Shown: piece after piece, positions 1-64,000 of the stretch | How the letters are laid out: every line of letters begins with the position of its first letter | Numbering within the stretch: position 1 is the first letter of the stretch | DNA from: Levilactobacillus yonginensis | GTDB lineage: Bacteria; Bacillota; Bacilli; Lactobacillales; Lactobacillaceae | Reading direction: 5' to 3' | DNA: 64,000 bases | Assembly: GCF_964065165.1 (NCBI RefSeq) | Contig: NZ_OZ061549.1 | Coordinates: forward strand, 620,001-684,000 | Translations under genes and position numbers: made by a program | The notes under the pieces: generated by a model | Database searches by the model: none | What the model saw: only the letters and a program-made list of their open reading frames with translations | What the model was told of the DNA's origin: nothing

Positions 1-1112
1 CCAGGACGAGCGGTCTGAACCGCTGCCAAGTTTTCCAATAAGTCCGCTTGATCTGCCATGGTCTGCGCAATTGCAAACTGTCCATCGGCTGGGCAAACGG
101 CTAACAGGTCCGCAAACCGCTGACCATTTTCGTTACTAGTCAATGGCCACTCACCGGCCTGCAGACAGTTTTGCAAAATCTGTTGCTGCTGCGCCGCTGA
201 AAGAGTCTCCATCGTCGTCACCGCATCTGGCAGGCTCATCGCCTGCTCGACTGTGAGACCCGGTCGGTGTTGCGTCAAGAACCCAGCAAAAGCCGTGCCG
301 ACCGTCATGCCCAAATTTCCCTGCATGATGGCCGCCACGACTGCTGACTGACTAAAGAGATGCTGTGCGTCAAGTTCCTGCACCGCCCGTGACACCCGTT
401 CCCAGGCTCGGGGGGTGGGTTGTAGATCATCGTCGCCGGCATTATCCACGCCCACTACGTGTAGGTCCGCCGGATTTTCGGTTAGATACTGGGTGACCAG
501 TGGGGTAATGCGTGGCTGACCAGCAACCACCGTCTTCGCCCACTGCAGCCAAGAAACCGTATCAGCCTGAAGGACCAGACGTGTCGTCCGGTCGGCAATG
601 GCCGCATCGCCAGGGGTGACCCCGTAGTGGCTTTGCGTAAAACCAGCCATCGTGGCATCCGGATTTTCAGCTAGAATCAGGTGCACTTGTTCGGGCAATT
701 TCAGCGTATTGATCTGCCGTTGCAAAACCAAGTTCATCAGCTCACTCTGAACGGCCTGCGACCCCCGGTTGAATTCATCTAAAAACCAGATGATTTCCTG
801 CTGCGGGTGGGCTTCAGCGTAACGGATCATGGCTACCAACGTGTGTGAATATCCAAACCGCACGTCAGCTAGTGAGCCGTACTGAGCCGTTTGCACGAAG
901 GAATCGGCGGTCAATGGGGGTACTGGAATCACCAGGTCCCCCTTTTCCACCAAACTAACAACCGTCGTGAAAAGCTTTGCCTGACGTTGGGCCGCTAAGT
1001 CGGCCACTAACGCAGACTTACCAATACCGGCCTCGCCCACAATGGTTGGCACACTACCACTTGCTAAGATTACCTGAGTTGCCTGTAAACAGGCCTGATA
1101 AGTCAATGCCAC
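1..1112 (-). CDS. MoxR-like AAA+ ATPase, partial (C-terminus beyond left edge)
   Basis: About 370 residues are visible, and the gene continues past base 1. Walker A GEAGIGKS lies near residues 26-33. Walker B with the following acidic residues (IIWFLDEFNRG) lies near 107-117. The segment NLVLQRQINTL and a later Asn-rich sensor region fit an AAA_5/MoxR-type dynein-like ATPase. Such proteins usually act as chaperones that remodel or activate a partner, often a VWA-domain protein encoded next door. No partner is visible, but one could lie to the left. The GTG start at 1112 sits 8 bases after GGAAGGAG; an in-frame GTG at 1121 is too close to that site. The family call is firm and the substrate is unknown. 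Confidence 0.8.
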   Translation of the reverse strand, partial: MALTYQACLQATQVILASGSVPTIVGEAGIGKSALVADLAAQRQAKLFTTVVSLVEKGDLVIPVPPLTADSFVQTAQYGSLADVRFGYSHTLVAMIRYAEAHPQQEIIWFLDEFNRGSQAVQSELMNLVLQRQINTLKLPEQVHLILAENPDATMAGFTQSHYGVTPGDAAIADRTTRLVLQADTVSWLQWAKTVVAGQPRITPLVTQYLTENPADLHVVGVDNAGDDDLQPTPRAWERVSRAVQELDAQHLFSQSAVVAAIMQGNLGMTVGTAFAGFLTQHRPGLTVEQAMSLPDAVTTMETLSAAQQQQILQNCLQAGEWPLTSNENGQRFADLLAVCPADGQFAIAQTMADQADLLENLAAVQTARP

Positions 1113-1143
1113 CCGAATCACTCCTTCCAAATAACGCGATGCT

Positions 1144-3792
1144 TTATTTTAACACGCGCCGTTGGAAGAATTTAACGATTTCCACAATAACGATCATCAT
1201 GAACGAAGCCAAAAGGACAATTCCCCATTGGAAGCCATCCAGATGAGCAACGTGGAACATGCTGTTTAAGCCTGGTACCAGAATGGTCATCGCTAACAGT
1301 GCAAAGGCAATCACAATGGCCCAGTTGAAGAATTTATTCTTAAACAAACCAACCGTGAAAATGGACCCGTGAATCGACTTAGAGTTAAATGCGTGAAATA
1401 GTTGAATCAACCCTAACGTTGCGAAGGCCATGGTCAAGGCATCGGCATGGGCCAATTGCGTTGCCTGATGCACGGGGTAGGTAATGGCTAACCAGTAGAC
1501 ACCTAACGTAATGGCCCCTTCCAGCAGGCCCTGGTAGACGATACCTCCGAAGACCCCACCGGAGAAGAAGTTCGACTGCCGACCTCGTGGCTTTTGCTGC
1601 ATAATATTCTTTTCCATGGGTTCGACCCCTAAGGCAATCGCTGGTAACGTGTCGGTCACCAGGTTGATCCACAGAATATGCACGGGCGCTAAGATCTGCC
1701 AACCTAGCATGGTCATCATGAACAGTGTCAGTACTTCCCCCAGGTTGGCGGAAAGCAGGTACTGAATGGCCTTCTGAATGTTAGCAAACACTTTTCGGCC
1801 TTCCTCAACCGCCACCACAATGGTAGAGAAGTTGTCATCGGCCAGAACCATGTCGCTGGCCCCCTTGGAAACTTCGGTCCCGGTAATTCCCATCCCGATA
1901 CCAATATCGGCAGCCTTCAGGGCGGGAGCATCGTTGACCCCATCTCCAGTCATGGCAACGACCTTGCCCCGCTTCTGCCAGGCATTGACGATGCGGACCT
2001 TATGTTCGGGAGCCACTCGAGCGTACACCGCGTAGTCGCTCACTTTCTTGGCAAAAGTGGCATCGTCCATCTCATCAAGTTCGGCCCCGGTAATCACGGC
2101 GGCGGTCTCACCCTTGTCGATGATGCCCAGCCGCACCGCAATGGTGGCGGCCGTGTCACGGTGGTCCCCAGTGATCATCATTGGCCGAATCCCAGCAGAT
2201 TTGGCATCCGCCACGGCCTGAGCCACTTCCGGTCGTTCAGGGTCGATCATGCCGACCATCCCGGCCAAGATCAGGTCATTTTCTACCGTTTCACTGGTCA
2301 TGTTCGTTGGTACTTGATCCGTAATGCGGTAGGCAAACGCCAGGACCCGTAAAGCCTGCGTCGCCATGTTGTGGTTCGTATCCAAGATGTGTTGCCGGTC
2401 GGCATTGCTCAACGGTGAAATCGCGCCGTCCATGGCCAACCGCGTCACGCGCTTCAGCAACTCATCCGGCGCGCCCTTGACGGCAATCAGGAAGCGACCA
2501 TCCGCTAAGGGGTGCACCGTGGACATAAGTTTTCGCTCGGAATCAAACGGAATTTCGGCAACTCGGGGCATATCCGTTAAGACCTGGTCAACCGGGTAGT
2601 TGCGATCCATTTGGTACTGCACTAGCGCCGTTTCGGTCGGGTCACCGGCCAAACCATCCGGCGTCACCTTAGTATCGTTACTGAGAATCATGACCTGCGC
2701 TAAGCGATTTTCACGGTCAAAATCAACCGTGTGCGCATCGGTTAACCGTAAGTCTTCGTAAACCTTTTCGACTGTCATTTTGTTTTGAGTCAACGTCCCG
2801 GTCTTATCCGAGGCAATGATGTCGGTGCTCCCCAACGTTTCCACGGCGGGCAGTTTCCGGACGATGGCGTGCCGTTTGGCCATTCGCTGAGTCCCCAATG
2901 CCAAAGTAATCGTGACGATGGCGGGCAATCCTTCTGGAATCGCAGCAACGGCCAGAGAAATCGCCGTTAAGAGCATGTCGATCAGGCTTTCGGCCTGACG
3001 CCACATCCCCATCGCAAAGACGATGGCCGCAATCACCAGAATCAGGATGGTCAACGACTTCCCTAACTGGGTCAGGTTGGCCTGGAGCGGCGTGGTTGTC
3101 TCATCGGCAGCTTCAATCATGCCCGCGATTCGGCCGACCTCCGTCTGCATCCCAGTGGCGACCACGACTCCGGTTGCCCGACCGTACGTAACGTTAGAAT
3201 TCATGAAGGCCATGTTGTGACGGTCACCGATAGGCAGGTCCGCTCCCGTCAAGATAGCATCCGCCTTTTCCACGGGTACCGATTCCCCGGTCAACGCGGA
3301 CTCTTCGACCTTTAGCGAAGCCACATCGAGCAACCGCAGGTCAGCGGGAATGATATCGCCGGCTTCCAGCAAGATGATGTCCCCCACAACCAGCTCGTCG
3401 CTCTTAACGGTCATCACCTGACCGTCGCGGCGAATCGTGGCGTTAGGCGCCGACATTTCCTTCAAGGCGTTAATGGCTTCCTCGGCCTTGGCCTCCTGAA
3501 AGACCCCAAAGATGGCGTTTAACACCACCACGACCAGGATGATGACGGCATCGACGACCTCACCAGTCAGCCCGGCAATTAGCGCGGCCACCAGCAAGAC
3601 GATGATCATGAAGTCCTTGAACTGGGCAAAAAATTTCTGCAACAGGGAGGTGGTCTTCTGTTGGTTCAAGACGTTGTGTCCATTCGCCGAGAGACGTTCC
3701 TGTGCAGTTGCCGAGCTTAACCCGTGCTCGCTGGTTTGCAAGCGCTGGTACAAGTCAGCAGCAGTTTCCTGATAAAACGGTAATTTGGCCAT
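1144..3792 (-). CDS. P2-type cation-transporting ATPase (Ca2+/Mn2+ class)
   Basis: An 882-residue membrane pump of the PacL/SERCA-like P-type ATPase family, moving divalent cations out of the cytoplasm at the expense of ATP. Visible motifs are the actuator TGES (168-171), PEGLP in the fourth membrane segment (286-290), the phosphorylated aspartate in DKTGTLT (D329) and the hinge TGDGVNDAPALKAADIG. An N-terminal cation ATPase domain and a C-terminal set of membrane helices complete the usual architecture. The ATG at 3792 follows AGGAGG by about 9 bases and is preferred over a longer in-frame start. The gene stands alone behind a yybP-ykoY riboswitch, so manganese or calcium export is the likely role, as for the YoaB-type pumps known behind this riboswitch. 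Ion specificity cannot be read from sequence alone. Confidence 0.93.
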   Translation of the reverse strand: MAKLPFYQETAADLYQRLQTSEHGLSSATAQERLSANGHNVLNQQKTTSLLQKFFAQFKDFMIIVLLVAALIAGLTGEVVDAVIILVVVVLNAIFGVFQEAKAEEAINALKEMSAPNATIRRDGQVMTVKSDELVVGDIILLEAGDIIPADLRLLDVASLKVEESALTGESVPVEKADAILTGADLPIGDRHNMAFMNSNVTYGRATGVVVATGMQTEVGRIAGMIEAADETTTPLQANLTQLGKSLTILILVIAAIVFAMGMWRQAESLIDMLLTAISLAVAAIPEGLPAIVTITLALGTQRMAKRHAIVRKLPAVETLGSTDIIASDKTGTLTQNKMTVEKVYEDLRLTDAHTVDFDRENRLAQVMILSNDTKVTPDGLAGDPTETALVQYQMDRNYPVDQVLTDMPRVAEIPFDSERKLMSTVHPLADGRFLIAVKGAPDELLKRVTRLAMDGAISPLSNADRQHILDTNHNMATQALRVLAFAYRITDQVPTNMTSETVENDLILAGMVGMIDPERPEVAQAVADAKSAGIRPMMITGDHRDTAATIAVRLGIIDKGETAAVITGAELDEMDDATFAKKVSDYAVYARVAPEHKVRIVNAWQKRGKVVAMTGDGVNDAPALKAADIGIGMGITGTEVSKGASDMVLADDNFSTIVVAVEEGRKVFANIQKAIQYLLSANLGEVLTLFMMTMLGWQILAPVHILWINLVTDTLPAIALGVEPMEKNIMQQKPRGRQSNFFSGGVFGGIVYQGLLEGAITLGVYWLAITYPVHQATQLAHADALTMAFATLGLIQLFHAFNSKSIHGSIFTVGLFKNKFFNWAIVIAFALLAMTILVPGLNSMFHVAHLDGFQWGIVLLASFMMIVIVEIVKFFQRRVLK

Positions 3793-3849
3793 TTGCCAAT
3801 TCCTCCTGAAGTGTGCTCGTAAGCCCATCTTTTTCCCATTTTCGGGGGT

Positions 3850-3906
3850 AAAAAAAGAGACTCACGCGTGCACACAAAATAAATTGTGAACACACATAAG
3901 TCTCAC
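3850..3906 (-). terminator. Riboswitch expression-platform terminator
   Basis: On the minus strand a long hairpin starts GAGACTTATGTGTG and closes with GCGTGAGTCTC. About 21 pairs can form, several of them G-U, and the hairpin is followed by seven T. Its 5' arm contains CTTATG, which can instead pair with the CATAAG that opens the aptamer. Termination and aptamer closing therefore exclude each other, giving an ON switch by antitermination. Confidence 0.85.
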
Positions 3907-4012
3907 TATTTAAGGCAATCCCGGATTGGCAACTGGTCGACACCAGTTCCAAAGAAATCTTGCTGACGGGTATTGCCGCAGAATAATCCTGCTAGTTACT
4001 CCCTTATGGTTG
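3893..4012 (-). promoter_or_regulatory. yybP-ykoY manganese riboswitch aptamer
   Basis: The leader reads CATAAGGGAGTAAC at its 5' side and GTGAGACTTATG at its 3' side. CATAAG/CTTATG form the closing P1 helix, and the flanking GGGAGTA and GAGA bases match the conserved core of the yybP-ykoY family, together with the internal CAATAC. Mn2+ binding should stabilise P1 and block the overlapping terminator, so the downstream pump is made when manganese is high. The family assignment is by motif recognition, without a covariance-model search. Confidence 0.8.
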
Positions 4013-4022
4013 CTGTGAAATT

Positions 4023-4051
4023 AGTATACCGAATTTTTTCCGTGCCGTCTA
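4023..4051 (-). promoter_or_regulatory. Sigma-A promoter of the riboswitch-ATPase transcript
   Basis: The -35 TAGACG (4046-4051) and -10 TATACT (4023-4028) are separated by 17 bases. The riboswitch begins about 10-20 bases downstream, which fits a transcript that starts just ahead of the aptamer. Confidence 0.75.
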
Positions 4052-4133
4052 CATAAATAGCCCACCAAATGTTAACGATACTTATTATGTCGATAAGTAA
4101 CCATCACCATTATTAGCCGGTCACTTGCCGCTC

Positions 4134-4153
4134 AACCCCGTCCCACCGGGGTT
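4134..4153. repeat. Short inverted repeat downstream of ffh
   Basis: Perfect 7-bp arms AACCCCG/CGGGGTT with a 6-base loop. No T-run follows on either strand, so it is at best a weak terminator for ffh. The rest of 4052-4239 shows no gene. Confidence 0.4.
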
Positions 4154-4239
4154 AACGGTTCAAATGCTACCAGTAAATGTAACAAAAGGCCGAACGCCCA
4201 GTACCAGCTTCCTGGCACCGAGCTCCCGGTCATCACGGT

Positions 4240-5688
4240 CTACTTGCGCTTCTTACGCTTCAGCCGCTTCTTCTTATTCTTCTTCATCTGACGCGACATC
4301 CGGTTCATAGCCATCTTTTGCATCCGGCCACTGATACCGCCGCCACCCATACCGGTGTTACCCATCAGCTGTTCCATTCCAGACATATTTCCTTTGGAGA
4401 CCTGATTCATGGTCTTCTTCATCTGATTGAACTGCTTGATCATTCGGTTAACTTCATGGATCGGCCGACCAGCCCCAGCAGCAATCCGTCGTCGCCGTGA
4501 AGGGTTCAACAGATCGGGATTGGTCCGTTCCTGTGGTGTCATAGAATACACGACAGCCTTTAGGTGATCCATGTCCTTGGGATCCATTTGCACGTTTTTC
4601 AGAGCTGGGTTATTGGCCATCCCTGGAATCATCTTCATGAGGTCTTCCATTGGCCCCATCTTCTGAATCTGGGCAATTTGGTCCAAGAAGTCGTTGAAAT
4701 CAAACGAGTTTTCTTGAATCTTTTCGGTTAATTCCTTAGCCTGCTTTTCGTCGTATTCCTTCTGGGTCTTTTCGATCAGGGAAAGCATATCCCCCATCCC
4801 TAAGATCCGCGACGACATTCGGTCTGGATGGAAGACATCCAGGTCGGTCATCTTTTCACCTTGACCAATGAACTTGATTGGCTTGCCGGTCACGGCCCGG
4901 ATAGACAGTGCGGCACCACCACGGGTGTCCCCATCTAACTTGGTCAAGACGACCCCGGTCACGTCCAGCTTTTCGTTAAACCCTTCGGCGGTGGCGACGG
5001 CGTTTTGCCCAGTCATCGCATCAACAGTCAGCAGAATTTCATCAGGATGGGCCAACGCCTTAATGTTGGCCAATTCATCCATCAATTGTTCATCAATTTG
5101 CAACCGACCAGCGGTATCAATGATCACGTAATCGTTGTGGTTTTCAGCGGCCTGAGCCAGTCCTTGCCGCACGATTTCTACGGGATCAACGTCAGTCCCC
5201 AACTGGAAGACCGGCACGTCGATACCTTCAGCCACCTGGACCAATTGGTCAATGGCGGCTGGCCGGTAAATATCGCCGGCAATCATTAATGGCCGGGCGT
5301 TTTCTTCGTTCTTTAGCTTTAAAGCTAACTTGCCGGCCGTCGTCGTCTTCCCGGCCCCTTGAAGTCCAACCATCATGATGATCGTTGGAATCTTGTCGGA
5401 CTTATTTAGGGGAACGGCTTCTGCCCCCATCGTTTTGGTTAACTCTTCGTCAACAATTTTGACGATTTGTTGCGCTGGGTTCAGTCCTTCAAGAACGTCG
5501 GCCCCCATCGCTCGGTCACGAACCTGCTTGACGAAGTCCTTGACCACGGTAAAGTTAACGTCGGCTTCGAGTAAAGCCAACCGAATCTCACGCATTGTTT
5601 CCCGTAAATCACTTTCGGAAACGCGGCCCTTGCCCCGTAGTTTGCGCATTGCGCCTTGTAGTCGTTCGGTTAATCCTTCAAACGCCAT
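4240..5688 (-). CDS. ffh: Signal recognition particle GTPase Ffh
   Basis: A 482-residue SRP54-type protein that binds signal peptides of nascent membrane and secreted proteins and delivers ribosomes to FtsY. It has an N-terminal helical bundle (MAFEGLTERLQGAMRKLRGK), a G domain with GLQGAGKTTTAGKLA, DTAGR and TKLDG, and a Met-rich C-terminal M domain (GMEQLMGNTGMGGGG). It ends in a strongly basic Lys/Arg tail. The ATG at 5688 lies 8 bases after AGGTGG; a longer GTG start was rejected. ylxM is 19 bases upstream and is expected to be co-transcribed. In many Gram-positives rpsP follows ffh, but here the next gene is the ATPase unit. Confidence 0.97.
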   Translation of the reverse strand: MAFEGLTERLQGAMRKLRGKGRVSESDLRETMREIRLALLEADVNFTVVKDFVKQVRDRAMGADVLEGLNPAQQIVKIVDEELTKTMGAEAVPLNKSDKIPTIIMMVGLQGAGKTTTAGKLALKLKNEENARPLMIAGDIYRPAAIDQLVQVAEGIDVPVFQLGTDVDPVEIVRQGLAQAAENHNDYVIIDTAGRLQIDEQLMDELANIKALAHPDEILLTVDAMTGQNAVATAEGFNEKLDVTGVVLTKLDGDTRGGAALSIRAVTGKPIKFIGQGEKMTDLDVFHPDRMSSRILGMGDMLSLIEKTQKEYDEKQAKELTEKIQENSFDFNDFLDQIAQIQKMGPMEDLMKMIPGMANNPALKNVQMDPKDMDHLKAVVYSMTPQERTNPDLLNPSRRRRIAAGAGRPIHEVNRMIKQFNQMKKTMNQVSKGNMSGMEQLMGNTGMGGGGISGRMQKMAMNRMSRQMKKNKKKRLKRKKRK

Positions 5689-5707
5689 TCGTATTGCCAC
5701 CTAACTT

Positions 5708-6049
5708 TCATTGTTCTTCTAGATTTTCTAAACCCGCAACCAATCGATTTAATTTGGCATCGTGGGGGTAATTAGCCGCCACGTATGACTGAATTTCATC
5801 AGCCTGTTGATTGCGCGCTGTAAATTCTTGATAGAGATGCAGTTTACCCTCATAATCTTCGAGGATTTTTTCGGTTCGTCGCAAGTTATCGTAGACCGCC
5901 TGCCGGCTGACGTTGAATTCTTCAGCAATTTCCCCCAAGGAATAGTCATCACCGTAATACAGTTGCATATAGTTGTTCTGCTTCGCGGTCAACAACGGTT
6001 GGTAGAACGCAAATAGGGAATTAATTCGATAGTTTTTTTCGATTTCCAT
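5708..6049 (-). CDS. ylxM: YlxM/p13-like SRP accessory protein
   Basis: A 113-residue helix-turn-helix protein of the YlxM family, starting [20 protein letters not shown]. The segment [21 protein letters not shown] is the HTH characteristic of this family, followed by a helical C-terminal half. The streptococcal homologue modulates SRP and FtsY GTPase activity, so a role in SRP function is inferred from family and from position directly ahead of ffh. The ATG at 6049 follows GGGAGG with good spacing; a longer frame upstream would run through the promoter. Confidence 0.93.
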
Positions 6050-6082
6050 GATTGGTCCTCCCACATAGTTACACACTCTACT

Positions 6083-6111
6083 AGAATACTGATTTTTAGC
6101 GGTTTCGTCAA
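6083..6111 (-). promoter_or_regulatory. Promoter of ylxM-ffh
   Basis: TTGACG (6106-6111) and TATTCT (6083-6088) with a 17-base spacer, about 35 bases before the ylxM start. It shows that ylxM-ffh has its own promoter, separate from smc-ftsY. Confidence 0.75.
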
Positions 6112-6362
6112 TTTTTTTCGCGTACTTTACGGTAACTAGAGAGTAGGACACAAGGCAGTTAGTCAATAATCTTTAACGTCGATAGACGAATAATCCTGAC
6201 CTTTAAATATTTATCGAGCTGGATCAAGCGGCGTTAACAGTCGTTTGTCGCCCGTTTCGACTATATCCGTTCGGCGCAAAAAAGGACTCAGCTTTTTATC
6301 ACCAATGATTAATTAATGCGCGTTAACTTTGAGGAACCCTAACCATTTAATTCACAAGGTTT
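6112..6362. other. Spacer with no recognised feature
   Basis: Between the ylxM promoter and the next terminator I see no gene, RNA or convincing repeat. It is mildly AT-rich. Confidence 0.5.
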
Positions 6363-6408
6363 AAAAAGATGAAGCGGACTTGGACGTAATCTCCAAGTTC
6401 GCTTCATC
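6363..6408 (-). terminator. Terminator of the secreted-protein gene
   Basis: GATGAAGCG..ACTTGGA pairs with TCCAAGT..CGCTTCATC, a 17-bp stem with one G-T mismatch, followed on the minus strand by TTTTT. Confidence 0.85.
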
Positions 6409-6436
6409 ATTTTAAATTCTACATCATAAAGAAATT

Positions 6437-7222
6437 TTACTTAGCGGGTTCGAGGTAAATGTAGGCATCACCACGGTTAGCGCCTTCGTCACCCCAGCCA
6501 TTATGAATGTCGATACCGATGTGCCAGCCCGCATACTTAGCACGAACTGTCGCTGGATAACCAGCAGCATTCAACAGTGGTTCATATGCTTGGAAGTAAA
6601 ACGGTTGGTCATCAGACTTAGGATTTCGTAAGTGAATCAAAGTCTGGTTAGCCCCAACGTAGTCACCATCAACGGCATCAACTGGATAAGCTGCACCATT
6701 GGCTTCCCGGTTCAGTGACGCATCCGAGATGGTCCTTGGGAACAATTGCTTTAAAGCCGCCTTGAACTGGTCTTCATTTTTACTCCCCAATTTCCCCTGC
6801 GGTTCAGAAACCGTCACGGTCTGAGAAGGATGAGAGTTAGCAGTGGTCGTGGTAGTTGCGGTAACCGGTTTTAGATAACCCCGCCAGATCCAACCTTGTA
6901 AGGTCTTGTCCGCACTCTTAACGTGATAGTAAATAGCGTTGTGGCCTTTATACTTTTTGTACAATTTTTCGTGAGCGTCCGTGTACCAAGTAACCGTTGG
7001 GGTAACGTCATTGTTGCTGTAACGAATGCCCAAGTGCCTGGAGTACCGTGCCCCAGTAGTTGCTGTAAACGCGTGGCGTTTCATACTCTTGCGCCAAACC
7101 AGCCGCACAGACTTTGACCGTGACGCTGAATACTGACTATTCGCAGAAGCAGTCATGGTCGACATTCCTAAAATGCCCGCTCCTACTCCGAGAACTAATG
7201 CGGCCTGCATAACTTTTTTCAT
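6437..7222 (-). CDS. Secreted lactobacillar surface-domain protein, function unknown
   Basis: A 261-residue exported protein. MKKVMQAALVLGVGAGILG followed by an Ala-Ser-Ala cleavage region around residues 25-28 is a signal peptide. Residues 35-115 form the SH3-like surface domain seen repeatedly in lactobacilli, with motifs RHLGIRYSNND, TWYTDAHEKLYKK, YYHVK and GWIWRGYLK. A short Thr-rich linker leads to a second domain of about 120 residues that I do not recognise (ending WHIGIDIHNGWGDEG). There is no sortase motif or membrane anchor, so it is probably released or held by wall binding. The ATG at 7222 follows GGGAGGA; the ORF's first ATG overlaps that site. It sits between ftsY and ylxM with its own terminator, which breaks the usual cluster. 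Confidence 0.8.
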   Translation of the reverse strand: MKKVMQAALVLGVGAGILGMSTMTASANSQYSASRSKSVRLVWRKSMKRHAFTATTGARYSRHLGIRYSNNDVTPTVTWYTDAHEKLYKKYKGHNAIYYHVKSADKTLQGWIWRGYLKPVTATTTTTANSHPSQTVTVSEPQGKLGSKNEDQFKAALKQLFPRTISDASLNREANGAAYPVDAVDGDYVGANQTLIHLRNPKSDDQPFYFQAYEPLLNAAGYPATVRAKYAGWHIGIDIHNGWGDEGANRGDAYIYLEPAK

Positions 7223-7382
7223 ATAAATTCCTCCCATTTCAACCCCAAGCAGGCTAACGCCATCGGTTAAACACTTTGTCCATTAGTCTGCCAATGTTTA
7301 AGGTCTACTACTATTTTAGGACTAACTTAATCTTTTTGCACGTCAGCTAGTCATTTACTACTTTCAATTTCTCCCGTTCAAC

Positions 7383-7432
7383 AAAAAATCTGCTGTCCGT
7401 AATCAAATACACTGATTACCAACAACAGATTT
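7383..7432 (-). terminator. Terminator of the smc-ftsY transcript
   Basis: A 20-bp imperfect stem with arms AAATCTG..GTAATCA and TGATTAC..CAGATTT, followed on the minus strand by TTTTTT. The interval 7223-7382 contains only the leader of the secreted-protein gene, with no clear promoter. Confidence 0.85.
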
Positions 7433-7516
7433 CTCAAATCACAAAGCCTTAAAATTAAACGATTCACCACAATCCAGTACTAACGAAGGTCCACACTAGA
7501 TTGCCTTATTTGCGCA

Positions 7517-9016
7517 CTATTTCTCCAATGCCTTAACATCGATCAGGCCCTTGAACAATCCGTAAACAAACTCGTTGGGATCAAACGGCCGCAAGTCAGA
7601 AATCTGTTCACCTAACCCAATAAACTTCACCGGTACGTGGAGTTCATTACGAATGGCCAAAACAATTCCCCCACGGGCAGTCCCATCCAACTTAGTCAGG
7701 ACAATACCGGTCACATCGGTTGATTCTTTAAAGAGTTTGGCCTGAGTCAAGGCATTCTGACCAGTCGTGGCATCCAGCACCAGCAAGACTTCGTGTGGCG
7801 CATCTGGAATTTCACGGGTAATGATGCGTTTCATCTTAGCCAACTCATTCATCAAATTGACCTTATTTTGCAGCCGACCAGCGGTATCTACGAAGAGAAT
7901 GTCGTAATCCTCTTCCTTCGCCTTTTTCACGGCATCGAAGACTACCGCAGCGGGATCTGATTGTGGCTTACCCGTCACAATATCCACGTCCGCCCGCTTG
8001 GCCCAGACATCCAACTGTTCAGTCGCTCCGGCCCGGAAAGTATCGGCAGCGGCCAGTAAGACCTTCTTGCCGTCTTGATGGTAACGGTTCGCCATCTTCC
8101 CAATCGTCGTCGTCTTCCCGACCCCGTTGACCCCGACAAACAGGATCACGGTTGGACCAGAGCTGGCCACGTTCAGCGCAGTACTTTCATCGTTACCGGC
8201 CGCATCGTAGATTTCAACCAGTTTTTCAACCACCACGTTTTGAACGTCGGCGGATTTTTTAGCATTTTGTAATTTTACTTCATCGCGTAACTCATCACTG
8301 AGTTTAACGGCCATGTCGAAACCAACGTCGGCGCCAATCAGGGTTTCCTCAAGGTCATCGAAGAAGCCTTCATCCACGTGGCGGAAGTTAGCCAGTAAAG
8401 CGTTCAGGCGTTCACCGAACGTCTTTCGCGTCTTCTCCAACCCCTTGTCGTAGAGCTGTTCGTCCGTCTTTTCAGCCGGCTCACCGGTTTCAGAATCAAC
8501 GGTTTTTGTGGCAGGTGCTTTTTCCGCAACCTTGTCGACTGGAGAATCTTCAACTGGCTGACTTTCAACTGGAGCCGCACTAGATACAGGTTCTTCAGTT
8601 GGTGCTTCACTAGTTACAGCATCTTCAGTAGTGGAACCCACTTCATCAGTAGCCGGATCATCTACTGACGATTCAGTGCTGCTTACGGCTGCTTCGGAAG
8701 CTGCCGGAACACTGGCTTCCGCTGGGGCTTCGGCAACACTAGCCGGTTCAGTAGCCGCCGTACTAGTAGCTGGGGCTTCGCTGGTAGCCATCACAGAACT
8801 AACTGGTGTTACTTGGGCACTCACTGCTTCTGACGATGCCTCAGTAGCAGGCGACTCAGGTTGCTCAGGTGCTGCTGAGGCTGGTGTCATCCCTGCCTCG
8901 TTAGCCGCGCTAGACTCAACGGGCATTTCACTCGTAGGCGTTTCTACTGGCGCTTCACTAGCCTGGCTTGCGGGTTCTTTCTTAGCCCGGCGACGAAAAA
9001 TATCAAATAATCCCAT
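7517..9016 (-). CDS. ftsY: SRP receptor FtsY
   Basis: A 499-residue receptor that docks Ffh-ribosome complexes at the membrane. The C-terminal NG domain (about residues 200-499) carries GVNGVGKTTTIGKMA, DTFRAGA, DTAGR and TKLDG. The N-terminal A domain is unusually long and of low complexity: after a basic MGLFDIFRRRAKKEP it runs to about residue 185 almost entirely in Ala, Ser, Glu, Pro, Val and Thr. Its start overlaps the smc stop (TAATG), so the two are translationally coupled. Confidence 0.96.
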   Translation of the reverse strand: MGLFDIFRRRAKKEPASQASEAPVETPTSEMPVESSAANEAGMTPASAAPEQPESPATEASSEAVSAQVTPVSSVMATSEAPATSTAATEPASVAEAPAEASVPAASEAAVSSTESSVDDPATDEVGSTTEDAVTSEAPTEEPVSSAAPVESQPVEDSPVDKVAEKAPATKTVDSETGEPAEKTDEQLYDKGLEKTRKTFGERLNALLANFRHVDEGFFDDLEETLIGADVGFDMAVKLSDELRDEVKLQNAKKSADVQNVVVEKLVEIYDAAGNDESTALNVASSGPTVILFVGVNGVGKTTTIGKMANRYHQDGKKVLLAAADTFRAGATEQLDVWAKRADVDIVTGKPQSDPAAVVFDAVKKAKEEDYDILFVDTAGRLQNKVNLMNELAKMKRIITREIPDAPHEVLLVLDATTGQNALTQAKLFKESTDVTGIVLTKLDGTARGGIVLAIRNELHVPVKFIGLGEQISDLRPFDPNEFVYGLFKGLIDVKALEK

Positions 9017-12000
9017 TAGGATTGCTTCCTTTCCTGAGTGGTTTCTTGGTCAAGGTCCACGGCGACCATCTTAGAGACGCCGGACTCTTGCATGGTCACC
9101 CCGTAAAGGATATCGGCTTGCACCATGGTTTCCTTCCGGTGGGTGATCACGATAAATTGCGTTTGATCTTGGAATTGGTGGATGTAGCGGGCAAACCGCG
9201 TCACGTTAGCGGGATCCAACGCTGCTTCCACTTCATCCAGAATACAGAACGGTACGGGTTGCACCTGTAAAATAGCAAACAACAGTGTAATGGCCGTCAA
9301 CGCCCGTTCGCCCCCAGAAAGGAGTCCCATGTTCTGGAACTTCTTGCCAGGTGGCTGGGCCATAATGTCGATTCCAGTGGTCAAGAGGTCGTCCGGGTCG
9401 GTCAAAACCAATTCGGCCGTTCCCCCGCCAAACATCTGGCGGAAGGTTGCTGTGAACTTAGCCGCAATGGCGTCAAAGCTCTGCTTAAACCGACGCTTCA
9501 CTTGACCATCCAATTCGGTCATGGTCGTGTTTAACTGTTCCTTAGCCGTCAAAAGGTCGTCCCGTTGCTTGGTCAGAAAATCATAACGTTCCTTTACTTC
9601 CTGATATTCAGCAATCGCATTGAGATTGACCGACCCGATTTCATCCAGCCCCCGCTTTAATAGCTTCAACTGGACGGCTAAATCATCGGCTGGCATATCA
9701 CTGACGTCTTGCTCAGCAGCTGCCAGACTCAACTGGTACTTTTCAGATAATTGATTTTGTTGCTGGTCGATCAGCGATGACAACCGGGTCTGTTTGATCT
9801 GTGCTTGTTGCAACTCATCGTTAGCCAGTTGCAGCAACCCCGTGGTCCGCTGATTGGCTTCTTCAGCCGCAGCCAACGCATCGTTCGCCGTCGTCAACGC
9901 ATCGTTAGTCGTTGCCAACTGCGTTTCGATTGCCTGACGTTCAGCCTGAGCCCGCTTTAATTGGGCTTCGGCATCGGCCGGCGTCTGGGCCTGTTGCTCA
10001 GCCAATTGTTGCAGGTTAGCCGTCACATCGGCCACAGTTTGTTGATCGGTTGAAATCGTATCCTGCAGTGTCTTCAGCGCCTTAGTCTGCTGCTGATGGC
10101 GCTCTTTGGCTCCGGCCAGCCACGTCTGCTTAGCGGTCAACGCCGCTTGCTTCTGGGACTGTTCAGCGGTGACCATGGTGATTTGCTGTTGCAACTGCTT
10201 AACGGCCTGTTCAGTCGTTTCAACCTGCTGCTCACCCGAGCTGATTTGCTGGGCCAATTGACTATCCTGTTGGTCTGCGTTGCTGTCCTTGGCCTGTTGA
10301 ATCTCCAACTCAGCCGCTTGGACCTGGCGGTTAGCCTGTTCCAACGTGGTTTGAGCCGTAGCTAAGTCGTCATCTAACTGACGGCACTGCGGTTGTAGCT
10401 CATTGATCGTCGTTTGTAGCACCTGGCTCCGTTGCTCGCTGGCCTGAAGTTCCGACCGTTGGGCTTTGATCTTGGTTTCCTGAGCATTCAACTGTTGCTG
10501 CATGGTCTGAATCGACGTTTGCAGCTGTTGGAGTTCCTGTTGTTGCCGCAACACACTGCTGTGGCTCTGACGGGACTGGCCCCCAGTAATGGACCCACTC
10601 GCGCTGACCACGTCTCCGGCTAGACTGACAACTCGGTAGCGGTGATGGATGCGTTGACTGATGGCAACGGCGCTGTCCAAATCGGCAGCGAGAATCGTCG
10701 TTCCCAGTAAATACCCAAGAATTGCCTGAGCGGACTGATCAATTTTGATCAAGTCACTTCCCACGCCGAGGAAACCAGACATGCTGTGTAAGAGTTGCAG
10801 GGTGCTGTGGTCGATTTGCCGTCCCCGCACTGTGCTTAGTGGCAAGAAGGTCGCCCGACCGGCTCGGTGCTCTCTCAGGTAGCCGACAGCCGCCTTAGCG
10901 GTCGTTTCATCATCAACGACCACTTGCTGCAACTGGCCACCCAAAGCGTACTCAACGGCCGTGGTGTAGCGTTCAGGGACTTGTAGGAGTTCGGACACCG
11001 CCCCCAGTAATCCCCGGAAATGCTCCCGCTGCTTCAAAATCGCCCGGACACCCTGGTAAAAACCACCGTATTCAGCCGAAGATGCCTGCTGACTGGCAGC
11101 CTTGGTCTGAGCACGCTGGTAGACTTCCAGCGCAGCTTGCCAATTGTGCTGCAATTTTTGAAAGTTTTGTTGATGATGTTGGTAGTGACCAGCTTCAGCA
11201 TCCAGAGCTTGTTCCGCCTGATTTAAGGCGTCCTTTTTCTCCTGGGCCTGTTGCGTTAAAGCCGTGACCGTAGACTGAGCAGTCTGCGCCCGTTCCTTAA
11301 GTTCAGCCAGTTGTTTAGCAACTCGTTGGCCTTGCTGCTGCAGGCGCTCCTGGTTCTGTTGCAAGTATTGTTGCTGATTACGCCAGTTGGCCACACTTTG
11401 CTTCTGGTCGAAATAGGTGGTACGCAGGTCCTCCAACTTTTGTCGTAAATCCGTCAAGGTCTTAGGATCCGTGTCATGAGTCAGTTGGCGAGCCTCTTTC
11501 TTAGCCGTTGTCATGGCCGCAGTTAACTCGCTGATTGACGCCTGTGCGGCCTTCACCGACGCATCATTTTGCTTAATTTGTTTCTGCAACTCAGTCAACT
11601 GAGTCGTTAGCCGTTGTCGTTGTTCATCCTGGTGTTTTTGCTGTTCACCAGATAAGTTAACTTGGCCTTGGCTCTGCTCCACCTGCTGTGTGGCGGTGAC
11701 TAATTTGGCCTGTAAGGCATCCTTTTGGCCTAACAACGCTGCCTGTTGTTGTTTTAACCCTTGGACGGTAGCCGTCTGCGCCTGTTCAGCGTCTTGGTGA
11801 GTCGACACCTGATTCTGTTTCTCCTGAACCTGGGCGTCAGTCGCCGTCTTCTGTTCAAGTTCTGTGTGCAATTGCCGTACCAGTTGGGTCCGATCCAGTA
11901 GCGCATATCGTTTCTGCTGGTCCAGATAATCCTGTGCTAGGTTACTCTGCTCTTCTAGGGGTTGAAGACGCCCTTCTAGCTCCGCAATGATGTCTTCCAC

Positions 12001-12570
12001 CCGGTGCAGATATGCCATCGTATCGTCCAGTTCCCGTTGGGCTTTTTCCTTATGTTTACGGTACTTGTAGACGCCAGCCACCTCTTCAACAATACTCCGT
12101 CGTTCCTCAGGCTTGCTGTTGAAGATGGCTTCTACGCGCCCCTGAGAAATAATTGAAAAGGAGTCCTGACCCATCCCGGAATCCATGAGGAGTTCCGTAA
12201 TGTCCTTTAGCCGACAACTCTGCCCGTTCAGCTGGTAATCACTGTCACCGTTGCGGTATAGAATCCGACTCAGTGTCAGTTCGGTATAATCGCTCTTTAA
12301 ATAGTGGTCACTATTATCCAGCGTAATGGACACCGCCGCTCTATTCAGCGGATGACGATCCGCCGAACCCGCAAAAATGACGTCCGGCATCTTACTCCCC
12401 CGCAAACTCTTGGCAGACTGCTCCCCCAAAACCCACCGAACAGCTTCAGAGATGTTACTCTTACCGCTTCCGTTGGGGCCGACGATGCCAGTCATTCCCG
12501 GCAGAAAGTCAATTCGAGTCTTATCCGCAAAGGACTTGAACCCACTAATTTCTAATGTCTTTAACCGCAT
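9016..12570 (-). CDS. smc: Chromosome segregation protein SMC
   Basis: A 1184-residue condensin ATPase, the usual length for bacterial SMC, which compacts and segregates the chromosome with ScpA and ScpB. The N-terminal Walker A GPNGSGKSN lies near residues 32-40. Long Gln-rich coiled coils flank a hinge at about residues 510-660 (GGFYQGVRAILKQRE to GDVVSASGSITGG). The C-terminal signature LSGGERALT is followed by Walker B CILDEVEAALD. No frameshift is seen. rnc ends 17 bases upstream and ftsY starts at its stop codon, the common Gram-positive order. Confidence 0.98.
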   Translation of the reverse strand: MRLKTLEISGFKSFADKTRIDFLPGMTGIVGPNGSGKSNISEAVRWVLGEQSAKSLRGSKMPDVIFAGSADRHPLNRAAVSITLDNSDHYLKSDYTELTLSRILYRNGDSDYQLNGQSCRLKDITELLMDSGMGQDSFSIISQGRVEAIFNSKPEERRSIVEEVAGVYKYRKHKEKAQRELDDTMAYLHRVEDIIAELEGRLQPLEEQSNLAQDYLDQQKRYALLDRTQLVRQLHTELEQKTATDAQVQEKQNQVSTHQDAEQAQTATVQGLKQQQAALLGQKDALQAKLVTATQQVEQSQGQVNLSGEQQKHQDEQRQRLTTQLTELQKQIKQNDASVKAAQASISELTAAMTTAKKEARQLTHDTDPKTLTDLRQKLEDLRTTYFDQKQSVANWRNQQQYLQQNQERLQQQGQRVAKQLAELKERAQTAQSTVTALTQQAQEKKDALNQAEQALDAEAGHYQHHQQNFQKLQHNWQAALEVYQRAQTKAASQQASSAEYGGFYQGVRAILKQREHFRGLLGAVSELLQVPERYTTAVEYALGGQLQQVVVDDETTAKAAVGYLREHRAGRATFLPLSTVRGRQIDHSTLQLLHSMSGFLGVGSDLIKIDQSAQAILGYLLGTTILAADLDSAVAISQRIHHRYRVVSLAGDVVSASGSITGGQSRQSHSSVLRQQQELQQLQTSIQTMQQQLNAQETKIKAQRSELQASEQRSQVLQTTINELQPQCRQLDDDLATAQTTLEQANRQVQAAELEIQQAKDSNADQQDSQLAQQISSGEQQVETTEQAVKQLQQQITMVTAEQSQKQAALTAKQTWLAGAKERHQQQTKALKTLQDTISTDQQTVADVTANLQQLAEQQAQTPADAEAQLKRAQAERQAIETQLATTNDALTTANDALAAAEEANQRTTGLLQLANDELQQAQIKQTRLSSLIDQQQNQLSEKYQLSLAAAEQDVSDMPADDLAVQLKLLKRGLDEIGSVNLNAIAEYQEVKERYDFLTKQRDDLLTAKEQLNTTMTELDGQVKRRFKQSFDAIAAKFTATFRQMFGGGTAELVLTDPDDLLTTGIDIMAQPPGKKFQNMGLLSGGERALTAITLLFAILQVQPVPFCILDEVEAALDPANVTRFARYIHQFQDQTQFIVITHRKETMVQADILYGVTMQESGVSKMVAVDLDQETTQERKQS

Positions 12571-12587
12571 CGTTAGTCATCCTTACT

Positions 12588-13277
12588 CTACTTCAAATTC
12601 GCTAACGCATTCCGCGCTGCATTTTGTTCCGCATGTTTTTTGGAGTGCCCGTGGCCCTCACCTAACAGCTTGTCATCTACATAGACGGCCACCTTGAAGG
12701 CCCGGTCATTGTCGGGACCTTCTTCGTCCAAGAGCCGGTAATCAATGGCCACTGGCCCGTTTTTTTGAACCAATTCTTGTAGTTCTGTCTTGTGGTCAAA
12801 GAATTCGTCAAACCGGCCTTCATCCAGCTTAGGAAAGACGACCGTCGTCACAAATTCGACCACTTTATCCAAGCCCTGATCCATATACAGAGCGCCGATA
12901 AAAGATTCGAAGATGTCACATAATAGGGAATCACGTTCTCTGGCTTTAGCCTTCTCTTCCCCGCGACCTAACCGAATGTACTGATCAAAGTGGCATTCGC
13001 GAGCAAAACTAGCGAAGCTGACTTCATTGACCATGGCAGCCCGAAGGCGGGTCAAACGCCCCTGAGGCATCTTAGGGTAACGCCGGAAAATATAGTTGGA
13101 AACGACCAACTGCATCACCGCATCCCCTAAAAATTCAATTCGTTCATAAAACTTTAAACCTTGGTTAGGATGTTCGTTCACGTAAGAGGCTTGCGTAAAT
13201 GCTTCGTCCAGCAAAGATTGATCTTTGAAATGGATGTCAAAGTTCTCTTCTAATTCTTTATTTAATGCCGCTATCAC
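12588..13277 (-). CDS. rnc: Ribonuclease III
   Basis: A 229-residue double-strand-specific endoribonuclease that processes rRNA precursors and structured mRNAs. The catalytic domain has the signature ERIEFLGDAVMQLVVS near residues 45-60 and a second acidic patch DIFESFIGALYMDQG near 117-131. A dsRNA-binding domain occupies about 155-229 and ends GHSKKHAEQNAARNALANL. It is followed closely by smc and is likely in the same transcript. Confidence 0.97.
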   Translation of the reverse strand: MIAALNKELEENFDIHFKDQSLLDEAFTQASYVNEHPNQGLKFYERIEFLGDAVMQLVVSNYIFRRYPKMPQGRLTRLRAAMVNEVSFASFARECHFDQYIRLGRGEEKAKARERDSLLCDIFESFIGALYMDQGLDKVVEFVTTVVFPKLDEGRFDEFFDHKTELQELVQKNGPVAIDYRLLDEEGPDNDRAFKVAVYVDDKLLGEGHGHSKKHAEQNAARNALANLK

Positions 13278-13328
13278 GCGTTAGTTCCCTCATTTCTGTT
13301 TAAATCCAAACTTACTCGTCATCAGATT

Positions 13329-13362
13329 GAAAAAGCCCGGGACGAAAAGTTGCGGCCCGGAC
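13329..13362 (-). terminator. Terminator downstream of acpP
   Basis: Arms GTCCGGG and CCCGGGC (with one T-G pair) around a 14-base loop, followed on the minus strand by TTTTT. It separates acpP from rnc, so rnc is reached by read-through or by a promoter I could not place. Confidence 0.7.
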
Positions 13363-13373
13363 TCGCTTAGTGC

Positions 13374-13625
13374 TTATTTTGATTCTTTTTGATGGCCTTC
13401 GATGTAATCTACCACTTCGCCAATGGTGTTCAACTTTTCAGCATCTTCATCGGAAATCTCGGCTCCAAACGTATCTTCTAGTTCCAAAACGAATTCAACG
13501 AAATCGATAGAATCCGCATCCAAGTCCTGCTTGAAGTTGAGTTGTTCGTTGATGGCATCGCGGTCGGTTTCAAACCGATCAGCAATGATATCGGCAATCT
13601 TGTCAAAAATTTCTGCTCTTGTCAT
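13374..13625 (-). CDS. acpP: Acyl carrier protein
   Basis: An 83-residue carrier of fatty-acyl chains in type II fatty acid synthesis. The phosphopantetheine attachment serine is in DADSIDFVEF (the classic DSL is DSI here). The acidic four-helix pattern and length fit AcpP. It lies downstream of plsX, as usual, but is separated from it by a long spacer with a structured repeat. A possible promoter, TAGACA-17-TAGACT, lies 35-75 bases upstream but is weak. Lactobacilli often have a second acpP in a fab cluster, so this is the plsX-linked copy. Confidence 0.95.
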   Translation of the reverse strand: MTRAEIFDKIADIIADRFETDRDAINEQLNFKQDLDADSIDFVEFVLELEDTFGAEISDEDAEKLNTIGEVVDYIEGHQKESK

Positions 13626-13982
13626 GTTTTACCCCTCGATCACAGTATTCAATAAGTAGTCTAACCGTTTTAGCCACCCTTGTCTAGCCAATTATAGACC
13701 TAACGACAGAGGTTGGTGCGGAACCGTGTTGCTGGGCTGATTTTAGTAGTCAAGTGGGCTGACCAAGATAATTGGTAGCGCCAATAAAATTGTCTTGTCC
13801 GGCTGAAAATTAACTGCAAGTACTAGTACCATACTCAAGTTTAGACCAAATATCACAGCAATCTAACTCCCGCTCACATGACAAACTTCCCAAGTCAGCT
13901 TACAAATATACCTAGATGACCGTTCAACTAATTGTCCTCACTACTTAGTCAGTCGGTCAATTACCCAGCTAAACTAGCCACA
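13626..13982. other. Non-coding spacer upstream of acpP
   Basis: No gene is seen. It holds the acpP leader, one inverted repeat (listed separately) and AT-leaning sequence up to structured element copy 1. No FabT-like palindrome was recognised. Confidence 0.5.
13764..13797. repeat. Inverted repeat in the acpP spacer
   Basis: CAAGATAATT pairs with AATTGTCTTG (10 bp, one G-T), with a further GG/CC inside. There is no T-run. The function is unknown; it could be an operator or RNA hairpin. Confidence 0.45.
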
Positions 13983-14157
13983 GGTTGTCAGGACAGGCAC
14001 CGGCAGTGTCGGTAATGTTGGTACGGGCGGTTTCCCCGGACCTATATTACGGGACAAGCTTTTAGATTCTCGTGATTTCCGAGAAGCTAAAAGTTGAGCT
14101 GGAGGACCGCTCTCCAGGCCGGAAGCGGCCCCACAGCCGGTGCCTGTCCTGGCAACC
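13983..14157. repeat. Structured intergenic element, copy 1
   Basis: A 175-bp GC-rich imperfect palindrome. The ends GGTTGTCAGGACAGGCACCG (extended to 22 bases at 14004) and the 22 bases at 14136-14157 pair at all 22 positions, with one G-T. Inside lie hairpin 1 (14012-14050), hairpin 2 (arms 14055-14072 and 14080-14096, framed by CAAGCTTTTAG and CTAAAAGTTG), and a third region containing GAGCTGGAGGACCGCT and GGCCGGAAGCG. The same architecture recurs at 20310-20486 and, shorter and inverted, at 44906-45038. Neither strand has a conserved reading frame. It lies between plsX and acpP. Confidence 0.85.
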
Positions 14158-14209
14158 GGAGGCGGAAGGCCCCACCTCTAGCCTTTGACCTAACAACTAG
14201 TGGTTGAAA

Positions 14210-15244
14210 CTATTTCAAAGATTCCTTCAGTGCAGCCATCTGGTCGGTATGATCAGCAAAGTAAGTTACCAACTGATCAGCACTGTGGCTAGCCAAAAGC
14301 TCACGAATCTGGCCAATTGTATTCTTCACAGTTGGCGCCTTGGTTGACCCATGCGTCTTCACAACGGGCGCCTTCAGTCCCAACAAAACAGCACCACCAT
14401 ATTGTGAGTAATCCATGGCACTCTGCACGTTCTTGAAGACGGGCTTCAAAAGACCAGCACCTAACTTGCCGCCCAGGCCACCACTCATGATTTCACCCTT
14501 GATCAGTTTCAGCATAGACAATGCGGTGCCTTCAATGGCCTTAAGCGTTGCGTTCCCAGTGAACCCATCGGTCACGACCACGTCGGCAGCGCCATTTAAA
14601 AGCTCACGAGATTCCACGTTTCCAACGAAGTTCAATTCATCCATGCCGGATAGCGCTTCGTAGATGGCACGATGCGCCATATCCCCTTTGTCAGCTTCGG
14701 TTCCGTTGTTTAAGAGCCCGACCCGTGGATTTGCCACGTGCATGACAGATTGCGCGTAATACTGACCCATAACGGCGTACTGGACCACATTAAATGGCTT
14801 CGTATCAGCGTTTGCCCCCACGTCCAACATCACAAAACTAGACTGATCTGGCTTGCGTAAAACAGGCAGGGTGGTCGTCAGACCCGGCCGTTCAATCCCC
14901 TTGATTCTGCCAACAATCAACAACCCTGCCGCCAGGACAGCTCCGGTATTGCCGGCAGAAAAGAAAGCGTCCGCCTCGCCTTCCCGAACAGCTGTCGCAG
15001 CCAATACGATACTAGATTGCTTTTTACGCCGAACTGCCCGGACAGGTTCGTCTTCCATTGCGATGACCTCTGGTGCCGGAATTAACCTGATCCGCGTCTT
15101 ATCTGTTAACAGGGGCACTACCTTTTCTTCCTGTCCATAAAGTAAAAATTCTAGGTCGGGATAGGCGTCCCGAGCAAGTTCGATTCCTTTAACAATTTCA
15201 TCTGGGGCGTAGTCACCGCCCATTGCATCAACGGCAATTTTCAT
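14210..15244 (-). CDS. plsX: Phosphate acyltransferase PlsX
   Basis: A 344-residue peripheral membrane enzyme that converts acyl-ACP and phosphate to acyl-phosphate, the acyl donor for PlsY in phospholipid synthesis. It starts MKIAVDAMGGDYAPDEIVKG, diagnostic of PlsX, and contains SAGNTGAVLA and GANADTKP family segments. recG ends only 16 bases upstream, so the two are probably co-transcribed. The carrier acpP is the next gene downstream, but after 584 bases. Confidence 0.97.
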   Translation of the reverse strand: MKIAVDAMGGDYAPDEIVKGIELARDAYPDLEFLLYGQEEKVVPLLTDKTRIRLIPAPEVIAMEDEPVRAVRRKKQSSIVLAATAVREGEADAFFSAGNTGAVLAAGLLIVGRIKGIERPGLTTTLPVLRKPDQSSFVMLDVGANADTKPFNVVQYAVMGQYYAQSVMHVANPRVGLLNNGTEADKGDMAHRAIYEALSGMDELNFVGNVESRELLNGAADVVVTDGFTGNATLKAIEGTALSMLKLIKGEIMSGGLGGKLGAGLLKPVFKNVQSAMDYSQYGGAVLLGLKAPVVKTHGSTKAPTVKNTIGQIRELLASHSADQLVTYFADHTDQMAALKESLK

Positions 15245-15260
15245 GAGTAGTCTCCTTTGG

Positions 15261-17294
15261 TTAATCCATCGTCATATTTTTGTGAGCGGTCATGCTGAGG
15301 AAGGCCGCCAATGCTAAGTTTTGATCCTTATCTGCCCAGTTTGGTGACGACACTGTTTCTTTAGCCGCCTGCTGAGCTGCACTCAAAATGTTGAGGTCCG
15401 CTACGGGATCACCCACTTTAAAATCAGGCACCCCGGACTGCTTTCTTCCCAGAATATCACCGGGACCTCGTAATTCCAAATCCTTTTGAGAAAGAACGAA
15501 CCCATCGTTGGTGCTAGTCATAGTTGTCATTCGTTCAATGGCCAATTGGTTTTTGGGGTCAGCAATTAGGATACAGGCTGAAGCTCGTGAACCCCGACCA
15601 ACCCGGCCACGTAACTGATGCAACTGTGAGAGACCAAAGTGATCGGCGTCGTAGATGATCATTAACGTTGCGTTCGGTACGTCGACCCCGACTTCAATCA
15701 CGGTCGTCGCCACTAATACTTGGAACTCATTGGCCTTAAACGCCGCCATGATGGCATTTTTCTCGTCATCTTTCATCCGCCCGTGTAGTAGACCCACCTT
15801 ATAGTCGGGCTCAAATTCTTCTTTGAACCGGGCGTAGATGGCCTCCGCATTTTTCATATCAACGGCTTCAGATTCCTCAATCAGTGGTGTGACCACGTAG
15901 GCCTGGGACCCTGTGCTGAGTTCTGCCTTGACCTCACGCAACGTGGCGTCTACCTGATTACTCCGAATCCAACTCGTCTTAATCGGTTGCCGACCAGCTG
16001 GCAGTTCATTAATGACTGACACGTCCATTTCCCCGTAGGCCGTAATGGCCAGTGTTCGGGGAATGGGAGTCGCCGTCATTGCCAAAACGTCCGGCTGCTG
16101 GCCCTTTTCTCGCAGGGCTTGCCGTTGATTGACCCCAAACCGGTGTTGTTCATCAATTACAGCCAAGCCCAAATGATGATAGGTCACTTCCGGTTGAATC
16201 AAGGCGTGGGTCCCAATCAGGAGGTCCACCCCACCCTCAGCAATCTGGGGCAACAACGTCTTACGAGCCGCGGTCTTCGTGGCCCCCGTTAACAGCGCCA
16301 CGTTTACCGGAAAGTCCGCAAACAGCTTAGCTAAATTATTGGCATGTTGTTCAGCTAAAATTTCTGTGGGTGCCATCAGTGCAGCTTGCGCGCCAGCAGT
16401 AATGGCGGCGTACATGGCAATGGCAGCTACCACGGTCTTCCCACTCCCCACGTCCCCCTGTAGCAACCGATTCATATGAACGGGACGCTTCAGGTCGAAA
16501 CAAATTTCATTGACCACGCGCTTCTGCGCCGCGGTCAGTTCGTATGGTAGCGAGTCAATGAACGCCTTTAGCTTCGCCAGATCGTAGTGAAAAGCCTGGC
16601 CGTGTAACGTATGGTCTTGTTGCCGAACGATTTGCAGACGTAATTCAAAGAGATAAAACTCCTCAAACTTCGCCGTTCGCCGAGCCGCTTGAGCCGCCGC
16701 ATCATCCGTTGGAAAATGCATGTCGTGAATCATATCGCGTCGATGTAACAGCCGATATTGCTCACGCAAGGCCTCCGGAATTAGGTCAACAATCACTGGT
16801 GAGTAATCTTCATAAGCTGATTCCACCAGTTTTTTGACGGTCCCCTGCCGGATCTCCTTGTTGGCTGGATAAATCGACCCCATCCCGCTGTCCGCACTGG
16901 CCAGAATCTTCATTCCCGCCAGACTCTGCCGTTTCGCATCAAACCGGCCATAGATGACCAATTCTGCCCCCACTTCTAACTGGTCCTTAAGCCAGGGCTG
17001 GTTGAAGAAGGTCACTGGAATAATCGTATGTTCATCAACTAGTAACCGAAAATTCAACCGATTTTTCTTCCGACCAAATCGCGTCAAAACGGGCATAGCA
17101 GCTACGGTTCCCTTGAGGGTGACCTTAGCCTGGTCCGTCAATTCAGCGGGATCTTTGGCCTCCAAGTCCTCATAACGGAAGGGAAAGTAGGTCAAAAGAT
17201 CGTTGATATTTTCAATATCCAGACTCTTCAGCGCCTGAACGCGTTTTGGACCCACCCCAGCTAAGGTGGCCACGCTATCGCTTAAACTTGCCAT
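15261..17294 (-). CDS. recG: ATP-dependent DNA helicase RecG
   Basis: A 677-residue helicase that regresses stalled replication forks and processes branched DNA. It has an N-terminal wedge/OB region (about 1-250), then helicase motifs GDVGSGKTVVA (Walker A), VIDEQHRFG (DEQH box), AMTATPIPRTL, and the C-terminal QLRGRVGRG. The ATG at 17294, 7 bases after GGGAGGG, gives MASLSDSVATLAGVGPKRV, the normal RecG beginning; the longer upstream frame was rejected. Confidence 0.97.
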   Translation of the reverse strand: MASLSDSVATLAGVGPKRVQALKSLDIENINDLLTYFPFRYEDLEAKDPAELTDQAKVTLKGTVAAMPVLTRFGRKKNRLNFRLLVDEHTIIPVTFFNQPWLKDQLEVGAELVIYGRFDAKRQSLAGMKILASADSGMGSIYPANKEIRQGTVKKLVESAYEDYSPVIVDLIPEALREQYRLLHRRDMIHDMHFPTDDAAAQAARRTAKFEEFYLFELRLQIVRQQDHTLHGQAFHYDLAKLKAFIDSLPYELTAAQKRVVNEICFDLKRPVHMNRLLQGDVGSGKTVVAAIAMYAAITAGAQAALMAPTEILAEQHANNLAKLFADFPVNVALLTGATKTAARKTLLPQIAEGGVDLLIGTHALIQPEVTYHHLGLAVIDEQHRFGVNQRQALREKGQQPDVLAMTATPIPRTLAITAYGEMDVSVINELPAGRQPIKTSWIRSNQVDATLREVKAELSTGSQAYVVTPLIEESEAVDMKNAEAIYARFKEEFEPDYKVGLLHGRMKDDEKNAIMAAFKANEFQVLVATTVIEVGVDVPNATLMIIYDADHFGLSQLHQLRGRVGRGSRASACILIADPKNQLAIERMTTMTSTNDGFVLSQKDLELRGPGDILGRKQSGVPDFKVGDPVADLNILSAAQQAAKETVSSPNWADKDQNLALAAFLSMTAHKNMTMD

Positions 17295-17327
17295 TGATTT
17301 TCCCTCCCAACACACACAACTAATGCG

Positions 17328-17362
17328 AAAAAAAGACTGGACCATTAGCCCAATCTTTTTTC
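17328..17362 (-). terminator. Terminator of fakA
   Basis: Arms AAAAGATTGG and CCAGTCTTTT (one T-G pair) around a 9-base loop, followed by more T on the minus strand. recG is then expressed by read-through or by its own promoter. Confidence 0.75.
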
Positions 17363-17371
17363 GTACACCGG

Positions 17372-19066
17372 TTATTCAACCGAAATCAAGAATGGGTAAA
17401 CCGGTTGGTCCCCTTCATGAACTTCTGTTTCTAAGTCATCATCCAGTGCCTCGACCTGTTCTTGCAATTGCTCCGCAACCTCAGCCGTCGTATCGGCACC
17501 ATAAATAATCGTTATAATTTCACTTTCATCATCGAGCATGGCCTTGACCGTGTCGACCGCCGTGGTCAGAAGATCCGCGTCGGTTACTTTAATCGTACCA
17601 TCAACGATTCCCATGAAGTTGCCTTCCTTGATGTCAAACCCATCAAGTTGGGTGTCACGAATGGCGTGCGTTACCTGACCGCTCTTAACAGCTGACAAGT
17701 TGTCTTCCATTGCTTCTTGGTTTTCGTCTAACTCGGCATCTGGGTTGTACCCCAGCATAGCTGTCATCCCTTGTGAAACCGTCTTAGAATGCACAATGAC
17801 GGCTGGCACATCGGCAACCTTGGCTGCTTGTTCGGCAGCTAAGAAAATGTTCTTATTGTTAGGCAATACAATGGCCCGCTTAGCCTGGCTTTGGTTGATG
17901 GCATCCACGATGTCCTGAGTACTTGGATTCATGGTCTGACCACCGTTAACTACGTGGGTCACACCTAAGCTCTTGAACAACGTCGCTAACCCGTCACCAG
18001 CAGTGATGGCAATGATGGCTGTATCAGCAGGTGTTTCTTCAGCAACTGCTGTAGCCACTGCAGAGTTAGCAGGCGTATCATCGTGTTCCATGATGGTTTC
18101 CTGTTGCATCCGCATATTGTCGACCTTGACCTTAGCTAAATCACCAAATTCTTGGCCCCAAGCAATCACTTTACCAGGGTGTTCCGTGTGGACGTGAACC
18201 TTGACGATTTCGTCATCGTTAACAACCAGTAAAGAATCACCTAAGTCAGCCAAGTAATCGTAGAAAGTATCGTAATCAAAATCGTGATCGACTTGCTTAC
18301 CGCGGCCGATACGGACCATGATTTCGGTACAGTAACCGAATTTGATGCTGTTAGGATCGAGCTTTCCTTGCACACTTTGGTGGTGGGTTGCATCGATCAT
18401 TTCATCCATTTCAGCGTCGTCAGGCTTGTAGTCGCCCTCTTCAGCAACACGACCGTTCAGGGAGTCATTGAAGGCTTCCAAAACAAAGGTCAGCCCTTGA
18501 CCACCGGAATCGACCACACCGACTTGCTTCAAGACGGGAAGTAAGTCTGGCGTCGTTGCCAAGGCAGCTTTGGCCGCTTCAAAGACGGCATCCATCACGG
18601 CTAAAACATCGTCGGACTTCTTAGCCGTGTTTAAGCCGGCCTGTGCGCCCTCACGCACAACAGTCAGGATAGTTCCCTCAGTAGGTTTCATAACTGCCTT
18701 ATAAGCTGTTTCTGCACCTGCTGCGAAGCCATCAGCCAAGTCTTGGGCCGTTAAGGTTTGCTTATCTGCCAACTTTTTAGAGAAACCACGGAAAATCTGG
18801 GACAAAATGACCCCAGAGTTCCCACGGGCCCCCATCAATAGCCCCTTAGCTAAAGCAGTTGCTAACGCCCCAACGGCAGTGCTGCCCAAGTCACGTTCGT
18901 ACTTGGCCCCACTCTGTAGGGAAAGGCTCATATTGGTTCCCGTGTCCCCATCTGGAACAGGGAAAACGTTTAGTGAGTTAATAAAATCGGCATTCTGGTT
19001 TAGTTTTTGCGAGGCGGCTTGGACCATCTTACCAAACTCAAGATTAGTAATTTCTGTTACTTTCAA
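17372..19066 (-). CDS. fakA: Fatty acid kinase subunit A (YloV/DAK2 family)
   Basis: A 564-residue kinase with an N-terminal DhaL-like domain containing NVFPVPDGDTGTNMS near residues 33-47, the nucleotide and Mg2+ site of DAK2 proteins. It has a middle domain with VHVHTEHPGK and a C-terminal DegV-related region. FakA works with FakB fatty-acid carriers to phosphorylate exogenous fatty acids, feeding acyl-phosphate to PlsY. Its position upstream of plsX is consistent with a lipid role. The Asp23-family gene yloU lies 32 bases upstream, the classic yloU-yloV pair. Confidence 0.93.
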   Translation of the reverse strand: MKVTEITNLEFGKMVQAASQKLNQNADFINSLNVFPVPDGDTGTNMSLSLQSGAKYERDLGSTAVGALATALAKGLLMGARGNSGVILSQIFRGFSKKLADKQTLTAQDLADGFAAGAETAYKAVMKPTEGTILTVVREGAQAGLNTAKKSDDVLAVMDAVFEAAKAALATTPDLLPVLKQVGVVDSGGQGLTFVLEAFNDSLNGRVAEEGDYKPDDAEMDEMIDATHHQSVQGKLDPNSIKFGYCTEIMVRIGRGKQVDHDFDYDTFYDYLADLGDSLLVVNDDEIVKVHVHTEHPGKVIAWGQEFGDLAKVKVDNMRMQQETIMEHDDTPANSAVATAVAEETPADTAIIAITAGDGLATLFKSLGVTHVVNGGQTMNPSTQDIVDAINQSQAKRAIVLPNNKNIFLAAEQAAKVADVPAVIVHSKTVSQGMTAMLGYNPDAELDENQEAMEDNLSAVKSGQVTHAIRDTQLDGFDIKEGNFMGIVDGTIKVTDADLLTTAVDTVKAMLDDESEIITIIYGADTTAEVAEQLQEQVEALDDDLETEVHEGDQPVYPFLISVE

Positions 19067-19098
19067 CTAAGTATCCTCCTTGATTTCAGTACGTCTGG

Positions 19099-19461
19099 CT
19101 AATCAGCCAACACCCGCACCCCTTGAACAATAACATTTACTGAGTTCGCGTTGACGCCCAGCATTGTTTCCAGGTTATATTTAACTTTAGATTGAACGTT
19201 CCGTGATACTTCAGAAATCTTGGTTCCGTAGCTGACGATAACGAAGACGTCAATTGCCACGCCATTTTCTTCCTGTCGCACAACAACACCGCGGGCGTAG
19301 TTCTCCCGCCGTAAAATATCATTAACGTTGTCACGGATTTGATTTTTGCTTGCCATGCCCACGACACCATAATTATCAGTCGCGGCACCCCCAACTACGG
19401 TCGCAATCACTTCATTCGTGATATCAATTGTTCCGTACTGAGTCTTAATCTTTACGGCCAT
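19099..19461 (-). CDS. yloU: Asp23/Gls24 family protein YloU
   Basis: A 120-residue protein starting MAVKIKTQYGTIDITNEV, with the Asp23 core VVVRQEENGVAIDVFVIVSYGTKISEVSRNVQ. Family members are linked to envelope stress and to fatty-acid kinase operons; the exact role is not established. The ATG at 19461 lies 9 bases after AGGAGG. A paralogue sits at 42676-43116. Confidence 0.92.
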   Translation of the reverse strand: MAVKIKTQYGTIDITNEVIATVVGGAATDNYGVVGMASKNQIRDNVNDILRRENYARGVVVRQEENGVAIDVFVIVSYGTKISEVSRNVQSKVKYNLETMLGVNANSVNVIVQGVRVLAD

Positions 19462-19489
19462 GGAAATAGCCTCCTTGTCTGGTTGTAGA

Positions 19490-19517
19490 ATCTTAACAGA
19501 GATTAATCTTACCACAA
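19490..19517 (-). promoter_or_regulatory. Possible promoter of yloU-fakA
   Basis: TTGTGG (19512-19517) and TAAGAT (19490-19495) with a 16-base spacer, about 30 bases before the yloU start. It is divergent from the rpmB promoter. Confidence 0.55.
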
Positions 19518-19601
19518 CCCACGCAAAAATAGAAATAGGAACTCTTAAAAGCACGCCCTGACGGTAAATAAGTGTCAAGCAAATTTACTTGAAAGAAAAT
19601 A

Positions 19602-19630
19602 TTGCGTTCCGCAAAATAGTATGGTAAATT
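19602..19630 (+). promoter_or_regulatory. Possible promoter of rpmB
   Basis: TTGCGT and TAAATT with a 17-base spacer and a TGG extension before the -10. An overlapping alternative starts at TTGAAA a few bases upstream. Confidence 0.55.
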
Positions 19631-19693
19631 AGTCAGGTGAGTAAAAAGCACTGCTTTTTTAAAGTAATGAATCCACAAAGGAGGGTTTACGCC

Positions 19694-19879
19694 ATGGCAA
19701 AGGATTTTATCAACGGTAAGCGGACGCGCTTCGGTAACAAGCGTTCCCACGCTTTAAATTCATCTCGTCGCGCTTGGAAGCCGAACTTACAAAAGGTTCG
19801 CATCTTAGTGGACGGTAAGCCGAAGAAGGTTTGGGTTTCTGCCCGGACTCTGAAATCAGGTAATGTAACCCGCGTTTAG
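19694..19879 (+). CDS. rpmB: Ribosomal protein bL28
   Basis: A 61-residue large-subunit protein: [20 protein letters not shown], then a Lys/Arg-rich core ending [10 protein letters not shown]. The N-terminal zinc cysteines found in some L28 proteins are absent, the zinc-independent type. The ATG at 19694 is preceded by AAAGGAGG. The gene is divergent from yloU, as in many Gram-positives, and has its own terminator. Confidence 0.96.
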
Positions 19880-19905
19880 TTATAAACACGGTTATATAAG
19901 AAAAA

Positions 19906-19938
19906 GCACGAACCAGTTCGCTGGTTCGTGCTTTTTTT
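19906..19938 (+). terminator. Terminator of rpmB
   Basis: A perfect 11-bp stem GCACGAACCAG/CTGGTTCGTGC with a TTCG tetraloop, followed by seven T. Confidence 0.95.
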
Positions 19939-20309
19939 GTGTCTCCTCCACTTGAAAGCGGTTATCACTGCAACCTCGAGTGAAAAGGTTTCATGTATCC
20001 GCCGGTCAATTTTCACTATGTCTGACTAAACCCCAAAACCAAATCCTTGCTGTATCAGGAATATGGCAAATAATACTTAGCAATTGAAGAAACTGGCTTT
20101 CAAAATCAGATTGCTGCTAAAAATATCGAATCACAAAAAAATATTTTTTCATTCTGCTTCAATTCAATCTAGCAATTCTGCAAAAAGTTAACTTGCACCC
20201 TGGATTAATAACCACCAATTTCGCTATATCAGTTTGGTCAGGTTGAAAACCACTCTTACTATGTCACAACCAACCACCTAATCTTTCAAAATACATCAAT
20301 GTAGCCGGA
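19939..20309. other. AT-rich spacer with no recognised gene
   Basis: About 370 bases after the rpmB terminator. No reading frame with a ribosome binding site and no clear promoter was found. It ends at structured element copy 2. Confidence 0.5.
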
Positions 20310-20486
20310 GGTTGTCAGGACTGGGGCCGGCGGTGTCGATGGTGTTAGTTCGGGTGGGCTCTGTCCGAACTTACAGCATGGGGCAAGCTTGGAGACTTGC
20401 GTGGTCTGCGGAAGGCTTCAAGTTGAGCTGGAGGACCGCTTCTCAGGCCGGAAGCGCCCCCACAGCCGGCCCCAGTCCTGGCAGCC
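20310..20486. repeat. Structured intergenic element, copy 2
   Basis: A 177-bp relative of the element at 13983, in the same orientation. The 22-base ends (20310-20331 and 20465-20486) pair at every position. Compared with copy 1, three pairs have changed on both sides at once: A-T to T-A, C-G to G-C and A-T to G-C. Hairpin 1 uses ATGGTGTTAGTTCGG (20339-20353) against 20365-20379. Hairpin 2 uses CAAGCTTGGAGACTTGCG (20384-20401) against CGGAAGGCTTCAAGTTG (20409-20425). GAGCTGGAGGACCGCT and GGCCGGAAGCG are shared with copy 1. Small frames through it are not conserved in copy 1. It lies between rpmB and the thiN terminator. Confidence 0.85.
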
Positions 20487-20511
20487 GCAGGCGGCGTGGT
20501 ACAGTCACAAT

Positions 20512-20563
20512 CCAAAAACACCAGTAATCGCAACCAACAGTGGTCGCAATTACTGGTGTTTTA
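20512..20563 (-). terminator. Terminator of rsgA-rpe-thiN
   Basis: AACACCAGTAAT pairs with ATTACTGGTGTT, with an inner GCGACCA/TGGTTGC extension, followed on the minus strand by TTTTTG. It can also terminate plus-strand transcription. Confidence 0.88.
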
Positions 20564-20573
20564 AGCAAGAACT

Positions 20574-21248
20574 TTATTCATGTCGCGCTTCGTAAGTATC
20601 ACAGCTCTGAATGACGCAGAGCAACCCGGTGTCAAACTGAAATTCACCAGTCTTACCCACAAACTCATTGCTAGCAAACGAAATTGGATACGGAATCGGC
20701 TCATTGTGTAGCTGGTACTTTTCATTGATCAGGCTTAAGTGGTCAATGGGTGTTAAGGGAATGAATGCCAGATAGTTTTTATCTGGCTCCTTCTCCAACG
20801 TGTAATGACCAGGTAGGTAGAACGAAATCGTATTTTGCTTATCGATCAGCCGAATCTGACTGGCATAAGCCTTAAACTGCGGTTCCAACACCAAAAACAG
20901 GTTGGCTAGAAAATGGTCGATTCGACCACCAGTGGCACCGTAGATGTCTACCCGTTCAGCGGCATAGTCGTTAAATGCAACTGAGACCGCCATTTGGGTA
21001 TCCGTAAAGTCTTTTTCAGGTTGAGATTGCCGAATGTCTTTCACATTCCGTCGCACCCGTTGCAACTCCGGTGCCGCCAAGGAATCAAAGTCCCCAATAG
21101 CAGCCACCGGTTGAACATTATTGTCGATCAACCGTAACGTCCCCCGGTCAACGCCAATCCAGGGGCCAACGATATTCTCAGCGAAGTCGGCCGGCCAATT
21201 GGCCTTGGGACCGCCCACGAGTAGATTAAACGTTCCGCCCCGTGGCAT
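20574..21248 (-). CDS. thiN: Thiamine pyrophosphokinase
   Basis: A 224-residue enzyme that transfers pyrophosphate from ATP to thiamine, giving the cofactor TPP. Family segments are IGVDRGTLRLID, AAIGDFDSL (active-site Asp) and QPEKDFTDTQMAV, followed by GATGGRIDHFLANL. Its start overlaps the rpe stop by one base. The gene closes the rsgA-rpe-thiN transcript. Confidence 0.95.
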   Translation of the reverse strand: MPRGGTFNLLVGGPKANWPADFAENIVGPWIGVDRGTLRLIDNNVQPVAAIGDFDSLAAPELQRVRRNVKDIRQSQPEKDFTDTQMAVSVAFNDYAAERVDIYGATGGRIDHFLANLFLVLEPQFKAYASQIRLIDKQNTISFYLPGHYTLEKEPDKNYLAFIPLTPIDHLSLINEKYQLHNEPIPYPISFASNEFVGKTGEFQFDTGLLCVIQSCDTYEARHE

Positions 21249-21901
21249 TACTTCGTTGCGTCCTTTAAAGCTTTGATTCGAGCAGCTGGATCGTCTGCGT
21301 TGAAGACGTATGAACCAGCCACTGCAACGGTCGCACCAGCCTTGGCACAGTCAACAACGGTCTGGTCGTTGACCCCACCATCAACTTCGATATCGAAGTC
21401 ATAGCCTTTTTCCTTCTTGATTGCGTCTAATTCAGCAATCTTGGAAACAGTGCTTTGTAAGAACTTCTGACCACCAAAACCGGGGTTAACAGTCATGACC
21501 AAGACTTGGCCAACCATGTCTAAGACTGGCACGATGGCGGAAACTGGCGTCCCAGGGTTGATGACGACTTCTGGGGTAGCACCAGCGTTTTGGATCATTT
21601 GTAAAGCCCGGTGAATGTGTGGCGTCGCTTCAACGTGGACACCGATAATATCAGCACCAGCCTTGGCAAAGTCTTCAACGTAACGTTCTGGGTTTTGAAC
21701 CATCATGTGAACGTCTAAGACCATCTTCGTGATTGGCCGAATCGCCTTGACCCAGCCTGGACCGTAAGACAATGCAGGGACGAAGTTACCGTCCATGATG
21801 TCGATGTGTAAGACCTCTGCTCCAGCTTGGTCCACCTTTTCGATATCTGGTTGTAAATTGACGTAATCGGCACTTAAAATTGAAGGCGCTACTTTAATCA
21901 T
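21248..21901 (-). CDS. rpe: Ribulose-phosphate 3-epimerase
   Basis: A 217-residue TIM-barrel enzyme interconverting ribulose-5-phosphate and xylulose-5-phosphate in the pentose phosphate pathway. Metal and substrate motifs are HIDIMDGNFVPALSYGP near residues 33-49, VHVEATPH, MTVNPGFGGQKF and VDGGVN near 175. rsgA ends 12 bases upstream. Confidence 0.97.
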   Translation of the reverse strand: MIKVAPSILSADYVNLQPDIEKVDQAGAEVLHIDIMDGNFVPALSYGPGWVKAIRPITKMVLDVHMMVQNPERYVEDFAKAGADIIGVHVEATPHIHRALQMIQNAGATPEVVINPGTPVSAIVPVLDMVGQVLVMTVNPGFGGQKFLQSTVSKIAELDAIKKEKGYDFDIEVDGGVNDQTVVDCAKAGATVAVAGSYVFNADDPAARIKALKDATK

Positions 21902-21913
21902 AAATTCTCTTCC

Positions 21914-22810
21914 TCATTTCTTCTTGTTATAAATTGGTTTTTGATTCTTTAACAACGTAAGTAATAACAGGTAGTTATCATATCGGCTTTGCATTAAATC
22001 GCCAGCTGCTAAGGCATCCTTGACGGCACACCCTGGCTCATTGACGTGAACGCAGCCCCTGAAACGACACTCACTAGATAGGGCCAAGAACTCTGGAAAA
22101 TACTGCCCAAGCTCCCGGTAATCGATGGTCAAGGTATCGTATGACGAAAACCCCGGCGTATCGGCCACTAACCCACCGGCCACCGGCATCAGACTCACTT
22201 TACGCGTCGTATGCCGTCCCCGGTTCAGGGCCGTAGAAATCTCACCAGTCGCTAGCGTCAGATCTGGTGAAATGTGGTTCAGCAGTGTGGACTTTCCCGC
22301 ACCGGTCTGTCCCATAATCACGGTCTCCTTGTCAGCCAACGTGGCTTTCAGTTGATCCAAGCCTTCAGCCGCAAATGGTTCCCGGGTCAAGCACACTTGA
22401 TAACCGATCTTTCGGTAACCCGCTGCCAGTTCTTCAAACTCCTGATACCGGGTATCTTCAATCAAGTCGGTCTTCGTAAAGTAGATGACCGGTTGAATGC
22501 CACTGACTTCAAGGGCAATCAGCTGACGATCCAATAAGTTGGTCGAAAATTCCGGCGCCGCGACCGCCGTCACGACGACCCCCTGATCAATGTTAGAAAC
22601 AGGTGGCCGGGTCAATGAATTGTCCCGCGGTAAAATTTCTAAAATGTAGCCTTCCTTAGGCGTCGAACTCTCAAACGTCACGCGATCTCCCACCAATGGT
22701 GTGATCCGCCGCTTGCGAAAATTCCCCCGCGCACGGGTTCGGTACATTTTGCCATCACTGAAAACATCATAGAAGCCGCTCAATGATTGGCGAATTTGTC
22801 CTTCTGACAT
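21914..22810 (-). CDS. rsgA: Ribosome small-subunit GTPase RsgA
   Basis: A 298-residue circularly permuted GTPase that checks 30S subunit maturation. It has an N-terminal OB fold, then G4 (FTKTD) before G1 (GQTGAGKSTLLNHI) and G3 (DTPGFSSY), and a C-terminal zinc site CRFRGCVHVNEPGC. It sits directly downstream of prkC, as in many Gram-positives, where the homologue is a PrkC substrate. Confidence 0.97.
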   Translation of the reverse strand: MSEGQIRQSLSGFYDVFSDGKMYRTRARGNFRKRRITPLVGDRVTFESSTPKEGYILEILPRDNSLTRPPVSNIDQGVVVTAVAAPEFSTNLLDRQLIALEVSGIQPVIYFTKTDLIEDTRYQEFEELAAGYRKIGYQVCLTREPFAAEGLDQLKATLADKETVIMGQTGAGKSTLLNHISPDLTLATGEISTALNRGRHTTRKVSLMPVAGGLVADTPGFSSYDTLTIDYRELGQYFPEFLALSSECRFRGCVHVNEPGCAVKDALAAGDLMQSRYDNYLLLLTLLKNQKPIYNKKK

Positions 22811-22854
22811 GCAGCACCTCCTTTATTCTTGTGTTTCTGTCTGGCTGATTCTAC

Positions 22855-22892
22855 ACAAAAACTCAGTCCTCTTTCATTATAAAAGAACTGAG
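22855..22892 (-). terminator. Terminator between prkC and rsgA
   Basis: CTCAGT..TCTTT pairs with AAAGA..ACTGAG, followed by TTTTTG on the minus strand. rsgA must be reached by read-through or by a promoter I could not place. Confidence 0.75.
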
Positions 22893-22912
22893 CGTTAAAT
22901 GCAGGTTTTTTC

Positions 22913-24949
22913 CTAATTTTTCGTGACATGATTATCTGAAGCGATGACGTGGCCGTCACGAACGACCTTATAAGCGCCCGATTTGCCCGCCGCTACCGTA
23001 AATGGCAGGGTCACCGTCGTATCCGCTGTGATCGTCATCTGTTTGTAGATTGAACTTAATCCGTGATCCTGATCTTTCAAATAAATCTGAACCAAATTGG
23101 ACGCCGATGAAGAACTACTGCTACTGGTATCCGAATCTTCAGTTGCCTCGCTCTCATCTGAACTATCATCAAATGGAATCTTGACGTTGACGCTGAACTT
23201 GTCGGTACTCGTGCTATCAGCCTTCTGTTCACCACGGGAAATCGTCAACGTGACTTCATCACCTTCGTGAACCACAGCCCCCTCACCAGGCGACTGCTTG
23301 ATGACTCGGTCCTTCGCAACATCGGTAGAATAGGCGTAATGGAAGGCCAGGTTCAAGTTGTGGTCAGTCGCATACTTTTGAGCCTGTGCCTTCGTCTTGT
23401 TCGACAGATCGGCCAACGTGACGGTCGCCGATCCAGTCGACACACTAAAGGTCATGTCGCTGTTCGCCGGTACCACGTTTTTGCCTGCCGCAATACTTTG
23501 CTGGATAATTTTCCCAGCTGGTACGCTACTGGAATGCACGGATTCACGGTGAACTGTGAATCCCAACGCCTCCAGCTTAGCCGCCGTGCTCGCGTACGAA
23601 TCACCCTGATAATTACCCAGTTTGAAGCGCTTAGGACCCGTACTGATCCACAGATCGACCGCCGACTGCCGTTTAAGCTGCGTTCCTGAACGTGGTTCCG
23701 TCCGAACGACCCGGTTGACCTTAACTTTACTGCTAGCCGTTTTGTGAACCTCACCCACGGTTAAATGAGCCGTTTTAAGCTCAGTACGAGCCGTTGCCTC
23801 CTTCTGACCAAGGACACTTGGCACACTGGTCATTTGGGGCTTAAAGATGGCCATGCCAATTAGAACACCCAGAATCAGTAACAACGCGACCAACCCAGCC
23901 AGTAAGAACTTGCGCCGACGGGGGTGCCGCGACTTTTTCCGCTTCTTCTTACCCTTAGCCGACGCCGAGTCGTCCTGCGTCTTAGTGACCGCCGCAGGTG
24001 ACTCTTCTGGTGCGGACTCAGTGGCCGCAGAAGCCGGTAACGGTGCGGAGCTTAACGCACTCGCCGGCAAGACTTTCGTCTCACCGTCGTCGTCATTGGC
24101 TGGTACAAATTTAACCTCGCCCGCCCGTTTGGGTGACAACGACGTTTTCAAATCTTCCGCCATACTTTCAACATCAGTATAGCGGTCCGCTGGTCGTTTA
24201 GACGTCGCCTTCAAGACCACATTTTCCAAAGCCTGTGGGATTCGGGGATCAATATCTCTGACGGACGGAATTTCCGACTGGAAGTGCTTCAAGGCAATGG
24301 AAACAGCCGTCTCGCCTTCAAAGGGCACCGTCCCTGTCAACATTTCGTAAAGCATAATTCCTAAGGAGTAGATGTCAGACTGTTTCGTCGCCATCCCGCC
24401 CCGGGCCTGTTCAGGTGAAAGATAGTGCACGGAACCCAAGACGGTATTGGTCTGTGTCAAGCTGTGTTCCGACAACGCCACCGCAATCCCAAAATCGGTG
24501 ATTTTAGCTACCCGGTTGCGATCAATCAAAATGTTTTGGGGTTTCAGGTCCCGGTGAATAATATTATGTTCATGGGCCATCTTCACGGCGCTCAGAATCT
24601 GCTCCATGATTTGGATGACCTCTTGATAGGCAATTGGGAAATGGTCTTTGATGTACGCCTTCAGGTCGGTTCCCTCGACGTACTCCATGACCAGGTACTG
24701 CATCCCGTTCTCCTCACCCACGTCGTAGACCTGCACGATGTTGGAATGAACCAATTCGGTAGCCGCCAACGCTTCACGCTGGAATCGCCGAATCGTTCCC
24801 GGATCGTCTCTCAAATCAAGACGCAGCAACTTGACCGAGACGTCCCGGTCAAGAATCAAATCATGTGCTAAATAAACGTTGGCCATACCGCCTTCGCCCA
24901 AAGCGCGGATGATACGGTAGCGGCCATTTAGCGTATAACCGGTCCGCAT
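22913..24949 (-). CDS. prkC: Eukaryotic-type Ser/Thr kinase with PASTA domains (PrkC/Stk)
   Basis: A 678-residue transmembrane kinase that senses peptidoglycan or lipid II fragments and adjusts wall synthesis and translation factors. The kinase domain (about 1-270) has GEGGMANVY, the ATP lysine K40, HRDLKPQNI (132-140) and TDFGIAVA (DFG at 152-154). A cytoplasmic linker rich in Ala, Ser and Glu ends in a basic patch before one membrane helix (FLLAGLVALLLILGVLIGM). Outside are three PASTA repeats and a Ser-rich linker to a C-terminal domain. Its start overlaps the stop of the phosphatase gene, which is frameshifted here. Confidence 0.96.
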   Translation of the reverse strand: MRTGYTLNGRYRIIRALGEGGMANVYLAHDLILDRDVSVKLLRLDLRDDPGTIRRFQREALAATELVHSNIVQVYDVGEENGMQYLVMEYVEGTDLKAYIKDHFPIAYQEVIQIMEQILSAVKMAHEHNIIHRDLKPQNILIDRNRVAKITDFGIAVALSEHSLTQTNTVLGSVHYLSPEQARGGMATKQSDIYSLGIMLYEMLTGTVPFEGETAVSIALKHFQSEIPSVRDIDPRIPQALENVVLKATSKRPADRYTDVESMAEDLKTSLSPKRAGEVKFVPANDDDGETKVLPASALSSAPLPASAATESAPEESPAAVTKTQDDSASAKGKKKRKKSRHPRRRKFLLAGLVALLLILGVLIGMAIFKPQMTSVPSVLGQKEATARTELKTAHLTVGEVHKTASSKVKVNRVVRTEPRSGTQLKRQSAVDLWISTGPKRFKLGNYQGDSYASTAAKLEALGFTVHRESVHSSSVPAGKIIQQSIAAGKNVVPANSDMTFSVSTGSATVTLADLSNKTKAQAQKYATDHNLNLAFHYAYSTDVAKDRVIKQSPGEGAVVHEGDEVTLTISRGEQKADSTSTDKFSVNVKIPFDDSSDESEATEDSDTSSSSSSSASNLVQIYLKDQDHGLSSIYKQMTITADTTVTLPFTVAAGKSGAYKVVRDGHVIASDNHVTKN

Positions 24950-25691
24950 TAGTCAGCCACCTCCCGCCCCGGATTGGTGATCAGTAAGACCGTAATATTG
25001 TCCAACCCACCGGCAGCGTTAGCTAAGTTGACCAAGTCGTCACACTTTTCAGTGGGGGTCAGATTGCTTAACAATACGTCCTTGATGGCCGTATCATCAA
25101 CCATATTGGTCAACCCATCGGTACAAAGCATGAGTTGGTCGCCCATGACTAACGGGTACGTATTGAGGTCAAAGCGGGCGTCCGTTGAGATGCCCAGCGA
25201 GCGAATGATGACGTTCTTTTGGGGATGGTGCCGGGCGGCCTGCTTACTGATTTCACCGCGTTTAACCAACTCGTTGACCAGCGAATGGTCTTCGGTCAGT
25301 TGCCGCAAGACATCATCTCGTAGGAGGTAAGCGCGTGAATCACCAATGCTGGCAATGACAACTTCATCTGTAAAGTAGAGAGCCGCCACCAAGGTAGTTC
25401 CCATACCGTTTAGATCCGCAAACTGGTTGGACTTATCGATGATCGATTGATTTTCCGCCGTGATTTCGGTGGTGATCCAGTCGCGAGCAGCAGCAGGAGT
25501 GGTTAGGTCTGTCTGTTCAAACTCATGACCCAGGTGGGACACCGCCATAGCACTCGCCAGCCCCCCTGGTGACCGCCGATACCATCCGCAATAATGGCCA
25601 GATGTTGGCCAGCTTGGTTGGTATACACATCGACGTAATCTTCATTATCATTGCGTTGCTTCCCAATGGACGTTCGGTATGCGACTTCCAT
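24949..25691 (-). pseudogene. prpC: PP2C phosphatase PrpC/Stp, frameshifted
   Basis: The cognate phosphatase of PrkC, broken as read here. The N-terminal piece (from ATG 25691) encodes MEVAYRTSIGKQRNDNEDYV and IADGIGGHQGG, the Mg/Mn-binding motifs, then runs out of frame and stops near 25503. The remaining roughly 200 residues, starting around AMAVSHLGHEFEQTDL, continue in another frame to 24949 with ASIGDSRAYLL and TDGLTNMVDD. The junction lies near 25552-25570, after a run of six G on the coding strand. The family normally reads GGDVAS here; loss of four bases would give exactly the sequence seen. Restart at the internal ATG (25548) would lack the metal-binding N-terminus. A sequencing error is possible. 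Confidence 0.85.
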
Positions 25692-25703
25692 TAGCACTCA
25701 CCC

Positions 25704-27047
25704 CTACTTCTTACGACGAAAGGCACTCACGAAGAAACCATCGGAATCGAAATCATCCGGATAGATCTTTAAGGTATCGGTCGTGCGATCATCTTTCAGT
25801 TGTTGACTAGTCTCGACCCGCATGGACTCGAATTCAGGATGGTCCGCCAAGAACTTGGTGGCCACGTCCGTGTTTTCCGTATCCAAAATAGTGCAGGTAC
25901 TGTAGACCAAGATACCATTAGGCTTAACCTTAGCACTCACAGCATCCAGGATTCCTAATTGCACCCGTTGTAACGATTGAATATCTTCAGGCGTTTTTTC
26001 GTAACGGATTTCTGGTTTCCGCCGAATCAGACCTAACCCAGAACAAGGCGCATCGACTAAAATACGGTCGAACATCTTCTTAGGATAGGCCTGGTCGATT
26101 TCCCGGGCATCCAAGGCTACAGCATCCACGCGGTCAGCCACATGTAGGCGTTCTGCGTTTGCTTCAATCAACGCAACCTTCTTGGGATGCAAATCCAAAG
26201 CGGTGACCTTACCACCAGAATGGGCATCGAGGTGTGCTGCGATTTGGGTGGTCTTCCCACCAGGCGCCGCACAAGCATCCAGCACTTGATCACCAGGTCG
26301 AATCTGCAAAGCCTCTACTGGTAACATCGCACTCTCATCTTGAATTGTCAGACGACCATCGGCAAATGCTTTGCTCTGGTTAGCTGCGGCATCGTCCAAA
26401 CGGAAAGCATCCCCCGCCACTTCACTGTGAGTGACCGTGTAGCCTTCGTCGTTCAACGCTTGTTCAACGGCTTCAACCGTGGTGACGGCAACGTTGACCC
26501 GCACAGATTGTTCGGCCGGTTGGTTGACAGTTTCTAAAATCTTCAAAGTCTTATCAGCGCCAACTTGTTCCTGTAAAGCCGTGATCAACCATTCGGGAAC
26601 GGAATATTGGAGGCTTAAACGTTTGGTAGGGTCCTTAATGGCCGCAATGTCTGGTAAGCCTTGACGATCAATGGCATGGAGAACCCCGGTAACAAACCGC
26701 CGGATACCCTCGTGGCCCCGGTCCTTAGCCAATTGAATGGCTTCGTTAAAGATAGCCCGCTTGGGAACCCGATCCAAATAAATTTCTTGATAAAGTGCCA
26801 CTAACAACGTCATTTTTACCCAAGGCAAAACTTTTTGGTTGGGCTTGATGAAGCCTTCCAAATAGTATTCCAGAGTCAGCTGGTGTTGAATGGTGCCGTA
26901 GACCAGGTTAGTCACGAAGCGCCGGTCAACATCGCTCAACGCATGACTTTCCAGAGTTTGTTCCAATTGTAAGTTTGAGTAGGCCCCATTAGCGACCCGC
27001 GTTAAAGCCTCGACCGCTAAGGCCCGAGGTGTTGTATTTTTCGTCAT
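25704..27047 (-). CDS. rsmB: 16S rRNA m5C methyltransferase RsmB
   Basis: A 447-residue enzyme that methylates C967 (E. coli numbering) of 16S rRNA. The N-terminal 140 residues are a NusB-like RNA-binding domain. The catalytic part has the SAM motif DACAAPGGKTTQIA, the PCS motif DAPCSGLGLIRRKPEIRY and the catalytic YSTCTIL cysteine. Its start overlaps the fmt stop by one base, the usual fmt-rsmB-prpC-prkC order. Confidence 0.97.
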   Translation of the reverse strand: MTKNTTPRALAVEALTRVANGAYSNLQLEQTLESHALSDVDRRFVTNLVYGTIQHQLTLEYYLEGFIKPNQKVLPWVKMTLLVALYQEIYLDRVPKRAIFNEAIQLAKDRGHEGIRRFVTGVLHAIDRQGLPDIAAIKDPTKRLSLQYSVPEWLITALQEQVGADKTLKILETVNQPAEQSVRVNVAVTTVEAVEQALNDEGYTVTHSEVAGDAFRLDDAAANQSKAFADGRLTIQDESAMLPVEALQIRPGDQVLDACAAPGGKTTQIAAHLDAHSGGKVTALDLHPKKVALIEANAERLHVADRVDAVALDAREIDQAYPKKMFDRILVDAPCSGLGLIRRKPEIRYEKTPEDIQSLQRVQLGILDAVSAKVKPNGILVYSTCTILDTENTDVATKFLADHPEFESMRVETSQQLKDDRTTDTLKIYPDDFDSDGFFVSAFRRKK

Positions 27048-27991
27048 TATTCTGCCACCTGTTCACCAACGGCTAATTCATCCGTGGTCCCGTTTAGAAA
27101 GTCTGTGATGCTCAATTTTGGTTTCCCTGCTGGTTGTAATTCTTCCAGACTGATAACACCGTGTTCACCAGTTGCAATGGCTAAATGATGCTTGTCCCGA
27201 CTCACAACCTGACCGGGTTTAAGATCGGTCTGTTCATCTAAAATGGCTACCCGCCAGAGCTTAGTCCGGACGCCGTTTAAGTAAATGTGAGCCGTTGGAA
27301 ATGGCCGTAGTGCCCGTACTTTACAGTCAAACAACCGGGCACTCAATGTGATATCGACCCGTTCCTCGTCGGACTTAATCGTCGGTGAAAAGCTGACTCG
27401 GTCCTCAGCCTGCTTCACTGGCGTAATGTCACCAGCTAACAGCTTAGGCAGCGTCTCCAAAAGGAGGTCGCGCCCCAAGTCACTGAGCTTATCAAACATG
27501 CTCCCAACGTCATCCTGATCCGTGATAGGAATGGCTTTTTGTGAAAGAATATCACCGGCATCCATTTTCTTCTCCATAAACATGATGGAAACCCCGGTCT
27601 CCTTATCACCATTCATAATGGCGTAGTGGACTGGCGCACCTCCCCGATATTTAGGTAACAACGAGGCATGTACGTTGACTGCTGCCACTTTAGCCGCCTT
27701 CAACAACTTTGTCGGCAAGAATTGGCCGAATGCCGCTGTGACGATTAAATCCGGCGCGAGATCAATTGTCCGCTGCATCTCTGGACTACCCGAAATCTTT
27801 TCGGGTTGGAGAACCTCAATGTTGTGGTCAACTGCCACTTGCTTGACTGGTGAAGCCGTCAACACGTGCTTTCGACCAACGCGGCGGTCCGGTTGAGTCA
27901 CCACGGCTAAAACATCGTAGTCGTGTTCAATCAAACTACTCAGAATTGGCGCTGAAAATTGGGGAGTCCCCATAAAAATTACTGAAGTCAT
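27047..27991 (-). CDS. fmt: Methionyl-tRNA formyltransferase
   Basis: A 314-residue enzyme that formylates initiator Met-tRNA using 10-formyl-THF. The N-terminal transferase domain has FMGTPQFSAPIL and the catalytic HASLLPKYRGGAPVHYAI; an OB-like C-terminal domain follows. folD and fthC elsewhere in the window supply and recycle its one-carbon donor. priA ends 21 bases upstream. Confidence 0.97.
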   Translation of the reverse strand: MTSVIFMGTPQFSAPILSSLIEHDYDVLAVVTQPDRRVGRKHVLTASPVKQVAVDHNIEVLQPEKISGSPEMQRTIDLAPDLIVTAAFGQFLPTKLLKAAKVAAVNVHASLLPKYRGGAPVHYAIMNGDKETGVSIMFMEKKMDAGDILSQKAIPITDQDDVGSMFDKLSDLGRDLLLETLPKLLAGDITPVKQAEDRVSFSPTIKSDEERVDITLSARLFDCKVRALRPFPTAHIYLNGVRTKLWRVAILDEQTDLKPGQVVSRDKHHLAIATGEHGVISLEELQPAGKPKLSITDFLNGTTDELAVGEQVAE

Positions 27992-28012
27992 CTTGCACCA
28001 TACTTTCTTTAT

Positions 28013-30430
28013 CTACATAAAATTCATTGGTTCTGAATCAATTGTTACGGACAGACCATGCCGGGCTGGCACCTGGGCAGCCTGTCGAATCTGTTCGAGA
28101 ACCGTCTTTAATTGCGGTTCCTGCTTATATTTAATCACAACTTGATAATAATACTTCCGCTTGACCCGTGCAATCGCCTTGGGCGTAGGTCCGAGAATAA
28201 TTGCATCGGGACTGAGCCCCTTCTTTAGGGCCGCCACAATTTGAAACATGGCTTTGGCCGCCACCGCTTCTTCCTCATGACTCGCCGTAAGTTGGACCGC
28301 AAAGTAGTACGGCGGATAGCTTCCTTGGTGCCGCATGTGCATCTCGGTGACAAAGAACCGCTCGTAGTCTTGCTGTTGTGCCAATTGAATGGCGTAATGG
28401 TCCGGATTAAACGTCTGGATAAAAACCTCACCGGGCTTGCTAGCTCGTCCAGCCCGACCACTAACTTGCGTCAGTAGCTGAAAGGTTCGTTCACTCGCCC
28501 GAAAGTCCGGGAGGCCTAGGGCAGTATCGGCATTTAGCACGCCAACTAGTGTGACGTTAGGAAAATCTAGTCCCTTGGCGATCATTTGTGTTCCCAATAG
28601 GATATCTGCTTCGTGTTTGCCAAATTTCTGTAAAATTCGTTCATGAGCACCCTTTCGGCGGGTGGAGTCGACATCCATCCGGAGTATATTAGCGCTGGGA
28701 AACTCGCGTTGCAGGGCTTGTTCCACCTTTTGTGTCCCAGTACCGTAGTACCGAATCTTGCGGCTATGACAGTTGGGACAAACGTGGGGAATGGCTTCCT
28801 CGTGGCCACAATAGTGGCATTTCATAGTATGGGTGTCCATGTGCAACGTCAGCGAAATATCACAGTTGGGACACTTCAATACGAACCCGCAGTCCCGACA
28901 CATGACAAAGGAAGAAAATCCTCGCCGGTTCAGCATCAAAACAACCTGTTCTTGCCGGTCCAACCGCGTTTGAATGGCCGTTAGCAAGGGCTGCGAAAAG
29001 TCGCCCTCACTTCGTTGCTTGACCTCCTCACGCATATCGACGATGTGCACGGGCGGCAGCGGCCGGTCATTGACCCGTTTGGCCAACACTAGCCGCGTGT
29101 ATAAACCCTTGGCAGCCCGGGCCCGCGTTTCCAAGGACGGGGTCGCGCTACCCAACACGACGGGGCACTGGTTGTACTGCCCCCGCCAGAGAGCAACGTC
29201 ACGGGCGTGGTACCGCGGATTTTCATCCTGCTTATAACTACTTTCATGTTCCTCATCCATAATAATGATTCCTAGATTCTTGACGGGTGCAAACACAGCC
29301 GAACGCGCGCCCACAACCACGGTGGCTTCACCACTGTCGATACGGCGCCATTCATCATACTGTTCACCCTTAGACAAGCCACTGTGCAAGACAGCTACAC
29401 GTTGGCCAAACCGAGCTTTCACTCGGTTGACCATCTGTGGCGTCAACGCAATTTCGGGGACCAACATTAATGCCGTGCGCCCTTGGTCCAGAGCGACGGC
29501 GATGCTTTGGAGATACACCTCCGTCTTCCCGCTACCGGTAACCCCTTCGACCAAGAAGTTTTGAACTTTCTGTTGGTCGATTGCCGTCGTAATCTGATCG
29601 ACGGCTACCTGTTGCTCAGCGTTTAGTTTTAACGGTTGGGTCGGTTTCACCGGTTGATGAAATGGATCGCGGTAAACCTCAATCTGTTGCTTCGTGAGCC
29701 AACCTTTATCAGCGGCCGTGTTGATGACCGCTGCACTGACACCCGCCCGGTGCACGATTTGTGACTGTGCAATCGGGGTATCGCTGGTCATTGTCTGCAG
29801 ATATGCCAATAAGTCAGCTTGTTTAGGCGCCTTCTTCGCAACTGTTGCTTGAATCTCCTGCAACTTAGAAACGGGTAACGCCGGCGTAATCCCAGTCGTG
29901 GTCTTAGCAGCTGCCCGGTCCTTGACCTGGTAGACCACCTCCACCTTGCCCGCACGTTGAAGCTTTAACAAGCCGGAGACGGTTTGATCATCGAGCTTGG
30001 CTGCGTCGAATTCACGGGGAGCGCCATCCGGAAAGTACGTGCCCATTTCAGTTGCCGTCAAGGCCGTCGTTGGCTGAATAAAGCGCTCAGTCTGAGCCTT
30101 CAGTAAGTTGGGTAACATGGTTTGAATGCAGGTGATTCGAAAAGCATAGGTTGTATCAGCCAGCCAATCGGCTAACTTTTGCAGTTCCGTGTTCAAGACA
30201 GGCGCTAAGTCGAGCACACTTTGAATGGACTTCAACTGCCCGTCAAAATTGGTAACGTCACTCAAACCCACGACTACGCCAGAAACTACCCGTTTACCGC
30301 GGCCAAAAGGAACCGTGACCCGCATGCCGACCTCAACCTGATGTTCAAGTTCGGCTGGGATGGCGTAGGAATAAGGGTCGTTCGTTTGCATGGTGGGAAC
30401 GTCCACTAATACTTGGCCAATCTGGGCCAT
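28013..30430 (-). CDS. priA: Primosomal helicase PriA
   Basis: An 805-residue 3'-5' helicase that restarts replication at collapsed forks. An N-terminal DNA-binding domain is followed by Walker A GVTGSGKTEVYLQ and the DEEH box IIMDEEHESSYKQ. The zinc-binding cluster runs CRDCGFVLKCPNCD to CHYCG and CPNC, and the C-terminal helicase half has SGRAGRASKPG. It is 11 bases downstream of coaBC. Confidence 0.97.
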   Translation of the reverse strand: MAQIGQVLVDVPTMQTNDPYSYAIPAELEHQVEVGMRVTVPFGRGKRVVSGVVVGLSDVTNFDGQLKSIQSVLDLAPVLNTELQKLADWLADTTYAFRITCIQTMLPNLLKAQTERFIQPTTALTATEMGTYFPDGAPREFDAAKLDDQTVSGLLKLQRAGKVEVVYQVKDRAAAKTTTGITPALPVSKLQEIQATVAKKAPKQADLLAYLQTMTSDTPIAQSQIVHRAGVSAAVINTAADKGWLTKQQIEVYRDPFHQPVKPTQPLKLNAEQQVAVDQITTAIDQQKVQNFLVEGVTGSGKTEVYLQSIAVALDQGRTALMLVPEIALTPQMVNRVKARFGQRVAVLHSGLSKGEQYDEWRRIDSGEATVVVGARSAVFAPVKNLGIIIMDEEHESSYKQDENPRYHARDVALWRGQYNQCPVVLGSATPSLETRARAAKGLYTRLVLAKRVNDRPLPPVHIVDMREEVKQRSEGDFSQPLLTAIQTRLDRQEQVVLMLNRRGFSSFVMCRDCGFVLKCPNCDISLTLHMDTHTMKCHYCGHEEAIPHVCPNCHSRKIRYYGTGTQKVEQALQREFPSANILRMDVDSTRRKGAHERILQKFGKHEADILLGTQMIAKGLDFPNVTLVGVLNADTALGLPDFRASERTFQLLTQVSGRAGRASKPGEVFIQTFNPDHYAIQLAQQQDYERFFVTEMHMRHQGSYPPYYFAVQLTASHEEEAVAAKAMFQIVAALKKGLSPDAIILGPTPKAIARVKRKYYYQVVIKYKQEPQLKTVLEQIRQAAQVPARHGLSVTIDSEPMNFM

Positions 30431-30441
30431 GGTGTGTCACC

Positions 30442-31653
30442 TCACTTTTTCACTAATAATTCCGCCAAGCGGTCCACCAGGGCCGTGGCAATGATGGCCT
30501 TGCTAGCCTTAGGCGTCTGATCCGTACTGCCATCTGGTGAAATGAAGGTGACTTGGTTGTCATCCCCGTTAAAACCAATGTCCTTACGGGAAACATCGTT
30601 AGCGGCCAGTAGGTCTAAGGACTTGCTGGCCAATTTTTTTTGACCATTAGTCAGCAAATTCTGCGTCTCAGCCGCAAAACCGATGGTGACTTGGTCGGGC
30701 CGCTTAATACCAGCAACTTGTTTTAAGATATCTGGTGTCTTCTTTAATTTTAAGATCAATTCGTCATTAGCTGGCGTCTTTTTGATTTTCTGATCAGCAG
30801 TCGTTTCAGGTTGAAAGTCTGCAACAGCCGCCGCCATGACTAGCGCATCTGCCTTAGGGAAACGTTCCAACACGGCGTTGGACAGGTCCGTGGTACTCTG
30901 AATCGGTACAACGGTCACCCCAGTCGGAGCCGTTAAGTTAGTCGGTGCGGTGATCAACGTCACCGTTGCCCCGGCTTGTCGAGCGGCATTAGCCACGGCA
31001 TACCCCATTTTACCGGAAGAATCGTTGGTTAGGAAGCGAACAGGATCCAAACGTTCTCGCGTCCCGCCAGCCGTGACGATGACTGATTTACCAGCTAAGG
31101 TCGGTTCCCCAAACAGGGCCAAGCCATTAACTTGGGTCACAATATCGGCAGGCTCCAGGAACCGGCCTTGACCAGAATATCCCTCGGCCAAGGCACCGGT
31201 TGCAGGCGTCAAAACGTGTACGCCATCGGCCTGTAGCTGGTGGTAGTTCCGCTGGGTAGCTGGCGCCTGCCACATGTGGCTATTCATAGCGGGAACCACG
31301 ACTTTAGGTGCTGCTGTCGCTAACCAAGTGGCACTGGCTGCGTCATCGGCTAATCCGTTGGCCAGCTGTGCCATGAGATTGGCTGAAGCTGGTGCCGCAA
31401 TGGCCAGGTCAGTCCAATCGGCCAATTCAATGTGATCGATGTTGCCATCGGCCTGCCACCAACCTGCCTCAGTCAGCACCGCATGCTTAGTGAGCGCTGC
31501 AAAGGTCGCCGCGGTAATAAACTTGGCAGCGGCGGCCGTTAAAATGACACGAACATCGGCACCAGCACGCTGCAAGTCTCTAGCAAGGGTGGCCGCCTTA
31601 TAACTCGCAACGCTGCCACCAACGGTTAACGTAATGTGCTTTTCTTCAAACAT
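30442..31653 (-). CDS. coaBC: Bifunctional CoaBC (PPC decarboxylase / PPC synthetase)
   Basis: A 403-residue enzyme carrying out two coenzyme A steps. The N-terminal flavoprotein half (about 1-185) decarboxylates phosphopantothenoylcysteine and has the PAMNSHMW motif. The C-terminal half starts near SVIVTAGGTRERLDPVRFLTN and condenses phosphopantothenate with cysteine; it contains AAAVADF and KIKK segments. The start of the frame is MFEEKHITLTVGGSVASYKA. Confidence 0.96.
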   Translation of the reverse strand: MFEEKHITLTVGGSVASYKAATLARDLQRAGADVRVILTAAAAKFITAATFAALTKHAVLTEAGWWQADGNIDHIELADWTDLAIAAPASANLMAQLANGLADDAASATWLATAAPKVVVPAMNSHMWQAPATQRNYHQLQADGVHVLTPATGALAEGYSGQGRFLEPADIVTQVNGLALFGEPTLAGKSVIVTAGGTRERLDPVRFLTNDSSGKMGYAVANAARQAGATVTLITAPTNLTAPTGVTVVPIQSTTDLSNAVLERFPKADALVMAAAVADFQPETTADQKIKKTPANDELILKLKKTPDILKQVAGIKRPDQVTIGFAAETQNLLTNGQKKLASKSLDLLAANDVSRKDIGFNGDDNQVTFISPDGSTDQTPKASKAIIATALVDRLAELLVKK

Positions 31654-31681
31654 GGTTCCCCTCCATTAAACGGTCTATGAT

Positions 31682-31713
31682 AAAAAAAGCCAGATTACCA
31701 AACGGCAACCTGG
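31682..31713 (-). terminator. Terminator downstream of rpoZ
   Basis: CCAGGTTGCC pairs with GGTAATCTGG (10 bp, two G-T) around GTTT, followed by seven T on the minus strand. coaBC begins 30 bases further, so partial read-through is likely. Confidence 0.85.
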
Positions 31714-31733
31714 TTCTTACTGAAGCGCCAAAA

Positions 31734-31949
31734 CTAGGCGTCCAGATCCTTTTCGTCCGGATCAATCATTAAAGCTCCGGCTGCAATTTCTTCAAGGGCC
31801 CGGCCAATCGTCTTAGGCGACTTATAGTCGGTCAAAAGTGGCTTAGCGCCGGCGTCTAATTCGTGTGCCCGCTTGCTAGCCAACATAATCAAAGAATACC
31901 GTGAATCCACTTGTGCTAATAAATCATCAACTGAGGGATAAAGTAGCAT
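31734..31949 (-). CDS. rpoZ: RNA polymerase omega subunit
   Basis: A 71-residue omega subunit that helps assemble RNA polymerase. The conserved [16 protein letters not shown] motif covers residues 17-32. It follows gmk by 3 bases in the standard gmk-rpoZ-coaBC-priA order. Confidence 0.95.
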
Positions 31950-31952
31950 TTT

Positions 31953-32567
31953 TTATTCGTCTCCAATCATTTGTTCGTAATCCGGCATGACCCGGGTTAC
32001 CCGTAGCCGTTCGCTCCGAATAATCATCTGAATCCGGTCGACGGCCTTCGTGACTTCGTCGTTTACCACAGCGTAGTCGTAGTTGCGCATCATCCGGATT
32101 TCACCAACGGCCTTCTTGATTCGCTTGTTAATGACGTCCATGGCGTCCGTTCCCCGGCCAATCAGGCGATGCTTCAATTCCATTAAGTCTGGTGGCGTCA
32201 GGAACACGAAGACTGCATCTGGGCAGTTTGCGCGAACCTGCATGGCACCGTTGACTTCAATTTCCAAGAAAACATCTTTTCCTTGGTCTAGGGTCTCATT
32301 TACATATTTTAACGGGGTACCATAGTAGTTGTCAACATACTTGGCGTACTCCAGCATCTCACCGTTACGGATATTCTCCTCAAATTCCTCTTTGGAGACA
32401 AAGTAATAATCAACGCCGTTGACTTCGCCTTCTCGCGGTTGACGAGTCGTCATCGAAATGGAGTAAGAAAAGTCTGTCGCACCGGTCTCAAATAACGCCT
32501 TGCGAACGGTTCCTTTGCCGACCCCGGAAGGACCGGAGAGAACAATGAGCATTCCACGTTTAGCCAT
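31953..32567 (-). CDS. gmk: Guanylate kinase
   Basis: A 204-residue nucleotide kinase that converts GMP to GDP with ATP. The P-loop is [16 protein letters not shown] (residues 11-26), and the GMP-binding segment has [21 protein letters not shown]. It is the first gene of the long transcript that continues through rpoZ, coaBC, priA, fmt, rsmB, prpC and prkC. Confidence 0.97.
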
Positions 32568-32607
32568 CGTTTAAAAATCCCTTCAATAAATATTTATTTA
32601 TGGGAAC

Positions 32608-32636
32608 GTAAGCCTTAATCGTCGATTCAGGCTTAC
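32608..32636. repeat. Hairpin in the gmk leader
   Basis: GTAAGCCT..AT pairs with AT..AGGCTTAC around a short loop. There is no T-run; it may be a leader structure of the gmk transcript. Confidence 0.4.
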
Positions 32637-32686
32637 CGACCCGTTTAAAGCCAGAATTACCTGACTTGAACTATAATCTATAGGAT

Positions 32687-32715
32687 ATTATATTACCACT
32701 ATTCAACGTTGAAAA
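32687..32715 (-). promoter_or_regulatory. Possible promoter of the gmk operon
   Basis: A perfect TATAAT (32687-32692) preceded, 17 bases upstream, by the weak -35 TTTTCA. The start would lie about 115 bases before gmk. Confidence 0.5.
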
Positions 32716-32786
32716 GGGACATTCGGTCTTAGTTTCTCGAAAAAAGTCGTAAATCACACAAATTATTTGAAAGAGAACAAAAAGGC

Positions 32787-32836
32787 TTGCTATTTCAAAC
32801 GTGTGTTCGTATAATATAAATACAAACAAATGTTCG
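32787..32836 (+). promoter_or_regulatory. SOS promoter with two LexA-type boxes
   Basis: TTGCTA (32787-32792), a 17-base spacer and TATAAT (32810-32815) form a strong promoter. The spacer contains CAAACGTGTGTTCG (32796-32809), and a second box CAAACAAATGTTCG lies at 32823-32836. Each matches the Gram-positive LexA/DinR consensus CGAACRNRYGTTYG at 13 of 14 positions. LexA binding would cover the promoter and the start of transcription. Confidence 0.8.
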
Positions 32837-32847
32837 AGGTGATCAGC

Positions 32848-33174
32848 ATGCAAAATTTAAACGCAACCGGTGCCGCCCTGTCTGATCGGGTCGCCACGGT
32901 TTACAAGGAACTGTTCAGTAGTCTCCCCGTCATTGACGGTGAAGTCGTTCAGCCCCAGATGCCCGTAACTCAGCTCAATTATTTTATTCAGCAGGCCATC
33001 GACCGCCACTACCTAGTCCGATTACAATTTAAGAGTGCACCAGACACTGCTCCCGCTAAGGCCATTGGCCATTTAAAGCAAGACGCCGCTGGTCACCTCA
33101 TTTTAAAACAAACTCAACAGTTGACCACCATCGTAGCAGAAAACCTGCTCCGGTCAGTCCAACGCGTTAAATAA
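32848..33174 (+). CDS. Small SOS-controlled protein, possibly YolD-like
   Basis: A 108-residue soluble protein, MQNLNATGAALSDRVATVYK to LLRSVQRVK, read from ATG 32848 after GAGGTGATC. I do not recognise a strong family signature. Its layout resembles YolD-like proteins: a short N-terminal helix, then alternating strands (LVRLQFKS, AIGHLKQD, HLILKQTQQLTTIVAENL). These are often LexA-controlled and paired with a Y-family polymerase. No polymerase gene is adjacent. The two LexA-type boxes in its promoter are the main functional clue: expression should rise on DNA damage. It is monocistronic with its own terminator. Confidence 0.6.
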   Translation: MQNLNATGAALSDRVATVYKELFSSLPVIDGEVVQPQMPVTQLNYFIQQAIDRHYLVRLQFKSAPDTAPAKAIGHLKQDAAGHLILKQTQQLTTIVAENLLRSVQRVK

Positions 33175-33184
33175 GCTAGTCACT

Positions 33185-33230
33185 AACGACCACGATAGAA
33201 AGCTATTTCTACCGTGGTCGTTTTTTTTCT
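33185..33230 (+). terminator. Terminator of the SOS-type gene
   Basis: AACGACCACG/CGTGGTCGTT with an inner AGAAA/TTTCT extension, followed by eight T. Confidence 0.92.
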
Positions 33231-33244
33231 CTTAACGGTTGTTG

Positions 33245-33281
33245 ACACAAAAATCAGCTAGGTTATTGGCCCAGCTGATTT
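33245..33281 (-). terminator. Terminator of the surface-protein gene
   Basis: AAATCAGCT pairs with AGCTGATTT around a 13-base loop, followed by more T on the minus strand. Confidence 0.75.
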
Positions 33282-33296
33282 CAAATTAGCCGTTAT

Positions 33297-35270
33297 TTAG
33301 TGGCGTCGTTCACGCCGCCACTGCCAGAAACTAAGCCCAAAACCGAGTAACAAGATTCCGCCTAAAACGGCAAAGATGCCCTTGGCCTCACTAGTCTGTG
33401 GTAACAAACGCTTGACTGCTGAGCTAAAATTCCCATCCCCAACAGGATGCTTGGATGATGAACTAGCACTTGGTGTTGCGGTTGCACCGGTCATACCACT
33501 GTTGTCGGAAGAACTGGTAGATGACGATACCACTTTCTTGACCTTGCTCTTCTTAGTCGTCGTGCCGCTACTTACTGTGTCATTGGATTCGGACGAACTA
33601 TCGTTGGAAGAACTGGGTGCAGGAGTTGGCCCCGGTGTTGGCCCTGGGCCTGGAGTGGGTTTTGGTTTTGGCTTTGGCTTCACAGATGGAATTGAAGATG
33701 AGCCCGAAGATCCACCAGTTTGACCACTAAATACATCTGCCTGAGTAACTGTCACAGCCTGATTGGTTTCCGTATCGCCAATTGTAAATTGCTTAGGCTC
33801 CCCAATCTCATACCCAGTTGGCGCCGTCGTTTCAACGAATTCGTACGTCCCTGGTGCTAAGCCATTCACAGTAAACGTCCCGTCATCCCCGGTTGTATAA
33901 GTATTGGTACCAACGGCATTACCGTCCTTATCAGCCAGCTGGAACACGGCACCTTTTAACTTCTCGCCAGAATCCTTGTCTATCTTGGTCAAGGTTACGG
34001 AACCTTGGGTATCTGTCTGCGATACATCCACGTGTGAATTTTTGTTTTGTGGTCCAATGCTAAACGGAACTGTTGCGGGGTTTATTTGATAGCCTTTAGG
34101 TGCCGCCGTTTCAACAAACTGATAGTCACCTATTTCCAGGGCCGTGCTATTAATTTGTCCCTTTGAATCAGTGACCAAATGGGTTTGATAGTCAGTAAAC
34201 AAACCATCACTGTTCTTCTTCTGGAGCGTATAAGTTGCACCAGGCAAAAGACTATTCGTAGTCGCGTCCTGCTTAGTCAACGTCACACTGCCAATGTACG
34301 TCACATCAATTTCCGCGCTACCACCCCACGGAGCGTCCTTATGGGTATTAGCTATGGTATCGGGTGTAGATGGATTTGAACCGGAACCAGAACCAGTTCC
34401 GGCACTTCCCGTTTCACCGTCTGCAGCCTCCAAACCTACATAATTTCCAAAGTAGCCACCCGTTTGTCCAGTCAAGCTACTAGAATCAACTTTGGCGTAA
34501 TAAGAGAGAGTAACCTTCTTGGTGACATTTTCAAACACCATCTTTATTTGTGACCCATTCACCTCGACGGTTGGCATTAGTTTATTCCCATCTTCATCAT
34601 GTGCCGTAACACCTTGTTCACTATCAAAGCTCTGATAACCACCGAGATCATCCGTTAACGTCACCGTCCCCATATTTTCATCTTTGGGATTAAAAACAAT
34701 CTGCCAAACAACTTGGGTCGGAATATTATTCGCATCATAATCATTCTTTTGAACCCAACCATTCTTAGCAATCACATAATCATTTCCGCCACCGGAAGTG
34801 TCCGTAGCGTTCCCGGTTGCGTTAATTTTCATCGTTCCTTTATTATAAGTGTTCACATTAGCGAGCTGGTCATTAAAGGTAATTTCACCCGTTGTAGCAT
34901 CAGCATCCACCGAAAAACTACCAATAGTTGTTGCCGACTGATCACCAGTCTTAACATCAAACCCAATCGGTCCATGACCAGCCGTTGTTGGTAAAGTAAC
35001 GGTTGCTGTATCACCATCACTGATACTGGTTCCATTCGTCACCGTCCAGTCATAATACAATTGATAGTTCTGACCGGAAAGCAGTGGTGAATCCTTTGGC
35101 ACTTCCGTGTAAGTATTACTATCACCAGTTTGTTCCATAATTTTGCTGGGTGCATCTAACCCCTGCACCTGAGTATCAATGTTCTTTGCTGACGCGGACC
35201 CCTGAAAACCAAATAAAACTATAAAAGCAACTAAAAACCCCAAACTCCATACTGCCAATTTCTTTCCCAC
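33297..35270 (-). CDS. LPQTSE-anchored surface protein with SpaA/CnaB repeats
   Basis: A 657-residue cell-wall protein. The N-terminus MGKKLAVWSLGFLVAFIVLF with a GSASA cleavage region is a signal peptide. Residues about 30-310 form an adhesion-type N-terminal region. Two CnaB/SpaA prealbumin-like repeats follow, each with the isopeptide lysine (VTLTKQD, VTLTKID) and glutamate (FVETAAPKGY, FVETTAPTGY). A KPKPKPTPGPGP and Ser-rich wall spacer leads to LPQTSE, a hydrophobic helix and RRERRH, a sortase A signal of the L. plantarum LPQTxE type. A GTG start at 35270 was chosen because it follows AGAGGTG and gives a clean signal peptide. No sortase or second pilin lies nearby, so it is probably a stand-alone adhesin. 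Confidence 0.92.
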   Translation of the reverse strand: MGKKLAVWSLGFLVAFIVLFGFQGSASAKNIDTQVQGLDAPSKIMEQTGDSNTYTEVPKDSPLLSGQNYQLYYDWTVTNGTSISDGDTATVTLPTTAGHGPIGFDVKTGDQSATTIGSFSVDADATTGEITFNDQLANVNTYNKGTMKINATGNATDTSGGGNDYVIAKNGWVQKNDYDANNIPTQVVWQIVFNPKDENMGTVTLTDDLGGYQSFDSEQGVTAHDEDGNKLMPTVEVNGSQIKMVFENVTKKVTLSYYAKVDSSSLTGQTGGYFGNYVGLEAADGETGSAGTGSGSGSNPSTPDTIANTHKDAPWGGSAEIDVTYIGSVTLTKQDATTNSLLPGATYTLQKKNSDGLFTDYQTHLVTDSKGQINSTALEIGDYQFVETAAPKGYQINPATVPFSIGPQNKNSHVDVSQTDTQGSVTLTKIDKDSGEKLKGAVFQLADKDGNAVGTNTYTTGDDGTFTVNGLAPGTYEFVETTAPTGYEIGEPKQFTIGDTETNQAVTVTQADVFSGQTGGSSGSSSIPSVKPKPKPKPTPGPGPTPGPTPAPSSSNDSSSESNDTVSSGTTTKKSKVKKVVSSSTSSSDNSGMTGATATPSASSSSKHPVGDGNFSSAVKRLLPQTSEAKGIFAVLGGILLLGFGLSFWQWRRERRH

Positions 35271-35310
35271 GATGCCACACCTCTTCCGATCTGTTGCTTT
35301 AGTTAATTTA

Positions 35311-35339
35311 AGTATAATCCAAAAAGGGGTATAAATTAA
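35311..35339 (-). promoter_or_regulatory. Possible promoter of the surface-protein gene
   Basis: The -10 TATACT (35311-35316) is clear; the -35 about 17 bases upstream is AT-rich and weak. Confidence 0.4.
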
Positions 35340-35404
35340 ATGTAAATTTAATAGCATCATGAACTAGTATCCAAATTAACTACTACCCGCATGAATAGAC
35401 GGTA

Positions 35405-35429
35405 CGAAAAAAGACTGGTTACCCAGTCT
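35405..35429 (-). terminator. Terminator of the recN transcript
   Basis: A perfect 7-bp stem AGACTGG/CCAGTCT with a GTAA loop, followed by TTTTTTC on the minus strand. Confidence 0.9.
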
Positions 35430-35469
35430 AACAATTAGCTTACACACCACTGAACCATTCATTGAACAG

Positions 35470-37197
35470 CTAGTTTACGTGCTTCGCCTTCTGTTTATTT
35501 CGTTTAGTCTTGGCCTCATCTGCCAATCCCAGCAGTTCGCTAGCATGTTCTAACGCTAGCTTCGTTACCTGAGTACCGGCAGACATCCGGGCAATTTCAT
35601 CGACCCGTGCCTTATCTCCCAAACGAGTTAGGCTCGTTTCGGTCCGTTCACCCACAATCTTCTTCGCAATGAAGTAGTGATGATCGGCCATCGCCGCTAC
35701 CTGTGGCAAATGCGTAATACAGAGCACCTGTGAAGCCCGGGCAATACCACTGATTTTTTCGGCGATTGCCTGAGCAACTCGGCCACTGACCCCAGTATCG
35801 ACTTCATCAAAGATAATCGACGTCACGCCCTGCGATTCGGAGAAAATCGTCTTCAACGCTAGCATGATTCGGGAAAGTTCCCCACCGGAAGCAATCTTAG
35901 CTAACGGCCGCATAGCCTCGCCAGGATTGGTCCGTAGATAAAATTCCACGTGATCCAGTCCTGTACTTAAAATCGGTTGGCCCTTGGACCGCGTGAAATG
36001 CACCGCGAAAACCGTCTTATCCATATAGAGGTCCGCCAATTCACCATGAATAGCTGCTTCCAAATTGGTAGCAGCTTGTTTCCGAGCCTTACTGAGCTGT
36101 TCGCCAATCTGCAAAAGGGTCGACCGCTGTTCAGCAACCTGACCTTCCAAATCATCGGCTTGTTCATCGGTCGATTGCATTTGCTTCAGCTCCACAGAGA
36201 TCTTATCAAAGTAGCGCAACACTTGTTCTTCGGAATCACCGTACTTACGCTTCAGTTGGTTAATGACGTCCAGGCGGCGTTCAATTTCATCCAAACGGCC
36301 TTCGTCCCATTCCAACAGATCCAATTGAGAGGAAACGTCCCCCACGGCATCGTTTAGCGCGTAATAGGCAGTTTCTAGACTACTGGCAATCTGCTTAAAA
36401 GCGGGATCGAAGTCAGCAATGGCCTGCATAGCCTGCATGGCATTGCTGATTTGGTCATTCGCTCCAGGAGTCGTGTCTTCACCCGACAACAGGAGCTGTG
36501 TCCGTTGCAAACCGTCGTTAATTTTCTGGAAATTATCCAGGCGATCCCGTTCCGCAATCAACGCCGTCTCTTCACCCGTCTGTAGATTAGCAGATTCAAT
36601 TTCATTAACCTGAAACTTCAGCATATCGAGGTGCTGGGCCCACTCTTTTTCATTGGTCCGCTTATTTTCCAACGTAGCTTGAACCTGTACATAGCGTTGA
36701 TAGGTCTTTTGATAGCGCTGTCGTAAGTCAGCAATCTTATCGCCAGCAAACTCATCGAGCATCCCCAGATGTTTTTCTGGCTGCATGAGCTCCTGATGCT
36801 CGTTTTGCCCGTGAATGTCGACCGCCGTTTCCCCAATTCGCTTCAAGGTATTGGTGTTAACCAACATTCCGTTGACCCGACAGGTATTGCGACCATTCTG
36901 ATGAATTTCACGCTGTAAAATGACGCTCCCATCATCGTGATCAATTCCCAAATCATCTAAAACCCGATAGGTGGCCCCACCGTGAGGAAACGAAAAGCTT
37001 CCCTGGATGATGGCCTTATCGGTCCCCGTCCGCACGAAGTTGGCTGAACCGCGGCCCCCGGCCAGTAAGCCCACTGCATCAATGATAATGGACTTCCCGG
37101 CACCGGTTTCCCCGGTCAGAACCGTCATGCCCTTCTTAAAGGCAACGTCCAACTGGTCGATAATCGCAAAATTTTTAATTGAAAGCTCCTGTAACAC
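35470..37197 (-). CDS. recN: DNA repair ATPase RecN
   Basis: A 575-residue SMC-like ATPase recruited to double-strand breaks. The N-terminal Walker A is TGETGAGKSIIIDA (about residues 28-41). Two coiled-coil stretches surround the middle, and the C-terminal signature SGGELSRIMLALK is followed by Walker B IIFDEVDTGVSG. The GTG at 37197 follows AGGAGG by 7 bases and gives MLQELSIKNFAIIDQL, the usual start. The order tlyA-argR-recN is the classic Gram-positive arrangement. Confidence 0.97.
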   Translation of the reverse strand: MLQELSIKNFAIIDQLDVAFKKGMTVLTGETGAGKSIIIDAVGLLAGGRGSANFVRTGTDKAIIQGSFSFPHGGATYRVLDDLGIDHDDGSVILQREIHQNGRNTCRVNGMLVNTNTLKRIGETAVDIHGQNEHQELMQPEKHLGMLDEFAGDKIADLRQRYQKTYQRYVQVQATLENKRTNEKEWAQHLDMLKFQVNEIESANLQTGEETALIAERDRLDNFQKINDGLQRTQLLLSGEDTTPGANDQISNAMQAMQAIADFDPAFKQIASSLETAYYALNDAVGDVSSQLDLLEWDEGRLDEIERRLDVINQLKRKYGDSEEQVLRYFDKISVELKQMQSTDEQADDLEGQVAEQRSTLLQIGEQLSKARKQAATNLEAAIHGELADLYMDKTVFAVHFTRSKGQPILSTGLDHVEFYLRTNPGEAMRPLAKIASGGELSRIMLALKTIFSESQGVTSIIFDEVDTGVSGRVAQAIAEKISGIARASQVLCITHLPQVAAMADHHYFIAKKIVGERTETSLTRLGDKARVDEIARMSAGTQVTKLALEHASELLGLADEAKTKRNKQKAKHVN

Positions 37198-37272
37198 GTT
37201 TTGGCCTCCTAATAAAACGACCACCGCTGCTTCGTCAGCGTTAATGCTGGTGAGTCAGTCGTGGTCGGTGTC

Positions 37273-37728
37273 TTAATCCGCAAGCATGCGGTCAATCGCT
37301 TTTTCTAGTTGTAGGGCGCCTTGATGGTTGACGCATACCGTCAAAACGGAACTGTCATCGCCCACCGTACCAAACACAAAATCATAACGCATTTGATCCA
37401 GCAGCGAGGCAATCACTGGCCCATTACCTGGCAAGACTTTTAAAATCGTAAATTGATCCTGCACGGCAAAGGAAATGTAGGCGTTCTGCAAGGTTCGCTG
37501 CAACTTCTTTTGCGTATCGATCTTTTTTTGAACGGGTAAACTATACCGATAACCACCGGAGTCAGCTGGTAGCTTGACCAACTGCATTTCCTTAATGTCC
37601 CGTGAGATAGTAGCCTGCGTCACGTGAATCCCGTCTTCGGCTAACAGCCGCACAAAATCCTCTTGTCGTTCAATTTCTCGGGTCGTCAGTAGCCGCTTAA
37701 GTAATTGCTGACGTTCTTGCTTCTTCAT
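37273..37728 (-). CDS. argR: Arginine repressor family regulator
   Basis: A 151-residue regulator of arginine synthesis and catabolism. The N-terminal winged helix contains HVTQATISRDIKEMQLVKLP. The C-terminal oligomerisation domain carries the arginine-binding GDDSSVLTVC segment (GTVGDD..). Lactobacilli commonly have two ArgR-type proteins that act together; this is the recN-linked one. Confidence 0.95.
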   Translation of the reverse strand: MKKQERQQLLKRLLTTREIERQEDFVRLLAEDGIHVTQATISRDIKEMQLVKLPADSGGYRYSLPVQKKIDTQKKLQRTLQNAYISFAVQDQFTILKVLPGNGPVIASLLDQMRYDFVFGTVGDDSSVLTVCVNHQGALQLEKAIDRMLAD

Positions 37729-37765
37729 ACCTAGCCCCCCTCATGTGATAAAGATGCATAATCTT

Positions 37766-37794
37766 ATCATATACCAGACCTAAGTATTTGGAAA
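37766..37794 (-). promoter_or_regulatory. Promoter of argR-recN
   Basis: TTTCCA (37789-37794) and TATGAT (37766-37771) with a 17-base spacer, about 40 bases before argR. Confidence 0.6.
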
Positions 37795-37799
37795 GCATA

Positions 37800-37820
37800 T
37801 TCTCATAATTTTCTCATAAT
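37800..37820. repeat. Tandem 10-bp direct repeat upstream of argR
   Basis: TTCTCATAAT occurs twice, separated by one T, ending next to the tlyA stop codon and just upstream of the argR -35. It may be an operator. Confidence 0.5.
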
Positions 37821-38636
37821 CTACTGATTTAGGCCTTTATAAGCATTGTCAATAGTATGTTCCACTGAGACAGAACTTGCAACAACTGCATGTTTATCAA
37901 CTGACTGTAAGTGGACCAAGAACTCAATATTGCCCTCACCACCACGAATTGGCGAGAAATCGAGTCCTAAGACACTGTAGCCAGTGGCCACTGCAAAGTT
38001 CAAAATCCCGGTCACCACTGATTCATGGACCCGTCGTTCCCGAACGATACCATGCTGACCGACGTCCTCCCGATCTGCTTCAAATTGCGGCTTGATCAAG
38101 GCAACCACTTCCCCATTTTCGGGTAGGATGCCCTTCAATGGCGGTAGGATCAGCCGCAGGGAGATAAATGACACGTCAATTGACGCAAACGTTGGCTGTC
38201 CCTGTGTGAAGTCAGCCAACTTACTGTAACGAAAGTTGGTATGTTCCATCACAATTACCCGGGAATCCTGCCGTAATTTCCAAACTAGTTGATTACTACC
38301 AACGTCTAACGCATAGCTGAGCTTGGCCCCATTTTGAAGCATAACATCCGTGAAACCACCAGTTGAAGACCCAATGTCCAAGACGGTGCGATCCTGAACG
38401 CTAATATTAAAGCTTTCAAGCGCCTTAGCCAGTTTGAAACCACCCCGAGAAACGTATGGGAGCGGATGGCCCTTTAAATGGAGCTCGGTATCTGCCGGAA
38501 TCATCGAGCCCGGTTTATCCAGTCGCTCTTCGTTGGTTCCCAGGATTTCGCCTGCCATTACGGCACGTTTTGCCTCGTCTAGTGAAGTGTAAAGGCCCTG
38601 TTCAACTAAGAGGTCAGCGACGCGTTTCTTTTTCAT
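37821..38636 (-). CDS. tlyA: TlyA-family rRNA 2'-O-methyltransferase
   Basis: A 271-residue protein with an N-terminal S4 RNA-binding domain (KRVADLLVEQGLYTSLDEAK) and a C-terminal FtsJ-like methyltransferase domain (VLDIGSSTGGFTDVMLQNGA). Family members methylate 16S or 23S rRNA riboses; YqxC is the B. subtilis name. It overlaps the ispA stop by 4 bases and so belongs to the xse-isp transcript. Confidence 0.93.
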   Translation of the reverse strand: MKKKRVADLLVEQGLYTSLDEAKRAVMAGEILGTNEERLDKPGSMIPADTELHLKGHPLPYVSRGGFKLAKALESFNISVQDRTVLDIGSSTGGFTDVMLQNGAKLSYALDVGSNQLVWKLRQDSRVIVMEHTNFRYSKLADFTQGQPTFASIDVSFISLRLILPPLKGILPENGEVVALIKPQFEADREDVGQHGIVRERRVHESVVTGILNFAVATGYSVLGLDFSPIRGGEGNIEFLVHLQSVDKHAVVASSVSVEHTIDNAYKGLNQ

Positions 38637-39541
38637 CTATTTTCCACCCGTTTCGTGTCAAAGTAACTAAAGAATGCGGCCAATTGATTTCGGGCAGCAC
38701 TAGCCGGCAACGCCTGTAGGGCCGTCTGACCAGCCTGAATCGTATCGATCAGGGCTTGATTAGCACCTTGTAGTCCAAGCTTACCTGGGTACGTATTCTT
38801 GGCTTCGCCGGCATCCTTCTGCGTCGCCTTACCCAATTCTTGCGGCGTACTGACCACATCCAAAATATCATCATAGATTTGGAAGGCCAGCCCAAAAGCG
38901 TCCGCAAATTGAAGGTAAGGTGCCCACTGATTTTGCGGTGTTTCACTCAGAATTAAGCCGGCCTGAACTGCGTAATGCAGCAATGCACCAGTCTTTTCCT
39001 TATGCAGAACTCGTAACCGTGCCAATGGCAGGTCCACGTGTTCAGATTGAATGTCCTTCGCTTGACCTGCGACCATACCGTGAGGTCCCGCCGCCTGGGC
39101 GAGCGCCAGGGTCAAAGCCGCTTGGGTCTGTGCTGGCAAATCCGTTGCCGTCAGCCACTGAAAAGCCAACGTCAGTAAGCCGTCGCCAGCTAAGGTGGCC
39201 ATACCCGCGCCAAATTTAACGTGATTAGTGGGCTCACCCCGACGCAAATCATCATTGTCCATGGCCGGTAAATCGTCATGAATCAGTGAATAAGTGTGCA
39301 AAAGTTCCAGGGCCATCACTGGTCGCCAGTGCCGCTTGGAATCAAAGGATTCGCCACGCGCCTGCATGGTCGCTACAGTTAACAAGGGCCGCAGCCGCTT
39401 GCCGCCGGCCAAAACAGAATACTGCATCGCTTCAGCCAAACGCGCATCGCCACTATCTGTAGCAATCGCTGCCGCCAAGGGCGCGTTCAATTGTGGGACC
39501 CAGGTCGTTTCAAATTCTTTTAACTGCGCATCAATCGGCAT
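38633..39541 (-). CDS. ispA: Polyprenyl (farnesyl) diphosphate synthase
   Basis: A 302-residue trans-prenyltransferase making farnesyl or a similar diphosphate for undecaprenyl and quinone synthesis. The first Asp-rich motif is [13 protein letters not shown], with GGKRLRPLL before it. The second is QIYDDILDV. The ATG at 39541 follows AAGGGGG and overlaps the xseB end by 11 bases; a longer in-frame start was rejected. Confidence 0.95.
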
Positions 39542-39779
39542 CACCCGTGCCCCCTTGTGGCGCCTCAAAGGCCACCTCTTGGTCTGAATCATTCATCATG
39601 GTAGTTAGCGTCTTTTCAGCGTCCTGCAGTGTCGCTTGCAAGTCCTTGCTGAGTGCAACACCCTTTTGAAATTGATCCAAAGCCTGTTCCAAAGGGATAT
39701 CACCTTGTTCAAGTTGCGAAACAATGGTTTCCAGAGTCGTTAAATTTTCTTCAAAGGTTGGTTTCTTATCTTCACTCAT
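39531..39779 (-). CDS. xseB: Exodeoxyribonuclease VII small subunit
   Basis: An 82-residue helical subunit that binds several-fold to XseA. It starts [20 protein letters not shown] and contains [20 protein letters not shown], the XseB signature. The ATG at 39779 overlaps the end of xseA by 8 bases. Confidence 0.96.
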
Positions 39780-41124
39780 GTGTATCCTCCGATGCTGGTT
39801 TAATTGCCGTAATATTAGCTTCCGCCGTTCCATCGCTCAGGTGGATGGTCGCCTTAGCCGGCTTCAAGTCACTGACCCGCCGCACAACGTGGTCGTCCTG
39901 CGTCACGTAACTATAGCCACGTCCCATAATTTTTAAGGGACTTAGGTAGTCCAATCCATTAATTAACTGCGCAACACGTTCTTGCTTCGTCGTCAAATAC
40001 CGTTTGGCCTCCGTGTTTAACCGCGCACTAGTCTGACTCACCGTCAGTTGATCCCGGTGCACCCGTTCTAGTGGCGACTGGCTAATCAGTCCCTGCTTAG
40101 CTAACTGAAAGCGCTGGTTCCGTTGCCGCAACGTGGCCTGTAAGTTACGCGTTAACCCCTGCTGAGCCCGATCGAGCCGCTGTAAATAAGTCTCGTACAA
40201 CCGCTGCGGTTGCCGAAAAACGTACGCAGTCATAAGTTTCTTGAGCCGTTCACGTTGAAAATTAAGCCGATTACTCATTGCATTATAGAGCCGGGTACGC
40301 TCTTGCTGAAGCTTAAGCAGCTCGTCACTTAAGACTGGCACTGCCAACTCAGCCGCAGCCGTTGGTGTCGCTGCCCGGACGTCGGCCACCAAGTCAGCAA
40401 TTGTCGTATCGGTCTCATGACCAACGGACGAAATCACTGGCAACTCACTCGCAGCAATCGCTCGAGCCACACTCTCTTCATTAAACGGCCAGAGGTCTTC
40501 AATCGACCCACCGCCCCGGCCAATAATCAACGTGTCAAAATTCCCCGCCGCGTTCGCCCGCTGAATCTGGCGAACAATGTCGGGTGCCGCAGCGTCGCCT
40601 TGAACTACCGCCGGATACAGCACAATTTGGGCAATCGGGTAACGTCGCCGGGCCGTCGTAATAATATCACGAATAACGGCACCGCTAGGACTCGTTACCA
40701 CGGCGATACGCTTTGGAAAGCGCGGTAATGGCCGCTTAGGCGCATCAAACAAGCCCTCAGTGGCCAGTTTTTTCTTTAACTGTTCGTACGCCTGATAGAG
40801 CTGGCCAATACCATCCGGCTCCATGCGTTCCACGTAGATTTGATAACTCCCACTGGGTTCATACAGGGAAATTCGCCCGGTCACGAGGACCTTCATGCCG
40901 ACTTCAGGCGTAAATTTTAATTTTTCAAAGGCTGATTTAAACATGATGGCACTGATTTTAGCGTGGTCATCCTTGAGACTGAAATATTGATGCGCGTGTG
41001 GTCGCAGACGAAAGTTTGAAATTTCTCCCGTCAGATAAACCTTGCCCAAGTATGGATCCACGTCAAACTTACGCTTTAGATACTGCGTCAGCGCCGTGAC
41101 CGTCAGATAATCATTTGTCGCCAA
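39772..41124 (-). CDS. xseA: Exodeoxyribonuclease VII large subunit
   Basis: About 450 residues. The N-terminal OB fold ([24 protein letters not shown]) binds single-stranded DNA. The central nuclease domain has [29 protein letters not shown] and [28 protein letters not shown] long coiled coil for XseB follows. A TTG start at 41124 ([20 protein letters not shown]) was chosen because GGAG lies 8 bases before it; longer TTG and GTG frames run into folD. Confidence 0.95.
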
Positions 41125-41125
41125 G

Positions 41126-41977
41126 TTATTCACTCCACTCACATAAATCAACAGTTTGTTCCATCAAGGTGGCAATCGTCATAGGCCCAACACCACCGGG
41201 CACCGGCGTAATGGCCGCTGTCTTTTCCGCAACGCCGTCAAAATCAACGTCCCCAGTCAATTTGCCATTCTCGTCGCGATCCATCCCTACGTCAATGACG
41301 ATGGCACCAGGCTTCACGTCGGCTTCCTTGATCAGATGCGCCACACCAGTCGCAACAACCAGAACGTCGGCGGTCCGGGTCAATTCACTTAAGTTCTTCG
41401 TATAAATATGGGCCACACTGACCGTCATGTCAGCATTCAACAACATTGCAGCCATCGGCCGACCAACAATCATACTCCGGCCAACCACCACCGCATGCTT
41501 ACCTCGCAAGTGAACAGGTAAGGAATGCAGCATTGTCATAATACCCCGTGGGGTGCAAGAAACCGGATGATTCCCTGGCAAATTAGCGAACAACCGCCCT
41601 ACATTTAAAGGGTGGAAGCCATCGACATCCTTAGCGGGGGCAATAGCCGCAACAATGGCCTGCTCATCCAATCCAACCGGTAACGGCGATTGCACCAGAA
41701 TTCCGTGAACACTAGGATCCACGTTATAGGTTTCAACGATGGCCAATAGCTCTTCCTGACTAACCGTTGCGGGGAGCTCCCGCACAATGGAATTGATGCC
41801 CAATTGCGTTGCCTTACGATGCTTGTTACGCACATAAATGGCGCTGGCTGGATCATCCCCCACGATGATCACTACGAGCCCAGGAACGCGGCCACGCTCT
41901 TTCAGTGCGGATACCCGTTCCTTAGTCTTTGCGTTAACTTTCTTAGCAAGTTGCTTGCCATCGATGATGGTCGTCAT
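41126..41977 (-). CDS. folD: Bifunctional FolD (methylene-THF dehydrogenase/cyclohydrolase)
   Basis: A 283-residue one-carbon enzyme supplying 10-formyl-THF for purines and initiator tRNA. It carries the catalytic lysine segment YVRNKHRKATQLGI, then PVSCTPRGIMTML and GRSMIVGRPMAAML (NADP site), and ends PVPGGVGPMTIATLMEQTV. The ATG at 41977 follows GGGAGG. A possible extended -10 (TGCTAAAAT, minus strand, near 42014-42022) lies upstream. Confidence 0.97.
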   Translation of the reverse strand: MTTIIDGKQLAKKVNAKTKERVSALKERGRVPGLVVIIVGDDPASAIYVRNKHRKATQLGINSIVRELPATVSQEELLAIVETYNVDPSVHGILVQSPLPVGLDEQAIVAAIAPAKDVDGFHPLNVGRLFANLPGNHPVSCTPRGIMTMLHSLPVHLRGKHAVVVGRSMIVGRPMAAMLLNADMTVSVAHIYTKNLSELTRTADVLVVATGVAHLIKEADVKPGAIVIDVGMDRDENGKLTGDVDFDGVAEKTAAITPVPGGVGPMTIATLMEQTVDLCEWSE

Positions 41978-42187
41978 GAAGCTCGTCCTCCCCAAAATTT
42001 AAAGTTACCTATTATTTTAGCATATTCGCCAGCAAAACGGGACCGAACACCTCAGTTCAGGTCGCACTTTTAGTTTAACCAATCGGATGTTTTCCAACCG
42101 GTCAAATAAGTTGCCCACTCATTTCCATTCAGAATAGTCTCCCTGACTTTGGCAGGTCCGGCCCATATCTGACGATCAATGGCGGAA

Positions 42188-42233
42188 ATAAAAAACGAGG
42201 ACCCACCGGCTAAATTGCCAGCGGGTCCTCGTT
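42188..42233 (-). terminator. Terminator of efp-Asp23-nusB
   Basis: An 11-bp stem AACGAGGACCC/GGGTCCTCGTT, followed on the minus strand by TTTTTT. Confidence 0.93.
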
Positions 42234-42244
42234 TATTAAAATGA

Positions 42245-42676
42245 CTAGGATTCTGTATTCGCGTCGTCGCCATCTAACGTGTGTGCTAACACACCGTTGA
42301 TGAATCGACGGGACCGGTCGTCACTAAACTTCTTGGCTAATTCCAAGGCTTCGTTAACGGCTACTCGGTTAGGAACTTCTTCCACGTCATCGATTTCGTA
42401 AAATGCCAACCGCAGGATCACCAAGTCAGTCTTGGCGATTCGCTTTAATTGCCACCCAGTACTCAAGTATTGGTCGATTTGCGCATCCAAATCACTTTGG
42501 CTCGCTAAAACACCGTCTACCAGAGTCTGCAAGTAATCTGGCACTGGAACGAGTTGGTTCGGGTCATCCGTCAAAACACGTTGGAACAACGCATCATGAT
42601 CGGCATCGGGATTGGCGTTCAAGGCAAAAAGCATTTGAAACGCGCGTTCCCGAATTTGATGTCGTGTAAGTGTCAC
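42245..42676 (-). CDS. nusB: Transcription antitermination factor NusB
   Basis: A 143-residue all-helical protein that binds boxA RNA with NusE to prevent premature termination in rRNA operons. It starts TLTRHQIRERAFQMLFALN and contains LKRIAKTDLVILRLAFYEI and VAVNEALELAKKFSDDRSRRFINGVL. The GTG start overlaps the TAG of the upstream gene, so translation is coupled. Confidence 0.96.
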   Translation of the reverse strand: MTLTRHQIRERAFQMLFALNANPDADHDALFQRVLTDDPNQLVPVPDYLQTLVDGVLASQSDLDAQIDQYLSTGWQLKRIAKTDLVILRLAFYEIDDVEEVPNRVAVNEALELAKKFSDDRSRRFINGVLAHTLDGDDANTES

Positions 42677-43116
42677 TATTGGTCACTGTCTCCTTCATCG
42701 GTCTGGTTGAACAGGTTATCTGGATCGACCTGTTGCGCCGTCTTTTCGGGAATGACGCCTTCCACGTGAACGTTAACTTCACGTAAATCGAGGTCCGTCA
42801 TGAACAACAATTGTTGCTTCACGCTATCTTGAATGGCCAAGGCAACCTTGGGAACCGCTACCCCGTAATTCAAGTAAACGTAGACATCGACCGCCAATTC
42901 GTCGCCGTCAAAGACTAATTTAACGCCCTTGCCATGTTGCTCCTTGCGACCAAATAATTCGGTGACGCTGTTTGCCAGAGAACCTCGCATCCGAGCGACC
43001 CCTTCAGTTTGACTAGCCGCGATGCCGACGATGATTTCGAGGACTTGCGGTGCCACTTCGATCTTGCCCAAAGCAGGTTCCTTGGATTCTAAAATAATAT
43101 TAGTATCTTCTGCCAT
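42676..43116 (-). CDS. yqhY: Asp23/Gls24 family envelope stress protein (YqhY)
   Basis: A 146-residue paralogue of yloU in this window. The core is IEVAPQVLEIIVGIAASQTEGV with LAVDVYVYLNYGVAVPKVALAIQ, and it ends in an acidic tail (DEGDSDQ). In B. subtilis yqhY lies in the same place, before nusB; loss there affects lipid metabolism. The exact function is unresolved. Confidence 0.92.
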   Translation of the reverse strand: MAEDTNIILESKEPALGKIEVAPQVLEIIVGIAASQTEGVARMRGSLANSVTELFGRKEQHGKGVKLVFDGDELAVDVYVYLNYGVAVPKVALAIQDSVKQQLLFMTDLDLREVNVHVEGVIPEKTAQQVDPDNLFNQTDEGDSDQ

Positions 43117-43154
43117 TCGTTGACCCTCCCTTACTGATTAAACGTGTGGTAAAC

Positions 43155-43715
43155 CTAGGCGCGAGAAATGTACGTGCCGTCGGTGGTGTTGATGGAGAGC
43201 TTGTCGCCTTCGTTGACGAAGAATGGCACTTGTACGACTAAGCCAGTGTTCATGGTAGCAGGCTTGGAACCACCAGAAGCGGTGTTTCCCTTGATACCAG
43301 GTTCAGTAGCCGTAACTTCCAAGACAACGGTGTTTGGTACTTCGATTCCTAAGACTTCGGAATTGAATTGAACCAAGTCAACGTTCATGTTTTCTTGTAA
43401 GTATGGCAGTTGATCCTTGATTTGGTCATCTGGCACTTCAATTTGTTCGAAGTTGTCAGTGTCCATGAAGACCCGGTTGTCGGCGTCTTCGTACAGGTAT
43501 TGCATAGAACGCGTTTGGATATCAGCACGTTCCATCTTGGCACCGGCACGGAAAGTCTTTTCTTGAACGGCACCCGTCCGTAAGTTCTTAAGCTTTGAAC
43601 GAACGAAAGCGCCACCCTTACCAGGCTTAACGTGTTGGAATTCAATGATCCGCCAGATTGCGTGATCGACTTCAATAGTTAAACCGTTTTTAAAATCAGC
43701 AGTAGAAATTGCCAT
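43155..43715 (-). CDS. efp: Elongation factor P
   Basis: A 186-residue three-barrel factor that rescues ribosomes stalled at polyproline. The KOW-like first domain contains [18 protein letters not shown], with the tip residue that is modified in some species. It ends [22 protein letters not shown] and IDTTDG-like [10 protein letters not shown]. Polyproline-type substrates are present in the window, for example the surface-protein spacer. It is the first gene of efp-yqhY-nusB. Confidence 0.97.
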
Positions 43716-43748
43716 AATGTGTTCAGCCTCCTAAAATATGTCCTCTTT

Positions 43749-43778
43749 ATAATATCAATTCTTACCCATAAAAAGCAA
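43749..43778 (-). promoter_or_regulatory. Promoter of efp operon
   Basis: TTGCTT (43773-43778) and TATTAT (43749-43754) with an 18-base spacer, in the 77-base gap after the peptidase gene. Confidence 0.6.
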
Positions 43779-43792
43779 GATACGTGGGCCAC

Positions 43793-44857
43793 TTACAGAA
43801 TAATTAAATTCCGGGGTACCGTCGTCAGGACTTCGTGACCGGTTGGCGTCACCAATAAATCGTCCTCAATTCTGATACCACCCTTGCCGGCAAAGTAAAC
43901 ACCGGGTTCTACCGTAACGACCTCGTTAGCGGTCATTACGTCTGGCCAACCATGGCCAATGTTCGGTCCTTCGTGAATGTCCAGACCAATTCCGTGGCCG
44001 GTCCCGTGAATGAATGCCTCACCAAAACCGCGTTCGGTCAAGAAATTGCGACCGATTGCATCCAGTTGGCCGCCAGTCACGCCAGGTTTAACTGCCGCCA
44101 TAATTTTCTCCTGAGCACTTTGGACGGCCTGGTAAGCCGTCCGCAACATTTCGCCAGGATCGCCCAAAGCCACCGTCCGGGTCACATCAGAGGTGTACCC
44201 ATCCACGTAAAAACCACAATCAACCGTTACGAGTTCGCCGTGAGCTAACACTTTATCACTCGCTTGTCCGTGTGGCCAGGCGGAACGCTCCCCACTAGCT
44301 ACGATGGTCCCAAAACTGGGGCCCGTTGCACCGTGATCTTGCATCCAGCGTTCGAGCCACTGGGCAGCCTGCCGCTCAGTCATCCCGGGTTTGAGCACAT
44401 CAAAGAGGGCTAACAGTCCTTCATTCGTCAGGGTCGTGGCGTGCCGAAGAGCGGCCACCTCGGTCGGTTCCTTGATCTGACGGAGCCCGTCAACTACACC
44501 AGCCATCGGCACGATATCAGTCATCAGGTGCTCGTCTAACCAATCAAATTCGGCCAAGGTCAAACTATCCTCGATACCCAATACAGTCGCGTGAGCAGCC
44601 TCTAAGGCGTCGTCAACGGCTTGTAAATAGTTACGGGTGATTGTTTGGGGCACATTTGGCATAGTTGCCGCCAGCTCACTCTGGTAGCGGGCATCAGTCA
44701 CAAAGACTGCCGAATTAGCCGTCACCAATAAATATCCGTCACCAGGTTCGACACTCGCACCAGCTAGATATAGCTGATTGCTGGGTGATGAAACCAAAAA
44801 GCTATCGATACTCAGGTCAGCAAACTTGGCCTGCAACCGTTCAATCCGAGTCATCAT
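43793..44857 (-). CDS. Xaa-Pro peptidase, M24 family
   Basis: A 354-residue metallo-aminopeptidase or dipeptidase that releases residues next to proline. It has an N-terminal creatinase-like domain and a C-terminal pita-bread domain with metal ligands in VTVDCGFYVDGYTSDVTRTV, the histidine GTGHGIGLDIHE, and glutamates in VVTVEPGVY and GGIRIEDD. PepP and PepQ cannot be told apart with certainty. Two ATG codons are adjacent at the start (44857 and 44854) after GGAGG. It is upstream of efp, as in many Gram-positives. Confidence 0.93.
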   Translation of the reverse strand: MMTRIERLQAKFADLSIDSFLVSSPSNQLYLAGASVEPGDGYLLVTANSAVFVTDARYQSELAATMPNVPQTITRNYLQAVDDALEAAHATVLGIEDSLTLAEFDWLDEHLMTDIVPMAGVVDGLRQIKEPTEVAALRHATTLTNEGLLALFDVLKPGMTERQAAQWLERWMQDHGATGPSFGTIVASGERSAWPHGQASDKVLAHGELVTVDCGFYVDGYTSDVTRTVALGDPGEMLRTAYQAVQSAQEKIMAAVKPGVTGGQLDAIGRNFLTERGFGEAFIHGTGHGIGLDIHEGPNIGHGWPDVMTANEVVTVEPGVYFAGKGGIRIEDDLLVTPTGHEVLTTVPRNLIIL

Positions 44858-44905
44858 GACCGCCTCCTTGAAATTGTTCCCTTAAACGTGAGAAATCGCC
44901 TTACC

Positions 44906-45038
44906 GGTCGGCCATTCTGGGCTGGAACGGCGCCGACACAACTTTAAGCCTTGAAACCCACAAGTCTTAAAGCTTGGTCTTGTTCTAGGCCGTAAACGGC
45001 CAAGAACAACGAGGCGCCTGAGCCCAGAATGACCGACC
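44906..45038 (-). repeat. Structured intergenic element, copy 3 (short form)
   Basis: A 133-bp element in inverse orientation to the other two. On the minus strand the ends GGTCGGTCATTCTGGGCT and AGCCCAGAATGGCCGACC pair over all 18 positions. GGCGCC/GGCGCC continues the stem. Hairpin 1 is TTGTTCT/AGAACAA with inner GGCCGT/ACGGCC (44980-45009). Hairpin 2 is CAAGCTTTAAGACTTG against CAAGGCTTAAAGTTG (44939-44976), keeping the CAAGCTT and AAGTTG frame of copies 1 and 2. The third region of the longer copies is missing. It lies 48 bases before the M24 peptidase. Confidence 0.8.
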
Positions 45039-45186
45039 TCTCGGCTTACACAGGTTCTAACCACAATTATCCGGTATCGTTATTCTTCATCAGTCAGTAA
45101 CGCGCGACTTTTAGCCGTCCAAGTGACCGATAAGTTCACAATTACACCTAATCATGATTTCCACGCTGACACCCCATTTTAAGGCG
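45039..45186. other. Spacer between element copy 3 and the rpmA terminator
   Basis: AT-leaning, with no gene. A GATAAT-like -10 near 45065 (minus strand) lacks a good -35, so I do not call a promoter. Confidence 0.4.
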
Positions 45187-45230
45187 AAAAAAGAAGAACT
45201 CAAAGCGAATTGGTCTCGCCTCAAGCTCTT
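45187..45230 (-). terminator. Terminator of rplU-prp-rpmA
   Basis: A 15-bp G-T-containing stem, arms AAGAGCTTGAGGCGA and TCGCTTTGAGTTCTT, followed by CTTTTTT on the minus strand. A smaller hairpin CGAGG/CCTCG lies directly after the stop codon. Confidence 0.8.
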
Positions 45231-45255
45231 CAGTCGTTACGAGGAAAACCTCGTG

Positions 45256-45564
45256 TTATTTAGCTGCTTCTTCTGCAACTGGGTATACGGATACTTGACG
45301 CTTGTCACGGCCAAGACGTTCGAATTTAACGACGCCAGCAACCTTAGCAAACAGAGTATCGTCACCACCGCGGCCTACGTTCAAGCCAGGGTAAATGTGC
45401 GTCCCACGTTGACGGTAAAGGATAGAACCACCGGTAACAGTAGAACCGTCAGCAGCCTTCGTCCCAAGACGACGACCAGCAGAGTCACGACCGTTAGCAG
45501 TAGACCCACCACCTTTATGGTGAGAGAAGAATTGTAAGTTCATGTTCATCAGCATAAGTTTCAC
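45256..45564 (-). CDS. rpmA: Ribosomal protein bL27 with cleavable N-terminus
   Basis: A large-subunit protein whose N-terminal tail reaches the peptidyl transferase centre. The segment [20 protein letters not shown] shows the Firmicutes pre-sequence LQFF, which the Prp protease removes after the second Phe. The core is [16 protein letters not shown] and [13 protein letters not shown]. Two in-frame Met codons exist before MNMNLQFF, so the exact start (45564, 45555, 45549 or 45543) is uncertain. The protease gene is immediately upstream. Confidence 0.95.
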
Positions 45565-45573
45565 CTCCGCGTT

Positions 45574-45912
45574 TTAATCTTTGGTTTCAGCGAATTGAAT
45601 GTAATCCGCGTAATTTGTGGCGACATCTCTTAACCCATCCGCAAAACTCTGGAGGAGTGTTTGTCCCTTTAATTCGGTCGTTGCTTCCAGCTTTGGTGGG
45701 AGGTGGACTTCCAGATAACCACCTTCCTGATCACGATTCTCAACCTCTATTGGAATCTCAGCGATTCGTTGTAGAGCGTTGACCGTCGTAATCGCAAGCA
45801 CCGAAACCGCAGCACAAACAATATCTTGACCATACTCACCTGAGTCAGCGTGGCCAGTGATTCGGAATGAATCGATTCGGTTAGTTCCATGATGGAACGT
45901 CGCGTGAATCAT
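45574..45912 (-). CDS. prp: Ribosomal-processing cysteine protease Prp
   Basis: A 112-residue protease that trims the L27 leader. The catalytic His and Cys are in GHADSGEYGQDIVCAAVSVL (residues 20-39), as in YsxB/Prp. It sits between rplU and rpmA, its standard place, and 9 bases before rpmA. Confidence 0.96.
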   Translation of the reverse strand: MIHATFHHGTNRIDSFRITGHADSGEYGQDIVCAAVSVLAITTVNALQRIAEIPIEVENRDQEGGYLEVHLPPKLEATTELKGQTLLQSFADGLRDVATNYADYIQFAETKD

Positions 45913-45939
45913 CGAGATCGCCTCTCTTAATCTTTAGGC

Positions 45940-46248
45940 TTAAGCGTTGATAGCATCAACGACAACCTTAGTGTATGGTTGACGGTGGCCCTTCTTCGTA
46001 TGTTGGCCCTTCTTGGCCTTGTACTTGAAAGTAACAACCTTCTTTTCCAGACCCTGCTTTTCAACAGTCCCGGTAACAGTTGCACCTGCAACAGTTGGTG
46101 TCCCAATCTTAGGCGTGTCGCCACCGACAAAGACAACTTGGTCAAAAGTAACCTTTTCACCAGCTTCAACGTTCAACTTTTCGACATAAACAGCTTGGCC
46201 TGCTTCGACCTTGTACTGCTTGCCACCAGTTACGATAATTGCGTACAT
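45940..46248 (-). CDS. rplU: Ribosomal protein bL21
   Basis: A 102-residue large-subunit protein: [20 protein letters not shown] at the start and [19 protein letters not shown] near the end. The ATG at 46248 follows AGGAGG by 9 bases. A longer frame upstream reads through the structured leader and was rejected. It is the first gene of rplU-prp-rpmA. Confidence 0.97.
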
Positions 46249-46261
46249 GTATGTGCACCTC

Positions 46262-46370
46262 CTTATATATTTAGACTTAGACTCGCCGAAAACAAGTGCT
46301 CCGCAAGCGGAAATCTTACTAACTTGTCCCGAGCGGTTGCAGCTGTGGAAGTCCACAAATACAACATGAA
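46262..46370 (-). ncRNA. L21 leader (r-protein autoregulatory leader)
   Basis: The 120-base leader between promoter and rplU is strongly structured. GACTT (46349-46353) pairs with AAGTC (46274-46278). ACAAGT pairs with ACTTGT (46322-46327 and 46292-46297), and CCG/CGG closes a small hairpin. Firmicutes rplU genes commonly carry an L21 leader thought to mediate feedback control. The assignment rests on position and visible pairing. Confidence 0.65.
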
Positions 46371-46371
46371 A

Positions 46372-46400
46372 ATTATACTTGATGGGGTTAGCCACGTCAA
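46372..46400 (-). promoter_or_regulatory. Promoter of rplU-prp-rpmA
   Basis: TTGACG (46395-46400), a 17-base spacer and a perfect TATAAT (46372-46377). The -35 overlaps the last codon and stop of the TetR gene. Confidence 0.88.
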
Positions 46401-47038
46401 GCTTTTTCTACACCAACCGTCAAGTCTAACCCCACCGGGGCGAACCATCCCGCTACTGGCATGGTTTCCGGCGTTATCATCTGGTAAAAAGAATTTGCCA
46501 AATAGTCTGACCGATACCGGCGATCATCGCGTAACCAATGTTGCACTAAACCAATAAATGCTGTAGCTAGAAAGGTCACCTGCACATCCAGTGGTGGCTC
46601 ATCATTCAGTCGCTGGACCTGCTCACCAAATTGTGACAATTCCCGTTCGAACCGTTGAACCAGCCGTGGGCGAAATTGGGTGAACTGTGGGTGTAGCAAA
46701 ACGGCTAAAATTTGATGATGGTTATCCGCAAATCGGAGCGCCGGGCCCAACGCAAAACCACTCACCGGTTCCCCATTTGGCGCCAACGTGGTCTTAGCAG
46801 CTGCTAGCCACTCATCGATCACCTGCTGTTCAGTCTGTTCAAAGAAATCAACCTTATCTTGATAGTGTAAGTAGAAAGTTCCTCGCGTAATTTCCGCCGT
46901 CTGAGTTAATTTTTGGACGGAAATTTGCTTCAAGGAATTTTGTTGTAATAGGTGGCTCAATGCCATTCTTAGGCGCTCATTCGTCCGTACCACCCGCGGA
47001 TCAGTCTGACTGATGATAGTCACTCCCTTCTCGTGCAC
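46397..47038 (-). CDS. TetR/AcrR family regulator
   Basis: About 213 residues. The N-terminal HTH is [31 protein letters not shown] (residues 38-68), the TetR_N pattern, followed by a ligand domain with a C-terminal region typical of DhaS-like regulators. The target is unknown: no divergent gene is present, and the neighbours are dUTPase upstream and rplU downstream. The GTG at 47038 lies 10 bases after AAGGG, but it directly follows a terminator; GTG 47023 is an alternative. The end of the gene forms the -35 of the rplU promoter. Confidence 0.85.
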
Positions 47039-47071
47039 AAAAAGCTAGCCCTTATGATAGCGGACTAGCTT
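47037..47071 (-). terminator. Terminator between dUTPase and TetR genes
   Basis: AAGCTAGTCC pairs with GGGCTAGCTT (10 bp, one G-T) around a 10-base loop, followed by TTTTT. It overlaps the start region of the TetR gene. Confidence 0.75.
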
Positions 47072-47076
47072 CCGAA

Positions 47077-47619
47077 TTAATAGTTATGTGCTTGCCGATC
47101 TAAGTTGATTTGGCGTTTGGCCTCATAAGCCGCTTGAATCTGATCCTGCTTAAAACCAAAGTCAACGAACCCCCACTTCAAGAAAAGCCGCCAAGCATGG
47201 CGAAAGTCTTCCTGCCGGTGAGCAAAATGACTGTTAAACAGCATCCGTTTCAAAATCAAATACTGTTGGTCAAGGTCCTTGGCAGGTCGACTGTTTTCCA
47301 GTGTTGTCAGGTCCTCTTCCGTTAACATGATTAAATGAGTCCAGGTCTTTTTAGCCGCTACCAAGAAGAAGAAGTCCATAGCATCCGTGTACTCCGTCAA
47401 TAGCGTTTCTGCGGGCGTCTGACCTTCATCAGCTTTTCCCCGGTGCGTCTTCCAAACCTTAAACCATTCAGATGTATTGGCCACTTCTGCCAGTTCCACA
47501 TCTAAGGCCACGTAAGCATTTTCAATTTGACTCTTGCGCGTCATTTCAATATCACGATCAGCGGTGATTTGCTCATCCAAAGCAATCGATTGTTGTACTA
47601 ATTTGGCTAATTCTAACAC
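47077..47619 (-). CDS. dut: Dimeric (all-alpha) dUTP diphosphatase
   Basis: A 180-residue all-alpha NTP pyrophosphatase of the dUTPase_2 type, which hydrolyses dUTP to dUMP to keep uracil out of DNA. The metal-binding pairs are in ALDVELAEVANTSEWFKVW and LLTEYTDAMDFFFLVAAK, the ExxE and ExxD patterns. The GTG at 47619 follows AGGAGG by 9 bases. It is the third gene of a tight set with two proteins of unknown function. Confidence 0.85.
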   Translation of the reverse strand: MLELAKLVQQSIALDEQITADRDIEMTRKSQIENAYVALDVELAEVANTSEWFKVWKTHRGKADEGQTPAETLLTEYTDAMDFFFLVAAKKTWTHLIMLTEEDLTTLENSRPAKDLDQQYLILKRMLFNSHFAHRQEDFRHAWRLFLKWGFVDFGFKQDQIQAAYEAKRQINLDRQAHNY

Positions 47620-47632
47620 GCTCCGAGTCCTC

Positions 47633-48574
47633 CTAAGCAAAAATCAAGGGATCTGAAGAAATTTCTAGGTCCGTGAGGTCTTCTAAGTACCAGTCGCGCA
47701 TGAATGGGTATTTCAGGAGGACATCAAACCAAGAAGCCTTCTGGTCAGCATCGTGGACCGTCATGACCCATTCTGGCTGTCCTTCAAGTTGGTTGTTGAA
47801 GATATCCACAACTACACCCTTATCAAGTTGAATTTCAGCACCGTTACCGTTAACCCCGTTGGTCAACATGTAATCGTTCTTGGCAGCGGTCACAAATAAC
47901 CGGTCAACCACACCAGCCGGCAAATCAGCCGACCGTACGGCATAGTTTTGACGATTGGCAGCATCCAGGATGTTAAAGTCCACGGAGTAGCCATAATCTT
48001 CTTTTAAGTACCGGGCAAAGTCCAAGAGAATCTGAACGGACGCCTTGACCGTCTCAGCCGGCACCGTATCATGTAAGTCGATGATGAACAACTGCGTTAA
48101 AGCGTGGCTGTTAAACCGGAACATTTTCCGTTCCAGGTTCAGGTAAAACAGAGATTGCCCCGTTGCCCGTTCCCGGTAAAAGACCCCACCGTTCTCTGAA
48201 GATTCAACACGGAAGTTGAACGTTCCTCGGTCACCCAGCGGCGTCAACTGTTGCGTCAATTCTTCTCGGTGATCCCGTGACTGCAAGATAACATTTTTTC
48301 CTTGATCATGGAGTTCCAACATCCGTGACATAAACAGCAGGTAGTAGTCCGCGTTGCTGTACTGGTGTGGGAACGTCACGAAATCTGAATCCAACGTAAA
48401 GTTAGCTAACTCAGTCGCGGCTGCCACTAATTTATCAGCATCGGTCGTCTTAATCAGTTGGTCCATTAACTGGGTGAACTTCAACCCAGTTTCTAGACCC
48501 GCCTTAATGGCGTCGTTATAGTTGACCAATCGACCACTAGTGGTCAGCGTTGATGGATCATTTTCGTTAATCAT
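47633..48574 (-). CDS. Conserved protein of unknown function (DUF)
   Basis: A 313-residue soluble protein, MINENDPSTLTTSGRLVNYN to LEDLTDLEISSDPLIFA. I see no membrane helix, signal peptide or catalytic motif I can name. It looks like a mixed alpha/beta fold with SENGGVFYRERATGQSLFYL and LFIIDLHDT near the middle. It starts inside the last 8 bases of the coiled-coil gene and ends 13 bases before the dUTPase start, so the three are co-translated and may work together. ATG 48574 follows GAGGTG. Confidence 0.7.
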   Translation of the reverse strand: MINENDPSTLTTSGRLVNYNDAIKAGLETGLKFTQLMDQLIKTTDADKLVAAATELANFTLDSDFVTFPHQYSNADYYLLFMSRMLELHDQGKNVILQSRDHREELTQQLTPLGDRGTFNFRVESSENGGVFYRERATGQSLFYLNLERKMFRFNSHALTQLFIIDLHDTVPAETVKASVQILLDFARYLKEDYGYSVDFNILDAANRQNYAVRSADLPAGVVDRLFVTAAKNDYMLTNGVNGNGAEIQLDKGVVVDIFNNQLEGQPEWVMTVHDADQKASWFDVLLKYPFMRDWYLEDLTDLEISSDPLIFA

Positions 48575-49445
48575 CGACAGTCACCTCACCCTCGCTCTTG
48601 CCTAATAAACTATTTAGGTAATCTGCGTACAGACTGGCGTTGTGAGCCTCGAAGTGTTCAAAATCATCAAAGGAATCCCGAATACTCTGTTTTTCGTAGT
48701 TCAAGATGGTGTCTTCCTTCGATAACACCAGGATCTTGTCATCATTAGCTTTAATCAACTTGTGAGCATTCAAAGCCTTTTCATCCTCGTCAGCGAGCTT
48801 AGTCAACTGATCAATGATCCGTTGACGTTCGTCTTTCAGCTTTCCAGAGTCCCAAGGCAAGCTGCTCTTGCCGCTGTTTTCCTTCAATTGGTCACGAAGA
48901 TCGGCCTTTTGGTTATCCCGGGTCGTTTGAGCATCAACTAAGCCTTGAAGTTGTTCACTCTCAGCAGAAATGGCTTCAATTTTGGCCGTGTTTAGTCGTT
49001 GGTTTTGACTTTCCAGGGCAAATGAATCCCGTAACTTCTGATATTCGGTCTTATCAAAATCAAACCGAACGTTGATGACATCCAGGTCCCCAAATAAACG
49101 CCGGTCCCACCAATTTCCAAAGTAGATATGGAACAAGCCCGTCGTGTATTCCTCGTAGTAGAAGAATGGGTAAATATGCCCCAAATAATCGATCAACTTA
49201 TCGCTTAAGTAGTGCGCAATTTGGGGGTGAATATTGTCGACTAATTCAGCTAAATGGTTCACTGACCGCGTCGAACGGGTCTTCTTAACTTCTTCATAAT
49301 AACGAACTTGGTCAAGCAGTTCGTAAACTTGTCGGTCATCGCCGTGCTGAACCGCAGCCTGCAACGTACTTAAGTAATCGAGTTTACTTGCGATTGCCTG
49401 CGTTAAGACATCGGCCGCACTAGCTTGTTGTTCTTGATTATCCAT
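48567..49445 (-). CDS. Coiled-coil protein of unknown function
   Basis: A 292-residue protein with a helical N-terminus, a segment IYPFFYYEEYTTGLFHIYFGNWWDRRLFG (about residues 90-118) rich in aromatics, and a charged coiled coil at about 150-265 (ESQNQRLNTAKIEAISAESE onward). It is not an SMC or SbcC: no Walker motif is present, although such proteins are sometimes labelled SbcC-like for the coiled coil. ATG 49445 follows GAGGGA. It is the first gene of the set with the 313-residue protein and dUTPase. Confidence 0.7.
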   Translation of the reverse strand: MDNQEQQASAADVLTQAIASKLDYLSTLQAAVQHGDDRQVYELLDQVRYYEEVKKTRSTRSVNHLAELVDNIHPQIAHYLSDKLIDYLGHIYPFFYYEEYTTGLFHIYFGNWWDRRLFGDLDVINVRFDFDKTEYQKLRDSFALESQNQRLNTAKIEAISAESEQLQGLVDAQTTRDNQKADLRDQLKENSGKSSLPWDSGKLKDERQRIIDQLTKLADEDEKALNAHKLIKANDDKILVLSKEDTILNYEKQSIRDSFDDFEHFEAHNASLYADYLNSLLGKSEGEVTVDD

Positions 49446-49720
49446 GAATTATCCCTCATTCTGATGTTCTCTAGCGCTTGCCGTGAACATTTGGTTATAG
49501 CTTCATGTTACCAAAAATCCGCACAGAATAAAGCAGTTTGCAGGAATTTTACGTGAAAACCATGAAATTTTTAACCTAAACCCTGAACTGTTTAAAAATT
49601 ACGGCTATTTGAAGGCAGACAGCCCCCCCATTGTGATGATAATTAATTTACACAACTGAAATAGTCTGCTGGTGGTAACAAACCCAACGAACATTTCAAT
49701 GCTTTTAACTTTCAACCAAC
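49446..49720. other. Non-coding spacer upstream of the coiled-coil gene
   Basis: About 275 bases without a gene. Several AT-rich -10-like hexamers occur, but none has a convincing -35. Confidence 0.4.
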
Positions 49721-49751
49721 AAAAAAGTCTGAGATCACCTCTCAGACTTTT
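49721..49751 (-). terminator. Terminator of glnRA
   Basis: AAAAGTCTGAGA/TCTCAGACTTTT around a 5-base loop, followed by TTG on the minus strand. Confidence 0.92.
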
Positions 49752-49864
49752 CCAATTCCTATCGCTGAAGCGTTTCCTAGCCAGCAGTTAACTACTAACC
49801 ATTTCACTCTCAGCGTGCCCACACTCCCGAACGAATTTAAGTTCATTCAGGCTATTTATCTTTA

Positions 49865-51205
49865 TTAATACAGTTCCAAGTACTGGTCACGTTCCCATTG
49901 AGAAACTTGTGTCCGGTAAGAGTTGTATTCCAAGTTCTTGGCTTCAATAAAGCTCTGGAACAGGTGCTTACCCATAGCCCCACGCATGACGTCATCGGCA
50001 GCTAAGTCCTTCAAAGCGTTGTGCAAGGTATCTGGTAAGTTCGTAATGTGGTTTTCTTGACGTTCTTCGGCATCCATCCGGTAAATGTTCCGGTCGACAG
50101 CCTCTTGTGGCGCCAGCTTGTTTCGTAATCCATCAAGCCCCGCTTCCAACATGGCAGCGATAGCCAGGTATGGGTTAGCTGCTGGGTCCACACTCCGAAC
50201 TTCCAAACGGGTGGATAACCCACGGGAATTTGGTACTCGAATCAATGGTGACCGGTTAGAACCAGACCAAGCAACGTAAACGGGTGCTTCGTAGCCAGGA
50301 ACTAAGCGCTTATAACTGTTAACGATTGGGTTGCAGATAGCTGTGAAGCTTCGGGCATGTTTCATCAACCCACCCAAGAAGTGGTAAGCGTCTTCAGACA
50401 ATTGCATCTTGCCCTTTTCATCGAAGAAGGCGTTCCCCTTGTCGTGGAAGAGCGACATGTTCAAATGCATCCCTGAACCGTTGATGCCAGCCAAAGGCTT
50501 CGGCATGAACGTTGCGTAGAGACCGTACTTCCGAGCGATGGTCTTCACAACTAATTTAAAGGTTTGAATGTTGTCGGCCGCAGTCAATGCGTCGGCATAC
50601 TTAAAGTCAATTTCATGTTGGCCAGGCGCCACTTCATGGTGCGCTGCTTCAACGTCAAAGCCCATTTCTTCCAAGGTCAAGACAATTTCACGCCGACAAT
50701 TTTCGCCCAAATCCATTGGGGCCATATCAAAGTAACTTCCCTTGTCGTTGAGTTCAGTCGTTGGCTTGCCATTTTCATCCATCTTGAACAAGAAGAACTC
50801 AGGTTCTGGTCCAATGTTAAAGTCGGTAAAACCAGCCTTACGCATGTCGTTAAGAACCCGGATCAAGTTGTTCCGTGGGTCCCCTTCAAATGGTTTCCCA
50901 TCAGTCGTGTAAACTTCACAAATAACCCGAGCGATTTTACCCCGTTCCGTACTCCATGGGAAAATCATCCACGTGGAAAGGTCTGGGTACAGGTACATGT
51001 CACTTTCTTCAATCCGGACAAATCCGTCAATTGAAGAACCATCGAACATTAACTTGTTATCAAGTAACTTACCGAGTTGGCTGATTGGTACTTCGACGTT
51101 CTTGATTGTACCGAACAAGTCAGTGAACATCAGACGAAGAAACTTAACGTTTTCATCCTTCGCCATTTGACGAATATCATCTTTTGAATAGTCCCGTTTT
51201 GCCAT
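49865..51205 (-). CDS. glnA: Glutamine synthetase type I
   Basis: A 446-residue GSI-alpha enzyme that makes glutamine from glutamate and ammonia. Motifs are [37 protein letters not shown], the glycine-rich [12 protein letters not shown] and NRSPLIRVP. The adenylylation region of GSI-beta is missing, so control is by feedback inhibition and by the GlnR-glutamine synthetase interaction. The gene is 44 bases after glnR. Confidence 0.98.
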
Positions 51206-51249
51206 TAAAATCGCTCCCTGTTAGTTTTTAGCGTCTCATTACCTGTGGT

Positions 51250-51636
51250 TTAAATGGGTCGTTGTTGCTGAATACCTGGTGACGGGTGGCCGAGGCCCCC
51301 CTGTCGAATAAATTCGTCCTGTAAAATTCGCCGGACATCATCATCCGTTAGTGGCTGGCTCTCAGCGACCTTCTTCTCCTGGGCCGCACGTTGCTGCTGG
51401 TTGTAGATTGCCTTGATTCCCGCCACATTGACACCATCGGCCAAGTAATCCTTGATTTCCAGTAACCGATCAACATCGTTAAGCGAATACATTCGCCGGT
51501 TGCCGTCACTTCGTTGAGGAAATACCAGGTCTTGAGCTTCATAGTAGCGAATCTGTCGAGCCGTCAAGCTCGTCAGTTTCATAACGGTTCCCATTGGCAA
51601 CACGGCCAATGAACGCCGCAATTCTTTTTCCTTCAT
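51250..51636 (-). CDS. glnR: Nitrogen regulator GlnR
   Basis: A 128-residue MerR-type repressor that switches off glnRA and other nitrogen genes when glutamine is plentiful. The winged helix reads VMKLTSLTARQIRYYEAQDL, and the C-terminal tail that contacts glutamine synthetase follows. The ATG at 51636 was preferred to the preceding GTG. A GlnR box lies upstream of its promoter. Confidence 0.96.
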   Translation of the reverse strand: MKEKELRRSLAVLPMGTVMKLTSLTARQIRYYEAQDLVFPQRSDGNRRMYSLNDVDRLLEIKDYLADGVNVAGIKAIYNQQQRAAQEKKVAESQPLTDDDVRRILQDEFIRQGGLGHPSPGIQQQRPI

Positions 51637-51665
51637 CACTACTGGCCCCCTTTAACTATGGGGTA

Positions 51666-51717
51666 ATCATACCACCCTGAAAACGGGAGTCAAGGGTTCA
51701 TGTTACATTTTCTAACA
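51666..51717 (-). promoter_or_regulatory. glnRA promoter with GlnR operator
   Basis: TTGACT (51688-51693) and TATGAT (51666-51671) with a 16-base spacer. Immediately upstream, TGTTAGAAAATGTAACA (51701-51717) fits the GlnR/TnrA consensus TGTNA-N7-TNACA at every fixed position. This predicts autoregulation of glnRA. Confidence 0.9.
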
Positions 51718-51726
51718 TGAAGGGGC

Positions 51727-51763
51727 AAAAAAGTTAGTTCTTTAATTAATCGTAAGAATTAAC
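51727..51763 (-). terminator. Terminator of miaA
   Basis: GTTAATTCTT pairs with AAGAACTAAC (one mismatch), followed by TTTTTTG. The 5' arm includes the miaA stop codon. Confidence 0.7.
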
Positions 51764-52676
51764 GGCTTAACCAGGTCGTCACTTGTTGGGTTATTTGTTC
51801 AAATTCAGCGGGATGTTGGACCAGATCATACCAAGTAGCGGTCGTCTGATTACGGAACCACGTCAGCTGCCGCTTGGCGTAGTGCCGAGAATCTTGCTTA
51901 ATCTGGTCGATTGCCGCTGGATAAGCCGCTGGCTGATCAATTACTGGTAACAGTTCGCGGTATCCAATCCCAGTGGCAGCCGGTAAGTCTGTGCCGCCTT
52001 GTGTTGCCAACCAATGGACTTCATCCAGTAGACCCGACTGTACCATTAAGTCAACCCGCTGATTGATTCGATCGTACAAGCGTTTCCGGTCCGTATTCAG
52101 CGCTAGGTAACATTCATCGTACTGGGAACCGGCATCCCCCTGATTAGAGAAAAGCTTACCCGTCACCTGAATCACTTCCAGCGCCCGCACTGTCCGTCGA
52201 ACATTGGTAACGGGAATCTTGGCTGCTGCCACCGGATCCTTTTCAGCCAACTGTTGCCAGAGGTACTGCGGGCCTTGTTCATTAGCTACCGTCCGCAGTT
52301 GTTCACGGATTTGGGGGTCCCCCGGTGCCTCTGCACCTAGCTTCAAGCCGTCAAACAGGGCCTGTAGGTAAAAACCGGTTCCGCCGGCAATGATTGGCAA
52401 ATGCCCCCGGCTCGTAATCTCCCGAATCAATTTCTGAGCCGCCGCCACAAATTGTGCGACCGTAAACTGCTGATCAACATTGCGGACATCGATTAAGTGG
52501 TGTGGCGCTTGTGCTTGTTCCTCGGCCGTGGCCTTCGCCGTCCCAATGTCTAAGTGCCGATACACTTGCATGGAGTCGCCCGAGATGATCTCACCATTAA
52601 ACTGCTGCGCCAAGCGGATCGACAACGCCGTCTTTCCCACCGCCGTTGGTCCCACGATTGCTAACACTTTTTCCAT
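51759..52676 (-). CDS. miaA: tRNA dimethylallyltransferase MiaA
   Basis: A 305-residue enzyme that adds an isopentenyl group to A37 of tRNAs reading UNN codons. The P-loop is IVGPTAVGKTALSIRLA (residues 7-23), followed by ISGDSMQVYRHLDIGTAKA and the tRNA-binding IIAGGTGFYLQAL. The prenyl donor is dimethylallyl diphosphate. It follows the phosphodiesterase gene by 2 bases. Confidence 0.97.
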   Translation of the reverse strand: MEKVLAIVGPTAVGKTALSIRLAQQFNGEIISGDSMQVYRHLDIGTAKATAEEQAQAPHHLIDVRNVDQQFTVAQFVAAAQKLIREITSRGHLPIIAGGTGFYLQALFDGLKLGAEAPGDPQIREQLRTVANEQGPQYLWQQLAEKDPVAAAKIPVTNVRRTVRALEVIQVTGKLFSNQGDAGSQYDECYLALNTDRKRLYDRINQRVDLMVQSGLLDEVHWLATQGGTDLPAATGIGYRELLPVIDQPAAYPAAIDQIKQDSRHYAKRQLTWFRNQTTATWYDLVQHPAEFEQITQQVTTWLSR

Positions 52677-52678
52677 AG

Positions 52679-53428
52679 TTAAGATTCTCCTTGTATTTCC
52701 TCACGTACCGCGACAGCCCGCGCTGGGTAATCGGTGAACATTCCCGCAAAATGATGCCGGAAACAATACGTCATGTCAGCTTCACTGTTGACCGTCCAGG
52801 GCCGCAATTGCACGTGCGGCAGCCAAAAACGGTTCGCTTTGACCCAATGAATATCTGGATGCAATGCACCCACCTGATGCCGTCGCTGCATCCGCCGAGC
52901 CTGCTGCCCCGCCGTCTTAAATAGTTTGGCATACTCAGCTTCTGGGTACAATGTCCGCAGCGTAATCAATGATTTTGCCCGAAAGCTAGAAAAAACCACT
53001 CGAAACGGAACCGGTTGTCGCTGAAAATAACTTGCTAGCCGTTGTTCAATTCCGGGATAGGGAACTTTATTGGTCTTTAGTTCCAGGTTGAAGACTCCCC
53101 GAAAATCATTGCGAATCAGCAGCTGAATCACCTCGTCCAGGGTGGGAACCGGCGTGCCGGCATACTCCGGACTAAAAAAACGCCCGGCATCCAAGGCTTT
53201 GAGCTCCGCCAATGTGAAATCTTTAAGGTAACCGGTCCCGTCCGTGGTCCGGTCGACCCGTTCATCGTGCATGATAACCAGCTGATGATCCCGTGTGAGT
53301 TGAACATCCGTTTCAATCCCATCGGCCCCCGCGTCGATGGCCGTCTGAAAAGCAGCCAGTGTGTTTTCAGGTCGGGTTCCCTTGCTGCCCCGGTGCGCAA
53401 TAATTTGAGTCAGTGGTCGTCTAAACAA
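52679..53428 (-). CDS. glpQ: Glycerophosphodiester phosphodiesterase
   Basis: About 249 residues of the GDPD family, hydrolysing glycerophosphodiesters to glycerol-3-phosphate. The catalytic histidine segment is IIAHRGSKGTRPENTLAAF, with the Glu/Asp pair in GADGIETDVQLTRDHQLVIMHD; all core residues are present. No signal peptide is seen, so it is cytoplasmic. I place the start at a TTG near 53428, 8 bases after AAGGAAGG, giving MFRRPLTQIIAHRG; a longer frame lacks a ribosome binding site. Confidence 0.9.
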   Translation of the reverse strand: MFRRPLTQIIAHRGSKGTRPENTLAAFQTAIDAGADGIETDVQLTRDHQLVIMHDERVDRTTDGTGYLKDFTLAELKALDAGRFFSPEYAGTPVPTLDEVIQLLIRNDFRGVFNLELKTNKVPYPGIEQRLASYFQRQPVPFRVVFSSFRAKSLITLRTLYPEAEYAKLFKTAGQQARRMQRRHQVGALHPDIHWVKANRFWLPHVQLRPWTVNSEADMTYCFRHHFAGMFTDYPARAVAVREEIQGES

Positions 53429-53579
53429 GGCAAACGCCTTCCTTCCGCATTGAATTCTTTCTTCTTTCAGGTTACCACAGAATCCCCGATTTTCACCGCA
53501 AATTGCTAGCAATTTACTTAAAAAACAAGCATAATGGAAGCGGATAACTTAAATTCTTAAACGATGGGAGTCGAGTGAT

Positions 53580-53756
53580 ATGAAGCACTTCACAAAAGGT
53601 TTCTTATTTGGCGTTGTTGCGACTGCAAGTGCCGTTGCTGGCGCGGTCTTTTCCTTCAAAAAAAAGGTCGTTGAACCAATTGAGGACCAAGAGGCCCGGT
53701 TTGAAGAAAACCGGAAGCGAGCTAACCGCAAGAGCCACGCTGCACACCATAACTAA
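53580..53756 (+). CDS. DUF3042 family small membrane protein
   Basis: A 58-residue protein: MKHFTKGFLFGVVATASAVA, a membrane-spanning N-terminal helix, then a charged tail with FKKKVVEPIEDQEARFEENR. It is the DUF3042 family of lactic acid bacteria, whose function is unknown. GGGAG lies about 9 bases before the ATG. It is monocistronic, convergent with the rhodanese-like gene, and shares a bidirectional terminator with it. Confidence 0.9.
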   Translation: MKHFTKGFLFGVVATASAVAGAVFSFKKKVVEPIEDQEARFEENRKRANRKSHAAHHN

Positions 53757-53815
53757 TCGTTTTAGTAAGCTAAATTTAGCGTTAGAAAACAAGCTGGGAT
53801 TTTAGCCCAACCATC

Positions 53816-53855
53816 AAAAAAAGGTATCACGGAAAACTTCCGTGATACCTTTTTT
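53816..53855. terminator. Bidirectional terminator
   Basis: A perfect 12-bp stem GGTATCACGGAA/TTCCGTGATACC with A-run before and T-run after, serving the DUF3042 gene on plus and the glucokinase transcript on minus. Confidence 0.93.
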
Positions 53856-53863
53856 AATAAGTG

Positions 53864-54280
53864 CTACTTTGTCTTCTTAGTCTTTCCTTGCCAACGTGTG
53901 TAACCCGTCTTCAGGATCGAAATATCCTGAAAGCCTTCCTTACTGAGGACCAAGGCAGCCCGCGTACTGAGGGCCTTCCCTGAATCGTATAAGTAAACGG
54001 GTAAGTCCGCACGCAATTGATGATGGTAAGTCTTAAATGTCGAGTACGGGATGTTCCGGGCACCCAAAATGTGCCCCGCATCAAAATCCTTCTTCTCACG
54101 TAAGTCAACGACTTGTGCCTTACGCATCCCTGCTTGGAAGGTCTCCTCATCGATGACCGTGGCAACCCGGTTGCGACGCATAATCGTCACGCCTTGCCAT
54201 GCTGCCCAGCCTACAATTAAGACCAGGAGGACGATTCCATAGACCGTCCACCCTGAAAGACCACTATCTCCAATAACCAA
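53864..54280 (-). CDS. Membrane-anchored rhodanese-like protein without catalytic Cys
   Basis: A 138-residue protein with one N-terminal membrane helix (VYGIVLLVLIVGWAAWQGV) and a rhodanese fold (VVDLREKKDFDAGHILGARNIP). The active-site loop reads LYDSGKALSTRAA, with Asp where a sulfurtransferase has Cys, so it should not carry a persulfide. It may bind or regulate rather than transfer sulfur. The start is a TTG at 54280 after AAGGAAGG; no better start is visible. It follows the glucokinase gene closely. Confidence 0.85.
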   Translation of the reverse strand: MVIGDSGLSGWTVYGIVLLVLIVGWAAWQGVTIMRRNRVATVIDEETFQAGMRKAQVVDLREKKDFDAGHILGARNIPYSTFKTYHHQLRADLPVYLYDSGKALSTRAALVLSKEGFQDISILKTGYTRWQGKTKKTK

Positions 54281-54309
54281 AACTAAATCTTCCTTCCTTA
54301 ACGACTTAC

Positions 54310-55281
54310 TTAATTAGTCTTTTGAAAACGCAAAGCCAATGAAGCGGCACCGATAACCCCAGCGTCGTTACCCAATTGGGCTAAACGAATCTTGGTTGAA
54401 TCCCGCACAGCTGGAAAGGCATTTTCTTGGAAGTAACGCGTCGTTGGTTGTAACAACGTGTTACCAGCGTTAGACACCCCACCACCAATGATGATGTTAG
54501 CTGGATTCAAAATGTTGGCTACGTTAGCCAATGCCAAACCTAAGTAGAAGGTCACTCGATCAACCACTTGGTTAGCCAAGATATCACCGTTGTCGGCCAA
54601 GTAGAAGACCATCTTAGAGGTCACGCTTTCTTGATTGTCTTCCATTTCCTTCAAGCGAGACGTTCCCATGAAGTCCTTGGCCATATCGGCAGCGACGTGT
54701 ACGACCCCGGTTGCGGAAGCGTACTGTTCAAGACAACCACGCTTTCCACAAGTACATAGGTAACCGTTGGGTTGAACCGTCACGTGGCCCAACTCACCGG
54801 CACCACCATTGATACCGTGCAAGAGATGACCACCGGCGATGACCCCACCGCCGACACCAGTTCCTAAGGTAACAAAGACAACGTCCTTGTCTTTTTCACC
54901 GGCACCCTTCCAGTATTCACCCAATGAAGCCACGTTCGCATCATTGTCTAAGATGAACTGCAGACCGATTCCGGCTTGAATCTGGTCACGGACCTGTTGC
55001 CGTTTCTTCCAGTTTAAATTAAAGGCACCGATAACTGTTCCGTTCTCAATATCAACGGAACCCGGTGTCCCCATACCGATTCCCAGAAAATCATCTTTGC
55101 TAAATTCTGAATTTGTAATGTGTTGATTGATTGAATCAATGATATTTGGAACGATATGACTGCCCTCATCCTTAATATCAGTCGGAATGCTCCACTTTGC
55201 AAGGATGTCCCCATTAGTTGAGAGGAAGGCCATTTTCGTGGTCGTTCCACCCAAATCGATTCCAATTAAATTCCGTGCCAT
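54310..55281 (-). CDS. glcK: ROK-family glucokinase
   Basis: A 323-residue sugar kinase that phosphorylates glucose entering by non-PTS routes. It starts MARNLIGIDLGGTTTKMAFL (phosphate loop), and has the GxGxPG motif GIGMGTPGSVD, the catalytic region ILDNDANVASLGEYWKGAG, and the zinc motif CTCGKRGCLEQYAS. ATG 55281 lies after GGAGGG. YqgQ ends 4 bases upstream, the typical yqgQ-glcK pair. Confidence 0.96.
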   Translation of the reverse strand: MARNLIGIDLGGTTTKMAFLSTNGDILAKWSIPTDIKDEGSHIVPNIIDSINQHITNSEFSKDDFLGIGMGTPGSVDIENGTVIGAFNLNWKKRQQVRDQIQAGIGLQFILDNDANVASLGEYWKGAGEKDKDVVFVTLGTGVGGGVIAGGHLLHGINGGAGELGHVTVQPNGYLCTCGKRGCLEQYASATGVVHVAADMAKDFMGTSRLKEMEDNQESVTSKMVFYLADNGDILANQVVDRVTFYLGLALANVANILNPANIIIGGGVSNAGNTLLQPTTRYFQENAFPAVRDSTKIRLAQLGNDAGVIGAASLALRFQKTN

Positions 55282-55285
55282 AACT

Positions 55286-55516
55286 CTAAATCCCTCCAAT
55301 GGATTGGTGTTTAATTTTTGCTCGTTGTTCCTCTAAGCGGTGTTCATGTGTCAAAACAATCTTAGCCTGAACAAAGGTTTTGTCATCCACTACGCGGGCT
55401 TGCCGGAGGTGATCCAATTCCAATGCCATGACCTCAATGTCCCAAAGGCGTTTGCCAATATACACATAAATTCCGAATTGTTTTAGTAGCTGCTGGACAT
55501 CATATAACGTTTTCAT
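55286..55516 (-). CDS. yqgQ: YqgQ family protein (DUF910)
   Basis: A 76-residue protein, MKTLYDVQQLLKQFGIYVYI to IKHQSIGGI, with the family motif GIYVYIGKRLWDIEVMALEL. The ATG at 55516 follows GGAGG. Its role is unknown; the constant link to glucokinase suggests a sugar-metabolism connection. Confidence 0.9.
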   Translation of the reverse strand: MKTLYDVQQLLKQFGIYVYIGKRLWDIEVMALELDHLRQARVVDDKTFVQAKIVLTHEHRLEEQRAKIKHQSIGGI

Positions 55517-55558
55517 TGTGCCACAACCTCCGTAAAATTGCACGAGACTTTTCGTTGC

Positions 55559-56239
55559 TTACTGAGCCATACCATGTAAATACAACCAGACCAATCCACC
55601 GATTAGAACCGCGGTTGCCACGATACGTTTGACTAGACTAACTCGACCAATTCTAGGAACGCCCACTGTATACGCTACCAAAAAGCCAGCAGCCAACCCA
55701 CCGATATGGCCCGCCAAGTCAATCCCTGGGGTAAACACATCAAAGGCAATGTTCATCACCACAAAGGCCATGAAAGTCCGAGCGAGTTGCTGAATCACGG
55801 GGTTCTGCCAGAAGGACTCTCCCAGCATCATGAACGCCCCGAACAACCCGAAAATAGCCGTACTAGCACCGGCAGAGAGACTATCTGAGAAACAAAAACT
55901 CGCGATGTTGCCCCCAATACCAGAAACTAAGAACATCACTAAGAACCTCGTGTGACCAAATGCTGCTTCAATCTGCATCCCAACAAAGTACAGTGTGATC
56001 ATGTTCATTAGGATGTGGGTGAACCCAATGTGTAAGAACATTGGTGTGGCAAGGCGCCACCACTCACCTTGTTGAATCAGAGCGTTCACCTTGGCGCCAT
56101 AGGTAATTAAGACGTTGACGTTCGTACTGCCGCCAGACACTGTCATGGCACCGTAAACAAGCACCATAATGACAATTAAGCCCACCGTCATGAATGGGTA
56201 CTGATTCCAGCGACTCAATCGATATTTAATTTGTGACAC
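55559..56239 (-). CDS. Rhomboid intramembrane serine protease
   Basis: A 226-residue protein with six to seven membrane helices. The catalytic serine is in SAGASTAIFGLFGA (GxSx) and the histidine in LAGHIGGLAAGF. LHIGFTHILMNM supplies the conserved loop, so it should cleave membrane proteins inside the bilayer. GTG 56239 follows GGGAG. It is linked to yqgQ-glcK, as in B. subtilis yqgP. Confidence 0.94.
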   Translation of the reverse strand: MSQIKYRLSRWNQYPFMTVGLIVIMVLVYGAMTVSGGSTNVNVLITYGAKVNALIQQGEWWRLATPMFLHIGFTHILMNMITLYFVGMQIEAAFGHTRFLVMFLVSGIGGNIASFCFSDSLSAGASTAIFGLFGAFMMLGESFWQNPVIQQLARTFMAFVVMNIAFDVFTPGIDLAGHIGGLAAGFLVAYTVGVPRIGRVSLVKRIVATAVLIGGLVWLYLHGMAQ

Positions 56240-56254
56240 CGTCAGGCTCCCTTT

Positions 56255-56806
56255 CTACTTTACCGTTGCGGTCAAAACCGCATCTAGGATAACATCAAAG
56301 GATTCCACCTGCCAACTAGCTTGCTGAATCTGCTGGGCTGGTAGTGCTAACGCCACCTTGGCCCCCACTGTCCGTGGCAAGTAGCGGTCATAGTAACCAC
56401 CGCCAAAGCCTAATCGTTCTCCCGTCGGAGCGAAGACTAACCCAGGCACAATGATCAGCTCAAAATCCGCCGGAGCCACAATCATCCCGTTGGTTGGCTC
56501 TAACAAGCCAAATTTCGTCCGAGCTAACTGAGTCTGATCATCGAGAACGTGAAACGCCATCTGACGCTTAGGCAGCGTCTCAGGGACCGCAATCGTCTTA
56601 CCTTCGGCGTGTGCCCGTTCGATAATGGGTTGCGTTGCCAGTTCAAAGTCACCACTGACAGTCGTTGCAACCGTACGGGCTGTTTGCCAGTAATCGCTGG
56701 CAAACAACTGTTGGTACAAGTCGGCTGATGCTGCCCGGCGTTGCTCAGCTGGCATCATCTTTAACGCCTGAATAGTTTGTTGTCGTAGTTCAGCTTTTGT
56801 CGGCAT
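56255..56806 (-). CDS. fthC: 5-formyltetrahydrofolate cyclo-ligase
   Basis: A 183-residue enzyme that converts 5-formyl-THF to 5,10-methenyl-THF. The signature is LGFGGGYYDRYL near residues 131-142; the Lys/Arg-rich N-terminus binds the polyglutamate. It is 15 bases upstream of the rhomboid gene and recycles folate used by FolD and Fmt. Confidence 0.94.
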   Translation of the reverse strand: MPTKAELRQQTIQALKMMPAEQRRAASADLYQQLFASDYWQTARTVATTVSGDFELATQPIIERAHAEGKTIAVPETLPKRQMAFHVLDDQTQLARTKFGLLEPTNGMIVAPADFELIIVPGLVFAPTGERLGFGGGYYDRYLPRTVGAKVALALPAQQIQQASWQVESFDVILDAVLTATVK

Positions 56807-56835
56807 GGTTTACCCCCTTGTAGAAAAATTTCAAT

Positions 56836-56866
56836 AAAAAAAGGTGCGGACTCTCGCCCGTACCTT
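56836..56866 (-). terminator. Terminator of rpmG
   Basis: AAGGT..CGG pairs with CCG..ACCTT (one mismatch), followed by TTTTTTT; the 5' arm overlaps the stop codon. Confidence 0.85.
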
Positions 56867-57014
56867 ACTTAGTTTCACGATGCAAAGTTACTTTCCGGTC
56901 ACGTGGGCAGTATTTCTTAAATTCAACCCGGTCCGGGTTATTACGCCGGTTCTTGCTGGATAAGTAATTGCGTTCGTGGCATTCTGTACATTCTAAAGTG
57001 ATGTGTACACGCAT
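56865..57014 (-). CDS. rpmG: Ribosomal protein bL33
   Basis: A 49-residue protein: [20 protein letters not shown], then [20 protein letters not shown] and YCPRD give a CxxC...C pattern; the fourth zinc cysteine is replaced, so only a partial zinc site remains. ATG 57014 follows GGGAGG. It is monocistronic. Confidence 0.96.
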
Positions 57015-57143
57015 TGTGGGTAACCTCCCAACTTATTCAAAATTACAGGCTAGAGCCCTTAACTCGTAATATATTACCATTAATCCGTGGCAATTACCAG
57101 TCATAATCTCAAATATGTTAAGGAAAAATACTTAACAGCTAAA

Positions 57144-59258
57144 TTACCCGTTGGTGTTCTGGGCCGCACCCGACTTTGTTGCCTTGGTTGGGTTCGTCAA
57201 CGTTGAGGTCGATTGAACGTATTTCCAGTAAGCAGCGTAGATGGATTTGGCCAACTTCATGTTGTTATCTTCGGCACCGACTCCCAAGTTAGGCATTGCT
57301 AGCGCAACGACAACTTGTGGGTCATTAGAAGGCGCATAGGAGGCTAAACTCAAGGTAACCGTTTCGTTCCCCTTGTAATACGTCTGGGCAGTCCCAGTCT
57401 TTGCTGAGATACCTGGGGAGATAGAAGCCAATTCGGCACCGGTCTTGTAAGTGTTGGTCCCATGAACAACGTCATAGAGCCCTTCCTTAACCAGCTTTTT
57501 CTCGGCTTCTGTCATCCCAATGGTGTTCAAGACCTTCGGTGTCACAGAAGACTTCACAGCTCCAAGTGATCCGTCAGATTTAGTCCCACGAATGGACTGA
57601 ACCACGTGCGGCGCAATCCGAGTGCCTCCATTGGCCACCGTTGACATATATTGGGCAACTTGCATAACCGTGTAGGCATCGTAGTTCCCGTACGCCAAGT
57701 CAAGTGCGTTTCCGATGTGGGCTCGTGAACTGGACCCCTTCAAACCAGTGCTTTCGCCTGGGAGATCAATGCCAGTCTTAACACCTAATCCAAATTGGTT
57801 GAAGTAGCCCCGTTCAATATCAAAGGCCTTCGAACTCATGGTCAACGCCGCACCAGATGAGTACTTGAATCCAGCTTCCTTCATGGCTAATTGCATCATA
57901 TAGGAGTTAGAGGAAACTTCCAGTGCCGAAGCCGCGTTGACCGCCATATTGGCACCACCGTTAGCATTAAACCAAGAAGCCTTCTTGACCCCACCAACTG
58001 TGATTGGCATATCAGTCAAGGTACTATTGGTTGGCGTAATGACTCCCTTCATCAAGGCACCAGAGACCATGGCGCCCTTGACGACGGACCCCATAACGAT
58101 ATCACTGTTGATGGTCCCCAAAGCATTTTCGGTAACCTTACCCGTCGATGGATTCCGGTCCACCCCGGCCATCCCAATGACGGCCCCAGTGTTCGGATTC
58201 ATAACGACAGCGTAGGTTCCAGTTGAGTTACCACCAGCACCAGCTTCAGCCGATTTAACCAATGATTGTAACTTGCTTTGGAAGGTCGAATTGATCGTCA
58301 ATTGGAGGTTATCCCCCTTCTGCCCACCGTACTTCTGAACTTCCTTGGTAACGGTATTGTTCCCGGCAACCTCGACCTGCTTTTCGGCCTTGGTTCCCCG
58401 CAAAACAGGCTCGTATTCCTGTTCCAGGTAAGACTGTCCGACACTGTCGTTACGAGAGTAGCCTTGTGCCAGCAGTTCGTTGACCCTGTCACTTGGTAAC
58501 CCAGTCTTCTCTGAAGAAACGGTCCCGATGATCGACTGAATTGACGTCCCGTTCGGGTAGTTCCGTGACCAGCTAGTGCCCACCTTGATACCAGGCATTT
58601 CGGACAAATGCTCCCCAATTTCGGCAATTTCTTGACTAGAAACACCTGAGTCCTTGATATACGTGGTTGACAGGGCGTACGCACCGCTCATCTTTGCAAA
58701 AATTTCCGCAGCATTCTTTTGACTCTTAGTTAATTTAAAGGAAGAATCGTCCTGCAAATAACTCAAAGCCTTATCATACTTTTGCGTGGCCGTTGCCCCT
58801 TTAGGAAAGGAGAGCTTACTTTCAACAGCCTTCAATCGATCCACATCCGTTAAGTAGTAGTCGATTGATTGACGCGGTGTTAACGAACTGGTTGACACCG
58901 TTAAGTACGTTCCCAATCGATTGGCAATCTTGTACATGTCCGTAGACAAGACGTTGACACCCTTCGTGTAGGAAATGGCTTGGTGGGCCTTGTTGCCGAC
59001 CAACACCTTGCCGTTGGAATCATAAACCATCCCCCGTTGTACGTTGGTGGTTTCAATCGTGGTATCGGTCTGGTTGACCTCCGCCTTGAACTTCGTTCCG
59101 TAAATCACTTGTAAGTACGCTAATTGACCAATTAACGCCACAAATAACAGGGCAACGATAAAGAAAAGAAAGTTTAACCGGAACGGAATTTGCGACTTGC
59201 TAGGGCCGCCACTAGACCGTTGGTTTCGGTTACTAACGCGATTATAAAAATTCTTCAC
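57144..59258 (-). CDS. Class B penicillin-binding protein (PBP2b-like)
   Basis: A 704-residue peptidoglycan transpeptidase. One N-terminal membrane helix (LNFLFFIVALLFVALIGQLA) anchors it. A dimerisation/pedestal domain follows (RGMVYDSNGKVL near 75-86), then the transpeptidase with S391 in GSVVKGAM (SxxK), SSN at 449-451 and SAKTGTAQ (KTG) near 620. There are no PASTA repeats, so a PBP2b/PbpA role in elongation or septation is likely. It is divergent from yfhO. Confidence 0.95.
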   Translation of the reverse strand: MKNFYNRVSNRNQRSSGGPSKSQIPFRLNFLFFIVALLFVALIGQLAYLQVIYGTKFKAEVNQTDTTIETTNVQRGMVYDSNGKVLVGNKAHQAISYTKGVNVLSTDMYKIANRLGTYLTVSTSSLTPRQSIDYYLTDVDRLKAVESKLSFPKGATATQKYDKALSYLQDDSSFKLTKSQKNAAEIFAKMSGAYALSTTYIKDSGVSSQEIAEIGEHLSEMPGIKVGTSWSRNYPNGTSIQSIIGTVSSEKTGLPSDRVNELLAQGYSRNDSVGQSYLEQEYEPVLRGTKAEKQVEVAGNNTVTKEVQKYGGQKGDNLQLTINSTFQSKLQSLVKSAEAGAGGNSTGTYAVVMNPNTGAVIGMAGVDRNPSTGKVTENALGTINSDIVMGSVVKGAMVSGALMKGVITPTNSTLTDMPITVGGVKKASWFNANGGANMAVNAASALEVSSNSYMMQLAMKEAGFKYSSGAALTMSSKAFDIERGYFNQFGLGVKTGIDLPGESTGLKGSSSRAHIGNALDLAYGNYDAYTVMQVAQYMSTVANGGTRIAPHVVQSIRGTKSDGSLGAVKSSVTPKVLNTIGMTEAEKKLVKEGLYDVVHGTNTYKTGAELASISPGISAKTGTAQTYYKGNETVTLSLASYAPSNDPQVVVALAMPNLGVGAEDNNMKLAKSIYAAYWKYVQSTSTLTNPTKATKSGAAQNTNG

Positions 59259-59371
59259 AACAGCTCTGCTCCTTATTGTACAGTTACTATTTTACCAAAC
59301 TTCGCCGTCGGCCACTATCCCACTACCGAAATTTAATCATTCTATGCTATTCTAGAGACCTGAACGGAAAA

Positions 59372-59400
59372 TGTACAGGCTCCAAGTTAACTTTTATAAT
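59372..59400 (+). promoter_or_regulatory. Promoter of yfhO
   Basis: TGTACA (59372-59377), a 17-base spacer and TATAAT (59395-59400), 24 bases before the TTG start. Confidence 0.7.
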
Positions 59401-59424
59401 TTCTAAAGATTGAGGTGGCTTTTT

Positions 59425-62055
59425 TTGCAAGACAAAAAACGGCGCTGGTCCCTTTCCCGACGCCAAGCAACTTTATTGGGTGCGTTCTTCACACCCTTCA
59501 TATTAATGACAGCCTATTTTATTTACCGACAAATGGCGCCGTTCGGATCAAGTAGTTTACTCACCGTTGACCTCGGTCAGCAGTACATCGATTTCTTCGC
59601 TTACCTACGACGAGCGATTCTTCACGATCCTAGCAGCATTTTCTATTCGTTTGCGAATGGCTTAGGTGGCGAAATGTTGGGAACCTGGGCCTACTACTTG
59701 TTGAGTCCTTTGAATTGGTTACTGTTACTGTGTCCTGGTGCATCACTAACCACCGGTGTGTTCTTTCTCACCGTCTTTAAATATGGTCTCGCGGGATTAA
59801 CCTTCGGCTGGTTGCTGGACAAAACGACTGCCCAATCAGGACTCAAGTTGGTGACCTTTGCCACGGCCTATGCCCTGATGGGCTGGTCGATTGCCAATCA
59901 GTTAAACATCATGTGGTTGGACGCTGCCTACCTACTGCCTTTAATTTTCTATGGTCTGTATCTTCTGATGCACTCCGGCAAGTGGCGGACCTACGTCATC
60001 TGGCTGACAATTATGTTGGTCGTCAACTACTATATGGCCTACATGATCTGTCTTTTTATGATTCTGGCCTTTATCTGGCTGGCTGTCGATCGATTCACCA
60101 CTTGGAAGACACTACTGCTTCAAACCGGTAAATTTGCACTGACCTCAATCGTCAGTGGCTTACTGGCCGCATTTATCCTCCTGCCAACCTGGTGGTCACT
60201 TGCCCAGAGTAAAGCACAATACACGGTCACCACGTTTAAATGGAAATTTGAATTTTTCCCACCTAAAATGTTGGCTAAGTTCTTCATGGGCAGTTTTAAC
60301 TTCGATCAAATGCCTAGTGGGACTGCCAACCTCTTCATTGGGGCGATTGCTTTATTAGGAAGCATCTTCTTCTTTAGCGACCGCCGCGTCCGTCTACGCA
60401 GTCGACTGACCGCCGGCATGTTGACCATCTTCTTGGCTCTCTCACTCTGCGTTCAACCATTAGATTTACTCTGGCACGCCGGTCAGTTCCCCGTTTGGTA
60501 CCCGTACCGGTTCTCATTTATTGTCAGCTTCTGGCTGATTTGGCTGGCCGCACGAACGCTCACCGACGACTTTCAACCTGGATGGCTGGCAATTGCCATT
60601 GCCACGCTACTGATTGCTGCTGGTGGGGCCTACGTGGCACTCAATCTAAAGGCCTTCAAGTTCCTGCAAATGAACCAGGTTCTCTTAGGATTGTTCTTCG
60701 TTGTTTTGGCGCTTGCCTTAACGACCCTACCCATGAAGACTCACTGGATCTACCCGCTGACATTCTTCGTGATTGGTCTGACTGAAGTTTCCGCCAACGC
60801 CTTTATGTCGCTCAATAACATCAGCTACGTCTCCCAAGGTGAATATGGCAACTATACCAATGAACTCCAACAATTGGTCGCCAAGGTCCAGCAGAGAGAC
60901 TCTGGGGCCTACCGAATTGGCAAGACCTTTCTCCGGACTAAGGGGGATGCCTTTCAGACGGGATACAATGGCGGTGGTGTCTTCTCATCCGTCTTGACCA
61001 AAACGACACCTACTTTCTATGGCAACATTGGAAACCCCGATGGAGACGGATTCGTTGCGTACACTAATGGGACCCTGGTCACCGATTCTCTGTTGAACAT
61101 GAAATACTATTTCCAACAAAAAGAATTGTCTGGCGCCCTCAGCGGTAGCAGTCTACTACCGGCCGCGACTAATGCCGCCGACCTAGCGGATTACCAAAAG
61201 ATTGGGTCCGACCACTGGGCAACGACTTATCGTAACCCCTACGCACTCCCGATGGGCTACGCGGCCAATTCTCAAATTCTCAGGTTGAAGAATAAGACGG
61301 CTGACCCCGCCCAGTACCAGGCTAACTGGTTAGCAGCGTTGACTGGGAACCCAGCCGATCAGAAACTTTACACGGCACAAAACTTCAATCAAGTCACATT
61401 CCAAAATATTAATCAGCAGACTAAAATCACTGGCGCAGTTTTGCAAAAGAAGAATCTGCTGAAGCCAGCCAAGATTACGCTGACGTTCGTACCGCAAGAC
61501 AACGACGCCTATTATCTGACGTTTGGCTCCACCGTGAACCCCGATAACGCAAACTTTGTTTTAAACGGCAAGGCCCTGAATCAATATAAGACCTACCGCA
61601 ACACCATCATGGTGAGCGCGGCTGATCACGATCAAGGCCAACCGATGAAACTGACGATTCAACTCAAGAAGGGGTCCCTCTGGTTGGATAACTTCACGTT
61701 ATACCGATTAGATACGCACCGCTTTCAGTCAGCGGTTACCCAACTAAAGACGCAACCTTGGCACCTGACGAAGCACACCAGCCGTTACTTTAAGGGAACG
61801 GTGACAAGTCAAAGGTCTGGACAAGTGCTGAACACCTCTATTCCTTATTCACAAGGTTGGCACGCGACCGTCAACGGTCGTCCCGCTAAAACATTCAAAA
61901 CTGTGGGGATGTTCACTGCTGTTAAATTACCTAAAGGCAACAACACAGTGACACTCGCCTACTGGCCCCCTCTCCTGAATGTCGGTATTTTAATTAGTTT
62001 AGGAACACTGATCACCTTGACTGGTGGCTGGTATCTTTACCACCGTCGGCATTAA
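59425..62055 (+). CDS. yfhO: YfhO family membrane glycosyltransferase-like protein
   Basis: An 876-residue polytopic membrane protein with about 12 helices in the first 480 residues and a large outer domain, then a final membrane helix (NVGILISLGTLITLTGGWYLY). The first loop after helix 1 holds DLGQQYIDFFAYLRRA and SFANGLGGEML, typical of YfhO. Characterised relatives transfer sugars from undecaprenyl carriers to teichoic acids outside the cell. The TTG at 59425 lies 6 bases after GAGGTGGC; an upstream TTG at 59410 overlaps that site. No csbB-like transferase is adjacent. Confidence 0.92.
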   Translation: MQDKKRRWSLSRRQATLLGAFFTPFILMTAYFIYRQMAPFGSSSLLTVDLGQQYIDFFAYLRRAILHDPSSIFYSFANGLGGEMLGTWAYYLLSPLNWLLLLCPGASLTTGVFFLTVFKYGLAGLTFGWLLDKTTAQSGLKLVTFATAYALMGWSIANQLNIMWLDAAYLLPLIFYGLYLLMHSGKWRTYVIWLTIMLVVNYYMAYMICLFMILAFIWLAVDRFTTWKTLLLQTGKFALTSIVSGLLAAFILLPTWWSLAQSKAQYTVTTFKWKFEFFPPKMLAKFFMGSFNFDQMPSGTANLFIGAIALLGSIFFFSDRRVRLRSRLTAGMLTIFLALSLCVQPLDLLWHAGQFPVWYPYRFSFIVSFWLIWLAARTLTDDFQPGWLAIAIATLLIAAGGAYVALNLKAFKFLQMNQVLLGLFFVVLALALTTLPMKTHWIYPLTFFVIGLTEVSANAFMSLNNISYVSQGEYGNYTNELQQLVAKVQQRDSGAYRIGKTFLRTKGDAFQTGYNGGGVFSSVLTKTTPTFYGNIGNPDGDGFVAYTNGTLVTDSLLNMKYYFQQKELSGALSGSSLLPAATNAADLADYQKIGSDHWATTYRNPYALPMGYAANSQILRLKNKTADPAQYQANWLAALTGNPADQKLYTAQNFNQVTFQNINQQTKITGAVLQKKNLLKPAKITLTFVPQDNDAYYLTFGSTVNPDNANFVLNGKALNQYKTYRNTIMVSAADHDQGQPMKLTIQLKKGSLWLDNFTLYRLDTHRFQSAVTQLKTQPWHLTKHTSRYFKGTVTSQRSGQVLNTSIPYSQGWHATVNGRPAKTFKTVGMFTAVKLPKGNNTVTLAYWPPLLNVGILISLGTLITLTGGWYLYHRRH

Positions 62056-62133
62056 CCTATTTTCCTAGGTTTCGGCTTAATCAGATACAGAAGCGGCTTT
62101 AAGCTGCTTTGATTACCACCTCTGATATACAAA

Positions 62134-62170
62134 ACAAAGGTCATCGTCAAAATTGACGATGACCTTTTTA
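62134..62170. terminator. Bidirectional terminator between yfhO and the IscA-like gene
   Basis: AAGGTCATCGTCAA/TTGACGATGACCTT with T-run on plus and A-run (T on minus) before it. Confidence 0.9.
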
Positions 62171-62208
62171 CTTGTGAAGCAATTTAGCGATAGTCCGACT
62201 GACAATAG

Positions 62209-62517
62209 CTATTTATCAAGTTCACCATTGTCATCGTATTGGTAGACGGGACCATCCGTCTTGGCGTCGTAATCAATTGTTAAATCATAACCCACGAAGA
62301 ACCATTGGTCGCCCTCAGTAATGTAATAGGTCACATCATCCTTCTTCTCCGCAACAACTGGGTGGCGGGGATGATCGTCAGGCGTCATTCCCAGTGAAAA
62401 TCCTTCGTGGACCGGGGTCTTGCCGTAAACTTTACCAAAGAAACGAACACCACGGCCGGTCATGCCCATGTCTTCCCGAAACCATTTACTTGCTGCATCA
62501 GTAACCTTAATTTTCAT
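62209..62517 (-). CDS. IscA/HesB-like protein lacking cluster cysteines (YneR-like)
   Basis: A 102-residue protein of the HesB/IscA fold: MKIKVTDAASKWFREDMGMT, then RGVRFFGKVYGKTP, GFSLGMTPDD and YITEGDQWFFVGYDLTIDYD. The three cysteines that hold an iron-sulfur cluster in true IscA are absent, and no Cys occurs at all. It therefore cannot be a scaffold of the normal kind. Its function is unknown. Confidence 0.85.
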   Translation of the reverse strand: MKIKVTDAASKWFREDMGMTGRGVRFFGKVYGKTPVHEGFSLGMTPDDHPRHPVVAEKKDDVTYYITEGDQWFFVGYDLTIDYDAKTDGPVYQYDDNGELDK

Positions 62518-62563
62518 AATATAAGACTCCTCTTAGACAGACTATGAATCCGTTTTCATTCTA

Positions 62564-62593
62564 TTTATACCACGAAAAACGGGTAGTTTGCAA
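62564..62593 (-). promoter_or_regulatory. Promoter of the IscA-like gene
   Basis: TTGCAA (62588-62593), an 18-base spacer and TATAAA (62564-62569) with a TGG extension. Confidence 0.65.
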
Positions 62594-62702
62594 GTATCAT
62601 TTCACTAACTCTATTATGCACGATTTAATTGTGTATTACGAGCAAAACGCTCAAGCACCGTCGTCATCACGCTCATCCAAGTTTTCATTGGAAAATAGTT
62701 GA

Positions 62703-62760
62703 TTAAAAAAGGATCAGGTTAGCGCCAGCTTTTGAGCAAGCAGCAACCCGATCCTTTTTA
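62703..62760 (-). terminator. Terminator of udk-greA
   Basis: AAAAGGATC..GGTT pairs with AACC..GATCCTTTT over a long imperfect stem, followed by TTAATC with a T-run on minus. Confidence 0.85.
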
Positions 62761-62778
62761 GTATCACTTTAAAAAACT

Positions 62779-63255
62779 TTATTCAACGTCTAAAACTTCG
62801 ACGGACATGTCACCGCCCGGCGTTTCGAACGTAACCTTTTCACCCTTACGATGACCTAGAAGACCCTTAGCAATCGGTGAATCATTAGAGATTTTTCCTG
62901 ACATTGGGTCAGCTTCTGCCGCCCCAACGATCGTGTATTCTTCAGGCTCTTCATCGGGAAGCTCCTTGAAGACGACCTTCTTACCAACAGTGATCTCGTC
63001 TTTGTCAGTCCCACCGTTGTCAATGATCTGCGCGTATTGGAGCATCCGTTCAACGGTGCTGATTCGCGTTTCCAACATACTCTGTTCGTCCTTAGCTGAC
63101 TCGTATTCAGAGTTTTCTGAAAGGTCCCCGTAAGAACGAGCAATCTTGATCCGATCGATTACCTTAGGACGTTGATTAATTTTTAAATCTTCGAGTTCGG
63201 CTTCAAGCTTCTCCTTGCCTTCCTCGGTCATTGGATACATTTTGTCTTGTGCCAC
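62779..63255 (-). CDS. greA: Transcription elongation factor GreA
   Basis: A 158-residue factor that rescues backtracked RNA polymerase by stimulating transcript cleavage. It has an N-terminal coiled coil ([20 protein letters not shown]) with the acidic tip [11 protein letters not shown], and a C-terminal FKBP-like domain ([23 protein letters not shown]). A GTG start at 63255 is 8 bases after AAAGGGG; the upstream GTG touches that site. Confidence 0.97.
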
Positions 63256-63324
63256 TTTGGCCACCCCTTTAACAGTTTTTAAATGTCGTGAGTTTCCCTA
63301 CGACTTAAATTTATTGTGATTTAG

Positions 63325-63352
63325 AAAAGGCTAGCTGTTTTGTCAGCTAACC
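63325..63352 (-). terminator. Terminator downstream of udk
   Basis: GGTTAGCTG pairs with CAGCTAGCC (one G-T) around a 6-base loop, followed by TTTTC. Confidence 0.8.
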
Positions 63353-63361
63353 CGTCCTATT

Positions 63362-64000
63362 CTATATGGTTGTATCTGGATTGTCAAAAACTTGTTCGTT
63401 ACCACTAGCCTCAAGAATTGCCCGAATCTTGGTAACTAACAGGTCGATGGCGACTTGGTTCTCGCCACCTTCAGGCACAATCAGGTCAGCGTAACGTTTG
63501 GTTGGTTCAACAAATTGATGGTAAGTTGGCTTAACCGTCGCTAGGTACTGTTGAATAATGGATTCCAACGACCGGCCCCGTTCATTCATGTCCCGTTCGA
63601 TCCGCCGAATAATCCGAATATCATCATCAGTATCGACGAAGACCTTGATGTCCATCAAATCCCGCAACCGTTCATCATCTAGAATTAAGATACCTTCCAA
63701 AATAATGACATCCCGTGGTTCCTGATGAATCGTCTTGTCACTACGTGTTGAGAGCGTGTAATCATACACAGGCTTCTCAATTGCCTGACGATCTAAAAGT
63801 TGCTTCAACTGGGAAATTAAAAGATCTGTATCGAAGGCCAGTGGGTGATCATAGTTCACCGCTGCCCGTTCTTCCATGGTCATTTCGGACTGATCATTGT
63901 AATACGAATCCTGTTGCAAAATCATGATTGAATGTCCAATCAACTGATTGAAGATTGCCCGACTAACGGTCGTCTTACCGCTACCAGAACCCCCAGTTAC
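63362..64000 (-). CDS. udk: Uridine kinase, partial (N-terminus beyond right edge)
   Basis: About 212 residues are visible, ending at 63362; the first residues lie past base 64000. The P-loop [15 protein letters not shown] is intact near the edge, followed by [25 protein letters not shown], the uridine-binding pattern, and [19 protein letters not shown] [12 protein letters not shown]. It phosphorylates uridine and cytidine in pyrimidine salvage. greA follows downstream, the common udk-greA pair. Confidence 0.94.

What the first reader, a model, noticed from the sequence alone, without database searches (positions are those of the whole stretch)
13983..14157. Long covarying palindromic element, copy 1, in the plsX-acpP gap
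A 22-bp closing stem, two internal hairpins and a third conserved region fill 175 bp of non-coding DNA. Versus copy 2 the stem carries three double compensatory swaps (A-T to T-A, C-G to G-C, A-T to G-C) and no disrupted pair. Hairpin 2 shows further paired change (TTTTAG/CTAAAA versus TTGGAG/CTTCAA). Structure is kept while sequence drifts, the mark of a functional fold. I do not recognise it as a known Rfam or REP/ERIC class. It also splits a gene pair that is normally adjacent.
Basis: partly seen in the sequence, partly recalled or inferred. Interest (0 to 1): 0.85.

Follow-up and report, generated by a model that had tools for sequence, protein, structure and literature searches.

The report
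Mobile structured RNA repeats in lactobacilli
The palindrome between two fatty-acid genes is one of well over a hundred copies, in this Levilactobacillus chromosome, of a complex RNA-like fold whose relatives ride on small transposons and whose folding appears to be still protected by selection after it has landed.

Summary
Copy 1 is window 13972-14168 (+). It is one of 140 hits at E<1e-5 on this chromosome (170 elements with a second model). The 25-copy alignment supports 64 pairs, 51 with compensatory changes; Rfam has no match. The fold is a long closing stem around a junction with three hairpins. A shorter variant (copy 3, 44893-45050, minus strand) lacks one hairpin.

Copies often sit in outward-facing pairs: of 59 close neighbour pairs, 47 are divergent, none convergent. 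In relatives, such cores lie inside small transposons with 14-bp inverted ends, some with exact 8-bp target duplications; an insertion sequence with the same ends encodes an IS4-family transposase. Copies 1 and 2 have no recognisable transposon ends.

The main new result concerns copies at the same site in sister species. Stems diverge half as fast as loops, double changes restore pairs, and new G-U pairs exceed new A-C mismatches (100 to 46). This points to selection on the folded sense RNA of resident copies, not only to ancestry.

No promoter or terminator of their own was found. The function (RNA barrier or processing site) is inferred. The literature tools failed, so novelty rests on Rfam only.

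The parts
13972..14168 (+). copy 1, full type-A structured element
   Evidence: CM R1 183.1 bits, E 1.3e-47, copy 1 being one of R1's 25 training sequences; R2, built from type-B copies, also finds it, 43.5 bits
13977..14008 (+). 5' arm of the closing stem (with a 3x3 internal loop near its foot)
   Evidence: inverted repeat I1, 32 nt, 88% complementary; helices 1 and 2
14132..14163 (+). 3' arm of the closing stem
14012..14050 (+). hairpin P2
   Evidence: helix 3, 13 pairs, all 13 with double changes
14055..14096 (+). hairpin P3 (TTTTAG/CTAAAA in copy 1, TTGGAG/CTTCAA in copy 2)
   Evidence: helix 5, 15 pairs, 13 with double changes
14098..14126 (+). hairpin P4, absent from the shorter type-B consensus
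   Evidence: helices 6 and 7; absent in the A3 consensus
20299..20497 (+). copy 2, type A, between rpmB (+) and the thiamine pyrophosphokinase gene (-)
   Evidence: CM R1 190.8 bits (also a training sequence); orthologous in G010 and G289, which also keep an oppositely facing partner that G000 lacks
44893..45050 (-). copy 3, shorter type-B element, 35 bp upstream of a prolidase-like M24 peptidase gene on the same strand
   Evidence: R1 61.5 bits, R2 168.5 bits (it is one of R2's 18 training sequences); gene by Pfam
13640..13699 (-). conserved promoter-like sequence upstream of acpP, kept in all 30 fetched species whether or not an element is inserted
   Evidence: read from the 30 gap sequences; promoter role inferred
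14210..15244 (-). plsX, flanking gene
   Evidence: PF02504
13380..13625 (-). acpP, flanking gene (stretch translated)
   Evidence: PF00550

Best explanation
Copy 1 belongs to a family of dispersed, structured-RNA repeats of about 160-200 nt in Lactobacillaceae. SHOWN: the cores fold on one strand into a long closing stem with two or three inner hairpins; more than half of those found (94 of 170) have an outward-facing partner nearby; relatives of them are arms of MITE-like non-autonomous transposons whose ends match an IS with an IS4-family transposase; presence differs between species at the same intergenic sites; and copies that stay at one site keep their pairs, with the sense strand preferred. 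INFERRED: the cores spread by IS4-type transposition in trans, the transposon ends then decay (copy 1 has none that I could find), and the core stays because RNA read outward through it must fold. The likeliest use is a co-transcriptionally folded barrier or processing site (for example a double-strand-RNA cleavage site) that separates transcription arriving across an intergenic region from the neighbouring gene, often the 3' end of a gene on the other strand. Copy 1 would do this between plsX and the promoter region of acpP.
For: Structure: 64 pairs, 51 with double changes; all five measures beat 500 of 500 shuffles. Copy number: 149 hits at E<=1, scoring stopped at 150 candidates; 170 elements after adding 30 more. 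Outward pairs: 47 -+, 6 ++, 6 --, 0 +-. Mobile units: TIR CTAAAGGTTGAAAG with exact 8-bp duplications in 4 of 12 units fetched for having paired ends (L262, L263, L264, L268, the last without a core), nine identical bases in L267, partial or unclear in the rest. IS with these ends: the copy in G058, another genus of the family, encodes a 447-aa protein scoring 471 bits against NF049925, IS4 family; in G009 of the same genus such an end lies about 70 bp from a match to that model. Presence/absence: 8 of 30 plsX-acpP gaps carry elements. In-place constraint: 76 of 148 copies matched in G289, stem divergence 5.5%, loop 9.5%, flank 9.7%. Polarised with three genomes, 43 copies kept of 52: WC to GU 100, WC to AC 46, p 9e-6; double changes WC to WC 16, broken 4, 3.3 doubles expected. 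The GU excess holds on both genome strands and on both sides of 1.4 Mb. Raw loop mutation counts give no bias towards it.
Against: No own promoter: upstream scores equal the reverse strand and shuffles. No terminator behind the sense strand in 129 of 132 copies. Dependence of the GU excess on the upstream gene's direction is not significant (p 0.38), and there is no excess in copies between divergent genes, 11 to 12. Only 9 of 132 copies have a downstream TIR with 12 or more of 14 letters and 8 an upstream one (controls 0-1 and 0-2), and pairs and singles show no target duplication above chance at the core ends, so transposition of type-A cores themselves is not shown in this genome. The compensating double changes lie in 9 of 43 copies and could in part come from quasi-palindrome template switching rather than selection. 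No RNA data were available.
Confidence: 0.5

Rival explanations
1. Dead transposon remnants. The cores are arms of old MITEs with no present role; compensatory changes come from quasi-palindrome correction by template switching in DNA and from selection on active ancestors.
For: Related cores lie in MITEs with target duplications; copies differ in presence between species; template switching would make double changes and slow stems without selection.
Against: Template switching should treat both DNA strands alike, yet new G-U pairs exceed new A-C mismatches, and on both genome strands. Junction letters, some of them unpaired, are among the most constant columns between orthologues.
Confidence: 0.27
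2. Cis-regulatory RNA in leaders or 3' ends of mRNAs (leader, attenuator or stability element), active only where co-transcribed.
For: Copy 3 lies 35 bp upstream of a start codon on the same strand; the GU excess is numerically strongest where both neighbours run with the element (21 to 6).
Against: Only 26 of 140 copies have both neighbours in the sense direction; the five neighbouring genes checked by Pfam are unrelated; context effect not significant.
Confidence: 0.1
3. REP/BIME-like single-stranded DNA elements moved by a Y1 (RAYT or IS200-type) transposase.
For: Left ends often read GTAG; opposed pairs recall BIMEs (resemblance recalled, not tested).
Against: PF01797 occurs in 23 of 35 genus genomes without tracking the element: G002, G012, G023 and G194 have none but many elements, G022 and G282 have it but no R1 hit at the thresholds used.
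Confidence: 0.04
4. Independent genes for small RNAs acting in trans.
For: Complex conserved fold; sense-strand constraint.
Against: No promoter signal in 132 upstream regions and no terminator in 129 of 132 (simple consensus scans); copy number and turnover are those of a repeat.
Confidence: 0.05
5. RNA part of a mobile system that acts on itself (scaffold for a guide-RNA nuclease or template for a reverse transcriptase), spread without its protein.
For: Outward-reading structured RNA, with near flanks that share no motif outside the D-type sub-family, the geometry I recall for TnpB omega-RNA; strand preference.
Against: No protein partner was sought beyond PF01797 and the IS4 transposase, so this is untested; the closing stem through both ends is unlike the omega-RNAs I recall; mobile relatives have DDE-type ends.
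Confidence: 0.04

Closest known systems
MITEs of IS4-family insertion sequences
   Same: Short, non-coding, 14-bp inverted ends shared with an IS that encodes an IS4-family transposase, 8-bp duplications, intergenic
   Different: Carry one or two large covarying RNA-like cores facing outward; MITEs with the same ends but no core also exist (L268, L270); most type-A cores of this genome, copies 1 and 2 included, have no such ends
REP/BIME elements (recalled)
   Same: Many intergenic palindromic copies, opposed pairs
   Different: Much longer, multi-branched, and no Y1 transposase association
ERIC, BOX, RUP and Correia-type repeats (recalled)
   Same: Intergenic, folding, transposon-like repeats of roughly this size
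   Different: Not compared by sequence here; strength of covariation and constraint on resident copies was measured for this family only, and I make no claim about theirs
Rfam structured RNAs
   Same: Covarying multi-helix fold with conserved junction letters
   Different: No family matches copy 1, the window region around it, or five loci with type B, C and D elements

Membership tests
MITE (non-autonomous DDE transposon) | Terminal inverted repeats | tested here: inconclusive
   Met for C/D-type units and for two A-like cases in relatives (L269, L229); not found around copy 1 or copy 2, and only 9 of 132 copies have a downstream end with 12 or more of 14 letters
MITE (non-autonomous DDE transposon) | Target-site duplication | tested here: inconclusive
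   Exact 8 bp in four of 12 units; none above chance at core ends of 29 pairs and 74 singles
MITE (non-autonomous DDE transposon) | Autonomous partner with the same ends | tested here: met
   IS with CTAAAGGTTGAAAG end and IS4-family transposase; model over cut-off in 6 of 35 genus genomes, only a fragment in G000
REP/BIME with RAYT | Y1 transposase co-occurring with the repeat | tested here: not met
Known Rfam RNA family | Score over the curated threshold | tested here: not met
   (only the L21 leader is found in the window)
Structured functional RNA | Covariation beyond column composition and relatedness | tested here: met
   shuffles and slides; orthologues; R-scape itself was not available
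Structured functional RNA | Transcript | not testable with these tools
Trans-acting sRNA gene | Own promoter and terminator | tested here: not met
   simple consensus scan only

The most novel reading that the evidence does not exclude
Lactobacillaceae carry a dispersed functional RNA: a multi-branched fold that transposons sow into well over a hundred intergenic sites of one genome and that the host then keeps, copy by copy, as an RNA-level boundary between transcription units.
Probability: 0.35. Interest if true: 0.85.

Novelty: new variant of a known kind. Interest (0 to 1): 0.68.

Why it matters
Repeats of transposon origin are mostly seen as debris once inserted. Here the pairing of resident copies appears to be kept, with a strand preference that DNA-level repair does not predict, in a food-associated genus with many sequenced species. 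That makes an old question (when does a mobile repeat become a working RNA?) directly testable with orthologous copies and RNA-seq. An RNA family of this copy number that is missing from Rfam would also matter for annotation of the whole family.

Tried and rejected
Considered and rejected or weakened: known Rfam family; phage or plasmid origin (no match to copy 1 in phages, or to copy 2 in plasmids); Y1/RAYT mobilisation; independent promoter or terminator; a common motif in the near flanks of the cores (k-mer counts: no shared motif except within the D-type sub-family; one search stopped on a script error after printing the upstream table); target duplications at core ends (none above chance); orientation relative to neighbours as a strong rule (98 of 140 copies face an antiparallel downstream gene, but outward pairing explains much of this; among isolated copies between tandem genes 22 of 31 are antisense); stronger GU excess where the upstream gene runs with the element (not significant).

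Results against my reading: TIRs in few copies; no own promoter; context effect not significant; double changes concentrated in 9 of 43 copies. Nine of 52 three-genome copies were dropped before that count, either because no neighbour context was assigned or because the core diverged more than its flank (possible wrong paralogue or conversion). Before dropping, the counts were 122 WC to GU, 66 WC to AC, 39 by transversion, 36 WC-to-WC doubles and 5 broken. Orthologue coverage is partial: 40 of the 41 windows computed for G289 (67 of 68 listed copies) and 20 of 42 for G010 (56 of 82) were fetched, and the list itself stopped at 150 rows for the two genomes together. Nine of the 149 own-genome hits (the weakest) were left out of the context counts, and 8 of 140 short ones out of the flank counts.

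Literature: eight look-ups failed with a time-out. No paper was read, so I make no claim that the family is absent from print.

Full report
WHAT WAS CHECKED. The finding describes a long palindrome at 13983-14157 between plsX and acpP. The inverted repeat is present with arms 13977-14008 and 14132-14163. The sequence folds much better than shuffles on either strand: z -8.77 on plus and -8.78 on minus. The full element, as delimited by a covariance model, is 13972-14168 on the plus strand. Copies 1 and 2 are 75.5% identical over 196 aligned columns; 15 of 64 consensus pairs differ, 10 by double changes that keep the pair, 2 by single changes that keep it, 3 not kept.

THE FAMILY. A BLAST search of the own genome with copy 1 gave 33 rows, including copy 1 itself and two matches between its own arms. 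An alignment of 25 copies (A1) gives a consensus of 64 pairs, 51 with at least one double change that keeps the pair. Five measures exceed all 500 shuffles, and structures slid by 1 to 3 columns have 33-43% paired cells against 96.4%. The structure was derived from these same sequences, so the slides flatter it; the orthologue test below uses changes that played no part in deriving it. Model R1 finds 149 hits at E<=1 in the chromosome, 140 of them at E<1e-5, with scoring stopped at 150 candidates, so this is a lower bound. A second sub-type, B (about 160 nt, no P4 hairpin), gave alignment A3 and model R2: 54 pairs, 40 with double changes. R2, built from 18 B-type sequences including window copy 3, also recovers many A-type copies, copy 1 with E 3e-11 and copy 2 with E 2.6e-12, both on the sense strand only. 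I take the two sub-types to be homologous. The combined list has 170 elements. Rfam has nothing at gathering threshold in the window except the L21 leader, nothing near copy 1 at E<=5 except a sub-threshold CRISPR repeat outside the element, and nothing at E<=0.05 in five loci with B, C and D types.

DISTRIBUTION. Hits to the pattern in named genomes are all Levilactobacillus (19 stretches; very near records of the own genome may be left out there). R1 hits occur in 61 of 251 family genomes, own included, and 10 of 40 genera (strict filters and ten candidates scored per genome, so counts are minimal). In a first sample of 40, own genome included, 23 have hits: 23 of 24 genus genomes and 0 of 16 from other families. 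In an order-wide sample of 295 genomes, 12 of the family (own included) and 3 of another family have hits; the latter are single weak matches at E 9e-7 to 7e-4 that I do not interpret.

ARCHITECTURE. Among neighbours closer than 800 bp, 47 pairs face outward, 12 run the same way and none face each other; 94 of 170 elements have an outward partner (with R1 alone 32, 9 and 1 within 1,500 bp). A set of D-type copies shares flanks and forms a composite unit: inverted end, about 95 nt, a C-type core facing left, about 78 nt, a D-type core facing right, about 95 nt, inverted end; several members are incomplete. Of 12 units fetched because their ends were paired, four have exact 8-bp target duplications (L262, L263, L264, L268) and L267 has nine identical bases; the others are partial or unclear. 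Two of the 12, L268 and L270, have the same ends but no core. Two A-like cases with ends were seen in relatives (L229, L269). In G289 a D-type unit sits in the plsX-acpP gap where G000 and G010 have an uninterrupted site. An IS with the same ends, often at contig edges as multi-copy IS are, encodes a 447-470 aa protein; the copy from G058, another genus of the family, scores 471 bits against NF049925, IS4 family. That model is over its cut-off in 6 of 35 genus genomes, including G010; G000 has a fragment on contig 5. In G009, of the same genus, such an end (10151-10164) lies beside a match to the model (10232-11536, one internal stop). Most A-type copies in G000, copies 1 and 2 included, show neither these ends nor duplications. 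So IS4-type mobilisation is shown by ends and duplications for the C/D-bearing units and inferred for type A.

SITES. In 30 fetched species (of 35 searched) the plsX-acpP gap is 78-232 bp in 22 and 554-943 bp in 8; the 8 carry one to three R1 hits of differing sub-type and arrangement, the 22 none. A promoter-like sequence next to acpP is kept in all 30. At copy 2, G010 and G289 keep an oppositely facing partner; the alignment reads as a deletion in G000. Of 140 own copies, 53 lie between convergent genes, 71 between tandem genes and 16 between divergent genes; in 98 the downstream neighbour is antiparallel (crude ORF calls; 7 copies overlap a called ORF).

CONSTRAINT IN PLACE. Mobile ancestors could explain covariation between paralogues, so I compared resident copies with their orthologues, requiring flank alignment. 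Against G289 (76 of 148 copies) stems differ at 5.5% of sites, loops 9.5%, flanks 9.7%; against G010 (71 of 148) 4.8%, 8.9% and 9.1%. Flanks include some coding sequence. Where G000 has a Watson-Crick pair, the orthologue has G-U in 97 and A-C in 43 cases (G289, p 6e-6), and 70 against 25 (G010, p 4e-6), in the same direction on both genome strands and on both sides of an arbitrary split at 1.4 Mb. Polarised by majority among three genomes, after dropping 9 of 52 copies, there are 100 changes to G-U, 46 to A-C, 33 by transversion, 16 double changes to another Watson-Crick pair and 4 broken doubles, with 3.3 doubles expected if the sides changed independently. Raw loop mutation counts, not corrected for base composition, show no bias towards the G-U-making types: C>T 83 and A>G 37 against G>A 89 and T>C 58. 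G-U on one strand is A-C on the other, so template-switch repair in DNA should not favour either; selection on the folded sense strand does. The excess does not depend significantly on whether the upstream gene runs with the element (p 0.38), and it is absent in the smallest class, copies between divergent genes (11 to 12). Columns around the junction, including some unpaired letters, are among those that change least between orthologues.

HOW IT MAY WORK. No promoter signal precedes the cores and only 3 of 132 have a terminator behind the sense strand, whereas 32 of 132 have a terminator there on the other strand. Any sense RNA therefore probably comes from read-through or pervasive transcription. 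The simplest function that fits is a folded RNA barrier or processing site between transcription units. This step is inference. The main alternative is that the cores are remnants and part of the pattern comes from DNA repair; the strand-specific excess is the argument against it, and it rests on about 150 polarised changes.

VERDICT. Observation confirmed, interpretation partly supported. It is a new variant of a known kind (transposon-borne palindromic repeats), unusual in the size of its covarying fold and in the evidence that resident copies stay constrained.

Noticed in passing
window 46269-46348 (-): Ribosomal protein L21 leader, the only Rfam match in the window.
   Followed up: no
G000 chromosome, 0-0.2 Mb and 0.8-1.2 Mb: The 140 R1 hits are very unevenly spread: none in 0-0.2 Mb and two in 0.8-1.2 Mb, against 18-23 per 200 kb in five other bins. 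Unexplained.
   Followed up: no
L268 (G007) 1024-1247 and L270 (G014) 1015-1211: MITEs of about 200 bp with the same inverted ends but without any structured core.
   Followed up: partly
Foot of the closing stem and P4 of type A; in copy 1 window 13980-13982 with 14158-14160: A recurring symmetric three-by-three internal loop between G-C pairs, most often GGA opposite GGA or GCA (ACA opposite GGA in copy 1), appears at the foot of the closing stem and again in P4; read from alignment A1. It could be a protein or sheared G-A motif.
   Followed up: no
G330, G350, G391 (another family of the order): Single weak R1 hits, E 9e-7 to 7e-4; chance or distant relatives.
   Followed up: no
window 44893-45050 (-): A B-type element lies in the leader region of a prolidase-like gene, 35 bp before its start codon on the same strand.
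   Followed up: partly
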